Shown one piece after another: positions 1 through 62,252 of a stretch of DNA of 62,252 nucleotides. Under the pieces are notes generated by a model. The model searched no databases, was not told the DNA's origin, and saw only the letters and a list, made by a program, of their open reading frames with translations. This DNA comes from Erysipelotrichaceae bacterium 7770_A6. GTDB lineage: Bacteria > Bacillota_I > Bacilli_A > Erysipelotrichales > Erysipelotrichaceae. Every line of letters begins with the position of its first letter. The stretch's first letter is position 1. The position numbers and the translations under genes are program-made. The stretch covers positions 1 through 62,252 of the forward strand of contig QQXM01000005.1 in the NCBI GenBank assembly GCA_014610835.1, in the 5' to 3' direction.

Positions 1-83
1 ATTTTCCTTCAAGACCTCATGAACATCATGTTATTTTGGAATATGTCAAAACCTCATCCAATTTTGGATAATCTTTTTTTACT

Positions 84-116
84 CAAAAAAGCTATGACGC
101 ATTTGTCATAGCTTTT
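84..116 (-). terminator. Rho-independent terminator of the hydrolase gene
   Basis: A perfect 12-bp stem (87-98 with 105-116) has a 6-nt loop and is followed, read on the minus strand, by a T run. It lies just past the hydrolase stop codon. I see no gene in bases 1-83. Confidence 0.85.
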
Positions 117-119
117 GTT

Positions 120-1070
120 TCATATGTGTGCATTGTAATAGTCTAAGATATCTTGATAATACTTCTCTCGAATTTCTTTTGTCGCATTAAAGATTTCATG
201 TTTAGAATCTTTATATTCCAGCAGTGTTACATTTGAATTCTTTTGATCAAATGCATTTTGTCCACCGGCTTTTACCATATGATCTTTTTCTGCCTGCAAT
301 AGCAGTACAGGTGTTTTTACTTTTTTGATATTTTTCATGATCTTCGCCGTTGCTTCTTTTCCAGCTCTGATCCATCCCCATGTGCCACCCCATGTCTGAT
401 ACATCGGTTCATTCGTTCTTAAATTGAATTGATATTCATAACGATCTTTATCAAGCATAGAGGAATGTTCAAAATCAGGAATTGCATTAAATGGTTTCTG
501 CGAAGGTCCAAATTCCTGTGATACATCCACAACCTTAGAATACGCAGACAATACGTCAACAGCTAAATCCGGTACTTTTCCATAGTTCATCATCAACATA
601 GGAGAAGATAAGACAGCGCAAGTAAAATCATCAGGATACTCTTCTAAATACAACGTAGAGACTGCACCACCCATAGAATGTGCAAATAAAAACAATTTCT
701 TTCCTTGCGATTTCTTCTTAACAACCTGCTCTACAAGTGCATGCACGTCCATGACATATTCTTCAAAGTCATTTACATGTACTCTAGAATCATTGTAAAT
801 ATCTGTATGTTGAGATTTTCCATGTCCTCTTAAATCAATATAGAAAACATTAAATCCAGCCTGAAAGAAACGATATGCATTCTCATGATGTTTACCAAAG
901 AATTCTGTAAATCCATGAATCATCAAAATTGATGCTTTTGCATCATTTCTCAAAGCTTCATAGTAATGGATCCTTGTTTGATCCTCACTCAAAATATCCC
1001 CTTCTTGTATATTATTTTCTAAAAATGGTTTTAATTGTTTTTCGACGAAGTCTTTATATTCCTGTTTCAT
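120..1070 (-). CDS. Alpha/beta hydrolase, monoacylglycerol lipase-like
   Basis: This is a probable cytoplasmic serine esterase or lysophospholipase of the hydrolase_4 type (316 aa). The nucleophile elbow FAHSMGG puts Ser near residue 132. An oxyanion-loop motif MIHGFTEFFGKH comes before it, and a likely catalytic Asp (QAEKDHM) and His (DSKHEIF) lie near the C-terminus. No signal peptide is visible. I chose the ATG at 1070 because the three codons before it begin with a TTG and lie inside the upstream gene. It overlaps the glycerophosphodiesterase by 17 bases, so the two are translated together. The pair would fit stepwise removal of acyl chains and head groups from phospholipids, but the true substrate is not visible. 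Confidence 0.85.
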   Translation of the reverse strand: MKQEYKDFVEKQLKPFLENNIQEGDILSEDQTRIHYYEALRNDAKASILMIHGFTEFFGKHHENAYRFFQAGFNVFYIDLRGHGKSQHTDIYNDSRVHVNDFEEYVMDVHALVEQVVKKKSQGKKLFLFAHSMGGAVSTLYLEEYPDDFTCAVLSSPMLMMNYGKVPDLAVDVLSAYSKVVDVSQEFGPSQKPFNAIPDFEHSSMLDKDRYEYQFNLRTNEPMYQTWGGTWGWIRAGKEATAKIMKNIKKVKTPVLLLQAEKDHMVKAGGQNAFDQKNSNVTLLEYKDSKHEIFNATKEIREKYYQDILDYYNAHI

Positions 1071-1794
1071 ACTGCTCAATTACCTTTTTGATACGATCTG
1101 GATAATTTGTGATTAAAGTATTCACACCATATTTCAGACACATCAATGCAATCTCTTCTGTATTAACAGTCCATACATTGACATCTAAATGATACACATT
1201 GCATTCTTCCATGAAGTCAGGAAGACGAAGATTATATGCTGCTGGATGCAATGCATTTACATGATGTTCATAGCCATATAACGGCATATCTAATGGTCCA
1301 TCACTATAAAGAAATGCTGTTTTCGCATTTGGATCAAGTTCTTGAATCTTCATGATGGAATAATGATTAAATGAAGAATAAATCACACGATCTTCAAATC
1401 CTTCTGCATGTGTTAAAGCAATGATTTTTTCTTCAATGCCTTCATAATCAAAAATACCTGTTTTCAATTCAATATTAATTATTAGATTTGTAGGCTTCAA
1501 CAGTTCAAATACTTCCTTCATTGTAGGAATACTGACTTTTCCAAGTTCTTTGAACTGATAGGAAAAATCCATTTCTTTCAATTCAGCTAATGTATAATCT
1601 TTCAGCCATCCTTTTGCATTTGATGTACGATCTACCATTTCATCATGGCAGACAACGATTTCTCCATCCTTGCTTAATTGAATATCCAGTTCAACTCCAT
1701 CTGCACCTAATTCAACAGCCTTTTTAAAAGATGGCAGCGTATTCTCCGGCATATAGCCACTTGCCCCGCGATGGGCCCAGACTTTAGTTTTCAT
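1054..1794 (-). CDS. Glycerophosphodiester phosphodiesterase
   Basis: This enzyme hydrolyses glycerophosphodiesters to glycerol-3-phosphate and an alcohol. The family signature is clear: AHRGASGYMPENTLPSF at the N-terminus, then GVELDIQLSKDG and CHDEMVDRTS, carrying the catalytic His and the acidic metal ligands of the TIM barrel. At 246 aa it is the usual length of the soluble UgpQ type and has no membrane segment. The ATG at 1794 is preferred over an upstream TTG because GGAGG lies 11 bases before it. It is the first gene of a two-gene operon with the hydrolase and is transcribed divergently from the MFS transporter. A 19-bp palindrome lies in its promoter region. Confidence 0.92.
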   Translation of the reverse strand: MKTKVWAHRGASGYMPENTLPSFKKAVELGADGVELDIQLSKDGEIVVCHDEMVDRTSNAKGWLKDYTLAELKEMDFSYQFKELGKVSIPTMKEVFELLKPTNLIINIELKTGIFDYEGIEEKIIALTHAEGFEDRVIYSSFNHYSIMKIQELDPNAKTAFLYSDGPLDMPLYGYEHHVNALHPAAYNLRLPDFMEECNVYHLDVNVWTVNTEEIALMCLKYGVNTLITNYPDRIKKVIEQYETGI

Positions 1795-1826
1795 ATTATG
1801 ATTTTCCTCCAACTAATATCATACAT

Positions 1827-1845
1827 TCAATTGTAATACAATTGA
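1827..1845. promoter_or_regulatory. 19-bp perfect palindrome, candidate operator of the GDPD operon
   Basis: TCAATTGTA-A-TACAATTGA is a perfect dyad 33 bases upstream of the GDPD start. It overlaps a plausible minus-strand -10 (TACAAT) that has TTGTTA 16 bases upstream. The cognate regulator is unknown. Confidence 0.5.
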
Positions 1846-1876
1846 CACATTTAACAAAATTTTCACATTCTTCTAT

Positions 1877-1909
1877 ATCATTTTTTAAATGATTAAGAGA
1901 TAATATAAT
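1877..1909 (+). promoter_or_regulatory. Promoter region of the MFS gene with a 7-bp inverted repeat
   Basis: A -10 hexamer TATAAT lies at 1904-1909, 24 bases before the ATG. An inverted repeat ATCATTT-TTT-AAATGAT (1877-1893) covers the -35 zone, where no good -35 hexamer is seen. It may be an operator. Confidence 0.45.
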
Positions 1910-1933
1910 TATATTGTTAAGAGGGTAAACTAT

Positions 1934-3181
1934 ATGTTTAAAAATTTCAATAAGTTAGAGAAAAGCTGGATTTACTATGATATTGGTAACTCCGCTTTTA
2001 CAATGATGGTTTCAACGATCATTCCTATCTGGTTCAACACTTTAGCTGCAAATGCTGGTATGAGTAATTCCGAATACCTTGCATTCTGGTCATATGCAAC
2101 AAGTATTGCGACAATTCTTGTTGCAATCATCGGTCCAGTCTTTGGATCCATTGCGGATAACAAAGACTTCAAGAAGCCAATGTTTATGTTTGTATTATTT
2201 GTTGGTGTAATTGGATGTGCTTTGCTTGGAGCTGTTCCAAACTGGATTCTATATCTGATTACGTATGTCATTGCGAAAATCTGTTATCAAACTTCTCTCG
2301 TTTTCTATGATTCAATGTTAACTGATGTAACAACTCCCGAAAGAATGGATCTTGTATCTTCACAAGGTTATGCATGGGGTTATATCGGAAGCTGTATTCC
2401 ATTTGTCATCGCACTTGGCTTATACGCAGCAGGAAATCCAGATTTCCTTGGTATCATGAATGAAAGATTATCTATATTCTTAGCATTCATTGTTATCGCT
2501 GTATGGTGGTTCTGTGTAACAATTCCACTGTTAAAAAACTACAAACAAAAATATTATGTAGAAACAACTTCAAATAAAGTCAAAGAAAGTATTTCAAGAT
2601 TAGGAAAAACACTTGTTACAATGTATAGAGACGAAAAGAAAGTATTCTTCTTCCTCCTTGCATTCTTCTTCTATATCGATGGTGTATATACAATCATTGA
2701 TGAAGCTGTAGCAATTGGTACTGCATTAGGACTTAACCAGATGGGATTATTAGTCATTTTATTACTGACTCAGGTCGTAGCATTCGCATTCGCTACTCTA
2801 TTTGGAAAATTAAGTGAAAAGTACAGTTCTGTACAACTCATTACAGTTTGTATCTTAGGTTACTTCGCTGTAGCAATCTACGCATTGTTCATGAAGGAAT
2901 TATGGCAGTTTGGTATCATGGCATTTGTTGTTGGTATGTTCCAGGGCGCAATTCAGGCATTATCTCGTTCCTACTTTGCACAGATCATTCCAGCAAATGC
3001 AAGTGGTGAATACTTTGGTATCTATGATATTTGTGGTAAAGGTGCTGCATTTATGGGAACAACACTTGTTGGTATTACAGTTTCTATTACAAACTCTGTT
3101 AACGTTGCGGTTGCAACACTTACAGTCTTATTCATATTAGGTCTATTTTTCTTTAGAATCGCCACAAAAGAAGATAAGTAA
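1934..3181 (+). CDS. MFS transporter, UMF1/Atg22-like family
   Basis: This is an integral membrane transporter (415 aa) with about 12 predicted membrane helices and no signal peptide. The opening KSWIYYDIGNSAF and the later helix containing QALSRSYFAQIIP are typical of the UMF1 family (related to yeast Atg22), which are proton-driven effluxers of uncertain substrate. GAGGG lies 8 bases before the ATG. It is a single-gene transcription unit between its own promoter and a strong terminator. The substrate cannot be read from the sequence. Amino acids are known for the yeast relatives only. Confidence 0.85.
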   Translation: MFKNFNKLEKSWIYYDIGNSAFTMMVSTIIPIWFNTLAANAGMSNSEYLAFWSYATSIATILVAIIGPVFGSIADNKDFKKPMFMFVLFVGVIGCALLGAVPNWILYLITYVIAKICYQTSLVFYDSMLTDVTTPERMDLVSSQGYAWGYIGSCIPFVIALGLYAAGNPDFLGIMNERLSIFLAFIVIAVWWFCVTIPLLKNYKQKYYVETTSNKVKESISRLGKTLVTMYRDEKKVFFFLLAFFFYIDGVYTIIDEAVAIGTALGLNQMGLLVILLLTQVVAFAFATLFGKLSEKYSSVQLITVCILGYFAVAIYALFMKELWQFGIMAFVVGMFQGAIQALSRSYFAQIIPANASGEYFGIYDICGKGAAFMGTTLVGITVSITNSVNVAVATLTVLFILGLFFFRIATKEDK

Positions 3182-3195
3182 TTCAAACAAAAACT

Positions 3196-3227
3196 AAGCT
3201 CTTATGGAAATACATAAGAGCTTTTTT
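3196..3227 (+). terminator. Rho-independent terminator of the MFS gene
   Basis: An 11-bp perfect stem (3196-3206 with 3213-3223) has a 6-nt loop and is followed by a T run. Confidence 0.9.
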
Positions 3228-3241
3228 AAACGAAACACCAA

Positions 3242-3303
3242 CGAAATGTTAGCGAAATGTAAGCGAAATTTCAGTTGATTCATTTCGCTTGAATGCATAT
3301 ACT
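3242..3303 (+). promoter_or_regulatory. Promoter with iterated GCGAAAT operator repeats
   Basis: TTGATT (3275-3280), a 17-base spacer and TATACT (3298-3303) form a good sigma-A promoter for the AAA-ATPase-like gene. Three direct copies of a CGAAAT(G/T) motif lie at 3242, 3252 and 3263. The last copy pairs with an inverted copy ATTTCGCT at 3282-3289, so AGCGAAAT and ATTTCGCT flank the -35 box. This looks like a binding site for a DNA-binding protein, possibly the gene's own N-terminal domain. Confidence 0.6.
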
Positions 3304-3332
3304 AAAGATAGAAATATACCAGGAGATAATGT

Positions 3333-5132
3333 ATGAACTATTTATCATGTATTGATGCTGCAAAAAAATTAGGAGTATCTACTCGTAGAATTCAACAAAT
3401 GTGTAAGCAAGGAGAAATTTCCAATGCAATCAAAGATGGACGTACCTGGCTCATCCCTGATGATATCACTTTAAAACAATTAAAACCTTTACCAATCGGT
3501 GTTTCAGATTTCAAATCAGCAACAACAAATTATTATTACGTTGATAAAACTTTAATGATTCGTGATTTTCTGGATGCTAAACCTATGGTTTCTTTATTTA
3601 CGCGTCCTCGTCGCTTTGGAAAAACATTAAATATGGATATGTTGCGTGTTTTTTTCGAAAAAACAGCAGAAAATACTTCTATCTATTTTAAAGACAAGCA
3701 GATATGGAGATGTGGAGAGTATTACACAAAACATCAAGGACAATATCCTGTTATCTTTCTCACTTTCAAAGATGTAAAATGTTCAACATGGTCAGAAACA
3801 TTTCAAAAAATCAGAAAAATTATTTCTTTAGAGTTCATACGCCATGAAGAACTAGAAAACAGTACAAAGCTAAGTTCATACGAAAAAGAACAATATCACC
3901 TTCTTGCTGGAGAAAGTGCTAATGAAATCGACTACCAGATGAGCCTGCAGTTATTATCATTATTATTGCATAAACATTATGGAAAAGAATGTATCATCAT
4001 CATTGATGAATATGATACTCCAATACAACAAGGTCATATTTGTGATTTTTATCTAAAAACAATTAATTTCATGCGCAACTTATTTTCAGGCGGATTAAAA
4101 GATAATCCACATTTAGCCTTTGGCTTTTTGACAGGCATTTTACGAGTTGCAAAAGAAAGCATTTTTAGTGGCATGAATAACCTGAAAATCAATTCAATCT
4201 TAGATAGTGACTATAGCTCATATTTTGGTTTTACAAAAAATGAAGTCATTGACATGTTACAGTATTACGGATATGAAAACAAATATCGGGAAATTTGTGA
4301 ATGGTACGATGGATATCGTTTTGGAAATACTGAAATTTTTAATCCTTGGTCTGTTATTAATTATATTGCGGACAAATGTTTTCCAAAAGCTTTCTGGCAA
4401 TCTACAGGAAGCAACGAAATCATTGGTGAAATCATCAGTAATGCTTCAAATGAAATCAATGAAAATCTGTATAAATTATTATGTGGCGAAAAAATCACTA
4501 CTTATATAGATACAAGTGTAATCTATCCTGAAGTACAAAATAACCCCTACAGCATTTATAGCTTTCTGCTTGTCGCAGGATATTTAAAAGTTGCATCCAT
4601 TTATCCGCAATATGATGGCAACTTCATGTGTGATGTATCTATTCCAAATAAAGAAATTGCATTTGTTTATGAAAAAGAAATTCTAAATCGAACGAATCAA
4701 AACAATATATCAATTTCTATCCAGCAGGCTATTTTTTCAAAAGATGCAAGCAAGCTTCAATCATTATTAGAAGATTTCATGTTAAAAAGCATCTCCACAA
4801 TAGATGGAGCAAACGAAAGTTTTTATCATGGTATGATGTTAGGTTTATGTGCAATTCTAAGCAATCAATATCAAATTAGGTCAAATAGAGAATCCGGTCT
4901 AGGGCGATTTGACATTCAACTTATCCCTTTAACAAAGGAAATTCCAGGATTTATTTTTGAATTCAAATACACAAAAGATCCACATATTGATTTAGAATCT
5001 CTGGCTGATTTTGCCTTAAAGCAAATTGAAGAAAAGAAATATGATACAGAACTATTAGATGCACAAGTTCACTCTATAGTAAAAATTGGAATCGCTTTTT
5101 GTGGAAAAAAAGCAGTTGTAAAACGTTCATAG
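3333..5132 (+). CDS. AAA-ATPase-like / PD-(D/E)XK protein with N-terminal HTH
   Basis: The protein has 599 residues in three parts. Residues 1-45 resemble an excisionase/MerR-type helix-turn-helix (DAAKKLGVSTRRIQQM, then GRTWLIP). Residues 52-350 match the AAA-ATPase_like family, with the modified P-loop RPRRFGKT at 91-98, a Walker B IIIIDEYD at 221-228 and the family motif WYDGYRFG at 324-331. The C-terminal part has the PD-(D/E)XK nuclease pattern, with Glu520, Asp527 and EFK at 543-545. Such proteins are common and multicopy in gut Firmicutes and Bacteroidetes, and their function is unknown; a mobile-element or defence role has been suggested. The fused HTH and the operator-like repeats suggest autoregulation. 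AGGAGA precedes the ATG. It is monocistronic. Confidence 0.85.
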   Translation: MNYLSCIDAAKKLGVSTRRIQQMCKQGEISNAIKDGRTWLIPDDITLKQLKPLPIGVSDFKSATTNYYYVDKTLMIRDFLDAKPMVSLFTRPRRFGKTLNMDMLRVFFEKTAENTSIYFKDKQIWRCGEYYTKHQGQYPVIFLTFKDVKCSTWSETFQKIRKIISLEFIRHEELENSTKLSSYEKEQYHLLAGESANEIDYQMSLQLLSLLLHKHYGKECIIIIDEYDTPIQQGHICDFYLKTINFMRNLFSGGLKDNPHLAFGFLTGILRVAKESIFSGMNNLKINSILDSDYSSYFGFTKNEVIDMLQYYGYENKYREICEWYDGYRFGNTEIFNPWSVINYIADKCFPKAFWQSTGSNEIIGEIISNASNEINENLYKLLCGEKITTYIDTSVIYPEVQNNPYSIYSFLLVAGYLKVASIYPQYDGNFMCDVSIPNKEIAFVYEKEILNRTNQNNISISIQQAIFSKDASKLQSLLEDFMLKSISTIDGANESFYHGMMLGLCAILSNQYQIRSNRESGLGRFDIQLIPLTKEIPGFIFEFKYTKDPHIDLESLADFALKQIEEKKYDTELLDAQVHSIVKIGIAFCGKKAVVKRS

Positions 5133-5138
5133 TTCAAA

Positions 5139-5197
5139 AAAGAGGCTGTAACAGTTGAACATGTTTAAAGTTCAAAGCTGTTGCAGCCTCTTCTTTT
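5139..5197. terminator. Bidirectional terminator between the AAA gene and purF
   Basis: A 15-bp nearly perfect stem (5140-5154 with 5178-5192) has an inner TTGAAC/GTTCAA helix. It is flanked by A and T runs, so it can end both convergent transcripts. Confidence 0.88.
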
Positions 5198-5206
5198 TCT
5201 ATTTCA

Positions 5207-6688
5207 TTAGAATTCTTTTGCGTCTCCATGAACTCTTTCACGTTCATCTACGCTTTCCTCTTCTTTTACATTAATTTTCTTTTCGAATTGTGATTTTTCT
5301 TGAGAAACAGGAATTGGTGCAGGATATTTTTCAGTAAAGCATCCAACACAGAATTCACATTGTGGATTCTTTGCCATTTCCTTTGCACCTTCAACAGATA
5401 AATATCCTAAAGAATCAGCACCAATCTGTTCTTTGATTTCCTGCTGTGTATATTTGCAGGCAATCAGATTCTTCTTAGAATCGATATCTGTACCATAGTA
5501 ACAAGGAGAAATAAATGGTGGCGCAGAAATACGTACATGTACTTCTTTTGCACCAGCTGCCTTAATTAAAGCAACAATACGAGCACTTGTTGTACCACGA
5601 ACAATAGAGTCATCTACCATAACAACTCTCTTGTCTTTTACAACAGAAGCAATCACATTCAACTTCAAGCGTACTGAGTTTTCTCTTTGAGACTGTGCTG
5701 GCTGAATAAATGTTCTTGCGATATATTTATTCTTTGAAAAGCCAGTTTCATATGGAATTCCACTTGCTTCCGCAAAACCTAAAGCAGCATCTAATCCAGA
5801 ATCAGGAACACCAATAACAACATCTGCATCTACTGGATGTTCTTTCCAGAGGATTCTACCTGCTTCCTTACGTGCTTCATGAACACTGATACCTTCCATA
5901 ACTGAGTCAGGTCTAGCAAAATAGATATATTCAAACACACACATATGCTTGATAGGCTTTACATGACTTGTAATAGAACGAACACCATTCTTATCTACAA
6001 CAACAATTTCACCTGCTGCAAGATCTTTAACATATTTTGCGCCAAGAGAATCCAATGCACATGTTTCAGAAGCAAACACGGTTTCTCCATTTGGAAGTTC
6101 TCCCATAACAAGTGGTCTAAAGCCTGTCATATCACGTGCCGCAACAAGCTTTTCAGGAGACATGACAACAAGTGAATATGCACCTTCTAATACATCAAGA
6201 ACGTTTTCAACGGCTTCTTCAATAGAAGATGTTTTAAGTCTTTCCTGAATGATTTCATACGCAATGATTTCAGAGTCATTTGTTGTATGGAAAATTGCAC
6301 CCTGTAATTCAAGTTTTTCTCTGAGTTCTGGTGCATTTGTCAAATTACCGTTATGAACAACAGCCATCTGTCCTTTGACATGTCTAACAACGAGTGGCTG
6401 TGCATTTGTCTGGTTAACTGTACCAAATGTTGAGTAACGTGTATGACCAACCGCAATCTGTCCTTTTCCCAGTTTTTCTAAACATTCCTTAGAAAACACA
6501 TCACGAACAAGACCGACATCTTTGTGATATGTGATTACACCTCTATCATTGACCGCAATTCCGCAAGATTCCTGCCCTCTATGCTGCAAGGCAAATAATC
6601 CGTAGTAAGTACTTGAGGCAACATCGTTTGTGCCACTTGGATCGTAAATTCCAAAAATACCGCATTCTTCGTGAATTAAATTTTCCAT
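5207..6688 (-). CDS. purF: Amidophosphoribosyltransferase
   Basis: This is the first committed enzyme of purine synthesis: glutamine plus PRPP gives phosphoribosylamine. The N-terminal glutamine amidotransferase domain starts with a short propeptide before Cys9 (HEECGIFG), as in the self-processing Bacillus type. The phosphoribosyltransferase domain has the PRPP loop VMVDDSIVRGTT. Cysteines in KHMCVFEY, ISPCYYG and CEFCVGC match the ligands of the Bacillus-type [4Fe-4S] cluster. The last 35 residues are a charged tail beyond the usual end (493 aa in all). It stands alone rather than in a pur operon. I see no obvious PurR box. An AAGGAA ribosome binding site precedes the ATG. Confidence 0.97.
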   Translation of the reverse strand: MENLIHEECGIFGIYDPSGTNDVASSTYYGLFALQHRGQESCGIAVNDRGVITYHKDVGLVRDVFSKECLEKLGKGQIAVGHTRYSTFGTVNQTNAQPLVVRHVKGQMAVVHNGNLTNAPELREKLELQGAIFHTTNDSEIIAYEIIQERLKTSSIEEAVENVLDVLEGAYSLVVMSPEKLVAARDMTGFRPLVMGELPNGETVFASETCALDSLGAKYVKDLAAGEIVVVDKNGVRSITSHVKPIKHMCVFEYIYFARPDSVMEGISVHEARKEAGRILWKEHPVDADVVIGVPDSGLDAALGFAEASGIPYETGFSKNKYIARTFIQPAQSQRENSVRLKLNVIASVVKDKRVVMVDDSIVRGTTSARIVALIKAAGAKEVHVRISAPPFISPCYYGTDIDSKKNLIACKYTQQEIKEQIGADSLGYLSVEGAKEMAKNPQCEFCVGCFTEKYPAPIPVSQEKSQFEKKINVKEEESVDERERVHGDAKEF

Positions 6689-6780
6689 ATGTTTTCCTTT
6701 TTCTTACTATATCCTAACTTTGTTAAGATTTTTCTAGTATACACTGTTTTTCGCTGAACAAAAAGATGAAATAAATTGTT

Positions 6781-8355
6781 TTAGTGATTGAATGCATCTG
6801 GCAAATCATTTTCTAATAGAATTGTGTCTGCTATAGATGCATGCGTATAAATGTATGTAAATGCTTCTTTTACTTTATCTAAGACGATGACTTGATCCAT
6901 ATCAAAGCCTGATTTCTTTAAACCATCATAGATTGGCTTTGTCTGGTTCTTGCCAACAAGGATAACAATATCTGCTTTTCCCTTCATCAATGTACCAAAG
7001 TGTTCATTGATTTCATTTTGTTTTTCTCCAAGATCAATCATACCTGGAGTAACAATGATTCTCTTTCCTGGCATCATAGCTAATACTTCTAATGCCATGC
7101 TGGAACCTGTAGGATTTGCATTAAACGCATCATCAATGAATCGATATCCATTGATTTTCTTTAATTCTAAGCGATGCTCTACTTGCTTCATCTGCTTTAC
7201 AGCTCTTTGAATGACACTCCACTCTACGCCTAAGTGTCTAGCCACTGCAACTGCAGAAAGAATATTCAGAATATTCAATTCACCTAACAGTTTTGTCTCC
7301 ATAGGAATTCTTTCATCTTTATAGCATACGACAAAGCTGCTTCCTGTCTGTGTATAATGAATATCTTCTACGGTATAATCTGTATCTTTACTTTTTACAC
7401 CATATGTAACGGTTTGAATAGAATGTTTGATCTTATAGTTACGAATGAATGGATTATCATAGTTTAATACACCAAATCCATCCACTGGCAGCATTTCAAT
7501 CATCTTCATTTTTTCATTCACAATATTTTCTTGTGAACCAAATGTATTAAGATGCTGAGGCCCAATAGAAGTAACAACCCCAATCGATGGATGTACGAAG
7601 TTCATTAATTCTTCAATATCTCCAACGTGATCAGCACCCATTTCACACACAAATACCTGGTGAATCGGTTTCAGCATTTCACGAATCGTTCTTGTAATAC
7701 CCATTGGTGTATTATAAGAAGCAGGTGTCATCAAGGAATTAAACTGTTCCGATACCATTGCCTGCATGATGTTCTTTGTTGTTGTTTTACCAAAGGAACC
7801 TGTAATACCAATCTTGATCAGATTTCCATGAGATGCGAGAATTTTCTTTGCATCATTCATAAATGACTGACGAATCATTGCTTCCATTGGAGAAGTTATC
7901 AAACTCATTGGATATAACAAGATCCAAGGCAAGAAATATGCAACGATACACATGCAAGGATCTAGATCATTCAATAAGAATACAACAACCACAACAAGTG
8001 ATAAGATTGCCATTACAACACATTGACGAACCACACGTGGTGTAAAAACAAGTGGCTTGATATAGTTCTGTTTCTTTTCATTTGAATATAGAACAATTGA
8101 CAAGATCACAAGCATACAGATCTGTCCAATCGATCCACCTTCATTTTTCAGTACGATGGATAACACACATGCCACAATGCAAATGATGATAGATATCAAA
8201 CTATGTTTGACATTGAATGCAAAGTTTTCTTTGATCCATTCATTCAATCGTTTTATTTCATAACGATTCTGCTGGAAAATATGCAATGCATGTTTTGTTG
8301 GTATTAAAAGTGCACAAACACTACATACCAATAAAAGAATTTTTAATATACTCAT
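6781..8355 (-). CDS. Mur ligase family protein, MurF-like, with N-terminal membrane region
   Basis: This is a predicted ATP-dependent amide ligase of peptidoglycan precursor synthesis. The Mur ligase core starts near residue 180 with the P-loop GSFGKTTT (186-193). The MurF-like motifs are CEMGADHVGDIEEL, SIGPQHLNTFGS and the late DDAFNANPTGSSMAL. The first 155 residues hold about five hydrophobic helices, which soluble MurF proteins lack; with this extension the protein reaches 524 aa against about 450. The enzyme would therefore work at the membrane. Its start overlaps the upstream hydrolase by four bases (ATGA), with GGGG as ribosome binding site. It may replace or supplement an ordinary MurF elsewhere in the genome. 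Confidence 0.85.
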   Translation of the reverse strand: MSILKILLLVCSVCALLIPTKHALHIFQQNRYEIKRLNEWIKENFAFNVKHSLISIIICIVACVLSIVLKNEGGSIGQICMLVILSIVLYSNEKKQNYIKPLVFTPRVVRQCVVMAILSLVVVVVFLLNDLDPCMCIVAYFLPWILLYPMSLITSPMEAMIRQSFMNDAKKILASHGNLIKIGITGSFGKTTTKNIMQAMVSEQFNSLMTPASYNTPMGITRTIREMLKPIHQVFVCEMGADHVGDIEELMNFVHPSIGVVTSIGPQHLNTFGSQENIVNEKMKMIEMLPVDGFGVLNYDNPFIRNYKIKHSIQTVTYGVKSKDTDYTVEDIHYTQTGSSFVVCYKDERIPMETKLLGELNILNILSAVAVARHLGVEWSVIQRAVKQMKQVEHRLELKKINGYRFIDDAFNANPTGSSMALEVLAMMPGKRIIVTPGMIDLGEKQNEINEHFGTLMKGKADIVILVGKNQTKPIYDGLKKSGFDMDQVIVLDKVKEAFTYIYTHASIADTILLENDLPDAFNH

Positions 8356-9116
8356 GCTTCATCCCCTTTAAAAAATATGTCTAATACCGCATTAAAACGA
8401 TCTGGCTGATGCCAGTATGCCCAATGGTCATCATTCTCAAAAATAGCTAAGCCAGCATCAGGCATTTCCTTTTCCATTTGTTTTCCCATCCAAAGCGGTG
8501 CTGCTGTATCAAATTCACCCCATACAAGAAGTGTTGAACATTTCACATCTTTTAATATGTCAGAAACATCATCATTCACAACTTTAACAAAAGTAGGCTT
8601 CATTATACCTTTCGCATTACGATAATCTTCACTGCCAGCATTCTTTTGCATTTCTTCAAGTTTTTCTGTCTGATTTGTTACCTTCAAAAACCATTTTCCT
8701 GCTTTGTATGCCTTTGTCTTGATCTGCCAGTCCAGACCATGTTTTGGACGAATCCCTGCAGCCCCTGTCAAACACATTTTTCTGACATTCTCAGGATTTT
8801 TCGCAGCGTAACGAATCGCAACACGACATCCAAATGAATGTGCAACAATGAGTGGCTTAACAATATGATTCTTGCTAATAAAATCTTCTAGAAACAGCTC
8901 ATAATCTTCAACGCCCCACGCAACTGGAGGATCTTCACTTTCTCCAAAACCTGGGAAGTCAATTGCCCATACATGAAAGCGATCTTTCAGATGTTCATAG
9001 ATCAACGACATCATTTCTTTATTTTGTCCCCATCCATGCAGAAGCAAAACATCATTTCCATTTCCTTCATCCATAAATGAAGTATTTACACCATATATTT
9101 CTTTATTTTCTATCAT
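8352..9116 (-). CDS. Alpha/beta hydrolase
   Basis: This is a 254-aa cytoplasmic alpha/beta hydrolase. The oxyanion region LLLHGWGQNKEMM, the nucleophile elbow AHSFGCR, the acid VWGEFDTAAPLW and the His in ENDDHWAYWHQPD give a complete triad. It is translationally coupled to the MurF-like ligase through a four-base overlap, so a role near cell-wall precursor metabolism is an inference from position only. A -10-like TAGAAT lies only 9 bases before the ATG, leaving a very short leader, although GGGG is also present. Confidence 0.82.
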   Translation of the reverse strand: MIENKEIYGVNTSFMDEGNGNDVLLLHGWGQNKEMMSLIYEHLKDRFHVWAIDFPGFGESEDPPVAWGVEDYELFLEDFISKNHIVKPLIVAHSFGCRVAIRYAAKNPENVRKMCLTGAAGIRPKHGLDWQIKTKAYKAGKWFLKVTNQTEKLEEMQKNAGSEDYRNAKGIMKPTFVKVVNDDVSDILKDVKCSTLLVWGEFDTAAPLWMGKQMEKEMPDAGLAIFENDDHWAYWHQPDRFNAVLDIFFKGDEA

Positions 9117-9132
9117 AGCCCCTATATTCTAC

Positions 9133-9173
9133 AAAAAAAAAGAGATTCCGTTAAGACACTTGAACCTCTTTTT
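9133..9173 (-). terminator. Terminator of the two-component system operon
   Basis: AAAGAGGTTC and GAATCTCTTT form a stem with a single wobble around a 13-nt loop, followed by nine or more T on the minus strand. Confidence 0.8.
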
Positions 9174-9182
9174 ACGGTAAAT

Positions 9183-10556
9183 TTATGCTTTATGATACCA
9201 TTCTTTTTTCACTGGCTCTTTCCAGATTCTAAAACAAGCACCTTCTCTTAGATTTTCTGCTTCCACATGGTAACCATATGTTGTACATACACGATGCACA
9301 ATGGATAAGCCTAAACCAAATTGACCATCTGTACCTTTTTCATATGGGTGAAACAATGTAGGAATACGATCTTCTTCAATACGTTTTCCATCATTGATGA
9401 CACGTAATTCATTGTTTTTTAATTCAACAGTAACTTTTGTACTTGCATAGCGTAATGCATTATCAATCAGATTCTCTACTGCGATACGCCATGGTTCTTC
9501 TTCTCCATGAAATAATACATTGTCTTCACAATAAGAAATAATTTCAATTTCTGGTCGAACAACTTTTAATGAAAGGATAACTTTAGCAATGACCTCATTC
9601 ATATTAAGATGATTGCCTTCTTCACATTTATCTAACAGATATCCCATCTTGTTCAAAATAATCAAACTTTTTACTTTCTTTTCCAGACGCGTTGCATGTT
9701 CAATAATAACATCAATGGATTTCTCTAATGTATCATATGGATAAATACCATCTTTGATAGCTTCTGAATACGATTTGATTGTCGCAATTGGCGTCTTTAA
9801 ATCATGAGAAATATTCTGAATCATTTCTTCTTTTTCACGATTCTGCTTTTGTAATGCTTTTTCCATCTCTGTCAAAGCTTCCGCAACTTCACCAATTTCA
9901 TCATTTCTTTTCACATTCAATGTTGCTGGTTCATCATTTTTAATCTTTTGAATATAATTCTTAATCTGCTGCAAAGGATAGATAAACGTTCCAACCCAGA
10001 ATAACAACAGAGCAAGCAATACACTCACCACAAGAATATTCATCATGACAACGCCTGAAATCAAAGATTTTCGAATGGAAACACGATATGTATCTGCAAT
10101 CACAGAAATCAATTCTCTACCGTCTTTTAAAAGCGTAATGGAATATAAGTATTTTTCACCTGGTTGCTCTTTTGCTTCTGTTTCCAGCGAATAATCCTGT
10201 GTGCCTGACTTTGCATTTCTTGCTTCTATTTTAATTTGATCTAATATATTCTCAGAAAGCACATCATTGCGTAAGATATCAATCTGATCATCTTTTGGAT
10301 CATACATTAACTGAATGATAGAATCATCCAGTCCATAAGCAACTTCTTCTTCACTAGGATGTTCATTGATATAGTCAATGATAGGACTTTGTGAAGCATG
10401 CAGCTGTTCAAAGATTTCCGTTTCAGAGAAACGATCTATTGCGGGAGTAATAAAGAAAAACAGAAAACCCACAAATACCGCAACAAACATGAAGATAATA
10501 CATAAGATCTGTTGCAGCAGGGATAGTTCACGCACCCATAATCGAAAACGTTTCAT
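9183..10556 (-). CDS. Sensor histidine kinase
   Basis: This is a membrane sensor kinase (457 aa). A membrane helix at about 15-37 and another at about 165-192 enclose an extracytoplasmic sensor of roughly 125 residues that resembles nothing I can name. HAMP follows at about 190-240. The phosphoacceptor is His251 in ISHDLKTPIATIKS, then come the N box NLIDNALRYA and the G box FGLGLSIV. It is the second gene of the operon and overlaps the response regulator by four bases. The neighbours do not disclose the signal; the downstream MurF-like gene is separated by a terminator. Confidence 0.93.
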   Translation of the reverse strand: MKRFRLWVRELSLLQQILCIIFMFVAVFVGFLFFFITPAIDRFSETEIFEQLHASQSPIIDYINEHPSEEEVAYGLDDSIIQLMYDPKDDQIDILRNDVLSENILDQIKIEARNAKSGTQDYSLETEAKEQPGEKYLYSITLLKDGRELISVIADTYRVSIRKSLISGVVMMNILVVSVLLALLLFWVGTFIYPLQQIKNYIQKIKNDEPATLNVKRNDEIGEVAEALTEMEKALQKQNREKEEMIQNISHDLKTPIATIKSYSEAIKDGIYPYDTLEKSIDVIIEHATRLEKKVKSLIILNKMGYLLDKCEEGNHLNMNEVIAKVILSLKVVRPEIEIISYCEDNVLFHGEEEPWRIAVENLIDNALRYASTKVTVELKNNELRVINDGKRIEEDRIPTLFHPYEKGTDGQFGLGLSIVHRVCTTYGYHVEAENLREGACFRIWKEPVKKEWYHKA

Positions 10557-11212
10557 CCAAGTCTATACCCAAAACCATAGATTGTTTGAATGGATAGATC
10601 AGGCATCTTCTTTCTCAAACGTCTTAGCGTATCATCAACAACACGGTCACTTCCAAAATAATTTGCTTCCCATACTTTAGATAAAATTGCTTCACGAGGG
10701 AAAGCAGTACCACGATTATTCACAAACAACATTAATAAATCAAATTCCTTTGTTGTTAAATCAATCTTTTCTTTATCATGGAATACCATTCTTTGTGTTT
10801 CATCAATTTCATACCCGTCAATACTGATTTTAGTATCTTCTTCTCGATATACTCTACGAATCAGATTATTGACACGCAGCACCAGTTCTTTAGGAGAAAA
10901 TGGTTTCGTAATATAATCATCACTTCCCTTTTCTAAACCAATGATACGATCAAATTCTTTATCTCTTGCAGACATAAAAATAACAGGAACCTGTGAATCA
11001 TTCTGACGAATTTCTTCTATTAAATCAAAACCACTCTTATCTCCTAACATAATATCTAATATCCAAAGATGAACATCATCATCATTTGTATGTTGAGAAG
11101 CTTCATCGTATGTCAAATAGGAACGTACTTCATACCCTTCTCTTTCTAAATATCTTTTCACTAATTCATTTAGATCTTTTTCATCTTCAACAATTGTAAT
11201 AACTTTTTTCAT
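10553..11212 (-). CDS. Response regulator, OmpR/PhoB family
   Basis: This is the cognate DNA-binding regulator of the adjacent kinase (219 aa). The receiver domain carries acidic residues VEDE at 8-11, phosphoacceptor Asp53 (WILDIMLGDKSG) and the Lys of YITKPFSPKEL. The C-terminal winged helix is of OmpR type, ending in QTIYGFGYRLG. The ATG at 11212 is preferred to one six codons earlier because AAGGTG sits between them at the right distance. An extended -10 (TGTTAAAAT) lies just upstream of the first ATG. Confidence 0.95.
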   Translation of the reverse strand: MKKVITIVEDEKDLNELVKRYLEREGYEVRSYLTYDEASQHTNDDDVHLWILDIMLGDKSGFDLIEEIRQNDSQVPVIFMSARDKEFDRIIGLEKGSDDYITKPFSPKELVLRVNNLIRRVYREEDTKISIDGYEIDETQRMVFHDKEKIDLTTKEFDLLMLFVNNRGTAFPREAILSKVWEANYFGSDRVVDDTLRRLRKKMPDLSIQTIYGFGYRLG

Positions 11213-11280
11213 ATTGATCACCTTAAGCATATTTTAACACTTGCTTTCCTTTGAATAAAGCGAAGAATCTTAGGATTAAC

Positions 11281-11308
11281 ATAAAAGCAGGTACATAAAA
11301 GCACCTGC
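11281..11308 (-). terminator. Terminator after the hybrid kinase remnant
   Basis: GCAGGT and ACCTGC (11287-11292 with 11303-11308) form a stem followed by TTTTATGTT on the minus strand. It is still recognisable although the gene is broken. Confidence 0.65.
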
Positions 11309-11316
11309 AGCAACTG

Positions 11317-11933
11317 CTATGTATGATTCACAAGTTTTGATACAATGCGAATCAGAAGTTTCATATTAATTGGTTTTGCGATATGTTCATTCATACCAGC
11401 TTCTTCTGCTTTGATCTTATCTTCAGAAAATGCATTCGCTGTCATTGCGATGATTGGAATTGTTTTTGCATCTTCTCTGGAAAGTGCTCGGATTGTCTTG
11501 GCTGCTTCATACCCATCCATGACTGGCATCATTACATCCATTAAGATTACATCAAAATCACCAATTGAACTTGCCTGAAAGATTTCTACAGCTTCCTGAC
11601 CATTCCATGCTTTCGTAATCTTTACACCAGCATTTTGAAGACTGAATTCTGCAATTTCCATATTCATTTCATTATCTTCCACAAGCAGAATATTGAAGCC
11701 ATCGAGTGCATGCAAAGAAAGTTCCTGTGTTTCTTCACACTGCTCAATTTCTGAATTGATTTTAAAAGAAATTGTGATAACAAAAGTAGTACCAACTCCA
11801 GATTCACTTTCAAATGTGATATTTCCACCCATTTTTTCAACAAGTTTTTTTCTGATGTCTGTTTTGTTCTTTCACAGCCACTTAATGTTGTAATGACTGC
11901 AAACAGTGATAAAGTGACAGTAATGAATCTCAT
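11317..11933 (-). pseudogene. Remnant of a hybrid sensor kinase (signal peptide plus receiver domain)
   Basis: At 11933 an ATG with AGGG upstream opens a lipoprotein-like signal peptide (FAVITTLSGC lipobox). After about 13 further residues that frame no longer makes sense. From about 11838 another frame carries the end of a histidine kinase ATPase domain (LVEKMGGNITFESESGVG) and a complete receiver domain (LLVEDNEMN, Asp in VILMDVMMPVMDG, Lys in HIAKPINMK). That second frame has a TGA upstream and lacks the dimerisation and most of the ATPase domain. The simplest reading is an internal deletion of a hybrid kinase that joined its two ends out of frame. A standalone receiver protein from the ATG at 11832 is possible but has only a weak ribosome binding site. 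Confidence 0.7.
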
Positions 11934-11947
11934 GATTTTCCCTGCTC

Positions 11948-11965
11948 AGCAATGATATCACTGCT
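11948..11965. promoter_or_regulatory. Imperfect palindrome upstream of the kinase remnant
   Basis: AGCAATGAT and ATCACTGCT form a dyad with one mismatch. It overlaps a possible minus-strand -10 (TATCAT), with TTGCTT 18 bases further upstream. It may be a relic operator. Confidence 0.3.
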
Positions 11966-11992
11966 AAGTAAACTTAAGCAAATAGTTACTTT

Positions 11993-12025
11993 CAAAAGAA
12001 AAGAAGAATCATTATGACTCTTCTT
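11993..12025 (-). terminator. Terminator of the cdaA-cdaR-glmM operon
   Basis: An 11-bp stem (12001-12011 with 12015-12025) has its loop on the glmM stop codon and is followed by TTTTCTTTT on the minus strand. Confidence 0.85.
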
Positions 12026-13367
12026 CTACTCCATATTTACTCTGAATCAATCTTGCAATCTTGCCAACGACACGATCACAGATTTCATCTGTTTCAGCTT
12101 CTGCCATGACTCTCAGTAATGGTTCTGTTCCACTTGGTCTGACAAGGACTCTTCCATTGCCATGCAGTTGTTTTTCTACAGATGCAATTGCCGCATTGAT
12201 TTCTTCATCATGCAATACCTGTGTCTTGTCTACAACCTTAACATTCACTAACAGCTGTGGATAGATTGTCAATCCCTCACACAGTTCATCAATTGTCTTG
12301 CCTGTTCTCTTCATGACTTTCAGAATAGACAAGGCTGTCATTAAGCCATCTCCTGTTGTTGCGTGATGCTTCAGGATAATATGTCCTGACTGTTCTCCAC
12401 CAACAATATAGCCATGTCTGCACATCTGTTCATACACATACTTGTCACCAACCTGTGTCTTTTCAACGTTGATGCCGTCTCTTTCCATTGCTTTCCACAA
12501 ACCAAGATTTGCCATAACAGTTGTAACGATTGTATTGCCTGTCAATGTATTCTGATCTTTGTAGTATCTGCCTAGAATATAAAGCATGTAGTCACCATCT
12601 ACAAGTTCTCCATTTGGACGAACAAGGATCTGACGGTCTGCGTCTCCATCAAATGTCAATCCAAGATCATATTCACCCTCATGTTCTCTCATATACTGCT
12701 GGAATAACTGTGGGTGTGTTGACCCTGCCTGTGTATTGATATTGATACCATTTGGTTCATTATGCATTGCATATACATTTGCCCCAAGCATCTTGAGTGC
12801 TCTTTCTGCCGTTACACTTGCAGAACCATTGGCACAGTCCATTGCGATATTCACACCATGCAGATCAATATCAAACTCTTCGCAGACAAAGTTCAAGTAG
12901 TTTTCAATGCCTCTTTCATATGGAATAATTTTTCCAATTGCTTCTCCTGTAGCGTAATCCAGTGTAACTTTACCATCAATATAGTCTTCAATCAGATCTT
13001 CTACATCACTCGTCAGCTTAATACCATCCTTAGAGAATACCTTGATTCCATTATCATAGAATGGATTATGAGATGCAGAAATCATTGCACCACATTCAAA
13101 ATCTTCATTGTGTGTCAGATAGCAGATTGCTGGTGTTGGACAGTATCCGACAAGATATGCATCACATCCTTGTGAAGCAATACCAGCTGCCAATGCATTT
13201 TCAAGCATGTCACTGGAAAGTCTTGTATCCTTTCCGATGACGATTTTTTTCTTGCCTTCTTTTGAATAGTAGTAGCCTAGATATCTGCCTACCTGAAATG
13301 CTCTATCCGCTGTCAAAGTTTCATTTGCTTTTCCACGAATTCCATCTGTTCCGAAATATTTAGTCAT
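12012..13367 (-). CDS. glmM: Phosphoglucosamine mutase
   Basis: This enzyme interconverts glucosamine-6-phosphate and glucosamine-1-phosphate for UDP-GlcNAc and peptidoglycan synthesis. The N-terminal signature YFGTDGIRG, the phosphoserine loop MISASHNPFYDNGIK, the metal loop FDGDADRQI and the C-terminal phosphate loop VRPSGTEPLLRVM are all intact. The length (451 aa) is normal. I use the ATG at 13367 because GGAGG lies 11 bases upstream and the protein then begins MTKYFGT. It overlaps cdaR by eight bases. In other Firmicutes GlmM binds and inhibits CdaA, which gives the operon a regulatory logic. Confidence 0.97.
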   Translation of the reverse strand: MTKYFGTDGIRGKANETLTADRAFQVGRYLGYYYSKEGKKKIVIGKDTRLSSDMLENALAAGIASQGCDAYLVGYCPTPAICYLTHNEDFECGAMISASHNPFYDNGIKVFSKDGIKLTSDVEDLIEDYIDGKVTLDYATGEAIGKIIPYERGIENYLNFVCEEFDIDLHGVNIAMDCANGSASVTAERALKMLGANVYAMHNEPNGININTQAGSTHPQLFQQYMREHEGEYDLGLTFDGDADRQILVRPNGELVDGDYMLYILGRYYKDQNTLTGNTIVTTVMANLGLWKAMERDGINVEKTQVGDKYVYEQMCRHGYIVGGEQSGHIILKHHATTGDGLMTALSILKVMKRTGKTIDELCEGLTIYPQLLVNVKVVDKTQVLHDEEINAAIASVEKQLHGNGRVLVRPSGTEPLLRVMAEAETDEICDRVVGKIARLIQSKYGVEEES

Positions 13368-14763
13368 TATTAACATTTCCTCCTTCGCTCTGGTCTGCGT
13401 CACTTGTTTCACCTAAAACATTTAATTCATATTCTGATTCATTCAATGTATATACAACAAATCCATCCTTTGGCTGTTCAATCTGCAATGCAAATTTCTG
13501 CAAGCCAGGCTGAACATCTTTCATATCAATATATACGTTGATATCATCTGCAGCTAATTTATCAATATTATTCTTTGTACCTTTTACAGTTACAGATGTT
13601 GTTGTCTTATTATCTGGCTGAGATGCCTTGTAATGTTTGTTATTGTTAATGACATTGATTGGAATATCATCAATTGTTTTTTCTTCCGCATCAGCAAGCG
13701 TAATATTCATTGTTACTTGTGTATTTGTCGCACTTGTTACACCAGCAGGTAAAACAATTGGACGTAATACAGTAGAATCCTTTGTCAATGTACCTGCATC
13801 TAATGTAACTACGACCTGATCAATATTCGCAAGTGTTGTTTCGGAACCATAGATTGTTACTGTCTGCTGATCCATTGTAATAGAATCAATTGCCTTTCCA
13901 TCTGGAACTTCGCCACTGACCTGTACTTGAATATTGACAGATTTATTTGGAGAAGTCACTGGAACTTTCACATGTACTGTATTTGGAACAATATCAGCAT
14001 TCACTGGTTTACCACTAGAATCATATGCAACAAGTACCGCATCCTGTTCAAAGTCTGCAGATTGTCCACTGACATCAATCAATGCCTTAACAAACGCAAT
14101 CGAATCTAATGTATCCTTGGAAGCACGTACATTGATCTTTGTATATTCAAATTCAGGTGTACCTGCAGAATAGATCTGTTCCATCTTATCCTGATTGATA
14201 AAGTCATAGGAAATATCAAACTGACGCGTTGTCTTCTTCTTCATCACAACATTAACATTTGTAGGATTCACCACAACATTGACATTGTTGCCATATCCTT
14301 CTGTCGTCAGTTTAATTTCATGTTCTCCTTCTGTTAATCCATCAAGATCACAGATCACTGTACCATTTTCTGCATTTGCGGCAGAAGTTACATTTGCGGC
14401 ATCACCCGTCAAAATAACATCTACCTTTTCAGGCAATCCTGAAATTTCAAAAGTATCAGAGTTATATTTTGCCAGAACCGTTACATCAGATAACGTTTTA
14501 GAATAACGTAATGATGACTGGAAGGAAGTAGATAATGCATTGTAGTTAACAATTGCATATAACAGAACCGCAAGAACCAATGAAACTACCTTACTATATT
14601 TTTCATTGAAGAGAACTTTATCAAGAAATGTTGAGAAGGCACGTAATACTCTAAATAGAAAATCTTCCATTTTTTCATATGTTCTTTTCACTTTTTTAGA
14701 TTGTTCTGCAATACGATTTGCACGTTCTGTCTTATTTTCTAAATTTGTATTCTTTTTACTCAT
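13360..14763 (-). CDS. cdaR: YbbR-domain regulator of diadenylate cyclase
   Basis: This is a membrane-anchored extracytoplasmic protein (467 aa) that modulates CdaA. A charged cytoplasmic stretch of about 60 residues precedes one membrane helix (VVSLVLAVLLYAIVNYNAL). After it come several YbbR repeats, each with a segment like PDGKAIDSITMDQQTVTIYG. It overlaps cdaA by four bases and glmM by eight, the conserved order of this operon. The long charged cytoplasmic part before the helix is larger than in Bacillus CdaR and could contact CdaA or another partner. Confidence 0.9.
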   Translation of the reverse strand: MSKKNTNLENKTERANRIAEQSKKVKRTYEKMEDFLFRVLRAFSTFLDKVLFNEKYSKVVSLVLAVLLYAIVNYNALSTSFQSSLRYSKTLSDVTVLAKYNSDTFEISGLPEKVDVILTGDAANVTSAANAENGTVICDLDGLTEGEHEIKLTTEGYGNNVNVVVNPTNVNVVMKKKTTRQFDISYDFINQDKMEQIYSAGTPEFEYTKINVRASKDTLDSIAFVKALIDVSGQSADFEQDAVLVAYDSSGKPVNADIVPNTVHVKVPVTSPNKSVNIQVQVSGEVPDGKAIDSITMDQQTVTIYGSETTLANIDQVVVTLDAGTLTKDSTVLRPIVLPAGVTSATNTQVTMNITLADAEEKTIDDIPINVINNNKHYKASQPDNKTTTSVTVKGTKNNIDKLAADDINVYIDMKDVQPGLQKFALQIEQPKDGFVVYTLNESEYELNVLGETSDADQSEGGNVNND

Positions 14764-16085
14764 TCTCGATCACCTCCTTTAAAATCATTCTTGGATGTGT
14801 TGTCGAGCTTTTCAACCATTTTAAATTCTTTTTCCAATTCATGATTAAAACCAACGATCTTAGAAATGTCTAATTTGCTTGTATCAAATTGACGATCTTC
14901 TTCATTTAAGATTGGTGTAATCTTTGTTTCTTTTTGAACCTTATACTGGTTATATGCATTCTCACGTGCTGCTTTGACTTCTTCAGGTGTCATTTTCGCA
15001 ACTGGCTGTACTTTTGCTTGTGTTGTTACCTGTTGAGGAACTATCTTTCTTTCCTGTGAAGGATAAGATGGCGCTGGGCGTTTCTTCTTATGTGGCAGTT
15101 TAATTTCCGCTGCCTTAGCTTCTTCATCTGCTAACTGATGAATCATCTGTACATCTTTCTGTACTTCATCATGAATGATATCTTCACGTACATTTTCTTG
15201 AGGTGCAGACTGCTTCTTTACTTTCAACATAGAAAGAATGCCACGTGTATCTTCTTCATCACCATTTGGCTTCTTTGGTGACTTATCATTGTTACTGGAA
15301 ACAATTGCTTTATATAAGTATTCCCTTAGTGATTTTCTATCCTTGATAGGAATAATCTTTCCACCTTCCGTGATGGATACTGCACCTGTTTCTTCTGAAA
15401 CAACGATTGTTACCGCATCTGTAACTTCAGAAAAACCAATGGCAGCTCTATGACGCGCACCAAAGCGTGAAGGAAGATCTGCATTTGTTGGTGGGAAATA
15501 TGCAGAAGCACAAGCAATCTTATCCCCCTGGATAATGACTGCACCATCATGCAATGGCGTACTTGTAACAAAGATGGATGTTAATAATTCTGCCGTTACA
15601 TCAGAATTCAGTTTTGTTCCTGTCGCAACATATGCATCCAGTGACTGACTTTCTTCAATGGAAATCAAAGCACCTGTCTGATCCTTACTTAAAAGCATAA
15701 CTGCAGTAACAATCTGATCTACAAGATTTTCCTTTTCATTTCCTGTCAATGTTGTCATACGAGAAAAAATATTGGATTGCCCAATCTTTTCAAGCAATGA
15801 ACGAATTTCTGGCTGAAAGATAATAATAATTGCCAGAAATCCATAGTTGATAAACATATCTGCCAGGTATTCCAGTGATTTTAATCCAAGCAGTTTTGCT
15901 AATGCATCGATGACAATGACAAGGATAATACCTTTAAAGATCTGAATCGTTCTTTGATTTGAACGAACAATTTTCAATGCATAGAAAAAAATAAACCACA
16001 TCACAAAGATGTCTAGCAGCATTACGATGAATGAACGAATATTTGAAAATGTTAAACCAAATGAATATATAGACAAGAGGATCAC
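14760..16085 (-). CDS. cdaA: Diadenylate cyclase
   Basis: It makes c-di-AMP from two ATP at the membrane. Three hydrophobic helices lie within residues 5-95, followed by the DAC domain with the DGA motif at 180-182 and RHR at 211-213, so it should be active. The protein is 441 aa, while typical CdaA is about 273. Residues 270-441 are a low-complexity charged tail rich in Lys, Glu, Pro and Gln (for example KKKRPAPSYPSQERK). It is the first gene of the cdaA-cdaR-glmM operon, with GGAG before the ATG and an extended -10 promoter just upstream. The tail is likely disordered; its job is unknown. Confidence 0.95.
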   Translation of the reverse strand: MILLSIYSFGLTFSNIRSFIVMLLDIFVMWFIFFYALKIVRSNQRTIQIFKGIILVIVIDALAKLLGLKSLEYLADMFINYGFLAIIIIFQPEIRSLLEKIGQSNIFSRMTTLTGNEKENLVDQIVTAVMLLSKDQTGALISIEESQSLDAYVATGTKLNSDVTAELLTSIFVTSTPLHDGAVIIQGDKIACASAYFPPTNADLPSRFGARHRAAIGFSEVTDAVTIVVSEETGAVSITEGGKIIPIKDRKSLREYLYKAIVSSNNDKSPKKPNGDEEDTRGILSMLKVKKQSAPQENVREDIIHDEVQKDVQMIHQLADEEAKAAEIKLPHKKKRPAPSYPSQERKIVPQQVTTQAKVQPVAKMTPEEVKAARENAYNQYKVQKETKITPILNEEDRQFDTSKLDISKIVGFNHELEKEFKMVEKLDNTSKNDFKGGDRE

Positions 16086-16109
16086 GCTCCTTTTTTAATT
16101 TCTTGCATT

Positions 16110-16167
16110 ATTATAACATACGCATAAACGCACTTACAGATACTACATGAACGCTTCTATCTGTAAG
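16110..16167 (-). promoter_or_regulatory. Extended -10 promoter of cdaA with an upstream 10-bp inverted repeat
   Basis: The minus strand reads TGTTATAAT at 16110-16118, an extended -10; no good -35 is seen. Upstream, CTTACAGATA (16133-16142) and TATCTGTAAG (16158-16167) form a perfect 10-bp inverted repeat with a 15-nt gap, placed about -30 to -65. It may be an operator. The rest of the 16169-16229 gap shows nothing I recognise. Confidence 0.55.
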
Positions 16168-16229
16168 AATTTTATTTTTCACTGATAAAATACAACATTT
16201 TCAAGAAATACATTTTTTCTTAAAAATGA

Positions 16230-16268
16230 TTAAAAAAATAGACACTGTTGACTTTACACTGTCTATTT
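16230..16268 (-). terminator. Terminator of the SDR operon
   Basis: AAATAGACA (16236-16244) pairs with TGTCTATTT (16260-16268) and a T run follows on the minus strand. The stem covers the SDR stop codon. Confidence 0.85.
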
Positions 16269-16940
16269 CTTCTTTTGAATGCGATGAAATTGTGGCTGAA
16301 TAATGATTTCCTTTGCGACAATTCCATTTCTTTGCGAGAGAATCTGTTCAACAACATTGGCAATATCCATCGGATACAGACAGCATCCATCATTCTCATC
16401 TGCTTTAAAATCCGCATTTCGATATAGATTTGTTTCCGTCATATCTGGAATCAAACACGTTACCTTGACACCATGTTTTCGATTTTCTTCAAATATAGAA
16501 TTTGAAAAGGAAATCATAGCTGCTTTTGTGCTTGCATAGCACGCAGCATGAGGTGAGGGGTGGGTTCCTGTTATACTTGCAACATTAATCATCAACCCTT
16601 GTCTAAGACGCAATGCTCTAATATAGTGCTGACTCATTCTTTCTGGAATCTCCAGATTCAGTTTGATCATCTCATGAATTCTAGCGTCACTTATCGTCTC
16701 ATGCATCCCATAATATGCACATCCTGCATTATTCACCAGTACATCAATTTCTTTCGGTAATGAGAGCATCATTGCCTGATACTGCTTTTCATCTAATAAG
16801 TCGCATACGATTGCATGAAATCTTACATCTTCTGTAAAGTTTCTTCCAATGCCATATACTTCATACCCGTTTTTTACAAGTACTTCCGCAATGGCTTTTC
16901 CAATACCTGAAGATGCACCTGTTACAATTGCCGTTTTCAT
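16263..16940 (-). CDS. Short-chain dehydrogenase/reductase
   Basis: This is a classical NAD(P)-dependent SDR (225 aa, slightly short). The cofactor motif TGASSGIG is at 7-14, NNAG at 70-73, and the catalytic Ser122, Tyr135 and Lys139 are in ITGTH and YASTK. IGRN after the second strand suggests NADP preference. Its substrate is not evident. It starts one base after the radical SAM gene ends and is the last gene of that transcription unit. Confidence 0.9.
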   Translation of the reverse strand: MKTAIVTGASSGIGKAIAEVLVKNGYEVYGIGRNFTEDVRFHAIVCDLLDEKQYQAMMLSLPKEIDVLVNNAGCAYYGMHETISDARIHEMIKLNLEIPERMSQHYIRALRLRQGLMINVASITGTHPSPHAACYASTKAAMISFSNSIFEENRKHGVKVTCLIPDMTETNLYRNADFKADENDGCCLYPMDIANVVEQILSQRNGIVAKEIIIQPQFHRIQKKK

Positions 16941-17954
16941 TTATTCATTCTCCCATTGATAAATCTTATCTTTGACTTCATCCAGTGCATCTAAGACCGT
17001 ATGTTCAACTTTTTTTTGGATATCATCTCTTAGATGATAGAATCCATGATCACAAACATATGGATATTGCAAAACACTGCTGTCTGGATATTGCTTTCGC
17101 ATATCTTTCAGATAATTCCTGGATATACGAAAAGAGCCAATACTGATGTCTTTTACTCGTTTCAGATCAATGCTTTCTTTTACAAGTCGTACCATTTCTA
17201 AATATTCTTTTTCGTATCCCTGAAAAGCAATAATCGGATCAAAACATAAACGTACAGGATATCCCATCTTCATTGCTTCCTGGATCATTGCAATTCTCTT
17301 TGTTAATGGTGGTGTTCCATGTTCATAGTGAGATATGACATATTCTGGAGAAAGCGTAAAAGCTAAAATCACACGCTCACTCACACATACATTCTTCCAG
17401 TCTTGCGAATATGTTCCTTTTGTTCGTATTTCAATACAAAGAGAAGGATGTTTTTCTGTAAATTCACTCAAGATTTTTGCATATTGTGTGATTGGTTCTA
17501 ATGCAAGCATATCCGTATCATAAGATACACATAAATATATGGAATGCTCTTTCAAACGATTTTCGATTTCATGCAGAAAATCTTCAATATTCACAAATAT
17601 CACTAAATTGCCCGAAGGATACATCCCTTTCAAGAAACAATATTCACAATCGTAAATACAATTCATCATTGTCGTTGTGTAATAGAAATTTTCATAATCA
17701 AACGATTGACATACTGGAGAAGATGGATATAGAAAATCATTCTTTTTTTTAGCGAGAATCAGATTCTGTGAAGATTTCTGATGTGCATGTGACTGTTTCC
17801 TGCGATTAAATACATCACGATAATCATGAATGATAATTTTTGAAGCATGCGGAAAAAACGATGTGATTTTTTTTGTCATCGCATTATCTTTCATCTCTTC
17901 TTCAATATAAATATGTGAGAATTTATTCACCACAACATCTTCTTTGAAATGCAT
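16941..17954 (-). CDS. Spore photoproduct lyase-like radical SAM protein
   Basis: This is a radical SAM enzyme of the SplB family (337 aa; SplB is about 342). The cluster motif is Cys99-x3-Cys103-x2-Cys106 (CIYDCEYC) after YYTTTMMN. Further family-like segments are LCVSYDTDMLALEP, where Cys142 may be the hydrogen donor that SplB proteins carry nearby, and GYPVRLCFDPI. SplB repairs UV thymine dimers in spores; relatives in non-sporulating genomes may have other substrates. It overlaps the upstream nucleosidase by 32 bases, so the two are strongly coupled. GGAAAGAGAG precedes the ATG. Confidence 0.85.
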   Translation of the reverse strand: MHFKEDVVVNKFSHIYIEEEMKDNAMTKKITSFFPHASKIIIHDYRDVFNRRKQSHAHQKSSQNLILAKKKNDFLYPSSPVCQSFDYENFYYTTTMMNCIYDCEYCFLKGMYPSGNLVIFVNIEDFLHEIENRLKEHSIYLCVSYDTDMLALEPITQYAKILSEFTEKHPSLCIEIRTKGTYSQDWKNVCVSERVILAFTLSPEYVISHYEHGTPPLTKRIAMIQEAMKMGYPVRLCFDPIIAFQGYEKEYLEMVRLVKESIDLKRVKDISIGSFRISRNYLKDMRKQYPDSSVLQYPYVCDHGFYHLRDDIQKKVEHTVLDALDEVKDKIYQWENE

Positions 17955-18789
17955 TCAATACTCTCTTTCCATCTTCTTTTTCTTGAATATCCTGTTTTAA
18001 AAGTTCATGCAGAATCGATACATAATCAATCCCTGCACTCATACAATACATAACGATCTGATCAATCTGATTTACCTGCGTTGTTGAGGCATGAATCTTG
18101 TCTTTGAACTGTTGTACCACAGTATCCATTTCTTTTTTTTCTTCTTCATGAAATACAAAAATCTTTTGGATGATTTGTTCTAAAACTGGAATATTTTCTT
18201 TTGATCTTCTATACACTTCATCTGCATGAATACTTCTTGCATCCTGATCCGTTGTATAGCGAAGAAACATCATTTCATGAGGTCCCACAAAGCGATTCGC
18301 ACTTTGATAGACTGCACTGGATTCCATGTCATATAAATAATAGGATGGATATTTATAATGCATGCTTTCTAAATATACTTTTAAATCAAATGGCACAGGT
18401 AATGTACTTCTTGGATTGATATCATCCTGCAATAATTGACTCCCTGTAAAAAAGCCACATTCTTTACAATCTGTTGCAATCAATAGATCAGGATAATACG
18501 CAATTCCCGTATCAATATCACAGATTGAACACGCCTGAAATAAACCTGTTGCTTCTTGATCTAAATACGCACTGCATCCATAGGATAGAACAAATGGATG
18601 CGAAGAATGCATTAGTGTCATTGTTACCGCAGCACTGGCATTTTCTTTTCCAACACCTGTTAATGTACAGCGTATTGTATGATCTTCATTACTGAATTGA
18701 TCAAATACAGTATTCCTTTCTTTCTTTAGATGAAACGTTTCAATCAATGGCTTTGCTTCTGGATATATTGCACAAAATATTTCTAACAT
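17923..18789 (-). CDS. MTA/SAH nucleosidase-like protein with C-terminal extension
   Basis: Residues 1-215 look like the nucleoside phosphorylase/MTAN fold: LTGVGKENASAA near 44-54, an acidic residue at Glu11, YDMESSAV at 153-160 (the Met-Glu of the ribose site), and a possible catalytic Asp in RYTTDQDARS. Overall similarity is low and I cannot confirm activity. The last 70 residues are a mostly helical extension ending in cysteines (RRCCGE). The ATG at 18789 is chosen over a TTG six codons upstream. It has no proper ribosome binding site, while a TATAAT lies six bases before it, so the mRNA may be leaderless. MTAN enzymes also cleave 5'-deoxyadenosine, a radical SAM by-product. Confidence 0.7.
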   Translation of the reverse strand: MLEIFCAIYPEAKPLIETFHLKKERNTVFDQFSNEDHTIRCTLTGVGKENASAAVTMTLMHSSHPFVLSYGCSAYLDQEATGLFQACSICDIDTGIAYYPDLLIATDCKECGFFTGSQLLQDDINPRSTLPVPFDLKVYLESMHYKYPSYYLYDMESSAVYQSANRFVGPHEMMFLRYTTDQDARSIHADEVYRRSKENIPVLEQIIQKIFVFHEEEKKEMDTVVQQFKDKIHASTTQVNQIDQIVMYCMSAGIDYVSILHELLKQDIQEKEDGKRVLNAFQRRCCGE

Positions 18790-18795
18790 GTTTCC

Positions 18796-18801
18796 ATTAT
18801 A
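18796..18801 (-). promoter_or_regulatory. -10 box of a probable leaderless transcript
   Basis: TATAAT on the minus strand ends six bases before the ATG at 18789, so transcription would start at or next to the start codon. No clear -35 is seen; the terminator of the ABC genes occupies that zone. Confidence 0.45.
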
Positions 18802-18803
18802 AA

Positions 18804-18828
18804 GCAAAACTGCACGAAATTCGTGCAG
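18804..18828 (-). terminator. Terminator of the ABC exporter operon
   Basis: CTGCACGAA (18810-18818) and TTCGTGCAG (18820-18828) form a compact hairpin right after the stop codon, followed by TTTTGCTTT on the minus strand. The T run is weak. Confidence 0.7.
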
Positions 18829-20721
18829 TTATTCTTCTCCAATTGCATTTCCAGTATACAACTGATAATATCTACCCTTCTTTGCAATCAATTCATCATG
18901 GTTACCACGTTCAATGATACGACCATTTTCAAGTACCATAATACAGTCAGAGTTCTGAACAGTAGATAATCGATGAGCAATCACAAATGTTGTTCTTCCA
19001 TTCATCAAAGCATCCATACCCTTCTGTACAAGAGATTCTGTTCTTGTATCGATGGATGAAGTTGCTTCATCAAGAATCATTGCTGGAGCATCTGCTACTG
19101 CAGCTCTAGCAATAGACAACAACTGTCTTTCCCCTTGAGAAAGGGTACCACCATCAGAATTGATTTCTGTCTGATATCCATTTGGAAGTCTTCTGATAAA
19201 GCCATCTGCATTTGCAAGCTTAGCTGCCGCAATACATTCTTCATCCGTTGCATCGAGTCTTCCATAACGGATATTATCCATGATTGTTCCTGTAAACAGA
19301 TGCGTATCCTGTAAAACAATACCCAAAGATCTTCTAAGAGAAGATTTCTTGATCTTGTTGATATTGATATCATCATATCTGATTTTTCCATCTTCAATAT
19401 CATAGAAACGGTTGATCAGATTTGTAATTGTTGTTTTACCAGCACCAGTAGATCCAACAAAGGCAATCTTTTCACCAGGCATGCCATACAGCGTTACATT
19501 ATGAAGTACTGTTTTCTTTCCATCATATGAGAAATCAACATCATCCATTGTAATCTTTCCTTCAAGCTTTCGATATGTAATCGTACCATCTGCTTTATGC
19601 GGATGCTTCCAAGCCCATACACCTGTTCTGTGATCTGCTTCATGCAGTGTTCCATCTGCATCTTCAACTGCATTGACAAGCGTCACATATCCATCATCAT
19701 CTTCACTCTTTTCATCTAACAGATCAAAGATTCTTTCTGCACCTGCCATTGCTGCAGCAACCGCATTAACCTGTTGGGAAATCTGTGTGACTGGCATTGT
19801 AAAGTTTTTATTCAATGTCAGGAATGATACAAGTGTGCCAAGTGTCAATCCTGTTAATCCACTCAAAGATAACCCGGCACCAACGACCGCAATCAATACA
19901 TAGGAAATATTACCTAGATTTCCCATAATAGGCATCATGATATTCGCAAACTTGTTTGCATTATTTGCGCTAACTCTTAATTGTTCATTGTTCTTTTCAA
20001 ATCCTTCCACAGATTCTTTTTCATGACAGAATACTTTAACTACCTTAACACCCTGGATCATTTCTTCTACATATCCATTCAGCTGTCCTAAGGATTTCTG
20101 CTGTTCCATGAAGTATTTAGAAGATTTTCCGCCAATTTTCACTACTACGATCATCATTAATCCAATCATCATTAATGAAACAAGTGTCAGTGGAATGGAT
20201 AAAAGAATCATAGATACAAAAGAAGAAATGATTGTAATGGATGAAGAAATCACATTTGGAATTGTCTGTGAAATGACTTGTCGCATTGTATCAACATCGT
20301 TTGTATAAACAGACATGATATCTCCATGAGAATGTGTATCAAAATAACGAATTGGTAAAGTTTCCATATGTGAGAAGATTTCTTCACGCATCTTTTCCAT
20401 TGTTCCCTGTGATACAGTTACCATGATTCTGTTATAGAGGAAACTAGCTAAAATACCAACAGATAGAATTCCAATCAGTTTCAGAATTGCAGAAGCAAGT
20501 GGTGTAAAATCTGTAGAACCACTCTTCAGCATTGGAAGAATATAGGAGTCAATCAATGTCTTCTGGAATAACGTTCCTTGTAACGTACAGAATACAGAAA
20601 TAAAGATACAGGCAACAACTAAGATCATCTGTGGCATGTAATCTTGGAACATGTATTTAACAACACGAGTAAAAGTACCCTTTTTCACTTTTTTTACAGG
20701 TCTCATTTGTCCTCTTGGCAT
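18829..20721 (-). CDS. ABC exporter, membrane and ATPase subunit (catalytic half)
   Basis: This is one half of a heterodimeric multidrug-type ABC exporter (630 aa): about six membrane helices, then an ATPase domain with Walker A GSTGAGKTT, the signature LSQGERQLL, and Walker B ending in MILDEATSSID with the catalytic Glu present. The signature deviates from LSGGQ, which is usual in asymmetric exporters where the partner carries the canonical one. A 60-residue insertion precedes the ATPase domain. GGAGG lies 9 bases before the ATG and 13 bases separate it from its partner. Substrate and direction (export) are inferred from the family. Confidence 0.92.
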   Translation of the reverse strand: MPRGQMRPVKKVKKGTFTRVVKYMFQDYMPQMILVVACIFISVFCTLQGTLFQKTLIDSYILPMLKSGSTDFTPLASAILKLIGILSVGILASFLYNRIMVTVSQGTMEKMREEIFSHMETLPIRYFDTHSHGDIMSVYTNDVDTMRQVISQTIPNVISSSITIISSFVSMILLSIPLTLVSLMMIGLMMIVVVKIGGKSSKYFMEQQKSLGQLNGYVEEMIQGVKVVKVFCHEKESVEGFEKNNEQLRVSANNANKFANIMMPIMGNLGNISYVLIAVVGAGLSLSGLTGLTLGTLVSFLTLNKNFTMPVTQISQQVNAVAAAMAGAERIFDLLDEKSEDDDGYVTLVNAVEDADGTLHEADHRTGVWAWKHPHKADGTITYRKLEGKITMDDVDFSYDGKKTVLHNVTLYGMPGEKIAFVGSTGAGKTTITNLINRFYDIEDGKIRYDDININKIKKSSLRRSLGIVLQDTHLFTGTIMDNIRYGRLDATDEECIAAAKLANADGFIRRLPNGYQTEINSDGGTLSQGERQLLSIARAAVADAPAMILDEATSSIDTRTESLVQKGMDALMNGRTTFVIAHRLSTVQNSDCIMVLENGRIIERGNHDELIAKKGRYYQLYTGNAIGEE

Positions 20722-20734
20722 ACCATTTCACCTC

Positions 20735-22483
20735 CTAGTCCATCTGTGGCTTATCAAAATCGCCACCAGCTTTATTCTGTGCTTCTTCAATTTCACGGTA
20801 GATTGTATTTGTCTTCAATAAGTTTTCATGAGAATCAAATCCAGAAATCTTACCATTATCAATCACAATAATACGATCAGCATTTTTCACAGAAGAAATT
20901 CTTTGAGAAATAATGATCTTTGTTGTATCAGGAATTTCTGTCTGGAATGCATTTTGAATTTTTGCATCCGTTGCGGTATCAACAGCACTTGTAGAGTCAT
21001 CAAGAATCAATACTTTTGGTGATTTCAACAGTGCTCTAGCAATACATAAACGCTGTTTCTGTCCACCAGAGAAGTTATTACCACCCTGCTCAACACGTGC
21101 CTGCAATCCATCTGGATTCTTTTTCAAGAATTCATCCGCACATGCAAGTTCACATGCCTTCCAGCATTCTTCTTCACTGGCATTTTCATTTCCCCATCTC
21201 AAGTTTTCTAAGACAGTACCAGAAAATAGAACGTTCTTTTGAAGAACAACAGATACTTCATTACGCAGTGTATCGATATCATAGTCTTTCACATTGACTC
21301 CACCAACCTTGACATCACCTTTCGTAACATCATACAAGCGAGAAATCAAAGAAACAAATGTACTCTTGCCAGAACCTGTTCCACCGATGATACCAATCGT
21401 TTCACCAGAATGAATATGTAAATCGATATCATTCAACACATTTTCTCCACTGCCAGAAGCATAAGAGAAATTCACATGATCAAAATCAATGGAACCATCT
21501 ACAACTTCCATCACAGGCTGTTCAGGATTTTGAATATCAGCTACTTCATTGATTACCGCATCAATTCTCTTTGCGGAAGCAAATGACATTGTAATCATAA
21601 CGATGACCATACTTAACATCATCAATGACATTAAAATTGACATGATATAAGAGAACGTAGATGTCAATTGACCTGTTGTTAATGTTCCACCAACAATCTG
21701 ATGTGCACCAAACCAGCTCAACGCTACGATACAGCCATACACAGCCAGATTCATGATTGGGCTGACAAGTGCCATCATACCTTCTGCCTTTTCAAATAAT
21801 TTTCTAAGCGTATTCGCAGCTTTAGAGAATTTCTTCTTTTCATACTCTTCACGCACATAGGATTTTACAACTCTGATACCTGTAACGTTTTCCTGTACTT
21901 CTGCGTTTAAATCATCATATTTTGAAAATGTTTCTGAGAACACTTTATTAACACGTGGAAGAATAGAAATAATCATCGTTGCTAAAAAAACAATTGCGAC
22001 TAAGAATACCATAGAAAGTGATGGTGAAATTGATAAACACATGATAATTGACATTGTCAGCATCAGTGGTGGTCGAATTGCCATACGAATGATCATCATA
22101 AATGCATTCTGTACATTTGTTACGTCTGTTGTCAGTCTTGTAACAAGTCCAGCTGTTGAGAATTTATCAATATTTGAGAATGAGTATGTTTGAATATTCT
22201 TGTACATCTTTTCTCTTAGATTTGCCGCAAATCCTGTAGAAGCTTCTGCAGAATATTTTCCACTCATGAATCCACAAAATAAAGAAACAAATGCTAATAA
22301 AAGCATTATGAGTCCATATTTGATAACAGCTGACATATCTCCACTGTTAATTCCTTTATCAATTAATGAAGCTGTAATAAAAGGAATCAATACTTCCATC
22401 AATACTTCTAATGAAGTAAAGATTGGTGTTAAGATCGTTGCTTTTTTGTATTGTCCAATACAAGCTTTGAATGTTTTTAACAT
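20735..22483 (-). CDS. ABC exporter, membrane and ATPase subunit (degenerate half)
   Basis: This is the partner subunit (582 aa). It has six membrane helices and an ATPase domain with Walker A GGTGSGKST, canonical signature FSGGQKQRL, and Walker B VLILDDSTSAVD, where Asp replaces the catalytic Glu. Together with the partner's odd signature this gives the one-degenerate-site arrangement of BmrCD/LmrCD-like exporters. The start codon shares one base with the MarR stop (TAATG) behind a perfect AGGAGG, so it is coupled to the regulator and probably controlled by it. Confidence 0.93.
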   Translation of the reverse strand: MLKTFKACIGQYKKATILTPIFTSLEVLMEVLIPFITASLIDKGINSGDMSAVIKYGLIMLLLAFVSLFCGFMSGKYSAEASTGFAANLREKMYKNIQTYSFSNIDKFSTAGLVTRLTTDVTNVQNAFMMIIRMAIRPPLMLTMSIIMCLSISPSLSMVFLVAIVFLATMIISILPRVNKVFSETFSKYDDLNAEVQENVTGIRVVKSYVREEYEKKKFSKAANTLRKLFEKAEGMMALVSPIMNLAVYGCIVALSWFGAHQIVGGTLTTGQLTSTFSYIMSILMSLMMLSMVIVMITMSFASAKRIDAVINEVADIQNPEQPVMEVVDGSIDFDHVNFSYASGSGENVLNDIDLHIHSGETIGIIGGTGSGKSTFVSLISRLYDVTKGDVKVGGVNVKDYDIDTLRNEVSVVLQKNVLFSGTVLENLRWGNENASEEECWKACELACADEFLKKNPDGLQARVEQGGNNFSGGQKQRLCIARALLKSPKVLILDDSTSAVDTATDAKIQNAFQTEIPDTTKIIISQRISSVKNADRIIVIDNGKISGFDSHENLLKTNTIYREIEEAQNKAGGDFDKPQMD

Positions 22484-22920
22484 TATTTTTCCTCCTGATT
22501 CAATTGTTCTAATAGACGATCGAGATAGATATCAAACTGCTCCATCTCTTCTTCTGAATACAAAGAACGCATTTTCATTTCACTCTTCTGCATCAAGGCT
22601 CTGCTTTTCTGACAAATCTCTTCCCCTTTTTCTGTCAGCACAACCATCTTGACACGTTTATCATTTTCTGAAGTAAATGCATCGACCAGTTTCTTTTCTT
22701 CTAACCGTTTTACAATCCCTGCCATTGTTGCCTGTGAAACATGAAAATGATGTTCCATATTCTTCAATGACGATATCTGATTTTTCTGATGATGCAAATA
22801 AACAAGTGTATGATGCTGTGAAAATGTCACGCCCATCTTCTGCATCGTTTCATCTGCTTTTTTGCACAGTAAATCATCTATTTTTTTGATACGAAATCCG
22901 ATATCTACTATTTTTGCCAT
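22483..22920 (-). CDS. MarR family transcriptional regulator
   Basis: This is a winged-helix regulator (145 aa) with the MarR pattern: HTLVYLHHQKNQISSLKNM, then HVSQATMAGIVKRLEEKKLV as recognition helix, and the wing ENDKRVKMVVLTEKG. It is the first gene of the exporter operon and likely represses it until a ligand binds. I use the ATG at 22920, with GAGG seven bases upstream, rather than the GTG two codons earlier. Confidence 0.93.
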   Translation of the reverse strand: MAKIVDIGFRIKKIDDLLCKKADETMQKMGVTFSQHHTLVYLHHQKNQISSLKNMEHHFHVSQATMAGIVKRLEEKKLVDAFTSENDKRVKMVVLTEKGEEICQKSRALMQKSEMKMRSLYSEEEMEQFDIYLDRLLEQLNQEEK

Positions 22921-22936
22921 AACCACCTCGATGCAA

Positions 22937-22979
22937 AATATAGCATTTCAATAGCACACTGTCAATAGCATGCTATTGA
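22937..22979 (-). promoter_or_regulatory. Promoter and palindromic operator of the MarR-ABC operon
   Basis: On the minus strand TTGACA (22960-22965), a 17-base spacer and TATATT (22937-22942) form a near-consensus promoter. An 18-bp perfect palindrome TCAATAGCA-TGCTATTGA (22962-22979) overlaps the -35, and a second half-site TCAATAGCA (22948-22956) lies in the spacer. This fits autorepression by the MarR protein. Confidence 0.85.
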
Positions 22980-23012
22980 TTTAAATACATAGAAATTAAA
23001 TAAAAGGCATAA

Positions 23013-23034
23013 TAAAAAGAGCATCTTGCCCTTT
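23013..23034 (-). terminator. Terminator of the S1-domain gene
   Basis: AAAGGGCA and TGCTCTTT form an 8-bp stem with one wobble and a 3-nt loop, followed by TTTTTATT on the minus strand. Confidence 0.8.
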
Positions 23035-23036
23035 CA

Positions 23037-23411
23037 TTATTTTTGTAAAATATTAACTTCCGCTTCTTTCACCCATGCATCCATATGTGAAGCAATAGAT
23101 TGAAATCCCAGCTTCATCGATGGTAAAGATGGTGCCTGATAGACATGTTGTCTTCTTGCTTTTCTGACTCTTGGCTTACTCAATGCTTTTAAAGATAAAC
23201 GTGCCTGATGATGCTTCTTGTCAAAATCAATGATTTTCACTTTGACATGATCTCCAACCTGTACATATTTACTGATATCTTTGACAAAGCCATCACTAAT
23301 TTCAGAAATATGAATCAAACCGGCATTTTGACTATCTAAATTCACAAATGCACCATATGGCTGAATGCCAGTTACTTTTCCTTCAACAATCATTCCTGTT
23401 TTATACTTCAT
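23037..23411 (-). CDS. S1 RNA-binding domain protein (CvfD/YugI-like)
   Basis: This is a 124-aa cytoplasmic RNA-binding protein. Residues 5-75 form one S1 domain (GMIVEGKVTGIQPYGAFVNL, GLIHISEISDGFV, GDHVKVKIIDFD). A basic linker (KPRVRKARRQ) and a short tail follow. The family includes Bacillus YugI (general stress protein 13) and the virulence regulator CvfD, which act after transcription. The ATG at 23411 has GGAG eight bases upstream. It is divergent from the NifU-like gene; an extended -10 (TGCTATACT) lies in the shared 95-bp promoter region. Confidence 0.85.
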   Translation of the reverse strand: MKYKTGMIVEGKVTGIQPYGAFVNLDSQNAGLIHISEISDGFVKDISKYVQVGDHVKVKIIDFDKKHHQARLSLKALSKPRVRKARRQHVYQAPSLPSMKLGFQSIASHMDAWVKEAEVNILQK

Positions 23412-23506
23412 ATGTTTCTCCACGGTTAAGTATAGCACATTCAAAATCATATCAGTTGCATGCCACTCATAATTTGGTAAACTATTCTCTGAAAAGAGGC
23501 ATAAAC

Positions 23507-23905
23507 ATGAGTGAAGAAGAAAGAATCAACAAGCAAATCGAAGACAATATTAAAGGTCATGAGATTCCAGCTCCTGAAAATAACTCTACAGAAGTAAGTG
23601 AAGAAAACAAGGAAGCAATGTTAAATGCTGAAACGCCCGCAAGAGAAGATCTCATTCGTCGTATCAATCATACACTTAATAAGATTCGTCCTTATTTACA
23701 GGCTGATGGTGGTGATGTCGAATTTGTAGATTTCCAGGATGGTGTCGTGACTGTCACAATGACAGGTGCATGTGCTGGATGTTTAATGGCTAGTTCAGAT
23801 ATTTCAGAAGGTGTTCAGGCAATCTTGATTGATGAAGTTGAAGAAGTTAGATCAGTAAAATTACTTGAATCTACACCATTCGGTTACGAAAACATAAATT
23901 TCTAA
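23507..23905 (+). CDS. NifU-like iron-sulfur scaffold protein
   Basis: This is a 132-aa protein whose last 80 residues are a NifU C-terminal domain (IRPYLQADGGDVEFVDF, then GACAGCLMAS with the CxxC that binds an Fe-S cluster). The first 50 residues are acidic and probably disordered (SEEERINKQIEDN onward). Such proteins carry or deliver Fe-S clusters. The ATG at 23507 has GAGG eight bases upstream; a longer open frame further upstream crosses the divergent promoter region and is not credible. It is monocistronic, with its own terminator. Confidence 0.88.
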   Translation: MSEEERINKQIEDNIKGHEIPAPENNSTEVSEENKEAMLNAETPAREDLIRRINHTLNKIRPYLQADGGDVEFVDFQDGVVTVTMTGACAGCLMASSDISEGVQAILIDEVEEVRSVKLLESTPFGYENINF

Positions 23906-23907
23906 TC

Positions 23908-23934
23908 AAAAGCAGAAAATTTCTGCTTTTTTTA
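23908..23934 (+). terminator. Terminator of the NifU-like gene
   Basis: AAAAGCAGAAA and TTTCTGCTTTT (23908-23918 with 23920-23930) form a compact stem that runs into a T tract. Confidence 0.85.
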
Positions 23935-23962
23935 TATTTTTTTGTGCTTTTTTCTAAAATTA

Positions 23963-23991
23963 TTGAAAAAATCCAATCTTTTCTTTAAAAT
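23963..23991 (+). promoter_or_regulatory. Promoter of glnN
   Basis: TTGAAA (23963-23968), a 17-base spacer and TAAAAT (23986-23991) lie 23 bases before the ATG. No operator is obvious. Confidence 0.7.
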
Positions 23992-24014
23992 TTTTATGGA
24001 AAAGGAGAATTTTC

Positions 24015-26105
24015 ATGGAAAATACTTACAAAGATTTTGGATCACTCGTATTTACTGAAGTTGAAATGGAAGAAAGACTTCCTAGACCAGTCTATGATTC
24101 CTGGAAAGCAACAGAGGCAAATGAAGAACAGCTTGACCGTCAAACTGCAGATGCAATTGCTCATGCGATGAAGCGTTGGGCAATGGAACATGGCGCAACA
24201 CATTTCACTCACTGGTTCCAGCCTTTAACAGGCGGCACAGCTGAAAAGCATGACGCATTCATTGAACCAGGTGCAAACGGACAGCCAATCTCAAGATTCT
24301 CTGGAAAAATGCTAATCAAAGGTGAACCAGATGCATCCAGTTTCCCATCCGGTGGTTTAAGAGCTACATTCGAAGCAAGAGGCTATACATATTGGGATGT
24401 TACTTCCCCTGTCTTCATTAAAGACAATGTATTATGCATTCCTACAGTATTCGTATCCTACAATGGTGAAGCATTAGATCGAAAAGAACCACTCCTCAAA
24501 TCTTTACAAGTACTTTCAAAAGCCGCAACACGTGTTGTTAATTTATTAGGAGATAAAGAAGTCAAGAGCTGTGATATCTCCGTCGGCTTAGAACAAGAAT
24601 ACTTCTTAATTGACTTAAAATACTTCCAGAGACGTTTAGATTTAAAACTCTGTGGAAGAACCCTGTTCGGTACACCTTCAACAAAACGTCAGGAATTAGA
24701 TGACCATTACTTTGGTGCAATTCCACCAAGAGTACAGGCATTCATGAAAGAAATCAATGAAGAGCTATGGAAACTTGGCATCTATGCAAAGACTGAACAT
24801 AATGAAGTTGCTCCAGGACAATTTGAACTGGCACCTATTTTCTCAAAAGGAAATATCGCAGTTGACCAGAACCAGCTGACAATGGATATTTTAAGAAAGA
24901 CTGCCAAGAAATATGGTTTTGCCTGTCTTTTACATGAAAAACCATTTGAAGGCATCAATGGTTCTGGTAAACACAATAACTATTCTATTATTACTGACAA
25001 TGGTCAAAACTTATTTGATCCAGGTAAAAAACCAGCAGAAAATATTCGTTTCTTGACATTCATCAGTGCATTTATCCGTGCAGTTGATGAATATCCTGTT
25101 CTATTAAGACTTTCTGCATCCTGTTGTGGAAATGACCATCGTCTAGGTGCTGATGAAGCTCCACCAGCAATCATCTCTATTTACCTTGGCTCTTATATTG
25201 AAGATATTCTGTATTCTATCTATACAAACCAGAAAATCAAAACTTCCAAAGAAGAAAATACAGAATTCAACCCTGTCAGTGGTCTATCCTATATTCCACA
25301 TGATAATGCAGACCGTAACAGAACTTCCCCTGTTGCATTCACTGGCAACAAATTTGAATTCAGAATGCTTGGATCAAGTATGTCTGCTTCCTTTACAAAT
25401 ACAGTATTGAATACAATCATGGCAGAAAGCCTGAATGATATTGCAGATCAGTTAGAAGGCATCAAATATTTAGCAGATATTCGTGAAAAGGCATTAGATA
25501 TCTGCCGTCAGTTGATTCATGAACATAAGCGTATCTTATTCTCTGGAGATGGCTATTCTAAAGAATGGGAAAAGGAAGCTGCTAGAAGAGGTCTTCCAAA
25601 CGTCAGCAGTTACATTGAAGCAACAGAGATCTTAAAAGATCCTAAAGTCATTCATTTATTTACAAGCAATGGTGTTTATTCTGAAAAGGAACTTCATGCG
25701 AATCGACTCATCATGGCAGAACAATATGATCGTATGATGGATATTGAAGTAAGAACATTGATTGAAATGGGCAGAAAAGATGTTCTTCCAGCAATGAGTG
25801 CTGAATTTGATTTCTATGCTGAAGCTGCATCAAAAGCAAAGAAATGTCCTAAATTCTTTGAAACAAGAATGGATCAGTTATCTGAACTCATTGATAACAC
25901 ATACAGTGCAACAGAAAAAATGACAACGCTCTGGAAAGAAGCCAATGAAACTGGTGATGACTTTGAATGTGGAAAGAAAATCTACTATACAGTTGTTCCT
26001 GCAATGTTAGAACTTCGTAAATACATTGACCGTTATGAACAGATTGCTTCACGTAATTTCTATAAACTGCCATTATACGAAGAAATGTTATTTGACTTTG
26101 ACTAA
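24015..26105 (+). CDS. glnN: Glutamine synthetase type III
   Basis: This is ATP-dependent synthesis of glutamine from glutamate and ammonia, in the large GSIII form (696 aa, against about 450 for GSI). Family landmarks are RPVYDSWKATE near the start, THFTHWFQPLTGGTAEKHD, FPSGGLRATFEARGYTYWD, LEQEYFLID for the metal site and HEKPFEGINGSGKHNNYS for the catalytic core. GGAG precedes the ATG. It is a single-gene unit with its own promoter and terminator. GSIII is typical of Bacteroidetes and many gut Firmicutes; regulation is not visible here. Confidence 0.97.
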   Translation: MENTYKDFGSLVFTEVEMEERLPRPVYDSWKATEANEEQLDRQTADAIAHAMKRWAMEHGATHFTHWFQPLTGGTAEKHDAFIEPGANGQPISRFSGKMLIKGEPDASSFPSGGLRATFEARGYTYWDVTSPVFIKDNVLCIPTVFVSYNGEALDRKEPLLKSLQVLSKAATRVVNLLGDKEVKSCDISVGLEQEYFLIDLKYFQRRLDLKLCGRTLFGTPSTKRQELDDHYFGAIPPRVQAFMKEINEELWKLGIYAKTEHNEVAPGQFELAPIFSKGNIAVDQNQLTMDILRKTAKKYGFACLLHEKPFEGINGSGKHNNYSIITDNGQNLFDPGKKPAENIRFLTFISAFIRAVDEYPVLLRLSASCCGNDHRLGADEAPPAIISIYLGSYIEDILYSIYTNQKIKTSKEENTEFNPVSGLSYIPHDNADRNRTSPVAFTGNKFEFRMLGSSMSASFTNTVLNTIMAESLNDIADQLEGIKYLADIREKALDICRQLIHEHKRILFSGDGYSKEWEKEAARRGLPNVSSYIEATEILKDPKVIHLFTSNGVYSEKELHANRLIMAEQYDRMMDIEVRTLIEMGRKDVLPAMSAEFDFYAEAASKAKKCPKFFETRMDQLSELIDNTYSATEKMTTLWKEANETGDDFECGKKIYYTVVPAMLELRKYIDRYEQIASRNFYKLPLYEEMLFDFD

Positions 26106-26107
26106 AG

Positions 26108-26136
26108 CAGAAGGGATATCCCCTTCTGTTTTTTTG
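26108..26136 (+). terminator. Terminator of glnN
   Basis: CAGAAGGG and CCCTTCTG form an 8-bp stem with a 5-nt loop followed by seven T. Confidence 0.9.
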
Positions 26137-26141
26137 TTATG

Positions 26142-26165
26142 AAAAAAAGACGCATTTGCGCCTTT
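26142..26165 (-). terminator. Terminator of the AI-2E family permease gene
   Basis: AAAGGCGCA and TGCGTCTTT form a stem with one wobble and a 2-nt loop, followed by a T run on the minus strand. Confidence 0.85.
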
Positions 26166-27313
26166 TATTCTCCTGAATCAAAATTCAATCGTTTTTGTTT
26201 TAATTTATGATGGACTGCCTGTTTAACCAATGTATAGATGACTGCGAATGTTGGAACACCAATAAACATACCAACAACACCAAACATAGAACCACCAATA
26301 ATGATTGCGAACATTACCCATAATGTTGGTAAGCCAACCGCATCACCCAAGATATATGGTCCAATAATATTTCCATCACACTGCTGAAGAACAATAACAA
26401 ATACAAGGAATTCTGCAGCCTTCACCCAGTCAATCATAACAAGTATCAATAAGCAGGGAACAGCACCAATGAACGGTCCAAATACCGGAATCATATTTGT
26501 TATACCAACAACCAAGGCAATCAATACTGAATATGGCATGTTCAATAATTTACATCCCACATAACAGATGATTCCAATAATCAATGAATCAACTGCTTTA
26601 CCAGAAATAAATTTATAGAACATATCCGCTGTCAATTTGAATATTGAGGTAAGATCTAAAGCAACATTTTCAGGAACAATACAATATGTCACTTTCTTCA
26701 TCTGTAATATAAATTTTTCAGAATCTAATAATAGATATAATGCAATAATGATACCAATCAAGAAATTAATGACTTGTGTCACAATATCACCAACATAGCT
26801 GACAAGCTTTGTAAATCCACCAGAAGCACCAGTCATCCATTTTGCTAATTGACTTGCACCATCCATTAATAGATTTGTTAATGTATCGATCAGTTCTGTA
26901 TCTTTACCACCTAACTGTTGAATCAGCTTTGATGCATTTGTAATGTAATTGGATAAGTTACCAACAAACATGGAAATAGAAGAAATAACCTGTGGAACAA
27001 GCAGAGAAAAGAATCCAATCAAAATACCTAATAATGCAACAATCGATATTGCAACAGCGATATATCTCTTTGTTCTTTTAGAAAACTTTGTATTTTTTAA
27101 CAGTTTATTTTCCGCAAGATTTCTTAATGGTATTAAAAGAAAAGCTAGAATCATACCAAAGATAAATGGAAGCAATGCATGGAAAATAGATCCAATAGTA
27201 CCACCAAGAACATCTAAATTTGAAATAATTAAATAAAATAAAACAATAATAATGCCAGATATTGAAAAAGCTTTGATTGCTTCTTTTGTTTCAGACTTTA
27301 AATGAATATTCAT
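26165..27313 (-). CDS. AI-2E family transporter (PerM/YtvI-like)
   Basis: This is an integral membrane protein (382 aa) with about eight hydrophobic segments in the layout of the UPF0118/AI-2E family. Helix pairs flank a long amphipathic middle region (residues 120-190), and the late segment has GITNMIPVFGPFIGAVP and GNIIGPYILGDAVGLPTLWV. Members include TqsA and sodium/proton antiporters, so the substrate is open. The inner ATG at 27313 is chosen because GGAGG sits between it and the ATG four codons earlier. It is monocistronic and divergent from metK. Confidence 0.87.
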   Translation of the reverse strand: MNIHLKSETKEAIKAFSISGIIIVLFYLIISNLDVLGGTIGSIFHALLPFIFGMILAFLLIPLRNLAENKLLKNTKFSKRTKRYIAVAISIVALLGILIGFFSLLVPQVISSISMFVGNLSNYITNASKLIQQLGGKDTELIDTLTNLLMDGASQLAKWMTGASGGFTKLVSYVGDIVTQVINFLIGIIIALYLLLDSEKFILQMKKVTYCIVPENVALDLTSIFKLTADMFYKFISGKAVDSLIIGIICYVGCKLLNMPYSVLIALVVGITNMIPVFGPFIGAVPCLLILVMIDWVKAAEFLVFVIVLQQCDGNIIGPYILGDAVGLPTLWVMFAIIIGGSMFGVVGMFIGVPTFAVIYTLVKQAVHHKLKQKRLNFDSGE

Positions 27314-27393
27314 ATGTTCCTCCATTGAAAAGATTATACCATTTCTTTGATATAAAAAATCTTAAATGAAATACACAATGCATAATGTGTCGT

Positions 27394-27422
27394 TTGATTA
27401 ATTATATATATCATGTTTAAAT
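27394..27422 (+). promoter_or_regulatory. Promoter of the metK leader
   Basis: TTGATT (27394-27399), a 17-base spacer and TTAAAT (27417-27422) would start transcription a few bases before helix P1 of the riboswitch. Confidence 0.55.
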
Positions 27423-27430
27423 ATACTTGT

Positions 27431-27530
27431 CTTTAATCAAGAATGAGGTTAGAGGACTAGCTCTATAAGCCTCATACCAACCTGTTTTCAAAAAAAGGAA
27501 ATAAGGTGGTACAGCTGGTAACGATTAAGA
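27431..27530 (+). promoter_or_regulatory. SAM riboswitch, S-box (SAM-I-like), without an evident P4
   Basis: The leader folds by eye into an S-box core. P1 is TTTAATC (27432-27438) with GATTAAG (27523-27529). P2a is ATGAGG (27443-27448) with CCTCAT (27470-27475), and P2b is AGAG/CTCT with loop GACTAG. P3 is ACCaACCT (27476-27483) with AGGTGGT (27504-27510), where the bulged A matches the conserved GCAACC/GGTGC element. The P2 loop strand CTAGC can pair with GCTGG downstream of P3 as the pseudoknot. Only TAAC remains before P1 closes, so no P4 helix fits. It precedes metK, the expected target, and a terminator follows. Confidence 0.82.
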
Positions 27531-27545
27531 AAGAGTAAAAACGAT

Positions 27546-27593
27546 CTCTTTCATTCTACGTTAAAAAGACAAACGAAAGGAAAGGGTTTTTTT
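27546..27593 (+). terminator. Riboswitch-controlled terminator overlapping the metK ribosome binding site
   Basis: An interrupted stem (27546-27562 with about 27572-27586) is followed by seven T that run directly into the metK ATG. Its 3' strand contains the AAAGGAAAGGG ribosome binding site. The competing antiterminator is GAAAGAG (27529-27535) with CTCTTTC (27546-27552), and its first G belongs to P1, so SAM binding should favour termination. Confidence 0.72.
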
Positions 27594-28685
27594 ATGCCAA
27601 AATTTTATTTTACGTCTGAGTCTGTCACAAGCGGACACCCAGACAAAGTCTGTGATCTGATCGCAGATTCTATCCTTGATGAAGCTTTACGTCAAGATCC
27701 CAAAAGCCATATGGCTGTGGAAGCAACAATTAAAGATGATTTGATTCTTGTCTATGGTGAAGCTGGAACAAACGCAGTTATTGATTATGAAAAGATTGCT
27801 TTACAGGTCATGAAAGAAATCGGTTATGATGAAGAATATCACGTACTTGTAAAAGTAAACAAGCAATCCAGTGAAATCAATGGTGCTGTTGCGCATGATG
27901 AAATCTCTGCAGGAGATCAAGGTATCATGTTTGGCTATGCTGATGATGAAACAGAAGAATTGATGCCTTATGCAATTATCACAGCACACAAGCTTGCTAA
28001 AAAACTGGAAGAAGTCAGAAGACAGACACCATTCTTAAGACCAGATGGTAAAACACAGGTGACAGCTGAATACGTTGATGGAAAGCTTACAAGAGTTGAT
28101 ACAATCGTTGTATCTACACAGCATACTGCTGATGTAACACAAGAAGAAATCAGAAAGTGCATCAAGGAACAAGTCATTGATCCAGTCATTGATCCATCTC
28201 TTGTTGATGAAAATACAAAATACCTCATCAATCCATCCGGTTCCTTTGTACTTGGTGGCTCCTGGGGAGACTCTGGTACTACAGGCAGAAAGATTGTTGT
28301 AGATACATATGGTGGCTATGCCCCTATTGGTGGTGGATGCTTCTCCAGTAAGGATCCAACAAAGGTCGATCGTTCTGCTGCCTACTATGCTAGATACGTT
28401 TGTAAGAATCTAGTTGCCAATAGTTTAGCACATAAGTGTCAGTTAGAACTGTCTTATGCAATCGGTGTTCAACAGCCAATTTCTGTATATGTAAAATCTT
28501 TTGGAACAAGTAAATATTCAGATGATGAATTACAGGCAATTGTATTAAAGAACTTCGATTTCTCTGTAAAAAACATCATTGATGAATTAGATCTCAGACG
28601 TCCAATCTATCGTGAAACAGTTAACTATGGTCACTTTGGAAAGAAAGATCTTCCTTGGGAACAATTCAAAAAGATTGAACTTTAA
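27594..28685 (+). CDS. metK: S-adenosylmethionine synthetase
   Basis: It makes SAM from methionine and ATP. The N-terminal signature TSESVTSGHPDKVCDLIAD and later AGDQGIMFGYA, LRPDGKTQVT and KDPTKVDRSAAYYARY are clear. At 363 aa it is about 20 residues shorter than the E. coli enzyme, mainly in the flexible active-site loop region and at the C-terminus. Two normally near-invariant motifs differ: GGPxGDxGLTGRK reads GGSWGDSGTTGRK, and GGGAFSGKD reads GGGCFSSKD. It is therefore a divergent MetK subtype, probably active given the SAM riboswitch ahead of it. AAAGGAAAGGG precedes the ATG. Confidence 0.93.
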   Translation: MPKFYFTSESVTSGHPDKVCDLIADSILDEALRQDPKSHMAVEATIKDDLILVYGEAGTNAVIDYEKIALQVMKEIGYDEEYHVLVKVNKQSSEINGAVAHDEISAGDQGIMFGYADDETEELMPYAIITAHKLAKKLEEVRRQTPFLRPDGKTQVTAEYVDGKLTRVDTIVVSTQHTADVTQEEIRKCIKEQVIDPVIDPSLVDENTKYLINPSGSFVLGGSWGDSGTTGRKIVVDTYGGYAPIGGGCFSSKDPTKVDRSAAYYARYVCKNLVANSLAHKCQLELSYAIGVQQPISVYVKSFGTSKYSDDELQAIVLKNFDFSVKNIIDELDLRRPIYRETVNYGHFGKKDLPWEQFKKIEL

Positions 28686-28687
28686 TC

Positions 28688-28715
28688 AAAAACGAGTCAC
28701 AATGGCTCGTTTTTT
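28688..28715 (+). terminator. Terminator of metK
   Basis: AAAACGAGTC (28689-28698) and GGCTCGTTTT (28704-28713) form a stem with one wobble, followed by T. It covers the ATG of a short open frame (28703), which is why I do not accept that frame's start. Confidence 0.85.
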
Positions 28716-29450
28716 CATGTACATAGTTCTTTGTCTGCCTATTGATTTTATTCTGATTGCGGTATTCCCACTTGGGATTACCAGTGCCGCACTTGCGACA
28801 GGGATTTCACAAAGTATTGGTGGATTTTTCCAATCATTTACTTCATGAAAAAGAATAGCTCACTATTAAAAATTATTCCAACAAAGCTGGAAGCATCTCC
28901 TGTCATACATGTAGCATCCAACGGTGCTTCTGAATTCATGACAAATATTTCTTCTTCCTTAGTATCTATGCTATTTAATCTGCAGCTGTTGAAGTACCTT
29001 GGAAAAAATGGTGTTGTGACATATGGTGTACTCATGTACGCACAGTTTATCTTCGTTGCAATATACTTTGGATACACTGTTGGAATCAGTTCAATATTAA
29101 TTACAGTTATCTGCAGATTTTCTTCTCCATATCTTGCACAGCTGTTCGTTGGATACTCAAAAGATCTGCTGGAAATCACAGTCAAAGCATTTTCACTCTA
29201 TTGCTTTACATTCTTGTTTTTTGGATTAAATACAATGACAAGCGCATACTTCACCGCATTGAATAACGGAAAAATTTCAGCATGTATCTCTTTTGTTCGA
29301 ACATTATTATTTCAAACAACATGTATTCTCGTATTACCACAGCTGTTTGGTTCAGATGGAATCTGGCTGTCTACAGCCTGTGCAGAAATACTCGCATTAC
29401 CCATCTCTATCTATTTCCTGATTACAAGAAAAGATGAATACCGATATTAA
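28716..29450 (+). pseudogene. Truncated and frameshifted MATE family efflux pump
   Basis: The first frame reads MYIVLCLPIDFILIAVFPLG and SAALATGISQSIGGF, which matches the middle of a MATE transporter. At about 28832-28836 the frame breaks within a run of five T: one extra T would restore GGFFPIIYFMKKNSSL and lead into the second frame (28845 onward), which continues to a normal MATE C-terminus (ISIYFLITRKDEYRY). The N-terminal half, roughly 170-190 residues, is missing, and the sequence starts inside the metK terminator. This is a decayed copy. An intact MATE gene is present at 44466-45857. Confidence 0.85.
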
Positions 29451-29486
29451 AAAAACAGATGAATTTTAATTTTCATCTGTTTTCTT
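29449..29486. terminator. Bidirectional terminator between the MATE remnant and ileS
   Basis: A perfect 12-bp stem AAAACAGATGAA/TTCATCTGTTTT (29452-29463 with 29472-29483) is flanked by A and T runs. It serves ileS on the minus strand and the old MATE gene on the plus strand. Confidence 0.88.
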
Positions 29487-29494
29487 CATTTTAA

Positions 29495-32215
29495 TTACTT
29501 TTCAGCTTCCATCACAACCTGACATCTTGGACAGAGTCCATTTTCATCAGCATCTGTAGAGTAATTCCAGCATCTTGGACACTTTGTACCTGTTGCCTTG
29601 ACAACCTTGACACTTCTTTCTGCACCAACTTCAACCGTTGCCTTAGAAACAATGAGCCACTGTGCCAAGCTTCCATTCAAGCCTTCATTTAACTTGTCAG
29701 CATCTTCTTCACATACTGTCAACTGTACTTCAGCTTCTTGTGCTGTACCGATTGTCTTAGCATTTCTGCTTTCTTCCAAAGCCTTCATGACATCAGTTCT
29801 AACATCAAGCAAGGAAGCAAATTCTTCCTTCAGTGCATCAGCATTTGCATAAGATTCCACTGCTGGGAAATGACAATAATGAACAGATTCAGCTTCGTCA
29901 TTGTTGAAATGCATCCATACTTCTTCTGTTGTATAGCAGAGGAATGGTGCCCAAAGCTTAACCAATGCATCCAGACACTTCCAGTAAACTGTCTGTACCT
30001 GTCTTCTTCTTGTATCATTTAATGCATTACAGTAAAGAATATCCTTTGTGAAATCACAATAGTAAGAAGATAATTCATTTACCATAAAGTTCATCAACAC
30101 TTTAGAAGTATCGACATAGTCATACTCTTCACAATCCTTGCGAACTTCTTTGACTACATCATTCAGTTTTACCAGGATGTACTGATCTACAGCTGTAAGA
30201 TCATCATAAGCAACCATATCCTTCTTAGGATCAAAATCATTTGCATTGATATTACCTAACAAGAAACGGAATGTATTTCTAATCTTACGATACTGATCAG
30301 AAACCTGCTTAATATTGCTTGGTCCAAGCTTCAAGTCTTCCTTGAAGTCAGATGTCATAGCCCAAAGTCTAAATACATCGGCACCATTAACATTGATAAT
30401 ATCCATTGGATTTACAACATTACCAACAGACTTACTCATCTTTTCACCCTTAGAGTCAACAACATAGCCATGAGAAAGAACTTCCTTATATGGAGCTGTT
30501 CCATTGACTGCAGTAGAAACGATCAATGAAGAGTTGAACCAGCCTCTATACTGGTCACTGCCTTCAAAGTATAGATCACATGGATAATCATATCCTCTAG
30601 CCTGCAATTCATTCCAGCTGGATCCACTATCGAACCAGACGTCCATGATATCCTTTTCTTTTGTAAAGTTACCATTTGGAAATTTTGGATTTGTGTATCC
30701 TTCTGGTAAAAGATCCTTTGCATCATGTTCAAACCAGTAGTTAGAACCATATTTACCAAACAATTCAGCAATATGATTAAATACTTCAAGTTCCATGATT
30801 GGAGAACCATCTTCATTGTAGATGATAGGAATTGGTACACCCCAGAGTCTCTGTCTAGAAATACACCAGTCACCTCTATCCGCAATCATATTATGCATTC
30901 TCTTCTGACCGAATGAGTTATGCCATGTAATCTTGTTGTCAATTTCATCTAAGAGCTGTGGTTTCAATTTATCAATAGAACAGAACCACTGTTTCACAGC
31001 TCTGAAGATAACCTTCTTCTTTAAACGATCATCATGTGGATAGCTATGTGTGATATTTTCAACAGCTAATAAGCATCCCTTTTCATTCATATCATGAATA
31101 ACAGCCTTAGAACAATCTTCAAAGAACATTCCCTGATACTTGCCAGCTTCTTCATTCATATTACCTTGGTAATCAACAGTATTGATAGGAGCGATACCAT
31201 ATTTAGCACATACAAGGAAGTCATCCAAACCATGACCACCAGCTGTATGAACAACACCAGTACCATCTTCATCTGTAACGTGCTTGCCAAGTAATGTTGG
31301 ACATTCCTTGTCTAATACAACATGATGATATGTAATACCTTCTAATTCTCTACCTTTGAATGTTCTTAGAACACCCTGGTTTTCAAGATTAAACTTTTCA
31401 AGCAGCTGATCAACAAATTTAGCTAAGAATACAAGTTTTCCCTTTTCTGTCTGTACTTCAGCATATTCAAGATTATCATTCAAACATACTGCTTCGTTAG
31501 ATGGAATTGTCCAAGGCGTTGTTGTCCAGATAACGTAATAATCATCACTGTCTAATATGCCTTTGCCATCCGCAATCTGGAATGCAAGATAGATTGTTGC
31601 GTCCTTAACATCACGATAAACGATTTCAGAGTCCGCAACTGCAGTTTCATTGAATGGTGACCAGTAAACAGGTTTTAATCCCTGGAAGATCATGCCTTCA
31701 CTTGCCATCTTTCCGAATGTCTTTACCTGTCTTTCTTCAAATTCAGGTAAAAGTGTGATATATGGATGTTCATAATCAGCAACCTGACCTAAACGCTGTT
31801 CTGTTTCCATCTGTTGTGCAATCTGTGTATGAACAAATTCATCACATTTCTTTCTGAATTCAGCTGCAGTGATTTTCTTACGATCAACACCTAATTTCTG
31901 AATTGCATTTTCCGTTGGTAAACCATGTGTATCCCATCCTGGAAAGAATGGTGTGTAAAATCCTAACATTGCATGAGATCTAACGATAAAGTCCTTGATA
32001 GAACGGTTCATCGCTGTACCAGCATGTAAATTACCATTTGCATATGGTGGACCATCATGCAAGATAAATGCTTTTTCACCTTCATGATGCTTTAGAATTT
32101 CATGATAGTAGTTGTTTTGCTGCCACTGTTTTAAAATGCCAGGTTCTTTTTTTGCAAGATTACCTCTCATTTCAAAATCTGTCTGAGGCATGTGTAATGT
32201 TTGTTTGTAGTCCAT
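29495..32215 (-). CDS. ileS: Isoleucyl-tRNA synthetase
   Basis: This charges tRNA-Ile (906 aa). The Rossmann core has PYANGNLHAGTAMN, where the usual HIGH motif reads HAGT at 64-67, and a normal KMSKSVGN loop. The editing domain is present in the middle. The C-terminal zinc knuckle has CPRCWNY and CPRCQVV. Length is typical of the bacterial zinc-containing type. The leader is a T-box, so expression follows the level of uncharged tRNA-Ile. It lies directly after divIVA, the conserved sepF-ylmH-divIVA-ileS order of Firmicutes. GGAG precedes the ATG. Confidence 0.97.
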   Translation of the reverse strand: MDYKQTLHMPQTDFEMRGNLAKKEPGILKQWQQNNYYHEILKHHEGEKAFILHDGPPYANGNLHAGTAMNRSIKDFIVRSHAMLGFYTPFFPGWDTHGLPTENAIQKLGVDRKKITAAEFRKKCDEFVHTQIAQQMETEQRLGQVADYEHPYITLLPEFEERQVKTFGKMASEGMIFQGLKPVYWSPFNETAVADSEIVYRDVKDATIYLAFQIADGKGILDSDDYYVIWTTTPWTIPSNEAVCLNDNLEYAEVQTEKGKLVFLAKFVDQLLEKFNLENQGVLRTFKGRELEGITYHHVVLDKECPTLLGKHVTDEDGTGVVHTAGGHGLDDFLVCAKYGIAPINTVDYQGNMNEEAGKYQGMFFEDCSKAVIHDMNEKGCLLAVENITHSYPHDDRLKKKVIFRAVKQWFCSIDKLKPQLLDEIDNKITWHNSFGQKRMHNMIADRGDWCISRQRLWGVPIPIIYNEDGSPIMELEVFNHIAELFGKYGSNYWFEHDAKDLLPEGYTNPKFPNGNFTKEKDIMDVWFDSGSSWNELQARGYDYPCDLYFEGSDQYRGWFNSSLIVSTAVNGTAPYKEVLSHGYVVDSKGEKMSKSVGNVVNPMDIINVNGADVFRLWAMTSDFKEDLKLGPSNIKQVSDQYRKIRNTFRFLLGNINANDFDPKKDMVAYDDLTAVDQYILVKLNDVVKEVRKDCEEYDYVDTSKVLMNFMVNELSSYYCDFTKDILYCNALNDTRRRQVQTVYWKCLDALVKLWAPFLCYTTEEVWMHFNNDEAESVHYCHFPAVESYANADALKEEFASLLDVRTDVMKALEESRNAKTIGTAQEAEVQLTVCEEDADKLNEGLNGSLAQWLIVSKATVEVGAERSVKVVKATGTKCPRCWNYSTDADENGLCPRCQVVMEAEK

Positions 32216-32243
32216 GACTTCTTCTCCTTCTTAGGACACCATA

Positions 32244-32440
32244 TAAAAAGCGTCCTCATTCTAAGGACGCTGTAAGCGCGGTACCACCTTAGTTTATGCA
32301 TAGATACAACTATACATACTCTTGTTGGATCCTTTATCGCAGGATATACGACTGTTCATGAGGTGATGTCTTTTCAAAAACTTCCTTGCTGTTTTTCAGC
32401 TGCCACAGCTCTCTAATAAATTCCATTTTCAAAAGCGCGT
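32244..32440 (-). promoter_or_regulatory. T-box leader of ileS
   Basis: Read on the minus strand, the T-box AAGGTGGTACCGCG (32277-32290) is followed by a terminator GCGTCCT/AGGACGC (32250-32256 with 32264-32270) and a T run. Upstream lies a stem I region with AGAGAGCTGTGG and a putative specifier ATC (32343-32345) for isoleucine, consistent with ileS. The 5' end is uncertain and nearly touches the divIVA stop, so the promoter may lie within divIVA, or readthrough may supply the RNA. Confidence 0.88.
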
Positions 32441-32446
32441 CCTCAA

Positions 32447-32929
32447 TCAACGCAGTTTAGATTCCGCATCCTCAAGCCATCTCATATCTGGCATCTGAGG
32501 AATTCTGAAATCATCCAGTTGTTGAAGCAATTGTTCTAATTGTTTCTTCATATCACCTTTCACATCTGTTGCCTGAGAATACAGTTTCGTTAGATCAATT
32601 AATATTAATCTAGCAGTTGAAATGGCTTCACGAATAATTTCATCTGCATTTTTCTGCGCAGTAGAAATAATTTCATTTGCTTCTCTAAGCGAAAGACGAG
32701 CGATATTGTCAGCAGCTTCTTGACGAGACTGCTCAGTTGTGAGTATCTGCTGATATCTTTGCTTCATATCTTCCAGTGTTCTTGTTGTTTCAACTAACTG
32801 CTGCTGATATAAAGATAACTTCTTCTGAAGTTGTTCGATCTGTTGGGCGTATTGATCAATTGCATCATCTACCGCAAATCGGTCATATCCATTTTTCATG
32901 ACTCTGAATGTTGGTTTCTGCGTACTCAT
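32447..32929 (-). CDS. divIVA: DivIVA-domain cell division protein
   Basis: This is a membrane-curvature-binding coiled-coil protein that guides division and polar growth (160 aa). The N-terminal motif PTFRVMKNGYDRFAVDDAID is followed by two coiled-coil blocks (about 25-60 and 60-130, rich in Gln and Glu). AGGG stands before the ATG. It follows ylmH by 14 bases, in the conserved division cluster. The last 30 residues are variable. Confidence 0.88.
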   Translation of the reverse strand: MSTQKPTFRVMKNGYDRFAVDDAIDQYAQQIEQLQKKLSLYQQQLVETTRTLEDMKQRYQQILTTEQSRQEAADNIARLSLREANEIISTAQKNADEIIREAISTARLILIDLTKLYSQATDVKGDMKKQLEQLLQQLDDFRIPQMPDMRWLEDAESKLR

Positions 32930-32943
32930 GATGATTTCCCTTC

Positions 32944-33687
32944 TTATATACTCACTTCGATTTCTGCAAGGATGCGATTGCTTCTTGTCTGTTTCATAAC
33001 ACCAAGATACTTAAAACGACCATATCCACGAATAGAAATCGTATCGTTATTATCGCACATCTTATCCCCAGCTTCAAGCGTGATATGATTCACTTGCACA
33101 AGACCTTGCTGGATCATTTCTTTCGCTTTACTACGCGAAATATGAGCAATTCCCGCAACCAGAGCATCGATTCTTTCACTGGCAATAATCGCAGTCATTC
33201 GTCTGGTATGAAATACCTGGGATGGATGTTCCTGGATTTCATGAAAATGAACACTCAATTGATTGATTCTTGTTAAGTTGTCTATTAGAAATCTAGCCAT
33301 CGATTCATTTGTATACAAATAAATATGATCCTCATCAATCCAGAAATCTCCAAAAGAATGGCGATCAATCTGTAGATGCATCAATGCTCCTAAAATATCT
33401 CGATGAGAAATTTTACGAAACCTTTGATCTACTCTTGCAGAAATACACGTGATATCAAAAAAATCATCTTCCTCATCATAGAGAAAAACGATTTTCTTTT
33501 TCCGTGCTTCTGGATATCCACCAACATATTGTATGTGCTTTGACGGTGGAAACATTTTACTGACATAAGCAATTTCTTCTTCATTCAAGAAAGAAGAGTG
33601 CATTGTTTTATGCCATGTATTGCTTTTTTCTTCAAGATCGTATAAATGTGCAACTAATGAGTCATAATCATCATGATTAGTCATCAT
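32944..33687 (-). CDS. ylmH: YlmH family S4-domain RNA-binding protein
   Basis: This is an RNA-binding protein with a C-terminal S4 domain (RIDALVAGIAHISRSKAKEMIQ, then GLVQVNHI and GRFKYLGV). The N-terminal part holds the YlmH-specific domain (MFPPSKHIQYVGGYPEARKK). YlmH is linked to division and, in some Firmicutes, to rescue of stalled ribosomes. The start is uncertain: ATG pairs at 33687 and 33684 have only a weak GGAAAG ahead of them and overlap the end of sepF, so translation is probably coupled. The upstream in-frame ATG at 33717 lies inside sepF and is less likely. Confidence 0.87.
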   Translation of the reverse strand: MMTNHDDYDSLVAHLYDLEEKSNTWHKTMHSSFLNEEEIAYVSKMFPPSKHIQYVGGYPEARKKKIVFLYDEEDDFFDITCISARVDQRFRKISHRDILGALMHLQIDRHSFGDFWIDEDHIYLYTNESMARFLIDNLTRINQLSVHFHEIQEHPSQVFHTRRMTAIIASERIDALVAGIAHISRSKAKEMIQQGLVQVNHITLEAGDKMCDNNDTISIRGYGRFKYLGVMKQTRSNRILAEIEVSI

Positions 33688-34114
33688 CGCTTTCCAGGGA
33701 AATGTCACCTGTAACATTTACATTCTTTGGAGTACAAAGAATAACATTATGACCAATCTTCTGAATTGTGCCATCTAACGCAAATACAACACCTGTCAAG
33801 AAATCAATTGTTCTTTGTGCATATTCTCTCTGTAAACGATGTAAGTTTACAACACATGCTTTTCTATTCTTTAAGTGCTTTGCGATTTCTTCAGCTTCTT
33901 CAAAAGATCTTGGTTCAAATAAAACCATAGACGCATTTGTAGGAATTGTATTTACTGAAGTCTTTGTAGCTTCATAAGAAGAAACTGGCTTTGTTTCACT
34001 TTCTTTGTACTGAAGAACCTGTTCCTTTTCTTCGTACTGATTATCATCATCTTCATATTCATCATCGTCATCATCTAATGGTGCGATAAAATTTTTTAAT
34101 TTTTCAAATGCCAT
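33677..34114 (-). CDS. sepF: Cell division protein SepF
   Basis: SepF bundles FtsZ filaments and anchors them to the membrane (145 aa). The N-terminal amphipathic helix AFEKLKNFI is followed by an acidic linker (DDDDDEYEDDD) and the SepF core (MVLFEPRSFEEAEEIAKHL, then RAT-region residues KACVVNLHRL and FLTGVVFALDG). The ATG at 34114 has a perfect GGAGG eight bases upstream; the open frame extends further but without support. First gene of the division cluster. Confidence 0.93.
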   Translation of the reverse strand: MAFEKLKNFIAPLDDDDDEYEDDDNQYEEKEQVLQYKESETKPVSSYEATKTSVNTIPTNASMVLFEPRSFEEAEEIAKHLKNRKACVVNLHRLQREYAQRTIDFLTGVVFALDGTIQKIGHNVILCTPKNVNVTGDISLESDDD

Positions 34115-34139
34115 ATTGTTTTCCTCCAATAACACGACT

Positions 34140-34148
34140 ATTATAACA
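34140..34148 (-). promoter_or_regulatory. Extended -10 promoter of sepF
   Basis: The minus strand reads TGTTATAAT, the same extended -10 as at cdaA, 25 bases before the ATG. No strong -35 is seen. Confidence 0.55.
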
Positions 34149-34225
34149 CGCAACACGCTTTGATGAATATCATAAAATCGCTTTGTAACGCGAAATATCA
34201 TCTTTTCATACGAAAAATACAATAG

Positions 34226-34231
34226 TACAAT
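34226..34231 (+). promoter_or_regulatory. -10 box of a probable leaderless transcript
   Basis: TACAAT ends six bases before the ATG at 34238, and no ribosome binding site is present. A second TACAAT lies eight bases upstream (34218-34223). Confidence 0.45.
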
Positions 34232-34237
34232 ATTTGC

Positions 34238-34585
34238 ATGAAAAAAATCAAAGAAAAACTATTCAATCGTTTTGCATGTATCTTGTATGCAATCGCAGCT
34301 GTTCTTTCAGCAGTCTATGGACTGGTCTATGGACCATTCTATGTTCACTTTATTGACGGCTTAACAATCATGGGTGTCTTATACTTTATGATTGCGGTCA
34401 TCCTTTGGGGACAAAAAGGAAAAATCATTGATATGAATTCCATTCGTCTCAAAAGATTTTCTCAACACTCGCAAGATGCTTTTAATGAGAATGAACATTA
34501 TGGCTATTATAAAGAGAAGAATAAATTCATTTACCCTTCTCTTCTTGTCTTATTGATTGCTTTTATTCTTGCATCCCTGTATTAA
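34238..34585 (+). CDS. Small membrane protein, DUF3899-like
   Basis: This is a 115-aa protein of unknown function. Hydrophobic helices are visible at about 12-30 (FACILYAIAAVLSAVYGLV), 40-57 and 97-114, with a basic, hydrophilic stretch of 40 residues between the second and third. The layout recalls DUF3899 proteins, but I cannot confirm this. It lacks a ribosome binding site and has a -10 box six bases before the ATG. Its last codon overlaps the convergent zinc-ribbon gene by four bases, and no terminator separates them. Confidence 0.65.
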   Translation: MKKIKEKLFNRFACILYAIAAVLSAVYGLVYGPFYVHFIDGLTIMGVLYFMIAVILWGQKGKIIDMNSIRLKRFSQHSQDAFNENEHYGYYKEKNKFIYPSLLVLLIAFILASLY

Positions 34586-34821
34586 TAGATACCTTTTAGA
34601 GAATGCATACTTTTTCCACAGTGTGGACAAACATCCTTTTCTCTAGATGAATGAAAACCACATTCTGAGCATGTACATCCTGGTAAATATACAACACCAT
34701 TGATGTAGTGCTCATCTTTTTTTGTATCATGGATCCAATGAGGAACTCTTTTTTTCATTGCATCCAAAGCAGATTCACCTTTATTTAAACGAATTCCTTT
34801 ACCAATTACTTTTTTCTCCAT
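34582..34821 (-). CDS. Small zinc-ribbon protein
   Basis: This is a 79-aa hypothetical protein. The C-terminal half has four cysteines in CTCSECGF and CPHCGK, a treble-clef or ribbon zinc site; the N-terminal half is basic. Function unknown. The ATG at 34821 has GGAG eight bases upstream and is preferred to the upstream start ten codons earlier. Its end overlaps the convergent membrane protein gene by four bases. Confidence 0.7.
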   Translation of the reverse strand: MEKKVIGKGIRLNKGESALDAMKKRVPHWIHDTKKDEHYINGVVYLPGCTCSECGFHSSREKDVCPHCGKSMHSLKGIY

Positions 34822-34872
34822 ATTCCTGTCTCCGGATACATATCCTACCACAAATTTATGGAAATACTTGTA

Positions 34873-35736
34873 TTAAATTTTGTGAAATATTGGCTGCATA
34901 TGATCGAATGTACAAATTTCATTAATTCCAATTTCATTTTTCAAGATAGCATACGCATCTTTAATATGAGAAGCTAAATATTTTGTTTCATGTGCATCTG
35001 AACCAACTGTAATGATTTTTCCACCAAGATCTTTATATAATTTTAGAATTGCACGAGATGGCTGTGTATCTTTTAAGCCATATTTCCAGCTGGATGTATT
35101 AATTTCAATCCCTTTTCCATCACGGATTGCATACTTCAATATTTCCGCAATGATATCTTTTTCATTCTCAAATGGATAAATTCCATTTTCATCGTAGCGT
35201 GCCAGTAGATCCAAGTGTGTCAGACAAGAATAATGATGAAACATCTGCATTGTCTGATAGATTTCTTTATAATATTCATCATTATATTCTTTCTGTATTT
35301 TCCCTTTCTGGAAATCCTGCGTCCAGAACTCTAAATTATTCACCTGATGCATCGAAAACAAAACAAAATCCAAGTCATCCTGATACGAAGCATATAGTTT
35401 TTCATAAGCATCTACAGTAATGGATTGAATGCCAAATTCCAATCCTTTCTTGATAGAAATTGAAGATGCATACTTTTTTTGATACATATTTAAAGCTGCA
35501 AAATACTTTGGATAGTTCACATTGGCTAATACAAGATCTACTTCTTTACCATGCTCAACCGCATGACGAATGATAATACCTTCAGGATCATCCCAATCTC
35601 TCTTTATGCCATAATCTACATGATCTGTAAAACACATTTCATCTAGATCAGATGCAATTGCCTGCCGGATCTGATTTTCCATAGGTTCATTAGAGTCATC
35701 TGAATACTCACAATGTAAATGATAATCTGCGTACAT
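34873..35736 (-). CDS. PHP-domain histidinol-phosphatase family protein
   Basis: This is a metal-dependent phosphoesterase of the HisJ/HisK type (287 aa). Metal-binding motifs are DYHLHCEYSDDS at the N-terminus, CFTDHVD, LEFGIQ, THLDLLARY and GSDAHETKYL near the end. No other histidine gene is nearby, so the role could be histidinol-phosphate removal or another phosphatase activity. AGGAG precedes the ATG. Confidence 0.87.
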   Translation of the reverse strand: MYADYHLHCEYSDDSNEPMENQIRQAIASDLDEMCFTDHVDYGIKRDWDDPEGIIIRHAVEHGKEVDLVLANVNYPKYFAALNMYQKKYASSISIKKGLEFGIQSITVDAYEKLYASYQDDLDFVLFSMHQVNNLEFWTQDFQKGKIQKEYNDEYYKEIYQTMQMFHHYSCLTHLDLLARYDENGIYPFENEKDIIAEILKYAIRDGKGIEINTSSWKYGLKDTQPSRAILKLYKDLGGKIITVGSDAHETKYLASHIKDAYAILKNEIGINEICTFDHMQPIFHKI

Positions 35737-35769
35737 AATTCACAATCTCCTAAAGAAACTATACAATAA

Positions 35770-35796
35770 AGAAAAAATAAAGGAAGAAAATCTTCC
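35770..35796 (-). terminator. Terminator of glyA
   Basis: GGAAGA and TCTTCC with a 3-nt loop (35782-35796), followed by TTTATTTTTT on the minus strand. Confidence 0.8.
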
Positions 35797-35797
35797 A

Positions 35798-37051
35798 TTA
35801 TTCATACAACGGATATTGATCCGTTAACTGCTTTACTTTAGCTTTTACTGTTTCTTTGTTCTTTTCAAAATCACTTGCAACAAGATACAGACATTCTGCA
35901 ATCACATCCATATCTTCTTTTACAAATCCACGTGTTGTAATCGCAGCTGTACCAATTCTGACACCACTCGTAACAAATGGAGAAAGTGGTTCATTTGGAA
36001 TACTGTTCTTATTTAAAGTGATATTCACTTCATCACATGCATTCTGCATAAATTTACCTGTGATATTGAAATTTGTCAGATCAACAAGTACTAAATGATT
36101 GTCGCTGCCGCCAGAAACAAGATGAAATCCGTATTTCTTTAAACTTTCTGCTAAAGCAGCACAGTTTTCAACAAGTCTTCTTTGATATTCTTTGAATGAT
36201 GGCTGTAAAGCTTCCTGGAAGCACACAGCTTTTGCGGCAATGATATGTTCCAGTGGACCACCTTGTGTTCCAGGGAATACAGCCTTATTGAAATTATATT
36301 TCTTATTTGCTTCTTCCGTTGCCAAAATAAAGCCACCACGAGGACCTCTTAATGTTTTATGTGTTGTAGAAGTTACGACATCTGCATATGGCACTGGAGA
36401 TGGGTGTAAACCTGCCGCAACTAATCCCGCAATATGTGCCATGTCTACCCAAAGTACTGCACCGCACTTATCTGCAATTTCTCTGAAACGCTTAAAATCA
36501 ATGATTCTAGGATATGCAGAAGCACCCGCACAAATCATTTTTGGTTTACATTCCATGGCTTTCTTTTCAACTTCATCATAGTCAATATAGCCATCCGTAT
36601 TCACACCATAGCTGACAATATTGAAATAATTACCTGAGATATTTGCAGGTGAACCATGCGTTAAATGCCCACCAGCATCAAGGCTCATCCCCATCAAAGT
36701 ATCACCTGGCTTTAATACGGCATATTCTACAGCTAAGTTTGCTGAGGCACCGGAATGCGGCTGAACATTCGCATATTCTGCACCAAATAATTTTTTTACT
36801 CTTTCAATGGCAATCGTTTCAATTTCATCAATACACTGACATCCGCCATAATATCTTTTGCCACTGTATCCTTCAGCATATTTATTTGTCGCAACACTTC
36901 CCATTGCCATCATAACTGCTTCAGAAACTATATTTTCACTCGCAATCAATTCAATATTATCTTTTTGACGCTTATATTCTCTTTCTAAAGCAGCACCAAT
37001 TTCTTCATCTTTGCTTTTCACAAATTCCATCGTTTCTTTTACAATGCTCAT
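35798..37051 (-). CDS. glyA: Serine hydroxymethyltransferase
   Basis: This PLP enzyme converts serine and tetrahydrofolate to glycine and methylene-THF (417 aa, normal). Landmarks are [50 protein letters not shown] and the PLP lysine in [14 protein letters not shown]. The ATG at 37051 has GAGG eight bases upstream; the longer open frame runs through the promoter region. A TATAAT lies about 35 bases upstream. Monocistronic. Confidence 0.97.
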
Positions 37052-37167
37052 ATTCTTTTCCTCGCATTCATTGTTTTTTATTATACTAGACTTTGGATAC
37101 ATCACTGAAAGAAACAATGATCATTTTTCATAAATTCAGTCAGTTTTAAAAACAATTTTCAATTACA

Positions 37168-37197
37168 TCAAAAAAAGAGATTTCAGAGAATCTCTTT
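37168..37197 (-). terminator. Terminator of the HAD phosphatase gene
   Basis: AAAGAGATT (37189-37197 on the plus complement) pairs with AATCTCTTT (37174-37182), with the stop codon in the loop, followed by T on the minus strand. Confidence 0.85.
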
Positions 37198-37854
37198 GAT
37201 TTGTAATAAATCTGTAATTGTATGTTCAATGGTATCTGGTACTTCTGTTTCTTTTTTCTGATAGAAACATGTATGCATATGACTATTCAAACCACCTTGC
37301 ATATCAGATGTCAATGAATCTCCAATGATCATGCAGGTAGACGAATCTTGTTTCAGCTCTTCTAATGCATAATCAAAAAATTCTTTTGCGGGTTTAGATA
37401 CACCAATTTTTTCGGAAATAAAGAAATGAGAGAAGTAAGATTTGATGCCACCAATCTCTAAACGATGCAGCTGTTGTTCATATGGGCCATTGCTGGCTAC
37501 ACAAAGTGTATATTTATCTTTTAGATATTCCAGCATTTCAATCGCATTCTTTTCTAAGATAGCACTGTTGTATAATGCATCTCTAAAATACGTTTCAAAC
37601 CTGACACCATCAAAATCAATATCTAATGCTTCAAATACTTTATTCCATCTGATTTTTTTCAATTCTTCAAACTGTAAAGTCCCTTCTTCAATTTGTCTCC
37701 ACAGCTTATCATTTTCTGTATGGAATGTATCATACATCCAATCTTCATATGTTTTTAAATGGAACTCTTCAAAACCTTGCTTCATTGTCTGTTTCACATA
37801 TGCATCAAAGCTAAGTAATGTATTATCAATATCAATCAAAACTGTCTGAATCAT
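37183..37854 (-). CDS. HAD family hydrolase, YjjG-like
   Basis: This is a haloacid dehalogenase-type phosphatase (223 aa). Motif I is LIDIDNTLLSFD with nucleophile Asp8 and Asp10, motif II is VASNGP, the motif III lysine is in GVSKPAKEFF, and motif IV is IIGDSLTSDMQGG. The alpha-helical cap and the overall pattern resemble YjjG nucleotidases that remove noncanonical pyrimidine nucleotides. AAGGAG precedes the ATG. It follows the nucleotidyltransferase gene but is separated from it by a terminator. Confidence 0.87.
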   Translation of the reverse strand: MIQTVLIDIDNTLLSFDAYVKQTMKQGFEEFHLKTYEDWMYDTFHTENDKLWRQIEEGTLQFEELKKIRWNKVFEALDIDFDGVRFETYFRDALYNSAILEKNAIEMLEYLKDKYTLCVASNGPYEQQLHRLEIGGIKSYFSHFFISEKIGVSKPAKEFFDYALEELKQDSSTCMIIGDSLTSDMQGGLNSHMHTCFYQKKETEVPDTIEHTITDLLQIKEIL

Positions 37855-37875
37855 TTCACTCTCCTTCTCCCAAAG

Positions 37876-37901
37876 AAAATCTCGGAAACCCGAGATTTTT
37901 A
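37876..37901. terminator. Terminator after the nucleotidyltransferase gene
   Basis: AAAATCTCGG and CCGAGATTTT (37876-37885 with 37890-37899) form a 10-bp stem with a 4-nt loop. A short T run follows on either strand. Confidence 0.82.
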
Positions 37902-37902
37902 T

Positions 37903-38814
37903 TTACTTCCAAAGTACGTCTGGATATTCTCCACTTGCCTTCTTTTCTGCAATCTTCTGGACAACATCTGGCTTGTCTTCTTTGTAAGTTACACCAAACC
38001 ATTTATCCTTACTGGAAAGCATCTTAACAGTAATCTTGCCTTCACTGACAAGTTCACCAACTGCAGTAGGAATTACATGTTCACACTTCATTGGATTTGC
38101 TTCTAGATTCTTTTCCAGGAAGTTTTTGAAGACTGGTTCTAATTCATCAAAAATCTTTGGTGTAAAGCCCCAGAAGTTCATAGAAACTAATGCATGGTCA
38201 TCAATTGGTTTCCATTCACCATTTTCTTCATATACTGCGTGGCCATCCTTTAATGCAATCTTCTGAATTTCAACGATATGTGAAAGATTGCCATCTTTTT
38301 CTTCACAAAGACCTCTTGTCACTGTACCATTGGCTGTTAATGTATTGAGACACTGGAAGCCAACCATTGCATAGTGATCATCACTGATTTCATTTGTCAG
38401 ATAATCAAAGACAACTTTATATGCATCTCTTCCATAGAAGTCATCTGCATTAATAATTGCGAATGGTTCATTTACAACACCCTTGCAAGCCAGTAAAGCA
38501 TGTGTTGTTCCCCAAGGCTTTTCTCTACCTTCTGGTACTGTAAATCCTGCAGGAATATTATTCATATCCTGGTAAGCAAATTCTACTTCCATACCATTTC
38601 TTGCAACTTTGTCTGTTAATGCGTTTCTAAAGAGCTGTTCATGTTCTTTGCGGATAATTAAAACAACTTTTCTAAATCCAGCCTGGTATGCATCATAGAT
38701 TGAGAAATCAATGATAGGTTCTCCATGAGAGCCAACACCATCAATCTGCTTCATTCCTCCATATCTGCTTCCCATACCTGCAGCTAAGATAACTAATGTT
38801 GGGTTCTGTTTCAT
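37903..38814 (-). CDS. Sugar nucleotidyltransferase family protein
   Basis: This is a 303-aa protein with the NTP-transferase fold: LAAGMGSRYGGMKQ at 10-23 binds the nucleotide, PWGTTHALLACKGVV follows, and the metal motif is INADDFYGRDAY. It should attach a nucleotide to a sugar phosphate or related acceptor, but the substrate is not readable. A late segment HVIPTAVGELVSEGKITVKM ends the core. GTGGAG precedes the ATG. Its extended -10 (TGATATAAT) overlaps the divergent maf promoter. Confidence 0.83.
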   Translation of the reverse strand: MKQNPTLVILAAGMGSRYGGMKQIDGVGSHGEPIIDFSIYDAYQAGFRKVVLIIRKEHEQLFRNALTDKVARNGMEVEFAYQDMNNIPAGFTVPEGREKPWGTTHALLACKGVVNEPFAIINADDFYGRDAYKVVFDYLTNEISDDHYAMVGFQCLNTLTANGTVTRGLCEEKDGNLSHIVEIQKIALKDGHAVYEENGEWKPIDDHALVSMNFWGFTPKIFDELEPVFKNFLEKNLEANPMKCEHVIPTAVGELVSEGKITVKMLSSKDKWFGVTYKEDKPDVVQKIAEKKASGEYPDVLWK

Positions 38815-38845
38815 TTTCTGTTTTCTCCACTTTTTCTTATTTTCT

Positions 38846-38870
38846 ATTATATCAAACTTTAGGATATAAT
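38846..38870. promoter_or_regulatory. Back-to-back promoters of the nucleotidyltransferase and maf
   Basis: The minus strand has an extended -10 TGATATAAT (hexamer at 38846-38851). The plus strand has TATAAT at 38865-38870, only seven bases before the maf ATG. The two promoters would occlude each other. Confidence 0.5.
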
Positions 38871-38877
38871 AAATAAC

Positions 38878-39441
38878 ATGAAAAAAATCATATTAGCATC
38901 GAAAAGTCCAAGAAGAAAAGAACTGTTAGAAAAATGTAATCTTTCATTTGTTTGTGAACCAGCAGATATTGACGAAACTTTGAATCAGAACCTTTCTTTA
39001 CAAGAAGCAGTCAAAGAATTATCCTATCGAAAAGCAAATGCAATTCTTAAAAGCCATCCTGATTGTATTGTCATTGGTTCTGATACCATTGTTACTTTAG
39101 ATGGAAAAGTTTTAGGAAAACCAGCCAATGAACAAATTGCATTTGAAATGTTGAAATCTCTACAGGGAAACACACATCAAGTCATCACAGGTATCTGTAT
39201 TCTATCTCAAAACAGAAACTTTCAGGATGTCGTAACATCCAATGTCACGTTTGATTCCATGTGTAATGAAGAAATTCTTGCATATATTCAAACAGGTGAA
39301 TGTCTTGATAAAGCTGGTTCCTATGGAATTCAAGGATATGGCGGCAGATATATTACACATATTGATGGAGATTATTATGCAATTATGGGATTGCCATTGC
39401 ATATTGTGTACGAAGAATTAAAACATATTGGCTTATACTGA
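38878..39441 (+). CDS. maf: Maf-like nucleoside triphosphate pyrophosphatase
   Basis: This hydrolyses non-canonical or excess NTPs to NMP and pyrophosphate and is linked to septum formation (187 aa, normal). Signatures are ILASKSPRRKELLEKCN, ADIDETLN, IGSDTIVTLDGKVLGKP and KAGSYGIQGYGGRYI. There is no ribosome binding site close to the ATG (an AGGA lies 13 bases upstream), while TATAAT ends seven bases before it, suggesting a leaderless mRNA. Confidence 0.93.
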   Translation: MKKIILASKSPRRKELLEKCNLSFVCEPADIDETLNQNLSLQEAVKELSYRKANAILKSHPDCIVIGSDTIVTLDGKVLGKPANEQIAFEMLKSLQGNTHQVITGICILSQNRNFQDVVTSNVTFDSMCNEEILAYIQTGECLDKAGSYGIQGYGGRYITHIDGDYYAIMGLPLHIVYEELKHIGLY

Positions 39442-39469
39442 TGAATTTGTTATCATATATAAGCTTTAT

Positions 39470-39540
39470 GCCGATTTAGTATAGTGGCAATACAGATCCA
39501 TGGTAAGGATCAGCGGAGAGTTCAATTCTCTCAATCGGCA
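39470..39540 (+). tRNA. tRNA-Thr (anticodon GGT)
   Basis: A 71-nt cloverleaf: acceptor GCCGATT/AATCGGC with discriminator A, D arm GTAT/ATAC, anticodon arm GATCC/GGATC with loop ATGGTAA (anticodon GGT), 4-nt variable loop, and T arm GAGAG/CTCTC with TTCAATT. C2-G71 fits threonine identity. CCA is not encoded. Confidence 0.92.
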
Positions 39541-39543
39541 TGT

Positions 39544-39570
39544 AAAAACCGCATATTCTGCGGTTTTTTA
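39544..39570. terminator. Bidirectional terminator after tRNA-Thr
   Basis: AAAACCGCA/TGCGGTTTT (39545-39553 with 39559-39567), with T or A runs on both sides, shared by the tRNA and the convergent small gene. Confidence 0.88.
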
Positions 39571-39759
39571 TTTTACTTTGTTGATTGTTTCCTGCATCGC
39601 ATTTCGAAACACTTCAGATTGCGATACACCTGATTGTTTACATGCATCTTTGAATTTCTGTGCAAATGCTTTTGGATAGCTTCCTCCAACACACATATAG
39701 TTTTCCTTGATCCATGTATTCATATATTTGATGTTTTTTGCTTTTGTTTCTTCGTTCAT
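39568..39759 (-). CDS. Small ribbon-helix-helix-like protein
   Basis: This is a 63-aa basic protein of unknown function. The pattern MNTWIKENY, a short strand, then KFKDACKQSGVSQSEVFRNAM resembles a ribbon-helix-helix (Arc/MetJ-type) DNA-binding fold, as found in antitoxins and small phage regulators. No toxin-like partner is next to it. AGGAG lies before the ATG. The call rests on a visual fold guess. Confidence 0.55.
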   Translation of the reverse strand: MNEETKAKNIKYMNTWIKENYMCVGGSYPKAFAQKFKDACKQSGVSQSEVFRNAMQETINKVK

Positions 39760-39776
39760 TGATAAATTCTCCTATA

Positions 39777-39811
39777 TAAAAAGCATAACATCTTACATGA
39801 CATTATGCTTC
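39777..39811 (-). terminator. Terminator of the pantothenate/CoA operon
   Basis: AAGCATAA (39781-39788) and TTATGCTT (39803-39810) form a stem with a 14-nt loop, followed by TTTTTAT on the minus strand. Confidence 0.75.
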
Positions 39812-39818
39812 TCACTTA

Positions 39819-40595
39819 CTATTTTTTGTTTAAATCGTACAGGATACGCATACCTTTATATGCAACATCAGGATCGAACAAATCAATTTCTTTTGTTTCT
39901 TTCGCAATCACTTTACCAAGTCCACCTGTTGCGATTACTAAACAATCTTTCAGTTTCAATTCTTTCTTCATTTGTTTGATGATATATTCAACAGAACCAA
40001 TATATCCATAAATCACACCCGCCTGCATACCTGTAATTGTATTCCCATTTAGAATACTTTCAGGTTTCTGAATTTCAATTTCAGGAAGCTTTGCGGTTTG
40101 ACTTGTTAATGCATTGGCAACAATACCAAGACCTGGTGCAATGACTGTATATTTAAACACACCTTCTCCACTAATATAATCAAATGTTGTTGCCGTACCA
40201 AAGTCAACAATAATACATGACTTATGATATGTATGATATGCCATGGAAATATCAACAATACGGTCTGCCCCTACTTCACGAGGATTGTCCGTACGAATAG
40301 AAATTCCTGTTTTAATGCCAGGACCAACAATGATTGGATCTTTATGAAGAAATTTAACGATTGCGGATGTTAAGGAATACATGATCTTAGGTACAACAGA
40401 AGAAATGATAACTGCTTCAATGTCATCATTCTGTAATTTTGTCATATCTAACAGTTCTTTGATGCATAAGCCAAATTCATCAGATGTTCTAGGTGTTTTT
40501 GTGGTTAAGCGGAAAGAACCAATGACTTCATTTCCTTGCATCAATCCTAGAGAAATATTTGTATTTCCAACATCGATTGTCATCAGAATATTCAT
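39819..40595 (-). CDS. coaX: Type III pantothenate kinase
   Basis: This is the first step of CoA synthesis, pantothenate plus ATP to 4'-phosphopantothenate (258 aa). Family motifs are TIDVGNTNISLGL at the N-terminus, GADRIVDISMAYH, IVDFGTATTFDYI and a late ATGGLGKVI. The ATG at 40595 overlaps the coaBC stop by four bases (ATGA) and has GGAG eight bases upstream. It is the last gene of the operon with the transporter S component and coaBC, giving uptake plus the first three steps of CoA synthesis. Confidence 0.95.
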   Translation of the reverse strand: MNILMTIDVGNTNISLGLMQGNEVIGSFRLTTKTPRTSDEFGLCIKELLDMTKLQNDDIEAVIISSVVPKIMYSLTSAIVKFLHKDPIIVGPGIKTGISIRTDNPREVGADRIVDISMAYHTYHKSCIIVDFGTATTFDYISGEGVFKYTVIAPGLGIVANALTSQTAKLPEIEIQKPESILNGNTITGMQAGVIYGYIGSVEYIIKQMKKELKLKDCLVIATGGLGKVIAKETKEIDLFDPDVAYKGMRILYDLNKK

Positions 40596-41788
40596 GCTTT
40601 TTTCTCCTTTAGACATGTTTTGAGTATTTTTACTGCAGTATCATATTTAGATAGAATTCCAAATTCTTTTTCATAGTCTTTTGAAATCAAAGTAACAATA
40701 TTTGTATCCGTACCAAATCCAGCACCTTTTTCTTTCAGATTGTTTGCGACAATATAATCACAATTTTTCTTCACAAGCTTTTCTTTTGTTCTCTCTACCA
40801 TGTTTTCTGTTTCCATGGAGAAGCCAATTAAAACCTGTCCATCTTTTTTATTTTCTCCAAGTGTTTTCAAAATGTCCTGTGTTCTCTTTAGAGGGATAGA
40901 CATTTCTCCTTCGCTTTTATGAATTTTGTTATCAGCGACACTGACAGGTGTATAGTCTGCCACTGCAGCTGCCAGAATCATACAATCCATATCATTTTGT
41001 CTGGACAGGACAGCTTCTGCCATATCTTTCGCACTCGTAACATGTACCATTTCAACATCTCGAATATCTTCGATTTGTTTCGTTCCACTGACTAAAGTAA
41101 CATGTGCTCCCATATTTCTAGCAGCACGTGCTAAAGCATATCCCATCTTTCCAGTAGAATGATTCGTAATCATACGTACAGGATCAATTGCTTCACTTGT
41201 AGGACCGGCAGTCACAAGAATATGTTTTCCTTCCAGAAATTTATCTTCTTCAAAGACTTCTTTGATTTTATCTTCAATTTCATCTGGTTCAGGCAGTCTG
41301 CCCTTACCAACATCTCCACAAGCCAGGTATCCAGAATTGCTTTCAAAGATATGCATTCCATAATTTTTACATTTCTGAATATTATCCTGTGTCACTGGAT
41401 TCATTAACATTTGTGTATTCATTGCAGGTACAATCAGTTTCTCACAATTGGAAGCTAAGAATGTTGTTGTTAACATATCATCCGCAATTCCATTTGCAAC
41501 TTTTGCGATGACGTTCGCTGTTGCCGGAGCAATCACAAATAAATCTGCTTTCTTTGCTAAAGAAATATGATGTACATCTGGTGTGTAGTCTATTGTAAAC
41601 ATATCAGTAATTACTTTATTATTGGACAATGTCTGAAATGTTAAAGGCGTAACAAACTCTTGTGCTTCTTTACTCATGAGTACATGCACATCATATCCCT
41701 GTTTTTTTAAACTAGATACAAGATAACATATCTTATAGACTGCGATACCACCTGTAATTCCTACAATAATACACTTATTTTCATTCAT
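40592..41788 (-). CDS. coaBC: Bifunctional phosphopantothenoylcysteine decarboxylase/synthase
   Basis: This carries out steps 2 and 3 of CoA synthesis. The N-terminal CoaC flavoprotein half has GITGGIAVYK, the substrate motif PAMNTQM and the Cys lid GYLACGDVGKGRLPEPDEI. The C-terminal CoaB half starts at LVTAGPTSEAIDPVR and has ITNHSTGKMG and AAVADYTP. Length (398 aa) is normal. Overlaps: eight bases with the upstream transporter gene, four with coaX. Confidence 0.96.
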   Translation of the reverse strand: MNENKCIIVGITGGIAVYKICYLVSSLKKQGYDVHVLMSKEAQEFVTPLTFQTLSNNKVITDMFTIDYTPDVHHISLAKKADLFVIAPATANVIAKVANGIADDMLTTTFLASNCEKLIVPAMNTQMLMNPVTQDNIQKCKNYGMHIFESNSGYLACGDVGKGRLPEPDEIEDKIKEVFEEDKFLEGKHILVTAGPTSEAIDPVRMITNHSTGKMGYALARAARNMGAHVTLVSGTKQIEDIRDVEMVHVTSAKDMAEAVLSRQNDMDCMILAAAVADYTPVSVADNKIHKSEGEMSIPLKRTQDILKTLGENKKDGQVLIGFSMETENMVERTKEKLVKKNCDYIVANNLKEKGAGFGTDTNIVTLISKDYEKEFGILSKYDTAVKILKTCLKEKKA

Positions 41789-42419
41789 TCTTGATTCCCA
41801 TCCTCTCCGCAGCTGGACGAAGTGCTCTCGTTAATACTGGTACAACAATTGCAGCTAATACTGTTTCTAGAATACCATTTGTTGTAATCGTTGTGAAAAA
41901 TGCAATGGCTAAAGCACCTGTTGTGATATTTAAAGCATCTGCATATGGCTGTGCAAAGAATACCCAGATTCCACCTAATACAAGAAGTGTATGAATGATT
42001 GTATTCAATGCAGCAGCTAAAGTTGCTGATAATGCTTTGTTATTTGTTTTTCTTACAATAAAACGATACATCATTCCTGACAAGTAGCCAAGTAAAATTC
42101 GTGGACCAAATGCAATTAACAATGAGAATGCATTGCCATGCATATTACCAACTTGAACAAATGGTGTAAATACAAAGGAAGTAATACCTGGCTGCATTGT
42201 TGCACGTACACAAGATGTTAAGCCAAATACAAAACCAATTCCTGCACCAAATTCTGGTCCTAACAATACACCAGCTAAGATAACTGGTAAATGCATCGTT
42301 GTAATGGATAATGCCCCTACTGGTATGTAACCAATCGGTGTTACTGACATGATGACTTCAATGGCAACAAAAAAAGCCGCCAATGTAAGCTGCTGAATGC
42401 GTTTTTTCTGACTGTTCAT
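41781..42419 (-). CDS. panT: ECF transporter S component, probably for pantothenate
   Basis: This is the substrate-binding membrane subunit of an energy-coupling factor transporter (212 aa, about six helices). The start QQLTLAAFFVAIEVIMSV is the typical S-component helix, followed by GYIPVGALSITTMHLPVIL, GPEFGAGIGFVFG and GPRILLGYLSG. Position with coaBC and coaX argues strongly for pantothenate. It needs the shared EcfA/EcfT module, not in this window. The ATG at 42419 has GGAGG eight bases upstream; the frame stays open to 42542, through the leader and the -10 box, and I reject that extension. Confidence 0.88.
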   Translation of the reverse strand: MNSQKKRIQQLTLAAFFVAIEVIMSVTPIGYIPVGALSITTMHLPVILAGVLLGPEFGAGIGFVFGLTSCVRATMQPGITSFVFTPFVQVGNMHGNAFSLLIAFGPRILLGYLSGMMYRFIVRKTNNKALSATLAAALNTIIHTLLVLGGIWVFFAQPYADALNITTGALAIAFFTTITTNGILETVLAAIVVPVLTRALRPAAERMGIKNE

Positions 42420-42539
42420 AGTTTTTTCCTCCTGCCGTTCATATTTCAGATACAGCGAATCTAATAACAGATATTTAGACGAAATCATTGAAATCGATGT
42501 CTTAAATAGATCACCGTCTCTTTCGCCGAAAATATTATA
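42420..42539 (-). promoter_or_regulatory. Structured leader of the pantothenate/CoA operon, with promoter
   Basis: The minus strand has TATAAT (42534-42539). The leader of about 110 nt that follows folds by eye. CGGCGAA near its start pairs with TTCGCTG about 80 nt later, enclosing AGACG/CGTCT and a small ATCT/AGAT hairpin. The 3' strand of the outer helix can alternatively pair as GCTGT with ACGGC just before the GGAGG ribosome binding site. I do not recognise a known riboswitch class. Confidence 0.4.
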
Positions 42540-42583
42540 CACGAATTCTATTTATTCATAATTGTTTTGTGAAATTTTTAGCT

Positions 42584-42599
42584 ATGTAAACGTTTACAT
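42584..42599. promoter_or_regulatory. cre-like 16-bp palindrome
   Basis: ATGTAAACGTTTACAT is a perfect palindrome and fits the CcpA consensus WTGNAANCGNWNNCAW at every fixed position. It lies about 45 bases upstream of the -10 of the pantothenate operon, a position compatible with activation by CcpA or control by another LacI-family protein. Confidence 0.65.
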
Positions 42600-42603
42600 T
42601 TTA

Positions 42604-42637
42604 TAAAAAAAGAAAAGACGAAGCATTTCACCTCGTC
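42604..42637 (-). terminator. Terminator of the amidohydrolase gene
   Basis: GACGAGG and CTTCGTC (42617-42623 with 42631-42637; one wobble) are followed by TTTTCTTTTTTT on the minus strand. Confidence 0.8.
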
Positions 42638-42649
42638 AATTCTCCTACT

Positions 42650-43924
42650 TTACTTACAAAATACATCCAGTCTTTGTTCGATTTCTTTATCACGTTTTAT
42701 TTTTGGATGTACCATTTTCCCTTTCGTAAATACAAGTTCAATGTTCTTTAGTGCATTCAGATCATCTAATGGATTTTCTTTTACCACGATCATATCTGCC
42801 TGTTTACCTGCATCAATAGAACCAGTTATATCAGAAATTCCTGCCAGAATTGCATTCTGTAATGTTGCAGTATATATAGCAAACCCATTTGTTACACCAA
42901 CATACTTATGAAAATATACAAGTTCACGATAGAAATCATATTGTGTTATCCAAGGACAGCCAACATCGTTTCCTAAGCCAACTGGAATATGGTTTTCTAA
43001 TGCAGCCTTACTACACTCTACAATGCCATCAAACACCATTTTTCCATTAAATAACTGTGTATCATCAACCTTTGATACTGATGGATCAAATAAAGCAAAT
43101 GGAAGTGCTGGAGATAAAGTTGTAATTAGAAATGCTTTCTTTTCTTTAAAAAGCTCCATCATTTCCTGATCTGGTTTTGCACCATGTTCAATACTATCTA
43201 CACCATTTCTTAATGCAGCCTTTACACCTTCTGTAGATTCAACATGTGCACTAGTTAATAAACCCAATTGATGCGCTTTTTTACAGATTGCCTGAATCAT
43301 ATCCTCTGGCATTTTCATTTCACCAGGAACACCTTTTTCTTTTGCATCTAATACACCACCAGTAATCATCAGCTTCACAAGATCTACACCTTGTGCATAG
43401 GATGCTTCAACAAAGCGCTTTGCTTCTTCATTGTTTCTAGCAACTCTAGCTACACTGCCAGCCATATGGCCACCTTCTACAGTGATTCCTTCATTTGCGG
43501 CAAGAATCATAGGTCCTGTCTTTTTGCCAGCTTTGATTTCATTTCTTAATCGTGTATCAAGATCTTTTAAACCACCCACAGTACGAATTGTTGTAACGCC
43601 GCCATACAATTCCAGTTTGGCAAAATTACATACCATTTGATACGCAATTGTTCTTGTTACGGGATTTGAAAACAGGAAATCTACAGTTTTCTTATTATCT
43701 TTCTGCTTTCCTGAATGTGCTCCATTGCCAGCTAGATGCACATGCATATTGATGAGTCCTGGTAAGATATACTTTCCTTCCAGATCAATAATGTCATAGC
43801 CACCTTGCAATGATTTCGTGATCTTTTCAATCTTTCCATCACTTACATAGATATACTTTCCTTCTTCTACATGCATATCTCTGTGCCCATTTAATAATTT
43901 TGCATTTGTAATTACATATCTCAT
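42650..43924 (-). CDS. Amidohydrolase family protein, imidazolonepropionase-like
   Basis: This is a metal-dependent hydrolase of the amidohydrolase superfamily (424 aa). The metal site is His61 and His63 (INMHVHLAG), a lysine in LVKLMITGG that may be carbamylated, His in TSAHVEST and SIEHGAKPD, and Asp in GLGNDVGCPW. This pattern suits Xaa-Pro dipeptidase or imidazolonepropionase-like enzymes. No signal peptide is seen. A dipeptide substrate is possible but unproven. AGAGG lies rather far from the ATG. Confidence 0.85.
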   Translation of the reverse strand: MRYVITNAKLLNGHRDMHVEEGKYIYVSDGKIEKITKSLQGGYDIIDLEGKYILPGLINMHVHLAGNGAHSGKQKDNKKTVDFLFSNPVTRTIAYQMVCNFAKLELYGGVTTIRTVGGLKDLDTRLRNEIKAGKKTGPMILAANEGITVEGGHMAGSVARVARNNEEAKRFVEASYAQGVDLVKLMITGGVLDAKEKGVPGEMKMPEDMIQAICKKAHQLGLLTSAHVESTEGVKAALRNGVDSIEHGAKPDQEMMELFKEKKAFLITTLSPALPFALFDPSVSKVDDTQLFNGKMVFDGIVECSKAALENHIPVGLGNDVGCPWITQYDFYRELVYFHKYVGVTNGFAIYTATLQNAILAGISDITGSIDAGKQADMIVVKENPLDDLNALKNIELVFTKGKMVHPKIKRDKEIEQRLDVFCK

Positions 43925-43952
43925 ATACGTTTGTTTCCTCTGTATTCATTAT

Positions 43953-43977
43953 ATAAAAAAAAGGACGTAATGTCCTT
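43953..43977 (-). terminator. Terminator after the cupin gene
   Basis: AAGGAC and GTCCTT (43961-43966 with 43972-43977), followed by eight T on the minus strand. The amidohydrolase is therefore probably a separate transcript. Confidence 0.82.
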
Positions 43978-44463
43978 CTATAAAACAGTTTGATCAATTT
44001 GTGCATCATCCATAAATAATTGATGGATATTAGAAGTATCACAGGATACTTCACTTTCCTTCACTAAACGGAATCCAGAATATTGAAATTGTGGTGTTGT
44101 TGCACAAGATACAAACGTATAAGAATCTTGTGATAAATTCTCTGCCGCAAACATGACACCTTTAGGAATGACAACCATTGCTTCTTCGGAATCTTTCATA
44201 CCAAGATCTTGTGAAGTTACATTTCCATCTTCATCGATCATTGTAATCTTCATTCCACATCCTTCATGGAAATACCAGATTTCATCACAGTCAATGACAT
44301 GAAAATGAGAAATATCATTCTTTACTAACATGAAATAGATACTGCCTGCACATTCTCTATTCTCCTGATACAAGTATGGGGCAGTATATACTTCCGCAAA
44401 ATGTCCACCTTCTGGGTGTGGATGTAAGTGATACTTTTCAATTAACTGTTCAATACGATTCAT
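43978..44463 (-). CDS. Cupin_5 (DUF985) family protein
   Basis: This is a 161-aa single-domain cupin. The N-terminal LIEKYHLHPHPEGGHFAEVY is the hallmark of DUF985, followed by beta strands with SIYFMLVKNDISHFH, DEIWYFHEG and VVIPKGVMFAAE. Some members are sugar epimerase-like or metal binding; function is not settled. The start lies two bases after the MATE stop, with GGAGAG inside the MATE gene's end, so the two are co-transcribed. Confidence 0.88.
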   Translation of the reverse strand: MNRIEQLIEKYHLHPHPEGGHFAEVYTAPYLYQENRECAGSIYFMLVKNDISHFHVIDCDEIWYFHEGCGMKITMIDEDGNVTSQDLGMKDSEEAMVVIPKGVMFAAENLSQDSYTFVSCATTPQFQYSGFRLVKESEVSCDTSNIHQLFMDDAQIDQTVL

Positions 44464-44465
44464 TT

Positions 44466-45857
44466 CTACTCTCCTGCAACTAAGTTATTGACCCAGATTC
44501 CTTTATGAACAAGGAATAAACCTAAGATGACTTTATATAAGTCTACAACAGTTACAGTCAAATACATATATTGAATTGGAAACGTTGTAAAATGTGCAAG
44601 CGCATATGCGACTGGAAAACTGACAAAAATCGTTCCAACAGAATCAAACAAGAATGTAATAATTGTTTTTCCTCCACAGCGCAGCGTAAAATAGGATGCG
44701 TTGTAAATTGCGGAAATCCACATTGTCATTCCGCCAAAGCGAAGCATCGTTGCGGCAACATTTCTAACACTGTCACTTGTCTGATATAAAGCTGGGAACA
44801 GTGATGCAAGCAACATTAATGAAATACCAAAGCAGATTGCAATCATGACTGTACATACAATCAATTTACGATCTGTATCTACTGCCTCTTCAATATTGCC
44901 AGCGCCTAAATGCTGACCAACCATAATAGAAATACTGTCACCCATTGCAATATTTGATACAAAGAATAAATTCGTGATCGTTGAAGAAATGTTATATGCA
45001 GCTAAAGCATCAATTCCTCTTGTAGAATAACATTGCGTAATCATAGCTGTGCCAATGGACCACATAATTTCATTACATACAAGCGGAAACCCTTTGATAC
45101 AGATAGATTTCACTAAATTCGCTGGAATCGAAAAATGATGAAATAGCCCTGTATAGAATGGAAATCTTTCTTTATTTTTTAAAGCAAAGAAAATAGAAAG
45201 AAGCATTTCAGCAAATCGAGAGATTACAGTTGCGATGGCTGCACCTGCAGGTCCTAAAGCCGGAAAGCCAAATAAACCAAAAATCAGAATGCTATTTCCA
45301 ATAAAGTTGACAACAACTGCAGATACACTGGCAATCATTGGTAATCTTGTTTCCCCACATTCTCTCATGGAAGACGAAATACATTGTGATAATGCAAATG
45401 GAATAAATCCAATTGTCATAATATAAATATATTGTGTTGCATATTCCATTGTCTTTGTAATCGTTGTTAAATCATCCTGTTCTGGATGCATAAATAAGCC
45501 AATGAGATTCTTTCCAAATACAAGAAAGCCAAAGATAAATATGCAGGCAATCAATATTTCAACAATCAATTTAAAACGAAGACAATTTCTAACACCATCT
45601 GTATCTTTCTTTCCAGCAAACTGTGCACCAAAGATACTCGCAGCAGATATCGATCCAAATACCGCAAGATTAAATACCGTAACGATCTGATTTGATACAG
45701 AAACGCCACTCATTGCAAGTGTACCTGTCTGGCCAACCATAATGTTATCCAGCATATTTACAAAACTGGTAATCAACTGCTGAATGAGTAAAGGTATCGC
45801 AATGACGAATACCTTATAATAAAACTGTTTATTTCCTATATACTTATTTAATTTCAT
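44466..45857 (-). CDS. MATE family efflux transporter
   Basis: This is a sodium- or proton-coupled multidrug exporter (463 aa, 12 helices in two repeats). Typical segments are IPLLIQQLITSFVNMLDNIMVG in the first helix region, QFAGKKDTDGVRN and, in the second half, GQHLGAGNIEEAVDTDRK. No ribosome binding site is visible; TAGAAT preceded by TG ends six bases before the ATG, which suggests a leaderless mRNA. It is co-transcribed with the cupin. A broken paralogue lies at 28716-29450. Confidence 0.93.
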   Translation of the reverse strand: MKLNKYIGNKQFYYKVFVIAIPLLIQQLITSFVNMLDNIMVGQTGTLAMSGVSVSNQIVTVFNLAVFGSISAASIFGAQFAGKKDTDGVRNCLRFKLIVEILIACIFIFGFLVFGKNLIGLFMHPEQDDLTTITKTMEYATQYIYIMTIGFIPFALSQCISSSMRECGETRLPMIASVSAVVVNFIGNSILIFGLFGFPALGPAGAAIATVISRFAEMLLSIFFALKNKERFPFYTGLFHHFSIPANLVKSICIKGFPLVCNEIMWSIGTAMITQCYSTRGIDALAAYNISSTITNLFFVSNIAMGDSISIMVGQHLGAGNIEEAVDTDRKLIVCTVMIAICFGISLMLLASLFPALYQTSDSVRNVAATMLRFGGMTMWISAIYNASYFTLRCGGKTIITFLFDSVGTIFVSFPVAYALAHFTTFPIQYMYLTVTVVDLYKVILGLFLVHKGIWVNNLVAGE

Positions 45858-45863
45858 TTGTAG

Positions 45864-45872
45864 ATTCTACCA
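45864..45872 (-). promoter_or_regulatory. Extended -10 of the MATE gene (probable leaderless mRNA)
   Basis: The minus strand reads TGGTAGAAT, with the hexamer ending six bases before the ATG. Confidence 0.45.
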
Positions 45873-45881
45873 TACCTCATA

Positions 45882-45913
45882 TAAAAAGACTATATCTTTC
45901 AAAGATACAGTCT
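45882..45913 (-). terminator. Terminator of the peptide transporter operon
   Basis: A 13-bp stem with one wobble (45887-45899 with 45901-45913, 2-3 nt loop), followed by TTTTTAT on the minus strand. Confidence 0.88.
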
Positions 45914-45919
45914 ATTTGA

Positions 45920-46906
45920 TTATTTCTGATAATGCTTTTTGAATTCTTCCATTTCAGCATCATTACAGTAAATGAAATGACCAGGAACAATTTCACGGAA
46001 TGTAGGTGCATTTTCAGCATAATTCCACTTCTTTGCTTCCTCTTCTTCATCAAATGTAATTAATGTCTTTGCCTTTTCAATTTCAGGGTCAGGTAATGGA
46101 ATTGCTGACATCAATGAAATTGTGTAAGGATGCATTGGATTCTTGAACAATTCATTTGTTTCAGCAAGTTCTACGATCTGTCCCTTATGAATAACCGCAA
46201 TTCTATCTGAAATATAACGAACGACAGATAAGTCATGTGCGATGAAGATTTGTGTTAAACCCTTATCACGTTTAAATTCATTCAACAGATTTAATACCTG
46301 TGCACGAATAGAAACGTCCAAAGCAGAAATAGGTTCATCCGCAATCAGTAATGTTGGTTCCATAACCATGGCACGTGCAATACCGATACGTTGTCTTTGA
46401 CCACCAGAGAATTCATGTGGATATCTTGTTGCATGTTCAGCAAGTAATCCTACAGATTCCAATGCGTTCAATACCTTCTGCTTACGATCTTCTTCATCTT
46501 TATATAAATGGAAGTTCTGTAAACCTTCACTGACAATATAGTCAATTGTAGCTCTTTCATTTAAGGATGCAGCTGGATCCTGGAATACCATCTGCATATT
46601 TCTGATGACCCAACGCTGATCTTCATGAGAAATCTTTCCATTGATCTTCTTGCCCATGAAATAGATATCACCATTAGAAGTAGGATTGATACGAATGATT
46701 GCACGACCAATCGTTGTTTTACCAGAACCAGATTCACCTACAAGAGAAAAAGTTTCTCCCTTATATACGTTAAAATTAACATCGTGAACTGCCTTGAATT
46801 CCTTCTTTCCATTATAGAAAGTAACAGCGAGATCTTTTACTTTCAATAAAATTTCTCTACCATTTTCATCCTTTTCGAGGACAGGATTCTGTAATGTTTC
46901 ACTCAT
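45920..46906 (-). CDS. Oligopeptide ABC transporter ATPase, OppF/AmiF-like
   Basis: This is one of two ATPases powering peptide import (328 aa). Walker A is GESGSGKTT, the signature is FSGGQRQRI, Walker B is [12 protein letters not shown] and the H loop is [11 protein letters not shown]. The C-terminal peptide-transporter extension contains [19 protein letters not shown]. It is the last gene of the operon, starts one base after the OppD stop, and has AGGAGG upstream. Confidence 0.94.
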
Positions 46907-47971
46907 TTAATGTTCCTCCTGTTCTGCAATTACCTGCTTCATTCTTTCATGTAGTGATGATACCTGTGCTGGTGGTTCTACTTTTGGAGCTCTAGGATCC
47001 AATAACCATGTCTTAGCGTAATGTGTGTCTGTTACCTTAAACATAGGTGGTTCTTCTTCAAAGTCGATTTCCATCGCATAGTCACTTCTTGGCGCAAATG
47101 CATCACCCTTGATTTCATCATACAAGCTAGGTGGAGTACCATGAATTGCATATAATGGTTCACCCTTGATACCAAGCTGAGGAAGAGAACTTAATAAACC
47201 CCATGTATATGGATGCTTTGGTTCATAGAAGATTTCATTGACAGTACCATATTCAATGATCTGTCCAGAATACATGATAGCGACACGATCAGCTACATTT
47301 GCTACAACACCTAAGTCATGTGTAATGAAGATGATTGTGTAACCATACTGCTTCTGCAGTTTCTTGATCAAACGAATGATCTGTGCCTGAATTGTAACGT
47401 CTAGCGCTGTTGTAGGCTCATCACAGATCAAGATATCTGGATGACAAGCTAAAGCAATCGCAATAACGATTCTCTGTCTCATACCACCAGAATACATGAA
47501 TGGATATTCATCAAATCTACCTTTAGCGTTGTAGATACCAACTTCTTCCATCAATTTGATAGCTTCTTCTTTTGCTTCCGCAAAAGATTTACCCTGATGC
47601 TTTTCAATAACTTCTGTAATCTGCTTTCCAATTGGAATAATTGGGTTTAAAGAAGTCATAGGATCCTGGAAGATCGTGGCAATCTTCTTACCACGAATTG
47701 CTTCCCAGTCTGTATCTGTTTTATTTGCATAAAGGTCTTTACCTTCAAACATTGCTGTACCATTCGTAACTTTACCATTGCTTTCAAGCATACCAGTAAA
47801 TGTTTTTGTAAATACTGATTTACCAGAACCAGATTCACCAACGATTGCTAATGTTTCGTCTTTATATAAATCAATAGAGATATTACGAATCGCTCTTAAT
47901 TGTTTGCCTCTGACTGTGAACTGCACTTCAACATCGGAAGCAGATAAAATGATTTCCTGATTTGTTGTCAT
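46907..47971 (-). CDS. Oligopeptide ABC transporter ATPase, OppD/AmiE-like
   Basis: This is the second ATPase (354 aa). Walker A is GESGSGKSV, the signature is YSGGMRQRI, Walker B is ILICDEPTTALD and the H loop is IFITHDLGVVA. The C-terminal extension has EPKHPYTWGLLSSLPQ and a tail that includes GTPPSLYDEIKGDAFAPR. The cysteine set of the OppD iron-sulfur tail is absent, as in streptococcal AmiE. AAGGAGG precedes the ATG. Confidence 0.94.
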   Translation of the reverse strand: MTTNQEIILSASDVEVQFTVRGKQLRAIRNISIDLYKDETLAIVGESGSGKSVFTKTFTGMLESNGKVTNGTAMFEGKDLYANKTDTDWEAIRGKKIATIFQDPMTSLNPIIPIGKQITEVIEKHQGKSFAEAKEEAIKLMEEVGIYNAKGRFDEYPFMYSGGMRQRIVIAIALACHPDILICDEPTTALDVTIQAQIIRLIKKLQKQYGYTIIFITHDLGVVANVADRVAIMYSGQIIEYGTVNEIFYEPKHPYTWGLLSSLPQLGIKGEPLYAIHGTPPSLYDEIKGDAFAPRSDYAMEIDFEEEPPMFKVTDTHYAKTWLLDPRAPKVEPPAQVSSLHERMKQVIAEQEEH

Positions 47972-47983
47972 TGTTTTGCCTCC

Positions 47984-48907
47984 TTATCTATGTGTTCTTG
48001 GGTCAGCAGCATCCGCTAATGTCTGACCAGCTACATATAATGAAACTGTAATAATTGCAGAAACTGCAACTGGAATCCAGAACAAGTAACCTGAGTTCGT
48101 CATAAAGATTCTATTTGCAGAAATTGTTTTACCTAAAGATGGTGTACTTTCACCAACACCAATTCCTAACCATGCTAAGAATACTTCAAGAGAGATATAT
48201 GATGGCAAGTCTCTTGAAATAGAAGTAACAATAATAGAAATCAAATATGGAAGAATGTTATTTTTAACAATTGTCCATTTGCCTGTACCTAAGCATCTAG
48301 ATGCAAGGTTATATTCACGGTCACGAATAATCATAACCTGTGTACGAATGAAGTATGCTGTACCTAGCCAGGAAGTAACAGACATTGCGAAGATCAACTG
48401 CCAGAAACCTCTGCCTAAGATATACATCATAACGAACACGATCAATGTAAATGGTACGTTAGCGATAATGTTATAGATTTCAATCATCCATTTATCCATG
48501 GATTTTGAATAACCCCAGATAGAACCAACAGTAACACCTAATGTAATTGTGATCAATGTAGTTAAACCAGCAATTCCTAAAGAGTTACGTGCACCAATCC
48601 ATACTACATTCCACAAGTTATCACCATAGCTGTCAGTACCAAACAAATACTTAAAGCATGGGCCAATAAACTTCATAGAATCATTGTTGATATTTGGATG
48701 AGAAATACCATTGTAGCCACTGAGCATTGGATCAATGATAGATAATAGGATAACAATAGATGCAATAATCAAAATTGCAATTGTAGATTTCTTGCTTAAG
48801 AATTGTTTGAATACAGATCTCCAGTAAGAATACTTAGGAGCAGCAATATGTTCTGATTCACGTTCGTCACTTTTAACGAATACAAATTTATTATTCATTT
48901 CACTCAT
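47984..48907 (-). CDS. Oligopeptide ABC transporter permease, OppC/AmiD-like
   Basis: This is an inner permease subunit (307 aa, six helices). The cytoplasmic N-terminal 30 residues are followed by a first helix IAILIIASIVILLSIID, then an extracytoplasmic segment with the OppC-like FGTDSYGDNLW, and the coupling motif ASRCLGTGKWTIVKNNILPY. Start and OppB stop share one base (TGATG), with GGAGG upstream. Confidence 0.94.
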   Translation of the reverse strand: MSEMNNKFVFVKSDERESEHIAAPKYSYWRSVFKQFLSKKSTIAILIIASIVILLSIIDPMLSGYNGISHPNINNDSMKFIGPCFKYLFGTDSYGDNLWNVVWIGARNSLGIAGLTTLITITLGVTVGSIWGYSKSMDKWMIEIYNIIANVPFTLIVFVMMYILGRGFWQLIFAMSVTSWLGTAYFIRTQVMIIRDREYNLASRCLGTGKWTIVKNNILPYLISIIVTSISRDLPSYISLEVFLAWLGIGVGESTPSLGKTISANRIFMTNSGYLFWIPVAVSAIITVSLYVAGQTLADAADPRTHR

Positions 48908-50394
48908 CAGTTTGCACCTCCATCATCTGTTAATTTAATTCTTGGATCTACAACCGTCATTAACAAGTCACCAATCAATACTGAGAAGATTGATAGAGAT
49001 GTATAAAGAATTGTTAAAGCGACGATCATTGCGTTGTTATGCTCATTGATAGCATCTGGTAATAATTTACCTGTTCCAGGAATCGCAAATACTGTTTCAG
49101 TTAATACGGCACCTGTGATTGTTAAGATAATACTTGCTGGAAGGTCATGAACAATAGGAATGACCGCATTTCTAAGAATATGCTTCTTAAAGATTTCACT
49201 CTGTGAAAGACCTTTTGCACGTGCAAACTTAACATAGTCTGCATTTGACTGGTCTAACATATATCTTCTTGTCCAAAGCATTAAGGAACCAGTATTCATT
49301 AAAGCCAAGATAACAATTGCTGGAATATAGCTCTTAATATTATGTGCCCCAAGTGAAGGGAATGACGTTGGGAAACCTAATAAATAGAAAACCTGTCTTC
49401 CAAAGAAGATAAATGCAAGTGATGGTACCGCAATCATGAAGTTGATCCATACTGTACCAATATGGTCTGCTGCCTTACCTTTATGAGAAGCCATTAACAT
49501 ACCAGCAGGGATTGCAATACAATAAGCAAGCAATAATGCCAATACACCAAAAGTCATAGATGTAGCAATCATTGATGGATCTTTCTTCGTTGTATCACAA
49601 GTTGCATAGTTGTCTGTAAATTTATTCTTGTCTAACTTATCAAGGTTCTTTGTTGCCTTATATGTGCAGCTATGCTGAATTACAGCACTCTTTGTCTTAG
49701 AGCCTGTTTCAAATTTCTGCATTGTAGATTTTTCTGTACCTTGACCAGAAGATATTACCTTAGAAATATCTGTATATGCATAAGAAGGATAAGATTTACC
49801 TAAATTCAAAGAAATTACATTTTGATGAATAAATGGGAAACTTCCATCAAAATAAATCAAATACTTATGCTTTGTACCTTCACCCATTAATGCAGGTACA
49901 CCATTATAATCTGTTCCGAAATAGATTCTTCTCTTAAGATCTGGATTAGAACTGTCGTTCACTCTCCAAGGATGATCGATTTCAATTAAGTTAGAAAAGA
50001 AATTTGCGACAATCTTAAAGATTGGAACATCTTTGTAAGCATAATAACCACCGGCTTTATACTGCTTTACTGTCCAACCGTCTGCTTCATACTTTTCTGC
50101 GACTTCATTTGCCTGTGATGAACCATTCACATTACAAGCTTCCACGCTATCAGCAGCGTAAGCTTTACACATATCTACCTGTTCATCAAAGTAAATATAA
50201 CCTAATCTTTCATAGGCTGTGTTTTTATATCTCTCTCTGTCATCTGCCTTACCACCTAACTTCTGATATGTTGGGTCAGTCTTGAAAATCAAATGACGAG
50301 GTATTAATGTATAAATCATAACCATAGCGATAACAGTTACGATAAATGCAGAGAGAATTGCACGTACTACACGCCCCCATACATATTTTTTCAT
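48907..50394 (-). CDS. Oligopeptide ABC transporter permease, OppB/AmiC-like, with large external domain
   Basis: This is a permease of 495 aa against about 306 for ordinary OppB. The extra length is an extracytoplasmic insertion of about 240 residues (roughly 35-275) between the first helix and the rest of the membrane domain, as in streptococcal AmiC (about 498 aa). The core has the coupling helix FARAKGLSQSEIFKKHILRNAVIP and the late SIILTITGAVLTETVF. The insertion contains several cysteines (VDMCKAY, VEACNV, QHSCTYK, YATCDTT) that could form disulfides. AGGAGG lies before the ATG. Confidence 0.93.
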   Translation of the reverse strand: MKKYVWGRVVRAILSAFIVTVIAMVMIYTLIPRHLIFKTDPTYQKLGGKADDRERYKNTAYERLGYIYFDEQVDMCKAYAADSVEACNVNGSSQANEVAEKYEADGWTVKQYKAGGYYAYKDVPIFKIVANFFSNLIEIDHPWRVNDSSNPDLKRRIYFGTDYNGVPALMGEGTKHKYLIYFDGSFPFIHQNVISLNLGKSYPSYAYTDISKVISSGQGTEKSTMQKFETGSKTKSAVIQHSCTYKATKNLDKLDKNKFTDNYATCDTTKKDPSMIATSMTFGVLALLLAYCIAIPAGMLMASHKGKAADHIGTVWINFMIAVPSLAFIFFGRQVFYLLGFPTSFPSLGAHNIKSYIPAIVILALMNTGSLMLWTRRYMLDQSNADYVKFARAKGLSQSEIFKKHILRNAVIPIVHDLPASIILTITGAVLTETVFAIPGTGKLLPDAINEHNNAMIVALTILYTSLSIFSVLIGDLLMTVVDPRIKLTDDGGAN

Positions 50395-50439
50395 AATTTA
50401 TGTCCTCCTTTCACAGTTTTTCGTGAAATTTATCGTTTT

Positions 50440-50477
50440 CTCAAAACAAACGATAAGGAGGCACAGCCTCCTTATCA
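50440..50477 (-). terminator. Intercistronic terminator between oppA and oppB
   Basis: An 11-bp GC-containing stem GATAAGGAGGC/GCCTCCTTATC (50452-50462 with 50466-50476; 3-nt loop) is followed by GTTTGTTTT on the minus strand. Partial readthrough would give more binding protein than permease, as is common in such operons. Confidence 0.8.
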
Positions 50478-50506
50478 TCTATTGTAATGTTTTTTGAAGT
50501 TCGTTA

Positions 50507-52510
50507 TTACTGAGCGTTCTTCTTAGCGTCAGCAACCTTGTCCTTCTGCCACTGTTCATAAGCTGCGTTGTAATCTTCAGCCTTAACAGGATCCTTCTTG
50601 ATGATCTTGCCCTTGTACTTGTTTGACTGATAAGCACCAGAGAATGGAACAACTCTAGAAAGAGTGAAGTTAACTGCTGCTGTTTTAGTCTGAACTGGAA
50701 TAGCAATCGCATTATCTAAGAGATATGCTTCAGCCTTTGCTTCAGCTTCGTAACGAGCATCGAGGTCATCATTGATTGCATATGCATCATCGATCATCTT
50801 CTGGTAATCAAGTAAGCCAACTGCTTCGATAGCTGCATCGTTAGCCTTGTTATCAGCGTCGTTATCATATTCATTTGATCCATAGAAGCATAGACCCATG
50901 GACTGTGATAGAACGTCACCGTTAACTGGTGAGAAGATGCTTAAGTATGTCTTAGGATCGATGTAGTCAGCACCCCAGCCTGTTGAAGTTGAGATATCCC
51001 AGCAAGCATCCCATGGACCTGTAGATGTATAAGAAGAAGCTGTGTATTCATCATCACTGACTGAGTGAACAACGATATCAATGTTTTCAGAACCTAGAGA
51101 TTTTTCAATGGACTGTTCAAGTGAAGCAGCCTGCTTTGGTAATGAAGCAGAAGCATCATCTGTTAACAGGTCAAGAACAATTGGCCAGGAAACGTCTGTT
51201 AATTCCTTCTTTGCAAGTTCTAATTCTTCCTTAGCCTTTTCAGGATTGTAAATAGAATCCTGTCCTTCAGAAAGATCGATTGATGGATCTTCACTAGCTG
51301 CCTGAACTAATTCACCATAAGACTTACCATCAGAAGTAGAAACAAAGTTCCATGGAGTTTCAAGAGTACGAATTACCTTTTCAGCAATTGTCTTGTCCAT
51401 AACTGTTGCCATGTAGGAAACTCTATCGAGACCATACTTGAGAGCTTTTCTAAAGTGTGTATTTAGAAGTGCCTTCTTTGCATCAGCCTGCTGAGCTTTT
51501 GTCTTTGATGAGTTGTCAAAGTTTGTTCTGTTGAAGTTGAAGTTGATACCAAATGTATAACCATCCTGCTGAGGGTTGTATGCATATTCCTTATACTGTT
51601 CTAAATAAGATTCGAAATCCTTAGCAGTTGTTAATAATGTAGCCTGATAGTAAGGATTAGAATCTGATTCAAAGCCCTTAACTGTAGAAGCTGGATCAGA
51701 ACCGTCATCGAACACACGGTTTACATTCTGGATGTATACGTGTTCAGCATCCCAGTACTGTTCATTCTTATGCATCTTCTGAGAAGACTTAGATACGATT
51801 TCATCTAAGATATATGCACCATTGTAAAGAATGGATGATGGGTCTGTTGCCTTACCATAGCTACAGTTCGTTGGGTCTGGTGAACCAAGCTTACAACCAT
51901 CGCCCTTGCTTTCAAGGAATTCCTTGTTTACTGGCCAGAATGAGTTGTTAGCTACAACTGTATGGAAGAATGGTGTTGGGGCTGTTAATGTGTATTCAAC
52001 AGTCTTGTCATCAAGAGCCTTGATACCAACCTTGTCCCAGTCAGCATCTGTTCTTTCTGACTTGCCATATTCTGCTAAGCCTTTAACATAGCTTTCTGCA
52101 ATCGCAATTGTTGCACCCTGGAAATCAGATAAGTGACGAACACCGTTTACGAAGTCTTCAGCTGTAACATCAGCATATTCTTCTTCTGTGTTTGTAACCC
52201 ACTTAGCATCTCTCAGGTGGAATGTCCAGACTGTAGAGTCTTCATTGTGTTCCCAGCTTTCTGCTAGATCGCCAACGTAGTTATTATATTCGTTAACTTC
52301 TGTAAGACCATCTACCAGGTTGGTTGTGATTTCAGCATCAGTAGCATTCTGTGATAAATGCCAATCCAATGTTTGAACATCACTTGTGAAGATGTAGTTA
52401 GCATCTTCGGATGTTGTGTTTGCTGCTTCTGAACCAGCTGAACCAGCTCCGCCTGCAGAACATCCTGCAGCGAGAAGTACTGCCATAGAAGCACATAAAA
52501 TCTTTTTCAT
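50507..52510 (-). CDS. Oligopeptide-binding lipoprotein, OppA/AmiA-like
   Basis: This is the extracytoplasmic receptor of the peptide importer (667 aa; AmiA is about 659). The signal peptide ends in the lipobox VLLAAGCSAG with Cys17 as the lipid anchor. SBP_bac_5 landmarks are FTSDVQTLDWHLSQNATDAE, NNYVGDLAESWEHNEDSTVW, TFHLRDAKWV and FRKALKYGLDR. It is the first gene, under a strong promoter, and separated from the permease genes by a hairpin. AGGG precedes the ATG. The size set 667/495/307/354/328 matches the Ami system of streptococci. Confidence 0.95.
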   Translation of the reverse strand: MKKILCASMAVLLAAGCSAGGAGSAGSEAANTTSEDANYIFTSDVQTLDWHLSQNATDAEITTNLVDGLTEVNEYNNYVGDLAESWEHNEDSTVWTFHLRDAKWVTNTEEEYADVTAEDFVNGVRHLSDFQGATIAIAESYVKGLAEYGKSERTDADWDKVGIKALDDKTVEYTLTAPTPFFHTVVANNSFWPVNKEFLESKGDGCKLGSPDPTNCSYGKATDPSSILYNGAYILDEIVSKSSQKMHKNEQYWDAEHVYIQNVNRVFDDGSDPASTVKGFESDSNPYYQATLLTTAKDFESYLEQYKEYAYNPQQDGYTFGINFNFNRTNFDNSSKTKAQQADAKKALLNTHFRKALKYGLDRVSYMATVMDKTIAEKVIRTLETPWNFVSTSDGKSYGELVQAASEDPSIDLSEGQDSIYNPEKAKEELELAKKELTDVSWPIVLDLLTDDASASLPKQAASLEQSIEKSLGSENIDIVVHSVSDDEYTASSYTSTGPWDACWDISTSTGWGADYIDPKTYLSIFSPVNGDVLSQSMGLCFYGSNEYDNDADNKANDAAIEAVGLLDYQKMIDDAYAINDDLDARYEAEAKAEAYLLDNAIAIPVQTKTAAVNFTLSRVVPFSGAYQSNKYKGKIIKKDPVKAEDYNAAYEQWQKDKVADAKKNAQ

Positions 52511-52537
52511 AGTACTTTTCCCTCCAAAGTAGTTACT

Positions 52538-52570
52538 ATTTTAAAGTTTGTGTTAAGGTGCGTCAACGCA
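52538..52570 (-). promoter_or_regulatory. Promoter and small palindrome of the peptide transporter operon
   Basis: On the minus strand TTGACG (52561-52566), a 17-base spacer and TAAAAT (52538-52543). TGCGT-CA-ACGCA (52559-52570) is a 12-bp dyad on the -35 and may be an operator. The 100 bases upstream are very AT-rich with no further feature I can defend. Confidence 0.7.
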
Positions 52571-52674
52571 AATATGAACTTTTCATGAAAGATTGCAGAT
52601 GAAAAATTGAAAATTTTGAAAATGTTTCATAAATTCATTCGTTTCCTGGGAAAAAACATGTGTTTTTCATTCAA

Positions 52675-53865
52675 TTACAGTTTTTTTACAAATACTGTGC
52701 TACATACTTGTGAAAAGCCTTGTTTTATGAATACTGCAATATTTTTGTCATTTTCATCCATTTCAACTTTGATTTCTTCGATTCTATTCTTCTTTGCTTC
52801 TTCAATGAAAAGCTGAATTGCTTTTGTTCCAATCCCTTGATTCCTTTTTTCATATTCCACAATGATATGCATCCAGCAGGTTGTATCTGTCTCTTTCACA
52901 TATCCGATTTCTCCAGCATAGGAATGATTCTCATCAAAAATATAGCGATAGAAATAATTCTCATCCAAACCCCATTTCTGATAAAATGGTTCCCATTTTT
53001 TTCTATCAAATGGAAAAGGTCCCCCATATGCTTCATTGAATGACATCGTCTTTTCATCTTCAACAAGTTGCTTACGATACCATAAATCTTCAATGTGCGG
53101 CTGAAATAAGCAAACTTCATTTTTCAGTGTTAAGGCAAATTCTAATTCAATTTCAAATTTTGAATGGTTATGGTTAGCTTCATTTAAGCCTGTATTGTTA
53201 TATTCTTCTGCAAATGTATCTCCACATTCTAAAAATGTATATAGTTCAAATCCATAGAAATCTGCCACCGCCTCTACACCTGCAATTTCCATTTCCACTG
53301 CCAGGCAGCCTTCTTCTCTTCTTTTCTGTACTGCTCCTCTTGTTTCTCTTGTAAATGCATCTGTTGTCCAGACTCTTCCTTCAATGTATGGAATATGATT
53401 TTCTTTAAAAAACGAAGCCACTTTCTCGTGATTTTTGATTGCAATATAGTCTGAAGGTTTTTTAAAATGATATGACATGCCTTCATCACGATAGCTTTCT
53501 GTTGGAATAATATACTTTCCTTTTGTCTTCTCACTGATACTTCCACAAGATCCAGACATGATAAAACGATATGCACCACTTACCCACGCCGCTTCAATCA
53601 TACATTGTGCGCACATTGTACTTCCTAATTCTGTGAGATAGAATGCAATCTCTTTTCCCTTGTATACAAGAGACATAATATCTGTAGAACCATTACATCC
53701 ACTAATTTCAGATATTTTTTTACATGCATATGTTGTTAATATTTTCTGATAGATCTGATCTGAAAAGATAATGATGCATGTATCCACCATCTTTCCTTGT
53801 TTTCCATAAAAATCTTCTTCATTGATATATGTTTCTGTTGCAATATCAAACGAATCTGTAATCAT
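52675..53865 (-). CDS. Nucleoside phosphorylase-GNAT acetyltransferase fusion
   Basis: A 396-aa two-domain protein. Residues 25-250 look like the PNP/uridine phosphorylase fold: ELGSTMCAQCMIEAAW, SGSCGSISEK and the sugar-site motif AVEMEIAGVEAVADFYG (189-205). Residues 265-396 are a GNAT N-acetyltransferase, with the acetyl-CoA loop RNQGIGTKAIQLF at 341-353 and a late KQGFSQVCSTVFV. No stop or frameshift separates them, and codon use looks continuous. Neither substrate is visible. GGGAGG precedes the ATG. It sits between the peptide importer and a peptidase with its own terminator unit upstream. Confidence 0.82.
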   Translation of the reverse strand: MITDSFDIATETYINEEDFYGKQGKMVDTCIIIFSDQIYQKILTTYACKKISEISGCNGSTDIMSLVYKGKEIAFYLTELGSTMCAQCMIEAAWVSGAYRFIMSGSCGSISEKTKGKYIIPTESYRDEGMSYHFKKPSDYIAIKNHEKVASFFKENHIPYIEGRVWTTDAFTRETRGAVQKRREEGCLAVEMEIAGVEAVADFYGFELYTFLECGDTFAEEYNNTGLNEANHNHSKFEIELEFALTLKNEVCLFQPHIEDLWYRKQLVEDEKTMSFNEAYGGPFPFDRKKWEPFYQKWGLDENYFYRYIFDENHSYAGEIGYVKETDTTCWMHIIVEYEKRNQGIGTKAIQLFIEEAKKNRIEEIKVEMDENDKNIAVFIKQGFSQVCSTVFVKKL

Positions 53866-53883
53866 AAATTATTCCTCCCAAGA

Positions 53884-53917
53884 TAAAAAATACACATCCT
53901 TAACAAAGAATGTGTAT
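53884..53917 (-). terminator. Terminator of the PepC-like peptidase gene
   Basis: ATACACAT and ATGTGTAT (53890-53897 with 53910-53917) with a 12-nt loop, followed by TTTTTTAT on the minus strand. Confidence 0.82.
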
Positions 53918-53924
53918 ACCTTGA

Positions 53925-55241
53925 TTAGTCAGCTAATGTTCCAAATGGATCCCATGGAGCAACCTGAACAGGTTCTTTATCAAGTGCAGCTAAAGCTTCT
54001 TTTGACAAGAACTTCTTATTCACTGCAACAACATACATGTATTTATCAAACCATGTATCACTTCCAATAAAATATCCCTGATTTGCAACTTTATCACCCC
54101 AGGAGTTTTCAATCTTCCATCTGTTTGGTTTTCCATTTTCATCAAGATTGACACCTGTCAGCATCATTGCATGGTTCATTGCAGACTGATGTGCATCCAG
54201 CATTTCTGCTTTTGTCATAGATAGATCCATATCTAATGTATTTTCATAGTCATACTGTGCATCATCCCATAGACCACTTTCACGATCTCCATCTGGTCCG
54301 CAATCACATCCAAACCATACTGGTTCTCCACTCTTCAACTGTTCAATCGCTGCATTCTTGAATTCATCCAATGGTAAGTTCAACATATTGATTGGATTGC
54401 CATTTACGACGTTTCCAAGATATTCAACAGTATATGTCTTGTAATATTCCTTGTTAGATGTAGGTGCATTGATGCAGTTAATGTAGTCATCAATATCTGC
54501 ACCTAAATAATTTTCATAGAACTGTGCTGGTGTTACGTGATATTCAGCGTGATGCTTCTCAGAAGCATCTACATACTCAAATGTAAACTCCTTTGGTGGC
54601 AAACCAAAGCAGGAAGCAATCAAAGAATAGATTTCTTTTAATGCCTGTGCCTTTAGAGCAGGAATATCTGCACCTTCTTTTCTTGTATCCACAACAAACT
54701 TTCTAAGTCTCTTATTCAAAAGTCCATTCATTGTTCTTGTATGAGAAGACTGATATGTTTCTGGCATTGCTGTCTTTGGACATAGTCCATATTTCTTAAC
54801 GAGAGACTGTACCATATTCCACTGTCCGCCATCGCCAACAGCCCAGCTTAAAAGATATCTCATCTTTTCACTATCCATTGGATTGTTAATTTCATTTAAT
54901 GCACATTCCATAAACCAGTTTGCTTTTTCTAGTTTATCAAAGAAGGCAATATAATTCTGTGATAGTTCAAATTCTTTAATGTTATATTTCTTGGCAATTT
55001 TTTCTCTTAAGAAATTCATTGAAGAGAAAATCCAGCATCTTCCAGACTGCATTTGATTTGTTGCCTTCATTGTTTTTAAATCTACGCTAAAGATATCAGG
55101 ATTATGACATTCTGCATCAAATACACGTGAAATAGTATTTAAATCATTCTTTGTCAATGCATTTCTTACAACACGTGCCTTCGCATCTGCTTCATAATTT
55201 GTACGTAATTCATTTAATAATGTGCTTGAGATTTCTTCCAT
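53925..55241 (-). CDS. pepC: C1-family aminopeptidase, PepC/bleomycin hydrolase
   Basis: This is a cytoplasmic cysteine aminopeptidase that trims imported peptides (438 aa, normal). The catalytic Cys69 lies in QMQSGRCWIFSS, His in QSAMNHAMMLTG, and Asn in WKIENSWGDK. The family segment ELSQNYIAFFDKLEKAN is clear. Bleomycin hydrolases are hexameric with a C-terminus reaching the active site. It lies next to the oligopeptide importer, which fits use of peptides as amino acid source. GAGGG precedes the ATG. Confidence 0.95.
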   Translation of the reverse strand: MEEISSTLLNELRTNYEADAKARVVRNALTKNDLNTISRVFDAECHNPDIFSVDLKTMKATNQMQSGRCWIFSSMNFLREKIAKKYNIKEFELSQNYIAFFDKLEKANWFMECALNEINNPMDSEKMRYLLSWAVGDGGQWNMVQSLVKKYGLCPKTAMPETYQSSHTRTMNGLLNKRLRKFVVDTRKEGADIPALKAQALKEIYSLIASCFGLPPKEFTFEYVDASEKHHAEYHVTPAQFYENYLGADIDDYINCINAPTSNKEYYKTYTVEYLGNVVNGNPINMLNLPLDEFKNAAIEQLKSGEPVWFGCDCGPDGDRESGLWDDAQYDYENTLDMDLSMTKAEMLDAHQSAMNHAMMLTGVNLDENGKPNRWKIENSWGDKVANQGYFIGSDTWFDKYMYVVAVNKKFLSKEALAALDKEPVQVAPWDPFGTLAD

Positions 55242-55282
55242 AATTCACACCCTCACTCTCAGTGATTTCTATCCTATCACAT

Positions 55283-55313
55283 AAAAAAGAGAACGCTCTT
55301 CAAAACGTCCTCT
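55283..55313 (-). terminator. Terminator of the PadR-TldDE operon
   Basis: AGAGGACGT/ACGTCCTCT-side stem (55305-55313) pairs with 55288-55296 with wobbles, followed by six T on the minus strand. Confidence 0.75.
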
Positions 55314-55350
55314 ATTATTTAAAATTTTTTACATTTGTATGAAAACTTTT

Positions 55351-56619
55351 TCAAGCAATGTTTAAATTCTTAAAGATAAAGTATTTTGGTCCCTGGTATT
55401 TCTGCGTCGTTGTATTTTCGCTGGAAAATTCAACATCTTGTAAGGCTTCATAGATGTTTCCCGTAATAGAGAAACCAGTCAATGGAATATACTTCTCTCC
55501 ATCAAAGTATCTAGCCAGTCGAACTTCTCCTCCAAAATAGCCAGAAGCACTTTCTAACTGCGGTGCAGAGAAATGATCAATAATCAAATGTGGCTGCAAG
55601 GCATCTACTGTATTCTTTGCTTTAATCTCAGCAACTGGATAGGAACCAGTAATTTCTTTGGCATTTAGATAATGACCATATTGAATATCACCAAATAAAT
55701 TTGTGTTAATACCATCATGGATAATTTCTGTTTCTTTTAATACAACACCATGATTGTCAAATGTCCTTGCATTTGCGGCACCTTCGATCTGTCCTTTTAG
55801 AATCATATCAAACTTTGTATTTGAAACAGGTTTATCAATATCATAGTGATTCGATTGTGTCACGTGAGAAGCATAGGATGTATTCTCCATGATATTGCCT
55901 ACAATAAGGTTTGCCATTTCACCATACATGTATACTGGTGTATCTTTTGTAATATTCACTGTATCAATCGTCCTGGCAATACTTCTTTGCTTTACTAAAT
56001 GTAGAATATCACGGATATCCTGTTCAATAGATGCTTTATCAAATGTGTTATTTCTGTAATATTTATATGATTCAAATTCTTCATTGTTATGACTACTTGT
56101 AGGAATCGTTTCAAATTCAACAGATAACTTTGTATCTACATGATGTACATCATTAGAATTCAAAAATTCTGTACGTGTAACATAGACAAAGATTTCCGTT
56201 GCATTCAGCCAGCTCTCACTTGACTGATTTGCCTCATCAATTGCTTCAGCAGCTTTTAAAGCAATCGCATTTAAAGATTCTTTATTTGCCGATTCCTTGA
56301 TCAAAGAAGTTTGATTGGATGCTAAAGGATAATATGGATTCAAAGCTGTTTCTGCTTTTTTAACAGCAGCAGTAATCTTAGAATTTAAAGAATCAGCATC
56401 ATCAGCACTAGTTACCGCAATCATACTGCTTCCTCTTTTATCATCTACATCTTTATATACAACAATAGAAACTGTATCTGTATTTACAACACGGTTTAAT
56501 TCCATCTTCTTTTTTACAAAGAATAATTCACTTGCATTCTTTGTAACTTTTGTATATTCATAATCAGATAAATCTGAATGATTTTTTAATACTTGTACGA
56601 TTTCTTCTGTATTCATCAT
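55351..56619 (-). CDS. TldE/PmbA family protein
   Basis: This is the partner of TldD (422 aa). It has the PmbA/TldE architecture and lacks the HExxxH zinc motif, as usual for this subunit. In E. coli the TldD-TldE complex is a protease that processes microcin B17 and CcdA and can cut unfolded peptides. C-terminal segments such as LTGFSITGNIYEALQDVE fit the family. Start overlaps the TldD stop by four bases (ATGATG). Last gene of the operon. Confidence 0.87.
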   Translation of the reverse strand: MMNTEEIVQVLKNHSDLSDYEYTKVTKNASELFFVKKKMELNRVVNTDTVSIVVYKDVDDKRGSSMIAVTSADDADSLNSKITAAVKKAETALNPYYPLASNQTSLIKESANKESLNAIALKAAEAIDEANQSSESWLNATEIFVYVTRTEFLNSNDVHHVDTKLSVEFETIPTSSHNNEEFESYKYYRNNTFDKASIEQDIRDILHLVKQRSIARTIDTVNITKDTPVYMYGEMANLIVGNIMENTSYASHVTQSNHYDIDKPVSNTKFDMILKGQIEGAANARTFDNHGVVLKETEIIHDGINTNLFGDIQYGHYLNAKEITGSYPVAEIKAKNTVDALQPHLIIDHFSAPQLESASGYFGGEVRLARYFDGEKYIPLTGFSITGNIYEALQDVEFSSENTTTQKYQGPKYFIFKNLNIA

Positions 56620-57992
56620 GATAATTTTGCTTTTCCTTTCAAATATGGTCCACCATCAGACACAAATACCCATTCTTTATGTCCTTTACCACACATTCCC
56701 ATACCAAAGATATGAACATCTTTAGATACCATTGAAATAGAGTTTAACAAGTCTACAACACTTCCAGAAATCACAACTGGAGCAACAATATGATCTGTCA
56801 GTTTTCCATCAACAATTTCAATTCCATATCCTGCAGTACACTGAATCTGCCAGTTTTTAGGATCTTCCATCCCATTATTGCTTTGACATAAGTAATATCC
56901 ATGTTTAATTGATTTAATCATATCTTCTACAGAATCATTGCCTGCATCAAAGAATGTATTTGTCATTCTTGTATATACTTTACGTTTATAAGATTCTCTT
57001 CTTCCATTTCCTGTTGGTGCTGTCCCAAGTTCCATTGCACTCAGACAGTCAGAAATACCCGTTTGCAGAATACCATTTTTAATAATATTTGTTTTGCCAG
57101 CTTCAACGCCATCATCATCAAAGAAATAGGAAGCTGCAGAAACGCAGGAAGCTGCACCATCATACATATTCACAACGTCACTTGCTACTCTTTTACCAAC
57201 GTACTGTACTGCCTTAGCACGTTCTTTTACGAACATATCCATTTCCACGCCATGTCCAAATGCTTCATGTGCAATTAAACCCGCAACTGCTGGATCACAG
57301 ATGATATCGTATGTTCCTGCTTCAATTGGACGCGCATTTAACAGCTTCAATGCAATATCAATCACTTCATCTTTATCTGCATCGATCTTATCCAGGACAA
57401 GTTGACTGTCTACTTCTCCTTCTCCAGTAAAGTTCATCTTGATATTATCTCCATCACGTACAACAACCTGCATCATAGCATTACACCAGTCATATTTCTG
57501 ATCCAGGCATTTATTTGTGGAAACAAAAATCTTAGAAGTTTCACGTTTCATAAATACACATCCGACTTGAATAACTTTTGGATCTTTTGCATGTGCATAC
57601 TCTTTGATTGCATTTAGTCGCTGATAGATTTCTTCATCCCTCAAGGAAGAGGCATCTTCTCTAGCAAAAGATTCTACATGTTTATTTTCTTTTAAACATG
57701 GAATACTTGTCGCAAATGGTGTTGAAATTGTTATCGCATCAATAACATTTTCAGCATGCAGTCCACGAATATCATCACAAGAATATTCACTGTAATGGCC
57801 ATCTTTATACACCTTGATTACAAATCCACATTCATTATCCAATTCATCAATCGAAGAGGATACCGTTGTTATGAGTGCTTTCTTTGTTTTGACGTAATTG
57901 CCAAGAATGCTGACATATTCATATGTCTCATTTAATTCTTGTACAAGTGTTTTTGCATCTTCGATTCTAGATTTTAAAAATTCATTTATCAT
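56616..57992 (-). CDS. tldD: TldD family metalloprotease
   Basis: This is the catalytic subunit of the TldD/TldE protease (458 aa). The zinc motif HEAFGHGVEMD lies in DPAVAGLIAHEAFGHG, and the third ligand is probably the Cys in the late MGMCGKGHKEW. GNGRRESYKRKVYTRMTNTF is another conserved stretch. I use the ATG at 57992, with AGGG five bases upstream, rather than the GTG at 58004 that overlaps the upstream gene. Context with a PadR regulator and a DUF4097 protein is unlike the E. coli locus. Confidence 0.9.
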   Translation of the reverse strand: MINEFLKSRIEDAKTLVQELNETYEYVSILGNYVKTKKALITTVSSSIDELDNECGFVIKVYKDGHYSEYSCDDIRGLHAENVIDAITISTPFATSIPCLKENKHVESFAREDASSLRDEEIYQRLNAIKEYAHAKDPKVIQVGCVFMKRETSKIFVSTNKCLDQKYDWCNAMMQVVVRDGDNIKMNFTGEGEVDSQLVLDKIDADKDEVIDIALKLLNARPIEAGTYDIICDPAVAGLIAHEAFGHGVEMDMFVKERAKAVQYVGKRVASDVVNMYDGAASCVSAASYFFDDDGVEAGKTNIIKNGILQTGISDCLSAMELGTAPTGNGRRESYKRKVYTRMTNTFFDAGNDSVEDMIKSIKHGYYLCQSNNGMEDPKNWQIQCTAGYGIEIVDGKLTDHIVAPVVISGSVVDLLNSISMVSKDVHIFGMGMCGKGHKEWVFVSDGGPYLKGKAKLS

Positions 57993-58000
57993 ATTCACCC

Positions 58001-58834
58001 TCACTCAAAATCGATATCGATATCTCCAGAGATAGTCGTTGCTTCAATCTTTTTATTTCCATTTCCATATTTTCTAGAACGGAATAATTGATTGCTTCTT
58101 ACTGTATATTTTTTCTCATCATCGCTGATCAGAACTTCCATATCTCCAGACACGCTTTCTAGTTCCATATTGTAAGTAGAAATATTCTTAATTTCAATAT
58201 CTCCAGATATACATTCAATATGCAGATCATGTGCTGTTGAAGATTTAATATCCACATCACCAGATACACATTCACAATGCATCTCTTTAATATTACAATC
58301 TTTCATTTCCACATCACCAGATGCTACTTCAATTTTCAGTTTATCAGTTGAAATATTGTTAAGCGCAACATCTGAAGAAGCACCTTCAATTCTAATCTTT
58401 TCATAGCGAACATTACAAGGAACATTCACAATCACTTCTGCACTGTGATTACCAAAGAAGAAGCCATCTTTTAATTTCTTTTCTTGAATGAGTAATATAT
58501 GTTCTTTATCAATAATTGTAAATCGTTTTGGATCAGTAAAATTAACTTCCACATCGTTCACATCTTTGACTTGAAATGTAATATCTGCGCTCATCATACG
58601 TACATCTATTTCTTTCAAGGAAGAAGCAATTTCTTTTGTTTTTATTTCCTTTTGAAGAATAGAAGATGCAACGTCTTCCACCGTACCAAAAGAAGCAATA
58701 ATATCTTCTTCTGTTTCCCCTTCTTCTTTTTTATCTTCTGCGAATTCTCTCATATACTCAATGACACTCTGTACATCATCATATGCATTATCGTTTAATA
58801 CTTTTTCTAGTTCCTTCAAGTAGTTTTCAATCAT
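58001..58834 (-). CDS. HAAS/DUF1700-like plus DUF4097 beta-repeat protein
   Basis: A 277-aa protein. The first 65 residues match the HAAS-type signalling domain (LKELEKVLNDN, EYMREFAEDKKEEGETEEDI, SFGTVEDVA) that usually partners PadR regulators. The rest is a DUF4097 beta helix with at least six repeats of about 20 residues centred on SGDV or SGDI (SSDVAL, SGDVEM, SGDVDI, SGDIEI, SGDMEV, SGDIDI). No membrane helix is seen, unlike many DUF1700 proteins, so it is probably cytoplasmic. It overlaps PadR by four bases and touches TldD. Confidence 0.85.
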   Translation of the reverse strand: MIENYLKELEKVLNDNAYDDVQSVIEYMREFAEDKKEEGETEEDIIASFGTVEDVASSILQKEIKTKEIASSLKEIDVRMMSADITFQVKDVNDVEVNFTDPKRFTIIDKEHILLIQEKKLKDGFFFGNHSAEVIVNVPCNVRYEKIRIEGASSDVALNNISTDKLKIEVASGDVEMKDCNIKEMHCECVSGDVDIKSSTAHDLHIECISGDIEIKNISTYNMELESVSGDMEVLISDDEKKYTVRSNQLFRSRKYGNGNKKIEATTISGDIDIDFE

Positions 58835-59145
58835 TGTCTGGCCTCCTTTTGAATATAGTGATATATATTCATTAATTCCTGAAGATCTTCTAAATAATCC
58901 TGAATTTTTTTTACACCTGCTGGTGTAATATGATACATTTTACGTAAGCGATAATTATGTTCTTCTGTATATACTGTTAAGCTGCCATTTTTCTCTAGTC
59001 TTCTTAAAATGGGATATAACGTAGACTCAGAAATGTCTATGACATCATGCAGGTCTTTGATGATCTTATATCCATAAGAATCTTCTTTTAATAATGCAGT
59101 TAATACACAAATATCTAAAATACCTCTTTTTAGCTGTGCATCCAT
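58831..59145 (-). CDS. PadR family transcriptional regulator
   Basis: A 104-aa winged-helix regulator: QLKRGILDICVLTALLKEDS, then SYGYKIIKDL, ESTLYPILRRLEKNG as recognition helix and RKMYHITPAG as wing. It starts the four-gene operon and probably represses it. The ATG at 59145 has GGAGG seven bases upstream and is better than the GTG two codons earlier. Confidence 0.93.
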   Translation of the reverse strand: MDAQLKRGILDICVLTALLKEDSYGYKIIKDLHDVIDISESTLYPILRRLEKNGSLTVYTEEHNYRLRKMYHITPAGVKKIQDYLEDLQELMNIYHYIQKEARQ

Positions 59146-59164
59146 ATCCACACCTCCTGCTATT

Positions 59165-59193
59165 ACTATATATTACATAGTATTACTTGTAAA
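59165..59193 (-). promoter_or_regulatory. Promoter of the PadR-DUF4097-TldDE operon
   Basis: On the minus strand TTTACA (59188-59193), a 17-base spacer and TATAGT (59165-59170). An imperfect dyad (TTACATAATACTT ... AAGTAATACTATGTAA on the minus strand) covers the -35 and spacer, a suitable PadR operator. Confidence 0.65.
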
Positions 59194-59235
59194 GAAGTAT
59201 TATGTAAGTTTTAAAATTATTTTTCAAAAGAAATA

Positions 59236-59244
59236 TGATATAAT
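59236..59244 (+). promoter_or_regulatory. Extended -10 of tRNA-Ser
   Basis: The extended -10 is TGATATAAT (hexamer 59239-59244), 12 bases before the tRNA. No strong -35 is visible. Confidence 0.55.
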
Positions 59245-59256
59245 AATTTTCGCTAT

Positions 59257-59342
59257 GGAGAAGTACCCAAGAGGCTGAAGGGATCGGTTTCGAAAACCGA
59301 CAGGCGTGAAAGCGTGCGGGGGTTCAAATCCCTTCTTCTCCG
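59257..59342 (+). tRNA. tRNA-Ser (anticodon CGA)
   Basis: An 86-nt class II tRNA: acceptor GGAGAAG/CTTCTCC with discriminator G, anticodon stem TCGGT/ACCGA with loop TTCGAAA (anticodon CGA, codon UCG), a long variable arm (CGTGAAAGCG) and a T loop TTCAAAT. CCA is not encoded. Confidence 0.95.
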
Positions 59343-59345
59343 CTG

Positions 59346-59369
59346 AACCATCATTAGGATGGTTTTTTT
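59346..59369 (+). terminator. Terminator of tRNA-Ser
   Basis: AACCATC/GATGGTT (59346-59352 with 59358-59364) runs into seven T. Confidence 0.88.
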
Positions 59370-59373
59370 GTAT

Positions 59374-59403
59374 CAAAAAAAGCAGAAGTATGTAACTTCT
59401 ACT
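59374..59403 (-). terminator. Terminator of the MerR-DUF4230 operon
   Basis: AGCAGAAGT (59381-59389) pairs with ACTTCTACT (59395-59403; one wobble), followed by seven T on the minus strand. Confidence 0.82.
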
Positions 59404-60008
59404 TATTCTGTTTCGAATTGAAGCTTATATTCTTTTGTATTGTATTCAGAAGCAAAGAATCCCTTTAAAACAAGCTCTGCATTCTTTTCAGCTTCTTCAT
59501 ATAAGCCATTTTCAATTGCATCTTTTTCTGCACGGTCAATCAATTCCTGTAATGCTTTGTTTTGCGTTTCCAGCTTGATCGTCGTAAACATAGAATCCTG
59601 TTCATGGTATACCTTGAAACTAGATGTATCCAAATCTTTTGATAATGTCTGTACCTGTGGCAGCTTCACTGTAATCTGTTTCTTTGCTTCATCTACATCA
59701 TATGTAATTTTTGTAAAGTCATAACCAGCTTTGATCTCGACATCATAAGAGTAAATTTGCTTTGCCTGTGTAAATGGGATATCAAGACCAAATGCTTTCT
59801 GCCCATCTGCAATCATTTCAATTTCCGTACAGTAGGCACTCTGTGTTGCCAATTCTCCAATGTCTTCAAATGTCAGTTTAGCTGTCTTTCCATCAGTCTG
59901 CGCTTCTTTATTACCAATTTTTGTTCCTATAAATAATCCTCCAGCAGTAAAAACTACAATCAATACGATTGTCAGTATTCTTTTTGTTGCTTCATTCAAT
60001 TGTTTCAT
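59403..60008 (-). CDS. DUF4230 family membrane-anchored protein
   Basis: About 201 aa. One N-terminal membrane helix (ILTIVLIVVFTAGGLFIGT) anchors an external domain of the DUF4230 type: FEDIGELATQSAYCTEIE, then YSYDVEIKAGYDFTKITYDVDE and KQITVKLPQVQTLS. Function unknown. Of three consecutive ATGs I use the third (60008) because GGAG is then seven bases away. The start lies 17 bases inside the MerR gene, so the pair is coupled and likely controlled by it. Confidence 0.82.
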   Translation of the reverse strand: MKQLNEATKRILTIVLIVVFTAGGLFIGTKIGNKEAQTDGKTAKLTFEDIGELATQSAYCTEIEMIADGQKAFGLDIPFTQAKQIYSYDVEIKAGYDFTKITYDVDEAKKQITVKLPQVQTLSKDLDTSSFKVYHEQDSMFTTIKLETQNKALQELIDRAEKDAIENGLYEEAEKNAELVLKGFFASEYNTKEYKLQFETE

Positions 60009-60345
60009 CATCATTCTCCTTTAATTCATGGATGAGATTTTCAGCATAATGAATTCTGTGATTTATTGCTTCGATATCAAGCTTCATTTGAACAATCACC
60101 TCTTCTAATACCTGCACTTTGATTTTATTAGATTCATTCATCATTTGTTTAATACGCTCAAGAGATACTCCTGCTTTTTTATACTTTAAAATCATCTGTA
60201 GTTTCAGTAATTGCTCCTCATCATAAAGCTTTGCTTTCTGTTTACCAGCACGAATCGTTGGTTTCAATATATCAACCTTGTCGTAGTAATACAGCGTTTT
60301 CCTTGTAACATGCATCATTAAACATACTTCATTCACAGTTTTCAT
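59992..60345 (-). CDS. MerR family transcriptional regulator
   Basis: About 117 aa. The HTH is KTVNEVCLMMHVTRKTLYYYD with the wing ILKPTIRAGKQKAKLYDEE. A dimerisation coiled coil fills the rest (about 75-117). There is no ligand domain and no metal-site cysteine pair. I use the ATG at 60345, with AGG six bases upstream. An ATG five codons earlier (60360) would have almost no leader and cannot be excluded. A MerR-type operator lies just upstream, so it probably regulates itself and DUF4230. Confidence 0.85.
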   Translation of the reverse strand: MKTVNEVCLMMHVTRKTLYYYDKVDILKPTIRAGKQKAKLYDEEQLLKLQMILKYKKAGVSLERIKQMMNESNKIKVQVLEEVIVQMKLDIEAINHRIHYAENLIHELKENDDETIE

Positions 60346-60369
60346 CTTTTGCCTGGACATCTAAAAAGC

Positions 60370-60401
60370 ATTTTAAAACCGTTCCTTTAGGGAACGGTCA
60401 A
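60370..60401 (-). promoter_or_regulatory. MerR-type promoter with long spacer and dyad operator
   Basis: On the minus strand TTGACC (60396-60401) and TAAAAT (60370-60375) are 20 bases apart, or 19 if TTAAAA is the -10. The spacer holds ACCGTTCC-N5-GGAACGGT (60378-60398), a perfect 8-bp dyad. Long spacers with a central dyad are the mark of promoters that MerR proteins untwist. Confidence 0.85.
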
Positions 60402-60450
60402 GTGCTATTTGATGCTTCTCCTCCTAGAGTGAAATATGTTTTTTCCGCGC

Positions 60451-60485
60451 ATAAAAAAAAGACTCTAGGAACAACCTAAAGTCTT
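60451..60485 (-). terminator. Terminator of the phosphofructokinase gene
   Basis: AGACTCTAGG (60460-60469) pairs with CCTAAAGTCT (60475-60484), and eight T follow on the minus strand. Confidence 0.88.
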
Positions 60486-60498
60486 CAAATAGAAATGA

Positions 60499-62166
60499 TT
60501 ATTTCATCAAACCCTTTTCAAGAGCAAGAGTTCTTGTTGTGAGGTCGCAAACTTCACTTGGTCCATAGTACTGGATAGCACCTGGATAAGTATAAGCTGT
60601 TTCAACAGACCATTCAGCTCTGTGTGCTTCAAAATACTTGAATGGAGCACCGTCTAATTCAACAAGAGCCTTTCTGATAACTGGCTTATCTTCACCATGT
60701 CTTCTTTCCATGTTCATCATCTTAGTGATTGGCATACCACCAGCTACCCATTCTTCAGCTGGCTTAGAAAGATTAGAAATCTTGGAGAGGTATCCATTGT
60801 ATCCATACTGGATAAGCATGAATGCGTTGTAACCTAATGAATAGCAGTAGTCAGCATCGAAGTTAGATGGGAATGCACATCTTCCTTCATAACCAAAGAA
60901 GTGGTGTAATGCATTGAACTTGCCATTGTACTTGCCGTTCTTTCTTCTTTCTTCCAAGTTAGCCTTTACAAGAGCAGAGAATAACTTTTCAGATTCAATT
61001 AATGAAACCTGTACGTTTCCATGTGGGTCTCTTTCTAAGAATAACTGCTGCTGAATTGTTTCAGGAAGAATCGCAAATACTGCCATGGATTCAGCTGTTA
61101 ATCCCTTTTCGATGAATGCATACTTGTCTTTCCATGTAGGTAATGCATTGAATTCATCAGCCTTGCTTCCAGCTAATAATTCATTGATTTCTCCAATTAA
61201 TACTGAGAATTCAGGAACGAATTCAACTACACCTTCAGGAATAATTGCTACACCGAAGTTCATACCCTTTTCACTTCTAGCAGCAACACTATCAGCGATA
61301 TAGTCAGCGATAGAAGCTAAAGACATCTTCTTAGCTGCAACTTCTTCAGAAATCAAGCAGATGTTTGGCTGTGTTTCAAGAGCACATTCAAGAGCTACGT
61401 GAGAAGCAGAACGTCCCATAACCTTGATGAAATGCCAATACTTCTTAGCAGAGTTAGCATCTCTTTCAATGTTACCGATAACTTCACTATATGTCTTTGT
61501 AGCTGTATCGAAACCGAAAGAACATTCGATATCTTCGTTCTTAAGGTCGCCATCGATTGTCTTAGGGCAGCCAATCACCTGAACACCTGTGTTGTGTGCA
61601 GCAAAATATTCTGCTAATACTGCAGCGTTTGTATTTGAGTCATCACCACCGATGATAACGATAGCTGTAATACCATGCTTCTTGCATACTTCTGCAGCTA
61701 CTGCGAACTGTTCTTCTGTTTCAAGCTTTGTTCTGCCAGATCCAATGATATCAAATCCACCTGTATTTCTATACTGGTTGATAAATTCATCATCGAATTC
61801 TACATAGTCATCATCTAATAATCCACTTGGACCATTCTTAAATCCATAAAGTACATTTTCAGCACTTGTTGCTTTCAAAGCATCATATAGACCACAAACA
61901 ACATTGTGTCCGCCAGGTGCCTGTCCACCAGAGAGGATAACACCAACAACCTGCTTCTTAGCTGCAGATGTGTTTGTACCCTTTTCAAATGTGATTTCCT
62001 TTTCTCCATATGTGTTAGGGAATAAAGCCTTGATCTTTTCCTGATCTGCAACAGACTGTGTTGCTTCGCCTTCCTTAACGCAGATTTCTGAAATACCGTT
62101 TCTTAGCATGCCAGGTAATTTTGGAGCATACTTTAATCTTTCAGCTTGTAATGGTGAAATATTCAT
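60499..62166 (-). CDS. pfp: PPi-dependent phosphofructokinase (long PfpB type)
   Basis: Diphosphate-fructose-6-phosphate 1-phosphotransferase, a reversible glycolytic step that uses pyrophosphate instead of ATP (555 aa, long clade). GGDDS at 173-177, with Asp where ATP enzymes have Gly, and [10 protein letters not shown] at 201-210, with Lys where they have Gly, are the residues that mark PPi use. [10 protein letters not shown] near 79-88 begins the phosphate loop and [11 protein letters not shown] follows the substrate site. The ATG at 62166 has GGAG upstream; the open frame runs further but through a leader hairpin. Monocistronic, with its own terminator. Confidence 0.95.
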
Positions 62167-62182
62167 TTTCTTTTTTCTCCTG

Positions 62183-62225
62183 GTATATTGTTGAAGACTC
62201 ATAAAACAAGTCATTCACAATATAC
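62183..62225 (-). promoter_or_regulatory. Long inverted repeat in the leader of the phosphofructokinase gene
   Basis: GTATATTGT (62183-62191) and ACAATATAC (62217-62225) pair perfectly, with a further GACT/AGTC inside (62196-62199 with 62209-62212). It lies 16 bases upstream of the start codon, just before the ribosome binding site. It could be an mRNA hairpin or an operator. Confidence 0.5.
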
Positions 62226-62252
62226 TCACTCTTTCTATCAATCCTGTTTAAC

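Follow-up and report, generated by a model that had tools for sequence, protein, structure and literature searches.

In the purine nucleoside phosphorylase (PNP) of Escherichia coli, the phosphate is held by Arg24, Arg43, Arg87, and Ser90, and the base is protonated by Asp204 together with Arg217 (PMC6193948). The PNP superfamily (PF01048) also supplies effector domains to multi-domain proteins of phage defence, as in Cap17 and Detocs (PMC10952713). Here we describe a gene from a gut bacterium of the Erysipelotrichaceae in which a PNP-like domain of the NP-I superfamily is followed, in one reading frame, by a GNAT acetyltransferase domain, and we compare its two halves with their stand-alone relatives and with characterized enzymes.

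A single reading frame encodes two joined proteins

The gene lies in a window of 62,252 nt, which is the whole stretch of DNA that was analysed and comes from one assembly. It is an open frame of 396 codons (53865..52675, minus strand) that starts with ATG, is preceded by a ribosome-binding site, and encodes a 396-residue product (Table 1). In Pfam profile searches, residues 31–208 match PF01048 with 62.9 bits (curated cut-off 25.1) and residues 284–384 match PF00583 with 34.8 bits (curated cut-off 20.7). An earlier, sequence-only reading of this DNA had proposed one uninterrupted frame running from a PNP-like into a GNAT domain and had suggested a profile search of each half; the frame and both matches bear the proposal out, and the ribose-site and acetyl-CoA motifs that it had pointed to lie where it placed them. 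The GC content is 34.0% in the PNP-like half, 33.3% in the GNAT half, and 35.5% in the window as a whole. That the 396-residue PNP-like/GNAT fusion is real and unusual as sequenced is well supported.

Table 1. Features of the fusion gene and its upstream region, in window coordinates
Feature	Position	Strand	Basis
PNP-like (NP-I superfamily) half, residues 1–247	53125..53865	-	PF01048; ends of relatives; NP-I fold
Ribose-site motif VEMEIAG, residues 190–196 (E. coli PNP 178–184)	53278..53298	-	Alignment
Asp216 (equivalent to catalytic Asp204 of hexameric PNP)	53218..53220	-	Alignment; role of Asp204 from PMC6193948
Junction, residues 248–250 (K-N-E), no real linker	53116..53124	-	Alignments
GNAT half, residues 251–396	52678..53115	-	PF00583; identity to stand-alone GNATs
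Acetyl-CoA loop RNQGIG (RxxGxG), residues 341–346	52828..52845	-	R, G, and G invariant in alignment
Ribosome-binding site GGGAGGA	53866..53880	-	Sequence directly; just upstream of ATG
Terminator-like hairpin with T run, in the gap between peptidase and fusion genes	53890..53917	-	12-pair stem; folding z-score -5.6

Relatives of residues 1–247 are encoded by separate genes for proteins of about 250 aa across the genus and the family, and the C termini of these stand-alone proteins align with residue 247 or lie a few residues beyond it. Relatives of residues 250–396 are likewise encoded by separate genes across the genus and the family, for proteins of about 150–160 aa, and the stand-alone GNATs start at the residue aligned with 250. 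Because these ends and starts meet at the junction, the alignments indicate that the single protein is made of two complete proteins with hardly any linker between them.

Two adjacent or overlapping genes could also have been joined by a sequencing or assembly error, or by a frameshift specific to this strain. An out-of-frame ATG is present in the junction, exactly at the position of the initiating Met of the stand-alone GNATs, and the gain or loss of one base just after it would split the frame into overlapping genes for a PNP-like protein of about 258 aa and a GNAT of 148 aa. The source assembly, moreover, consists of 233 contigs, and the PNP-like gene is broken in relatives, by a stop in G065 and by a frameshift in G165. 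However, the same split was possible in 300 of 300 codon-shuffled junctions and is thus not diagnostic of an error, no ribosome-binding site is visible before the out-of-frame ATG, and the other listed genes around the fusion look full length. The precursor arrangement, with the two genes side by side, was found in no relative among the loci fetched. We consider an artefact or a private frameshift unlikely, though to be reckoned with.

The PNP-like half has the NP-I fold and Firmicutes-wide relatives

An AlphaFold2 model of the PNP-like half (50 sequences) has pLDDT values mostly above 90 over residues 10–245. It adopts the NP-I fold: VIA-align superposes it on uridine and purine nucleoside phosphorylases with a Z score of 23 and an rmsd of 2.8–3.0 over 215–226 residues. 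The sequence-only reading had proposed structure prediction as a test for intact active sites. Among the best 80 of 564 relatives, those closest to this half are proteins of Clostridia, with identities of up to 58%, and a Mammaliicoccus protein is 55% identical. The half also groups with Clostridia and Mammaliicoccus proteins in the phylogenetic tree; this grouping, together with the closeness in sequence, suggests that it was acquired by lateral transfer. The PNP-like half belongs to a family that extends across the Firmicutes.

Some members of the family are interrupted. The PNP-like gene of G065, from the same genus, has a stop at codon 213 (locus L082, 4561-5199, minus strand), and that of G165, from the same family, is frameshifted (locus L062); these two cases raise the possibility that the gene may be decaying in some species. 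Another PNP-like protein (locus L057, 3107-4228, plus strand) carries about 110 extra C-terminal residues that look inorganic-pyrophosphatase-like by eye and have no Pfam match.

The phosphate site is lost throughout the PNP-like family

The residues of the fusion that are equivalent to Arg24, Arg43, Arg87, Ser90, and Asp204 of E. coli PNP are Y39, N58, M103, S106, and D216, respectively. Arginine occupies the equivalents of Arg24, Arg43, and Arg87 in 0 of the 50 PNP-like family members compared, and Met192, Glu193, Asp216, and the serine equivalent to Ser90 are present in all 50. The fusion also has no arginine within residues 226–235, the region of Arg217, where the alignment is less certain. 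In the two DeoD-like paralogues of this genome, Arg24 and Arg87 are retained in the same alignment, and an arginine lies three columns from the Arg43 position. In terms of curated equivalog profiles, the PNP-like half falls far below the NCBIfam cut-offs for deoD (43.7 vs 232.25 bits), AMP nucleosidase (35.4 vs 264 bits), and MTA/SAH nucleosidase (19.9 vs 169 bits).

These data bear on the reading that is nearest to an automatic annotation, namely that the protein is a genuine phosphorylase that serves nucleoside salvage and carries an acetyltransferase. Such an enzyme would be expected to have the fold and the ribose site that we observe; the missing phosphate-binding arginines, the deoD score, and the two DeoD-like paralogues already present in the genome nevertheless make it very improbable. 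As the arginines are missing throughout the family, the PNP-like half is probably not a phosphorylase, and a hydrolase or a nucleoside binder is likelier. The proposal in the sequence-only reading that this domain releases a nucleobase or sugar is thereby weakened with respect to phosphorolysis, and hydrolysis or binding remain. If this assignment is true, the half points to an uncharacterized Firmicutes family that resembles nucleoside phosphorylases and has lost the phosphate site, and the automatic annotation of its members as phosphorylases would be misleading.

The GNAT half retains the acetyl-CoA loop and has diverged

The GNAT half is 30–41% identical to complete stand-alone GNATs, and its acetyl-CoA loop is intact, with the RxxGxG residues present as R341, G344, and G346. 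The structure model of this half, built from two sequences only, is poor, with a pLDDT of 63; its nearest Foldseek matches in the PDB are GNATs, at rmsd values of 7–12. Compared with stand-alone rows that had been picked for their closeness to it, the fused GNAT departs at 14 of 39 near-invariant sites, whereas any other row departs at no more than 4. The 14 changes may mean that the fused GNAT belongs to another subfamily and not that it has changed fast, and the departure at these sites is compatible with a substrate that may have changed relative to the stand-alone relatives. Decay of the fused GNAT was considered and rejected, since the altered stretch resembles an ordinary GNAT pattern, which points to divergence.

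Other composite proteins with GNAT domains were seen in the same comparison. A 570-aa protein encoded in a single frame (locus L059, 2669-4378, minus strand) consists of two GNAT domains and a NUDIX domain, and in another (locus L061, 280-1320, minus strand) a methyladenine glycosylase (PF03352) is joined to a GNAT of the window type.

The fusion is found once in this order and recurs in the reverse order

The order PNP–GNAT was found nowhere else among the genomes of the genus (70), the family (272), and the order (315), nor in 392 genomes sampled from the phylum, in the best 80 of 564 relatives from a collection of 84,980 species, or in viral contigs. The papers searched describe no enzyme with this order either, so that the statement of the sequence-only reading that no such enzyme had been described holds for the genomes and literature covered. 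Elsewhere in the genus, other species have the two halves as separate genes, and genes for PNP-like proteins and window-type GNATs are not adjacent in the loci of relatives that were fetched. Our best guess from these comparisons is that the PNP–GNAT fusion is lineage-specific.

Fusions in the reverse order, with the GNAT preceding the PNP-like domain, occur in at least 8 genomes of Bacilli from several families, as proteins of 416–456 aa for which no description was found in the papers searched. One of these (L058, from G078) has about 443 aa, and a second type of GNAT precedes the PNP-like half in L075–L079 (G576, G555, G593, G559, and G592) and in L202 and L203 (G795 and G777). Their PNP halves belong to the same family and have the same active-site signature, but with glycine in place of the Ser90 equivalent; in L058, where the alignment of this stretch is poor, an arginine falls on the Arg24 position. 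A tree built by maximum likelihood from the PNP halves rejects a grouping of the window fusion with the reverse-order set (AU p = 7e-6) and does not reject a single origin of the reverse-order set (p = 0.41). The tree thus indicates that the window fusion arose separately from the reverse-order fusions, and fusion to a GNAT is recurrent for this PNP-like family.

The two halves may act on unrelated substrates with no shared chemistry, having been joined by chance among small accessory genes, so that the fusion is neutral or serves co-expression only. The order PNP–GNAT has been seen a single time; the GNAT type in the window joins many partners in the same order, including GNAT plus NUDIX (L059), GNAT (L060), and methyladenine glycosylase (L061); and reading frames fuse easily in AT-rich DNA. 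All three observations are consistent with this explanation, against which stand the separate origin of reverse-order fusions with this PNP-like family and their retention in several species. We regard a neutral fusion as a serious possibility, short of an even chance.

Alternatively, the PNP-like half could sense a nucleotide without any catalysis and thereby control the GNAT half. A ribose site that is kept next to a phosphate site that is lost would suit such a role, as would the existence of fusions in both orders. However, the catalytic aspartate is conserved in all members compared, beyond what binding alone demands, and most PNP-like members stand alone, without a GNAT. A sensor is decidedly improbable on this evidence.

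Genomic neighborhood

The gene is flanked by an oligopeptide importer and a peptidase C1-like gene. In same-genus relatives, wherever the gene that follows the peptidase was readable, it is a different one, RimO-like in most of 29 loci and glucokinase-like in two, with no clear assignment in the rest; the gene order at the fusion site differs from that of all relatives with a readable neighbour. The far arm of the terminator-like hairpin that follows the peptidase gene reaches into the region of the ribosome-binding site of the fusion gene. A functional link to the peptide importer or the peptidase was rejected; because a different gene follows the peptidase in all relatives with a readable locus and the hairpin intervenes, the neighbours say little about the function of the fusion.

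The surroundings of the stand-alone PNP-like genes were also surveyed, by comparing 88 same-strand genes directly beside 73 such genes with 96 control genes on the same strand but at a greater distance within those loci. GNAT (PF00583) was the commonest adjoining family, with 10 of 88 genes compared with 3 of 96 controls (Fisher's exact test, one-sided p = 0.028, two-sided p = 0.042, for a question posed after the fusions had been seen). The enrichment is modest, gives weak support to the function proposed below, and may reflect no more than accessory regions in which enzymes acting on small molecules abound; NUDIX proteins, methyltransferases, and kinases likewise occur among the neighbours. 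Directly downstream of one stand-alone PNP-like gene, a P-loop kinase-like domain is fused to a GNAT (locus L153, 4753-5829, plus strand). At another locus (L080, 233-4320, plus strand), genes for a double phosphotransferase, a NUDIX protein, a PNP-like protein, and two GNATs lie on one strand, an arrangement that resembles a small-molecule modification cluster.

A role in defence was rejected, as no PADLOC model matches the fusion at an E value of 0.01 and no defence context was seen.

A tentative function for the fusion

The reading that we prefer is that the protein is a lineage-specific bifunctional enzyme that processes or detoxifies nucleosides, to which we assign a probability of about 0.3; any function given to the fusion is accordingly tentative. 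The PNP-like half would act without using phosphate and would bind a nucleoside or nucleotide through its intact ribose site. The N-glycosidic bond would then be hydrolysed, with Asp216 as a putative general acid, or the ligand might merely be bound. With acetyl-CoA as donor, the GNAT half would acetylate an amine on that substrate, on its product, or on a related molecule. Acting together, the two halves would inactivate or recycle a nucleoside, or an analogue of one, that bears an amino group.

A broader version of this scheme extends to the whole family: phosphate-independent nucleosidases of Firmicutes would have GNATs as partners, would have been fused to them more than once and in both orders, and would disarm or recycle amino-nucleosides such as nucleoside antibiotics. 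We put this forward as speculative and rather unlikely in its full extent. The repeated fusion to GNATs does, however, provide a concrete hypothesis on the partner chemistry of the PNP-like family.

Comparison with known systems

The DeoD-type hexameric PNPs share with the fusion the fold, the VEME sequence of the ribose site, and the position of the catalytic aspartate. In contrast to these enzymes, to which its identity is about 20%, the fusion lacks Arg24, Arg43, and Arg87, has no arginine in the Arg217 region, and carries a GNAT at its C terminus. The AMP and MTA/SAH nucleosidases resemble our working model in that cleavage without phosphate is predicted for the fusion, and their profiles give weak matches; the scores, however, are far below the cut-offs. 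With RimI and the small-molecule GNATs (PF00583), the fusion shares the RxxGxG acetyl-CoA loop and the general GNAT profile, whereas its RimI score is only 25.5 bits (cut-off 86.4) and many family-specific sites are changed. The PNP effectors Cap17 and Detocs differ from the fusion in terms of defence context and PADLOC match, both of which it lacks. The reverse-order GNAT–PNP proteins of Bacilli combine the same two superfamilies and share the PNP-like family and its active-site signature with the fusion, from which they differ in domain order, in the types of GNAT, and, as the tree indicates, in their separate origin.
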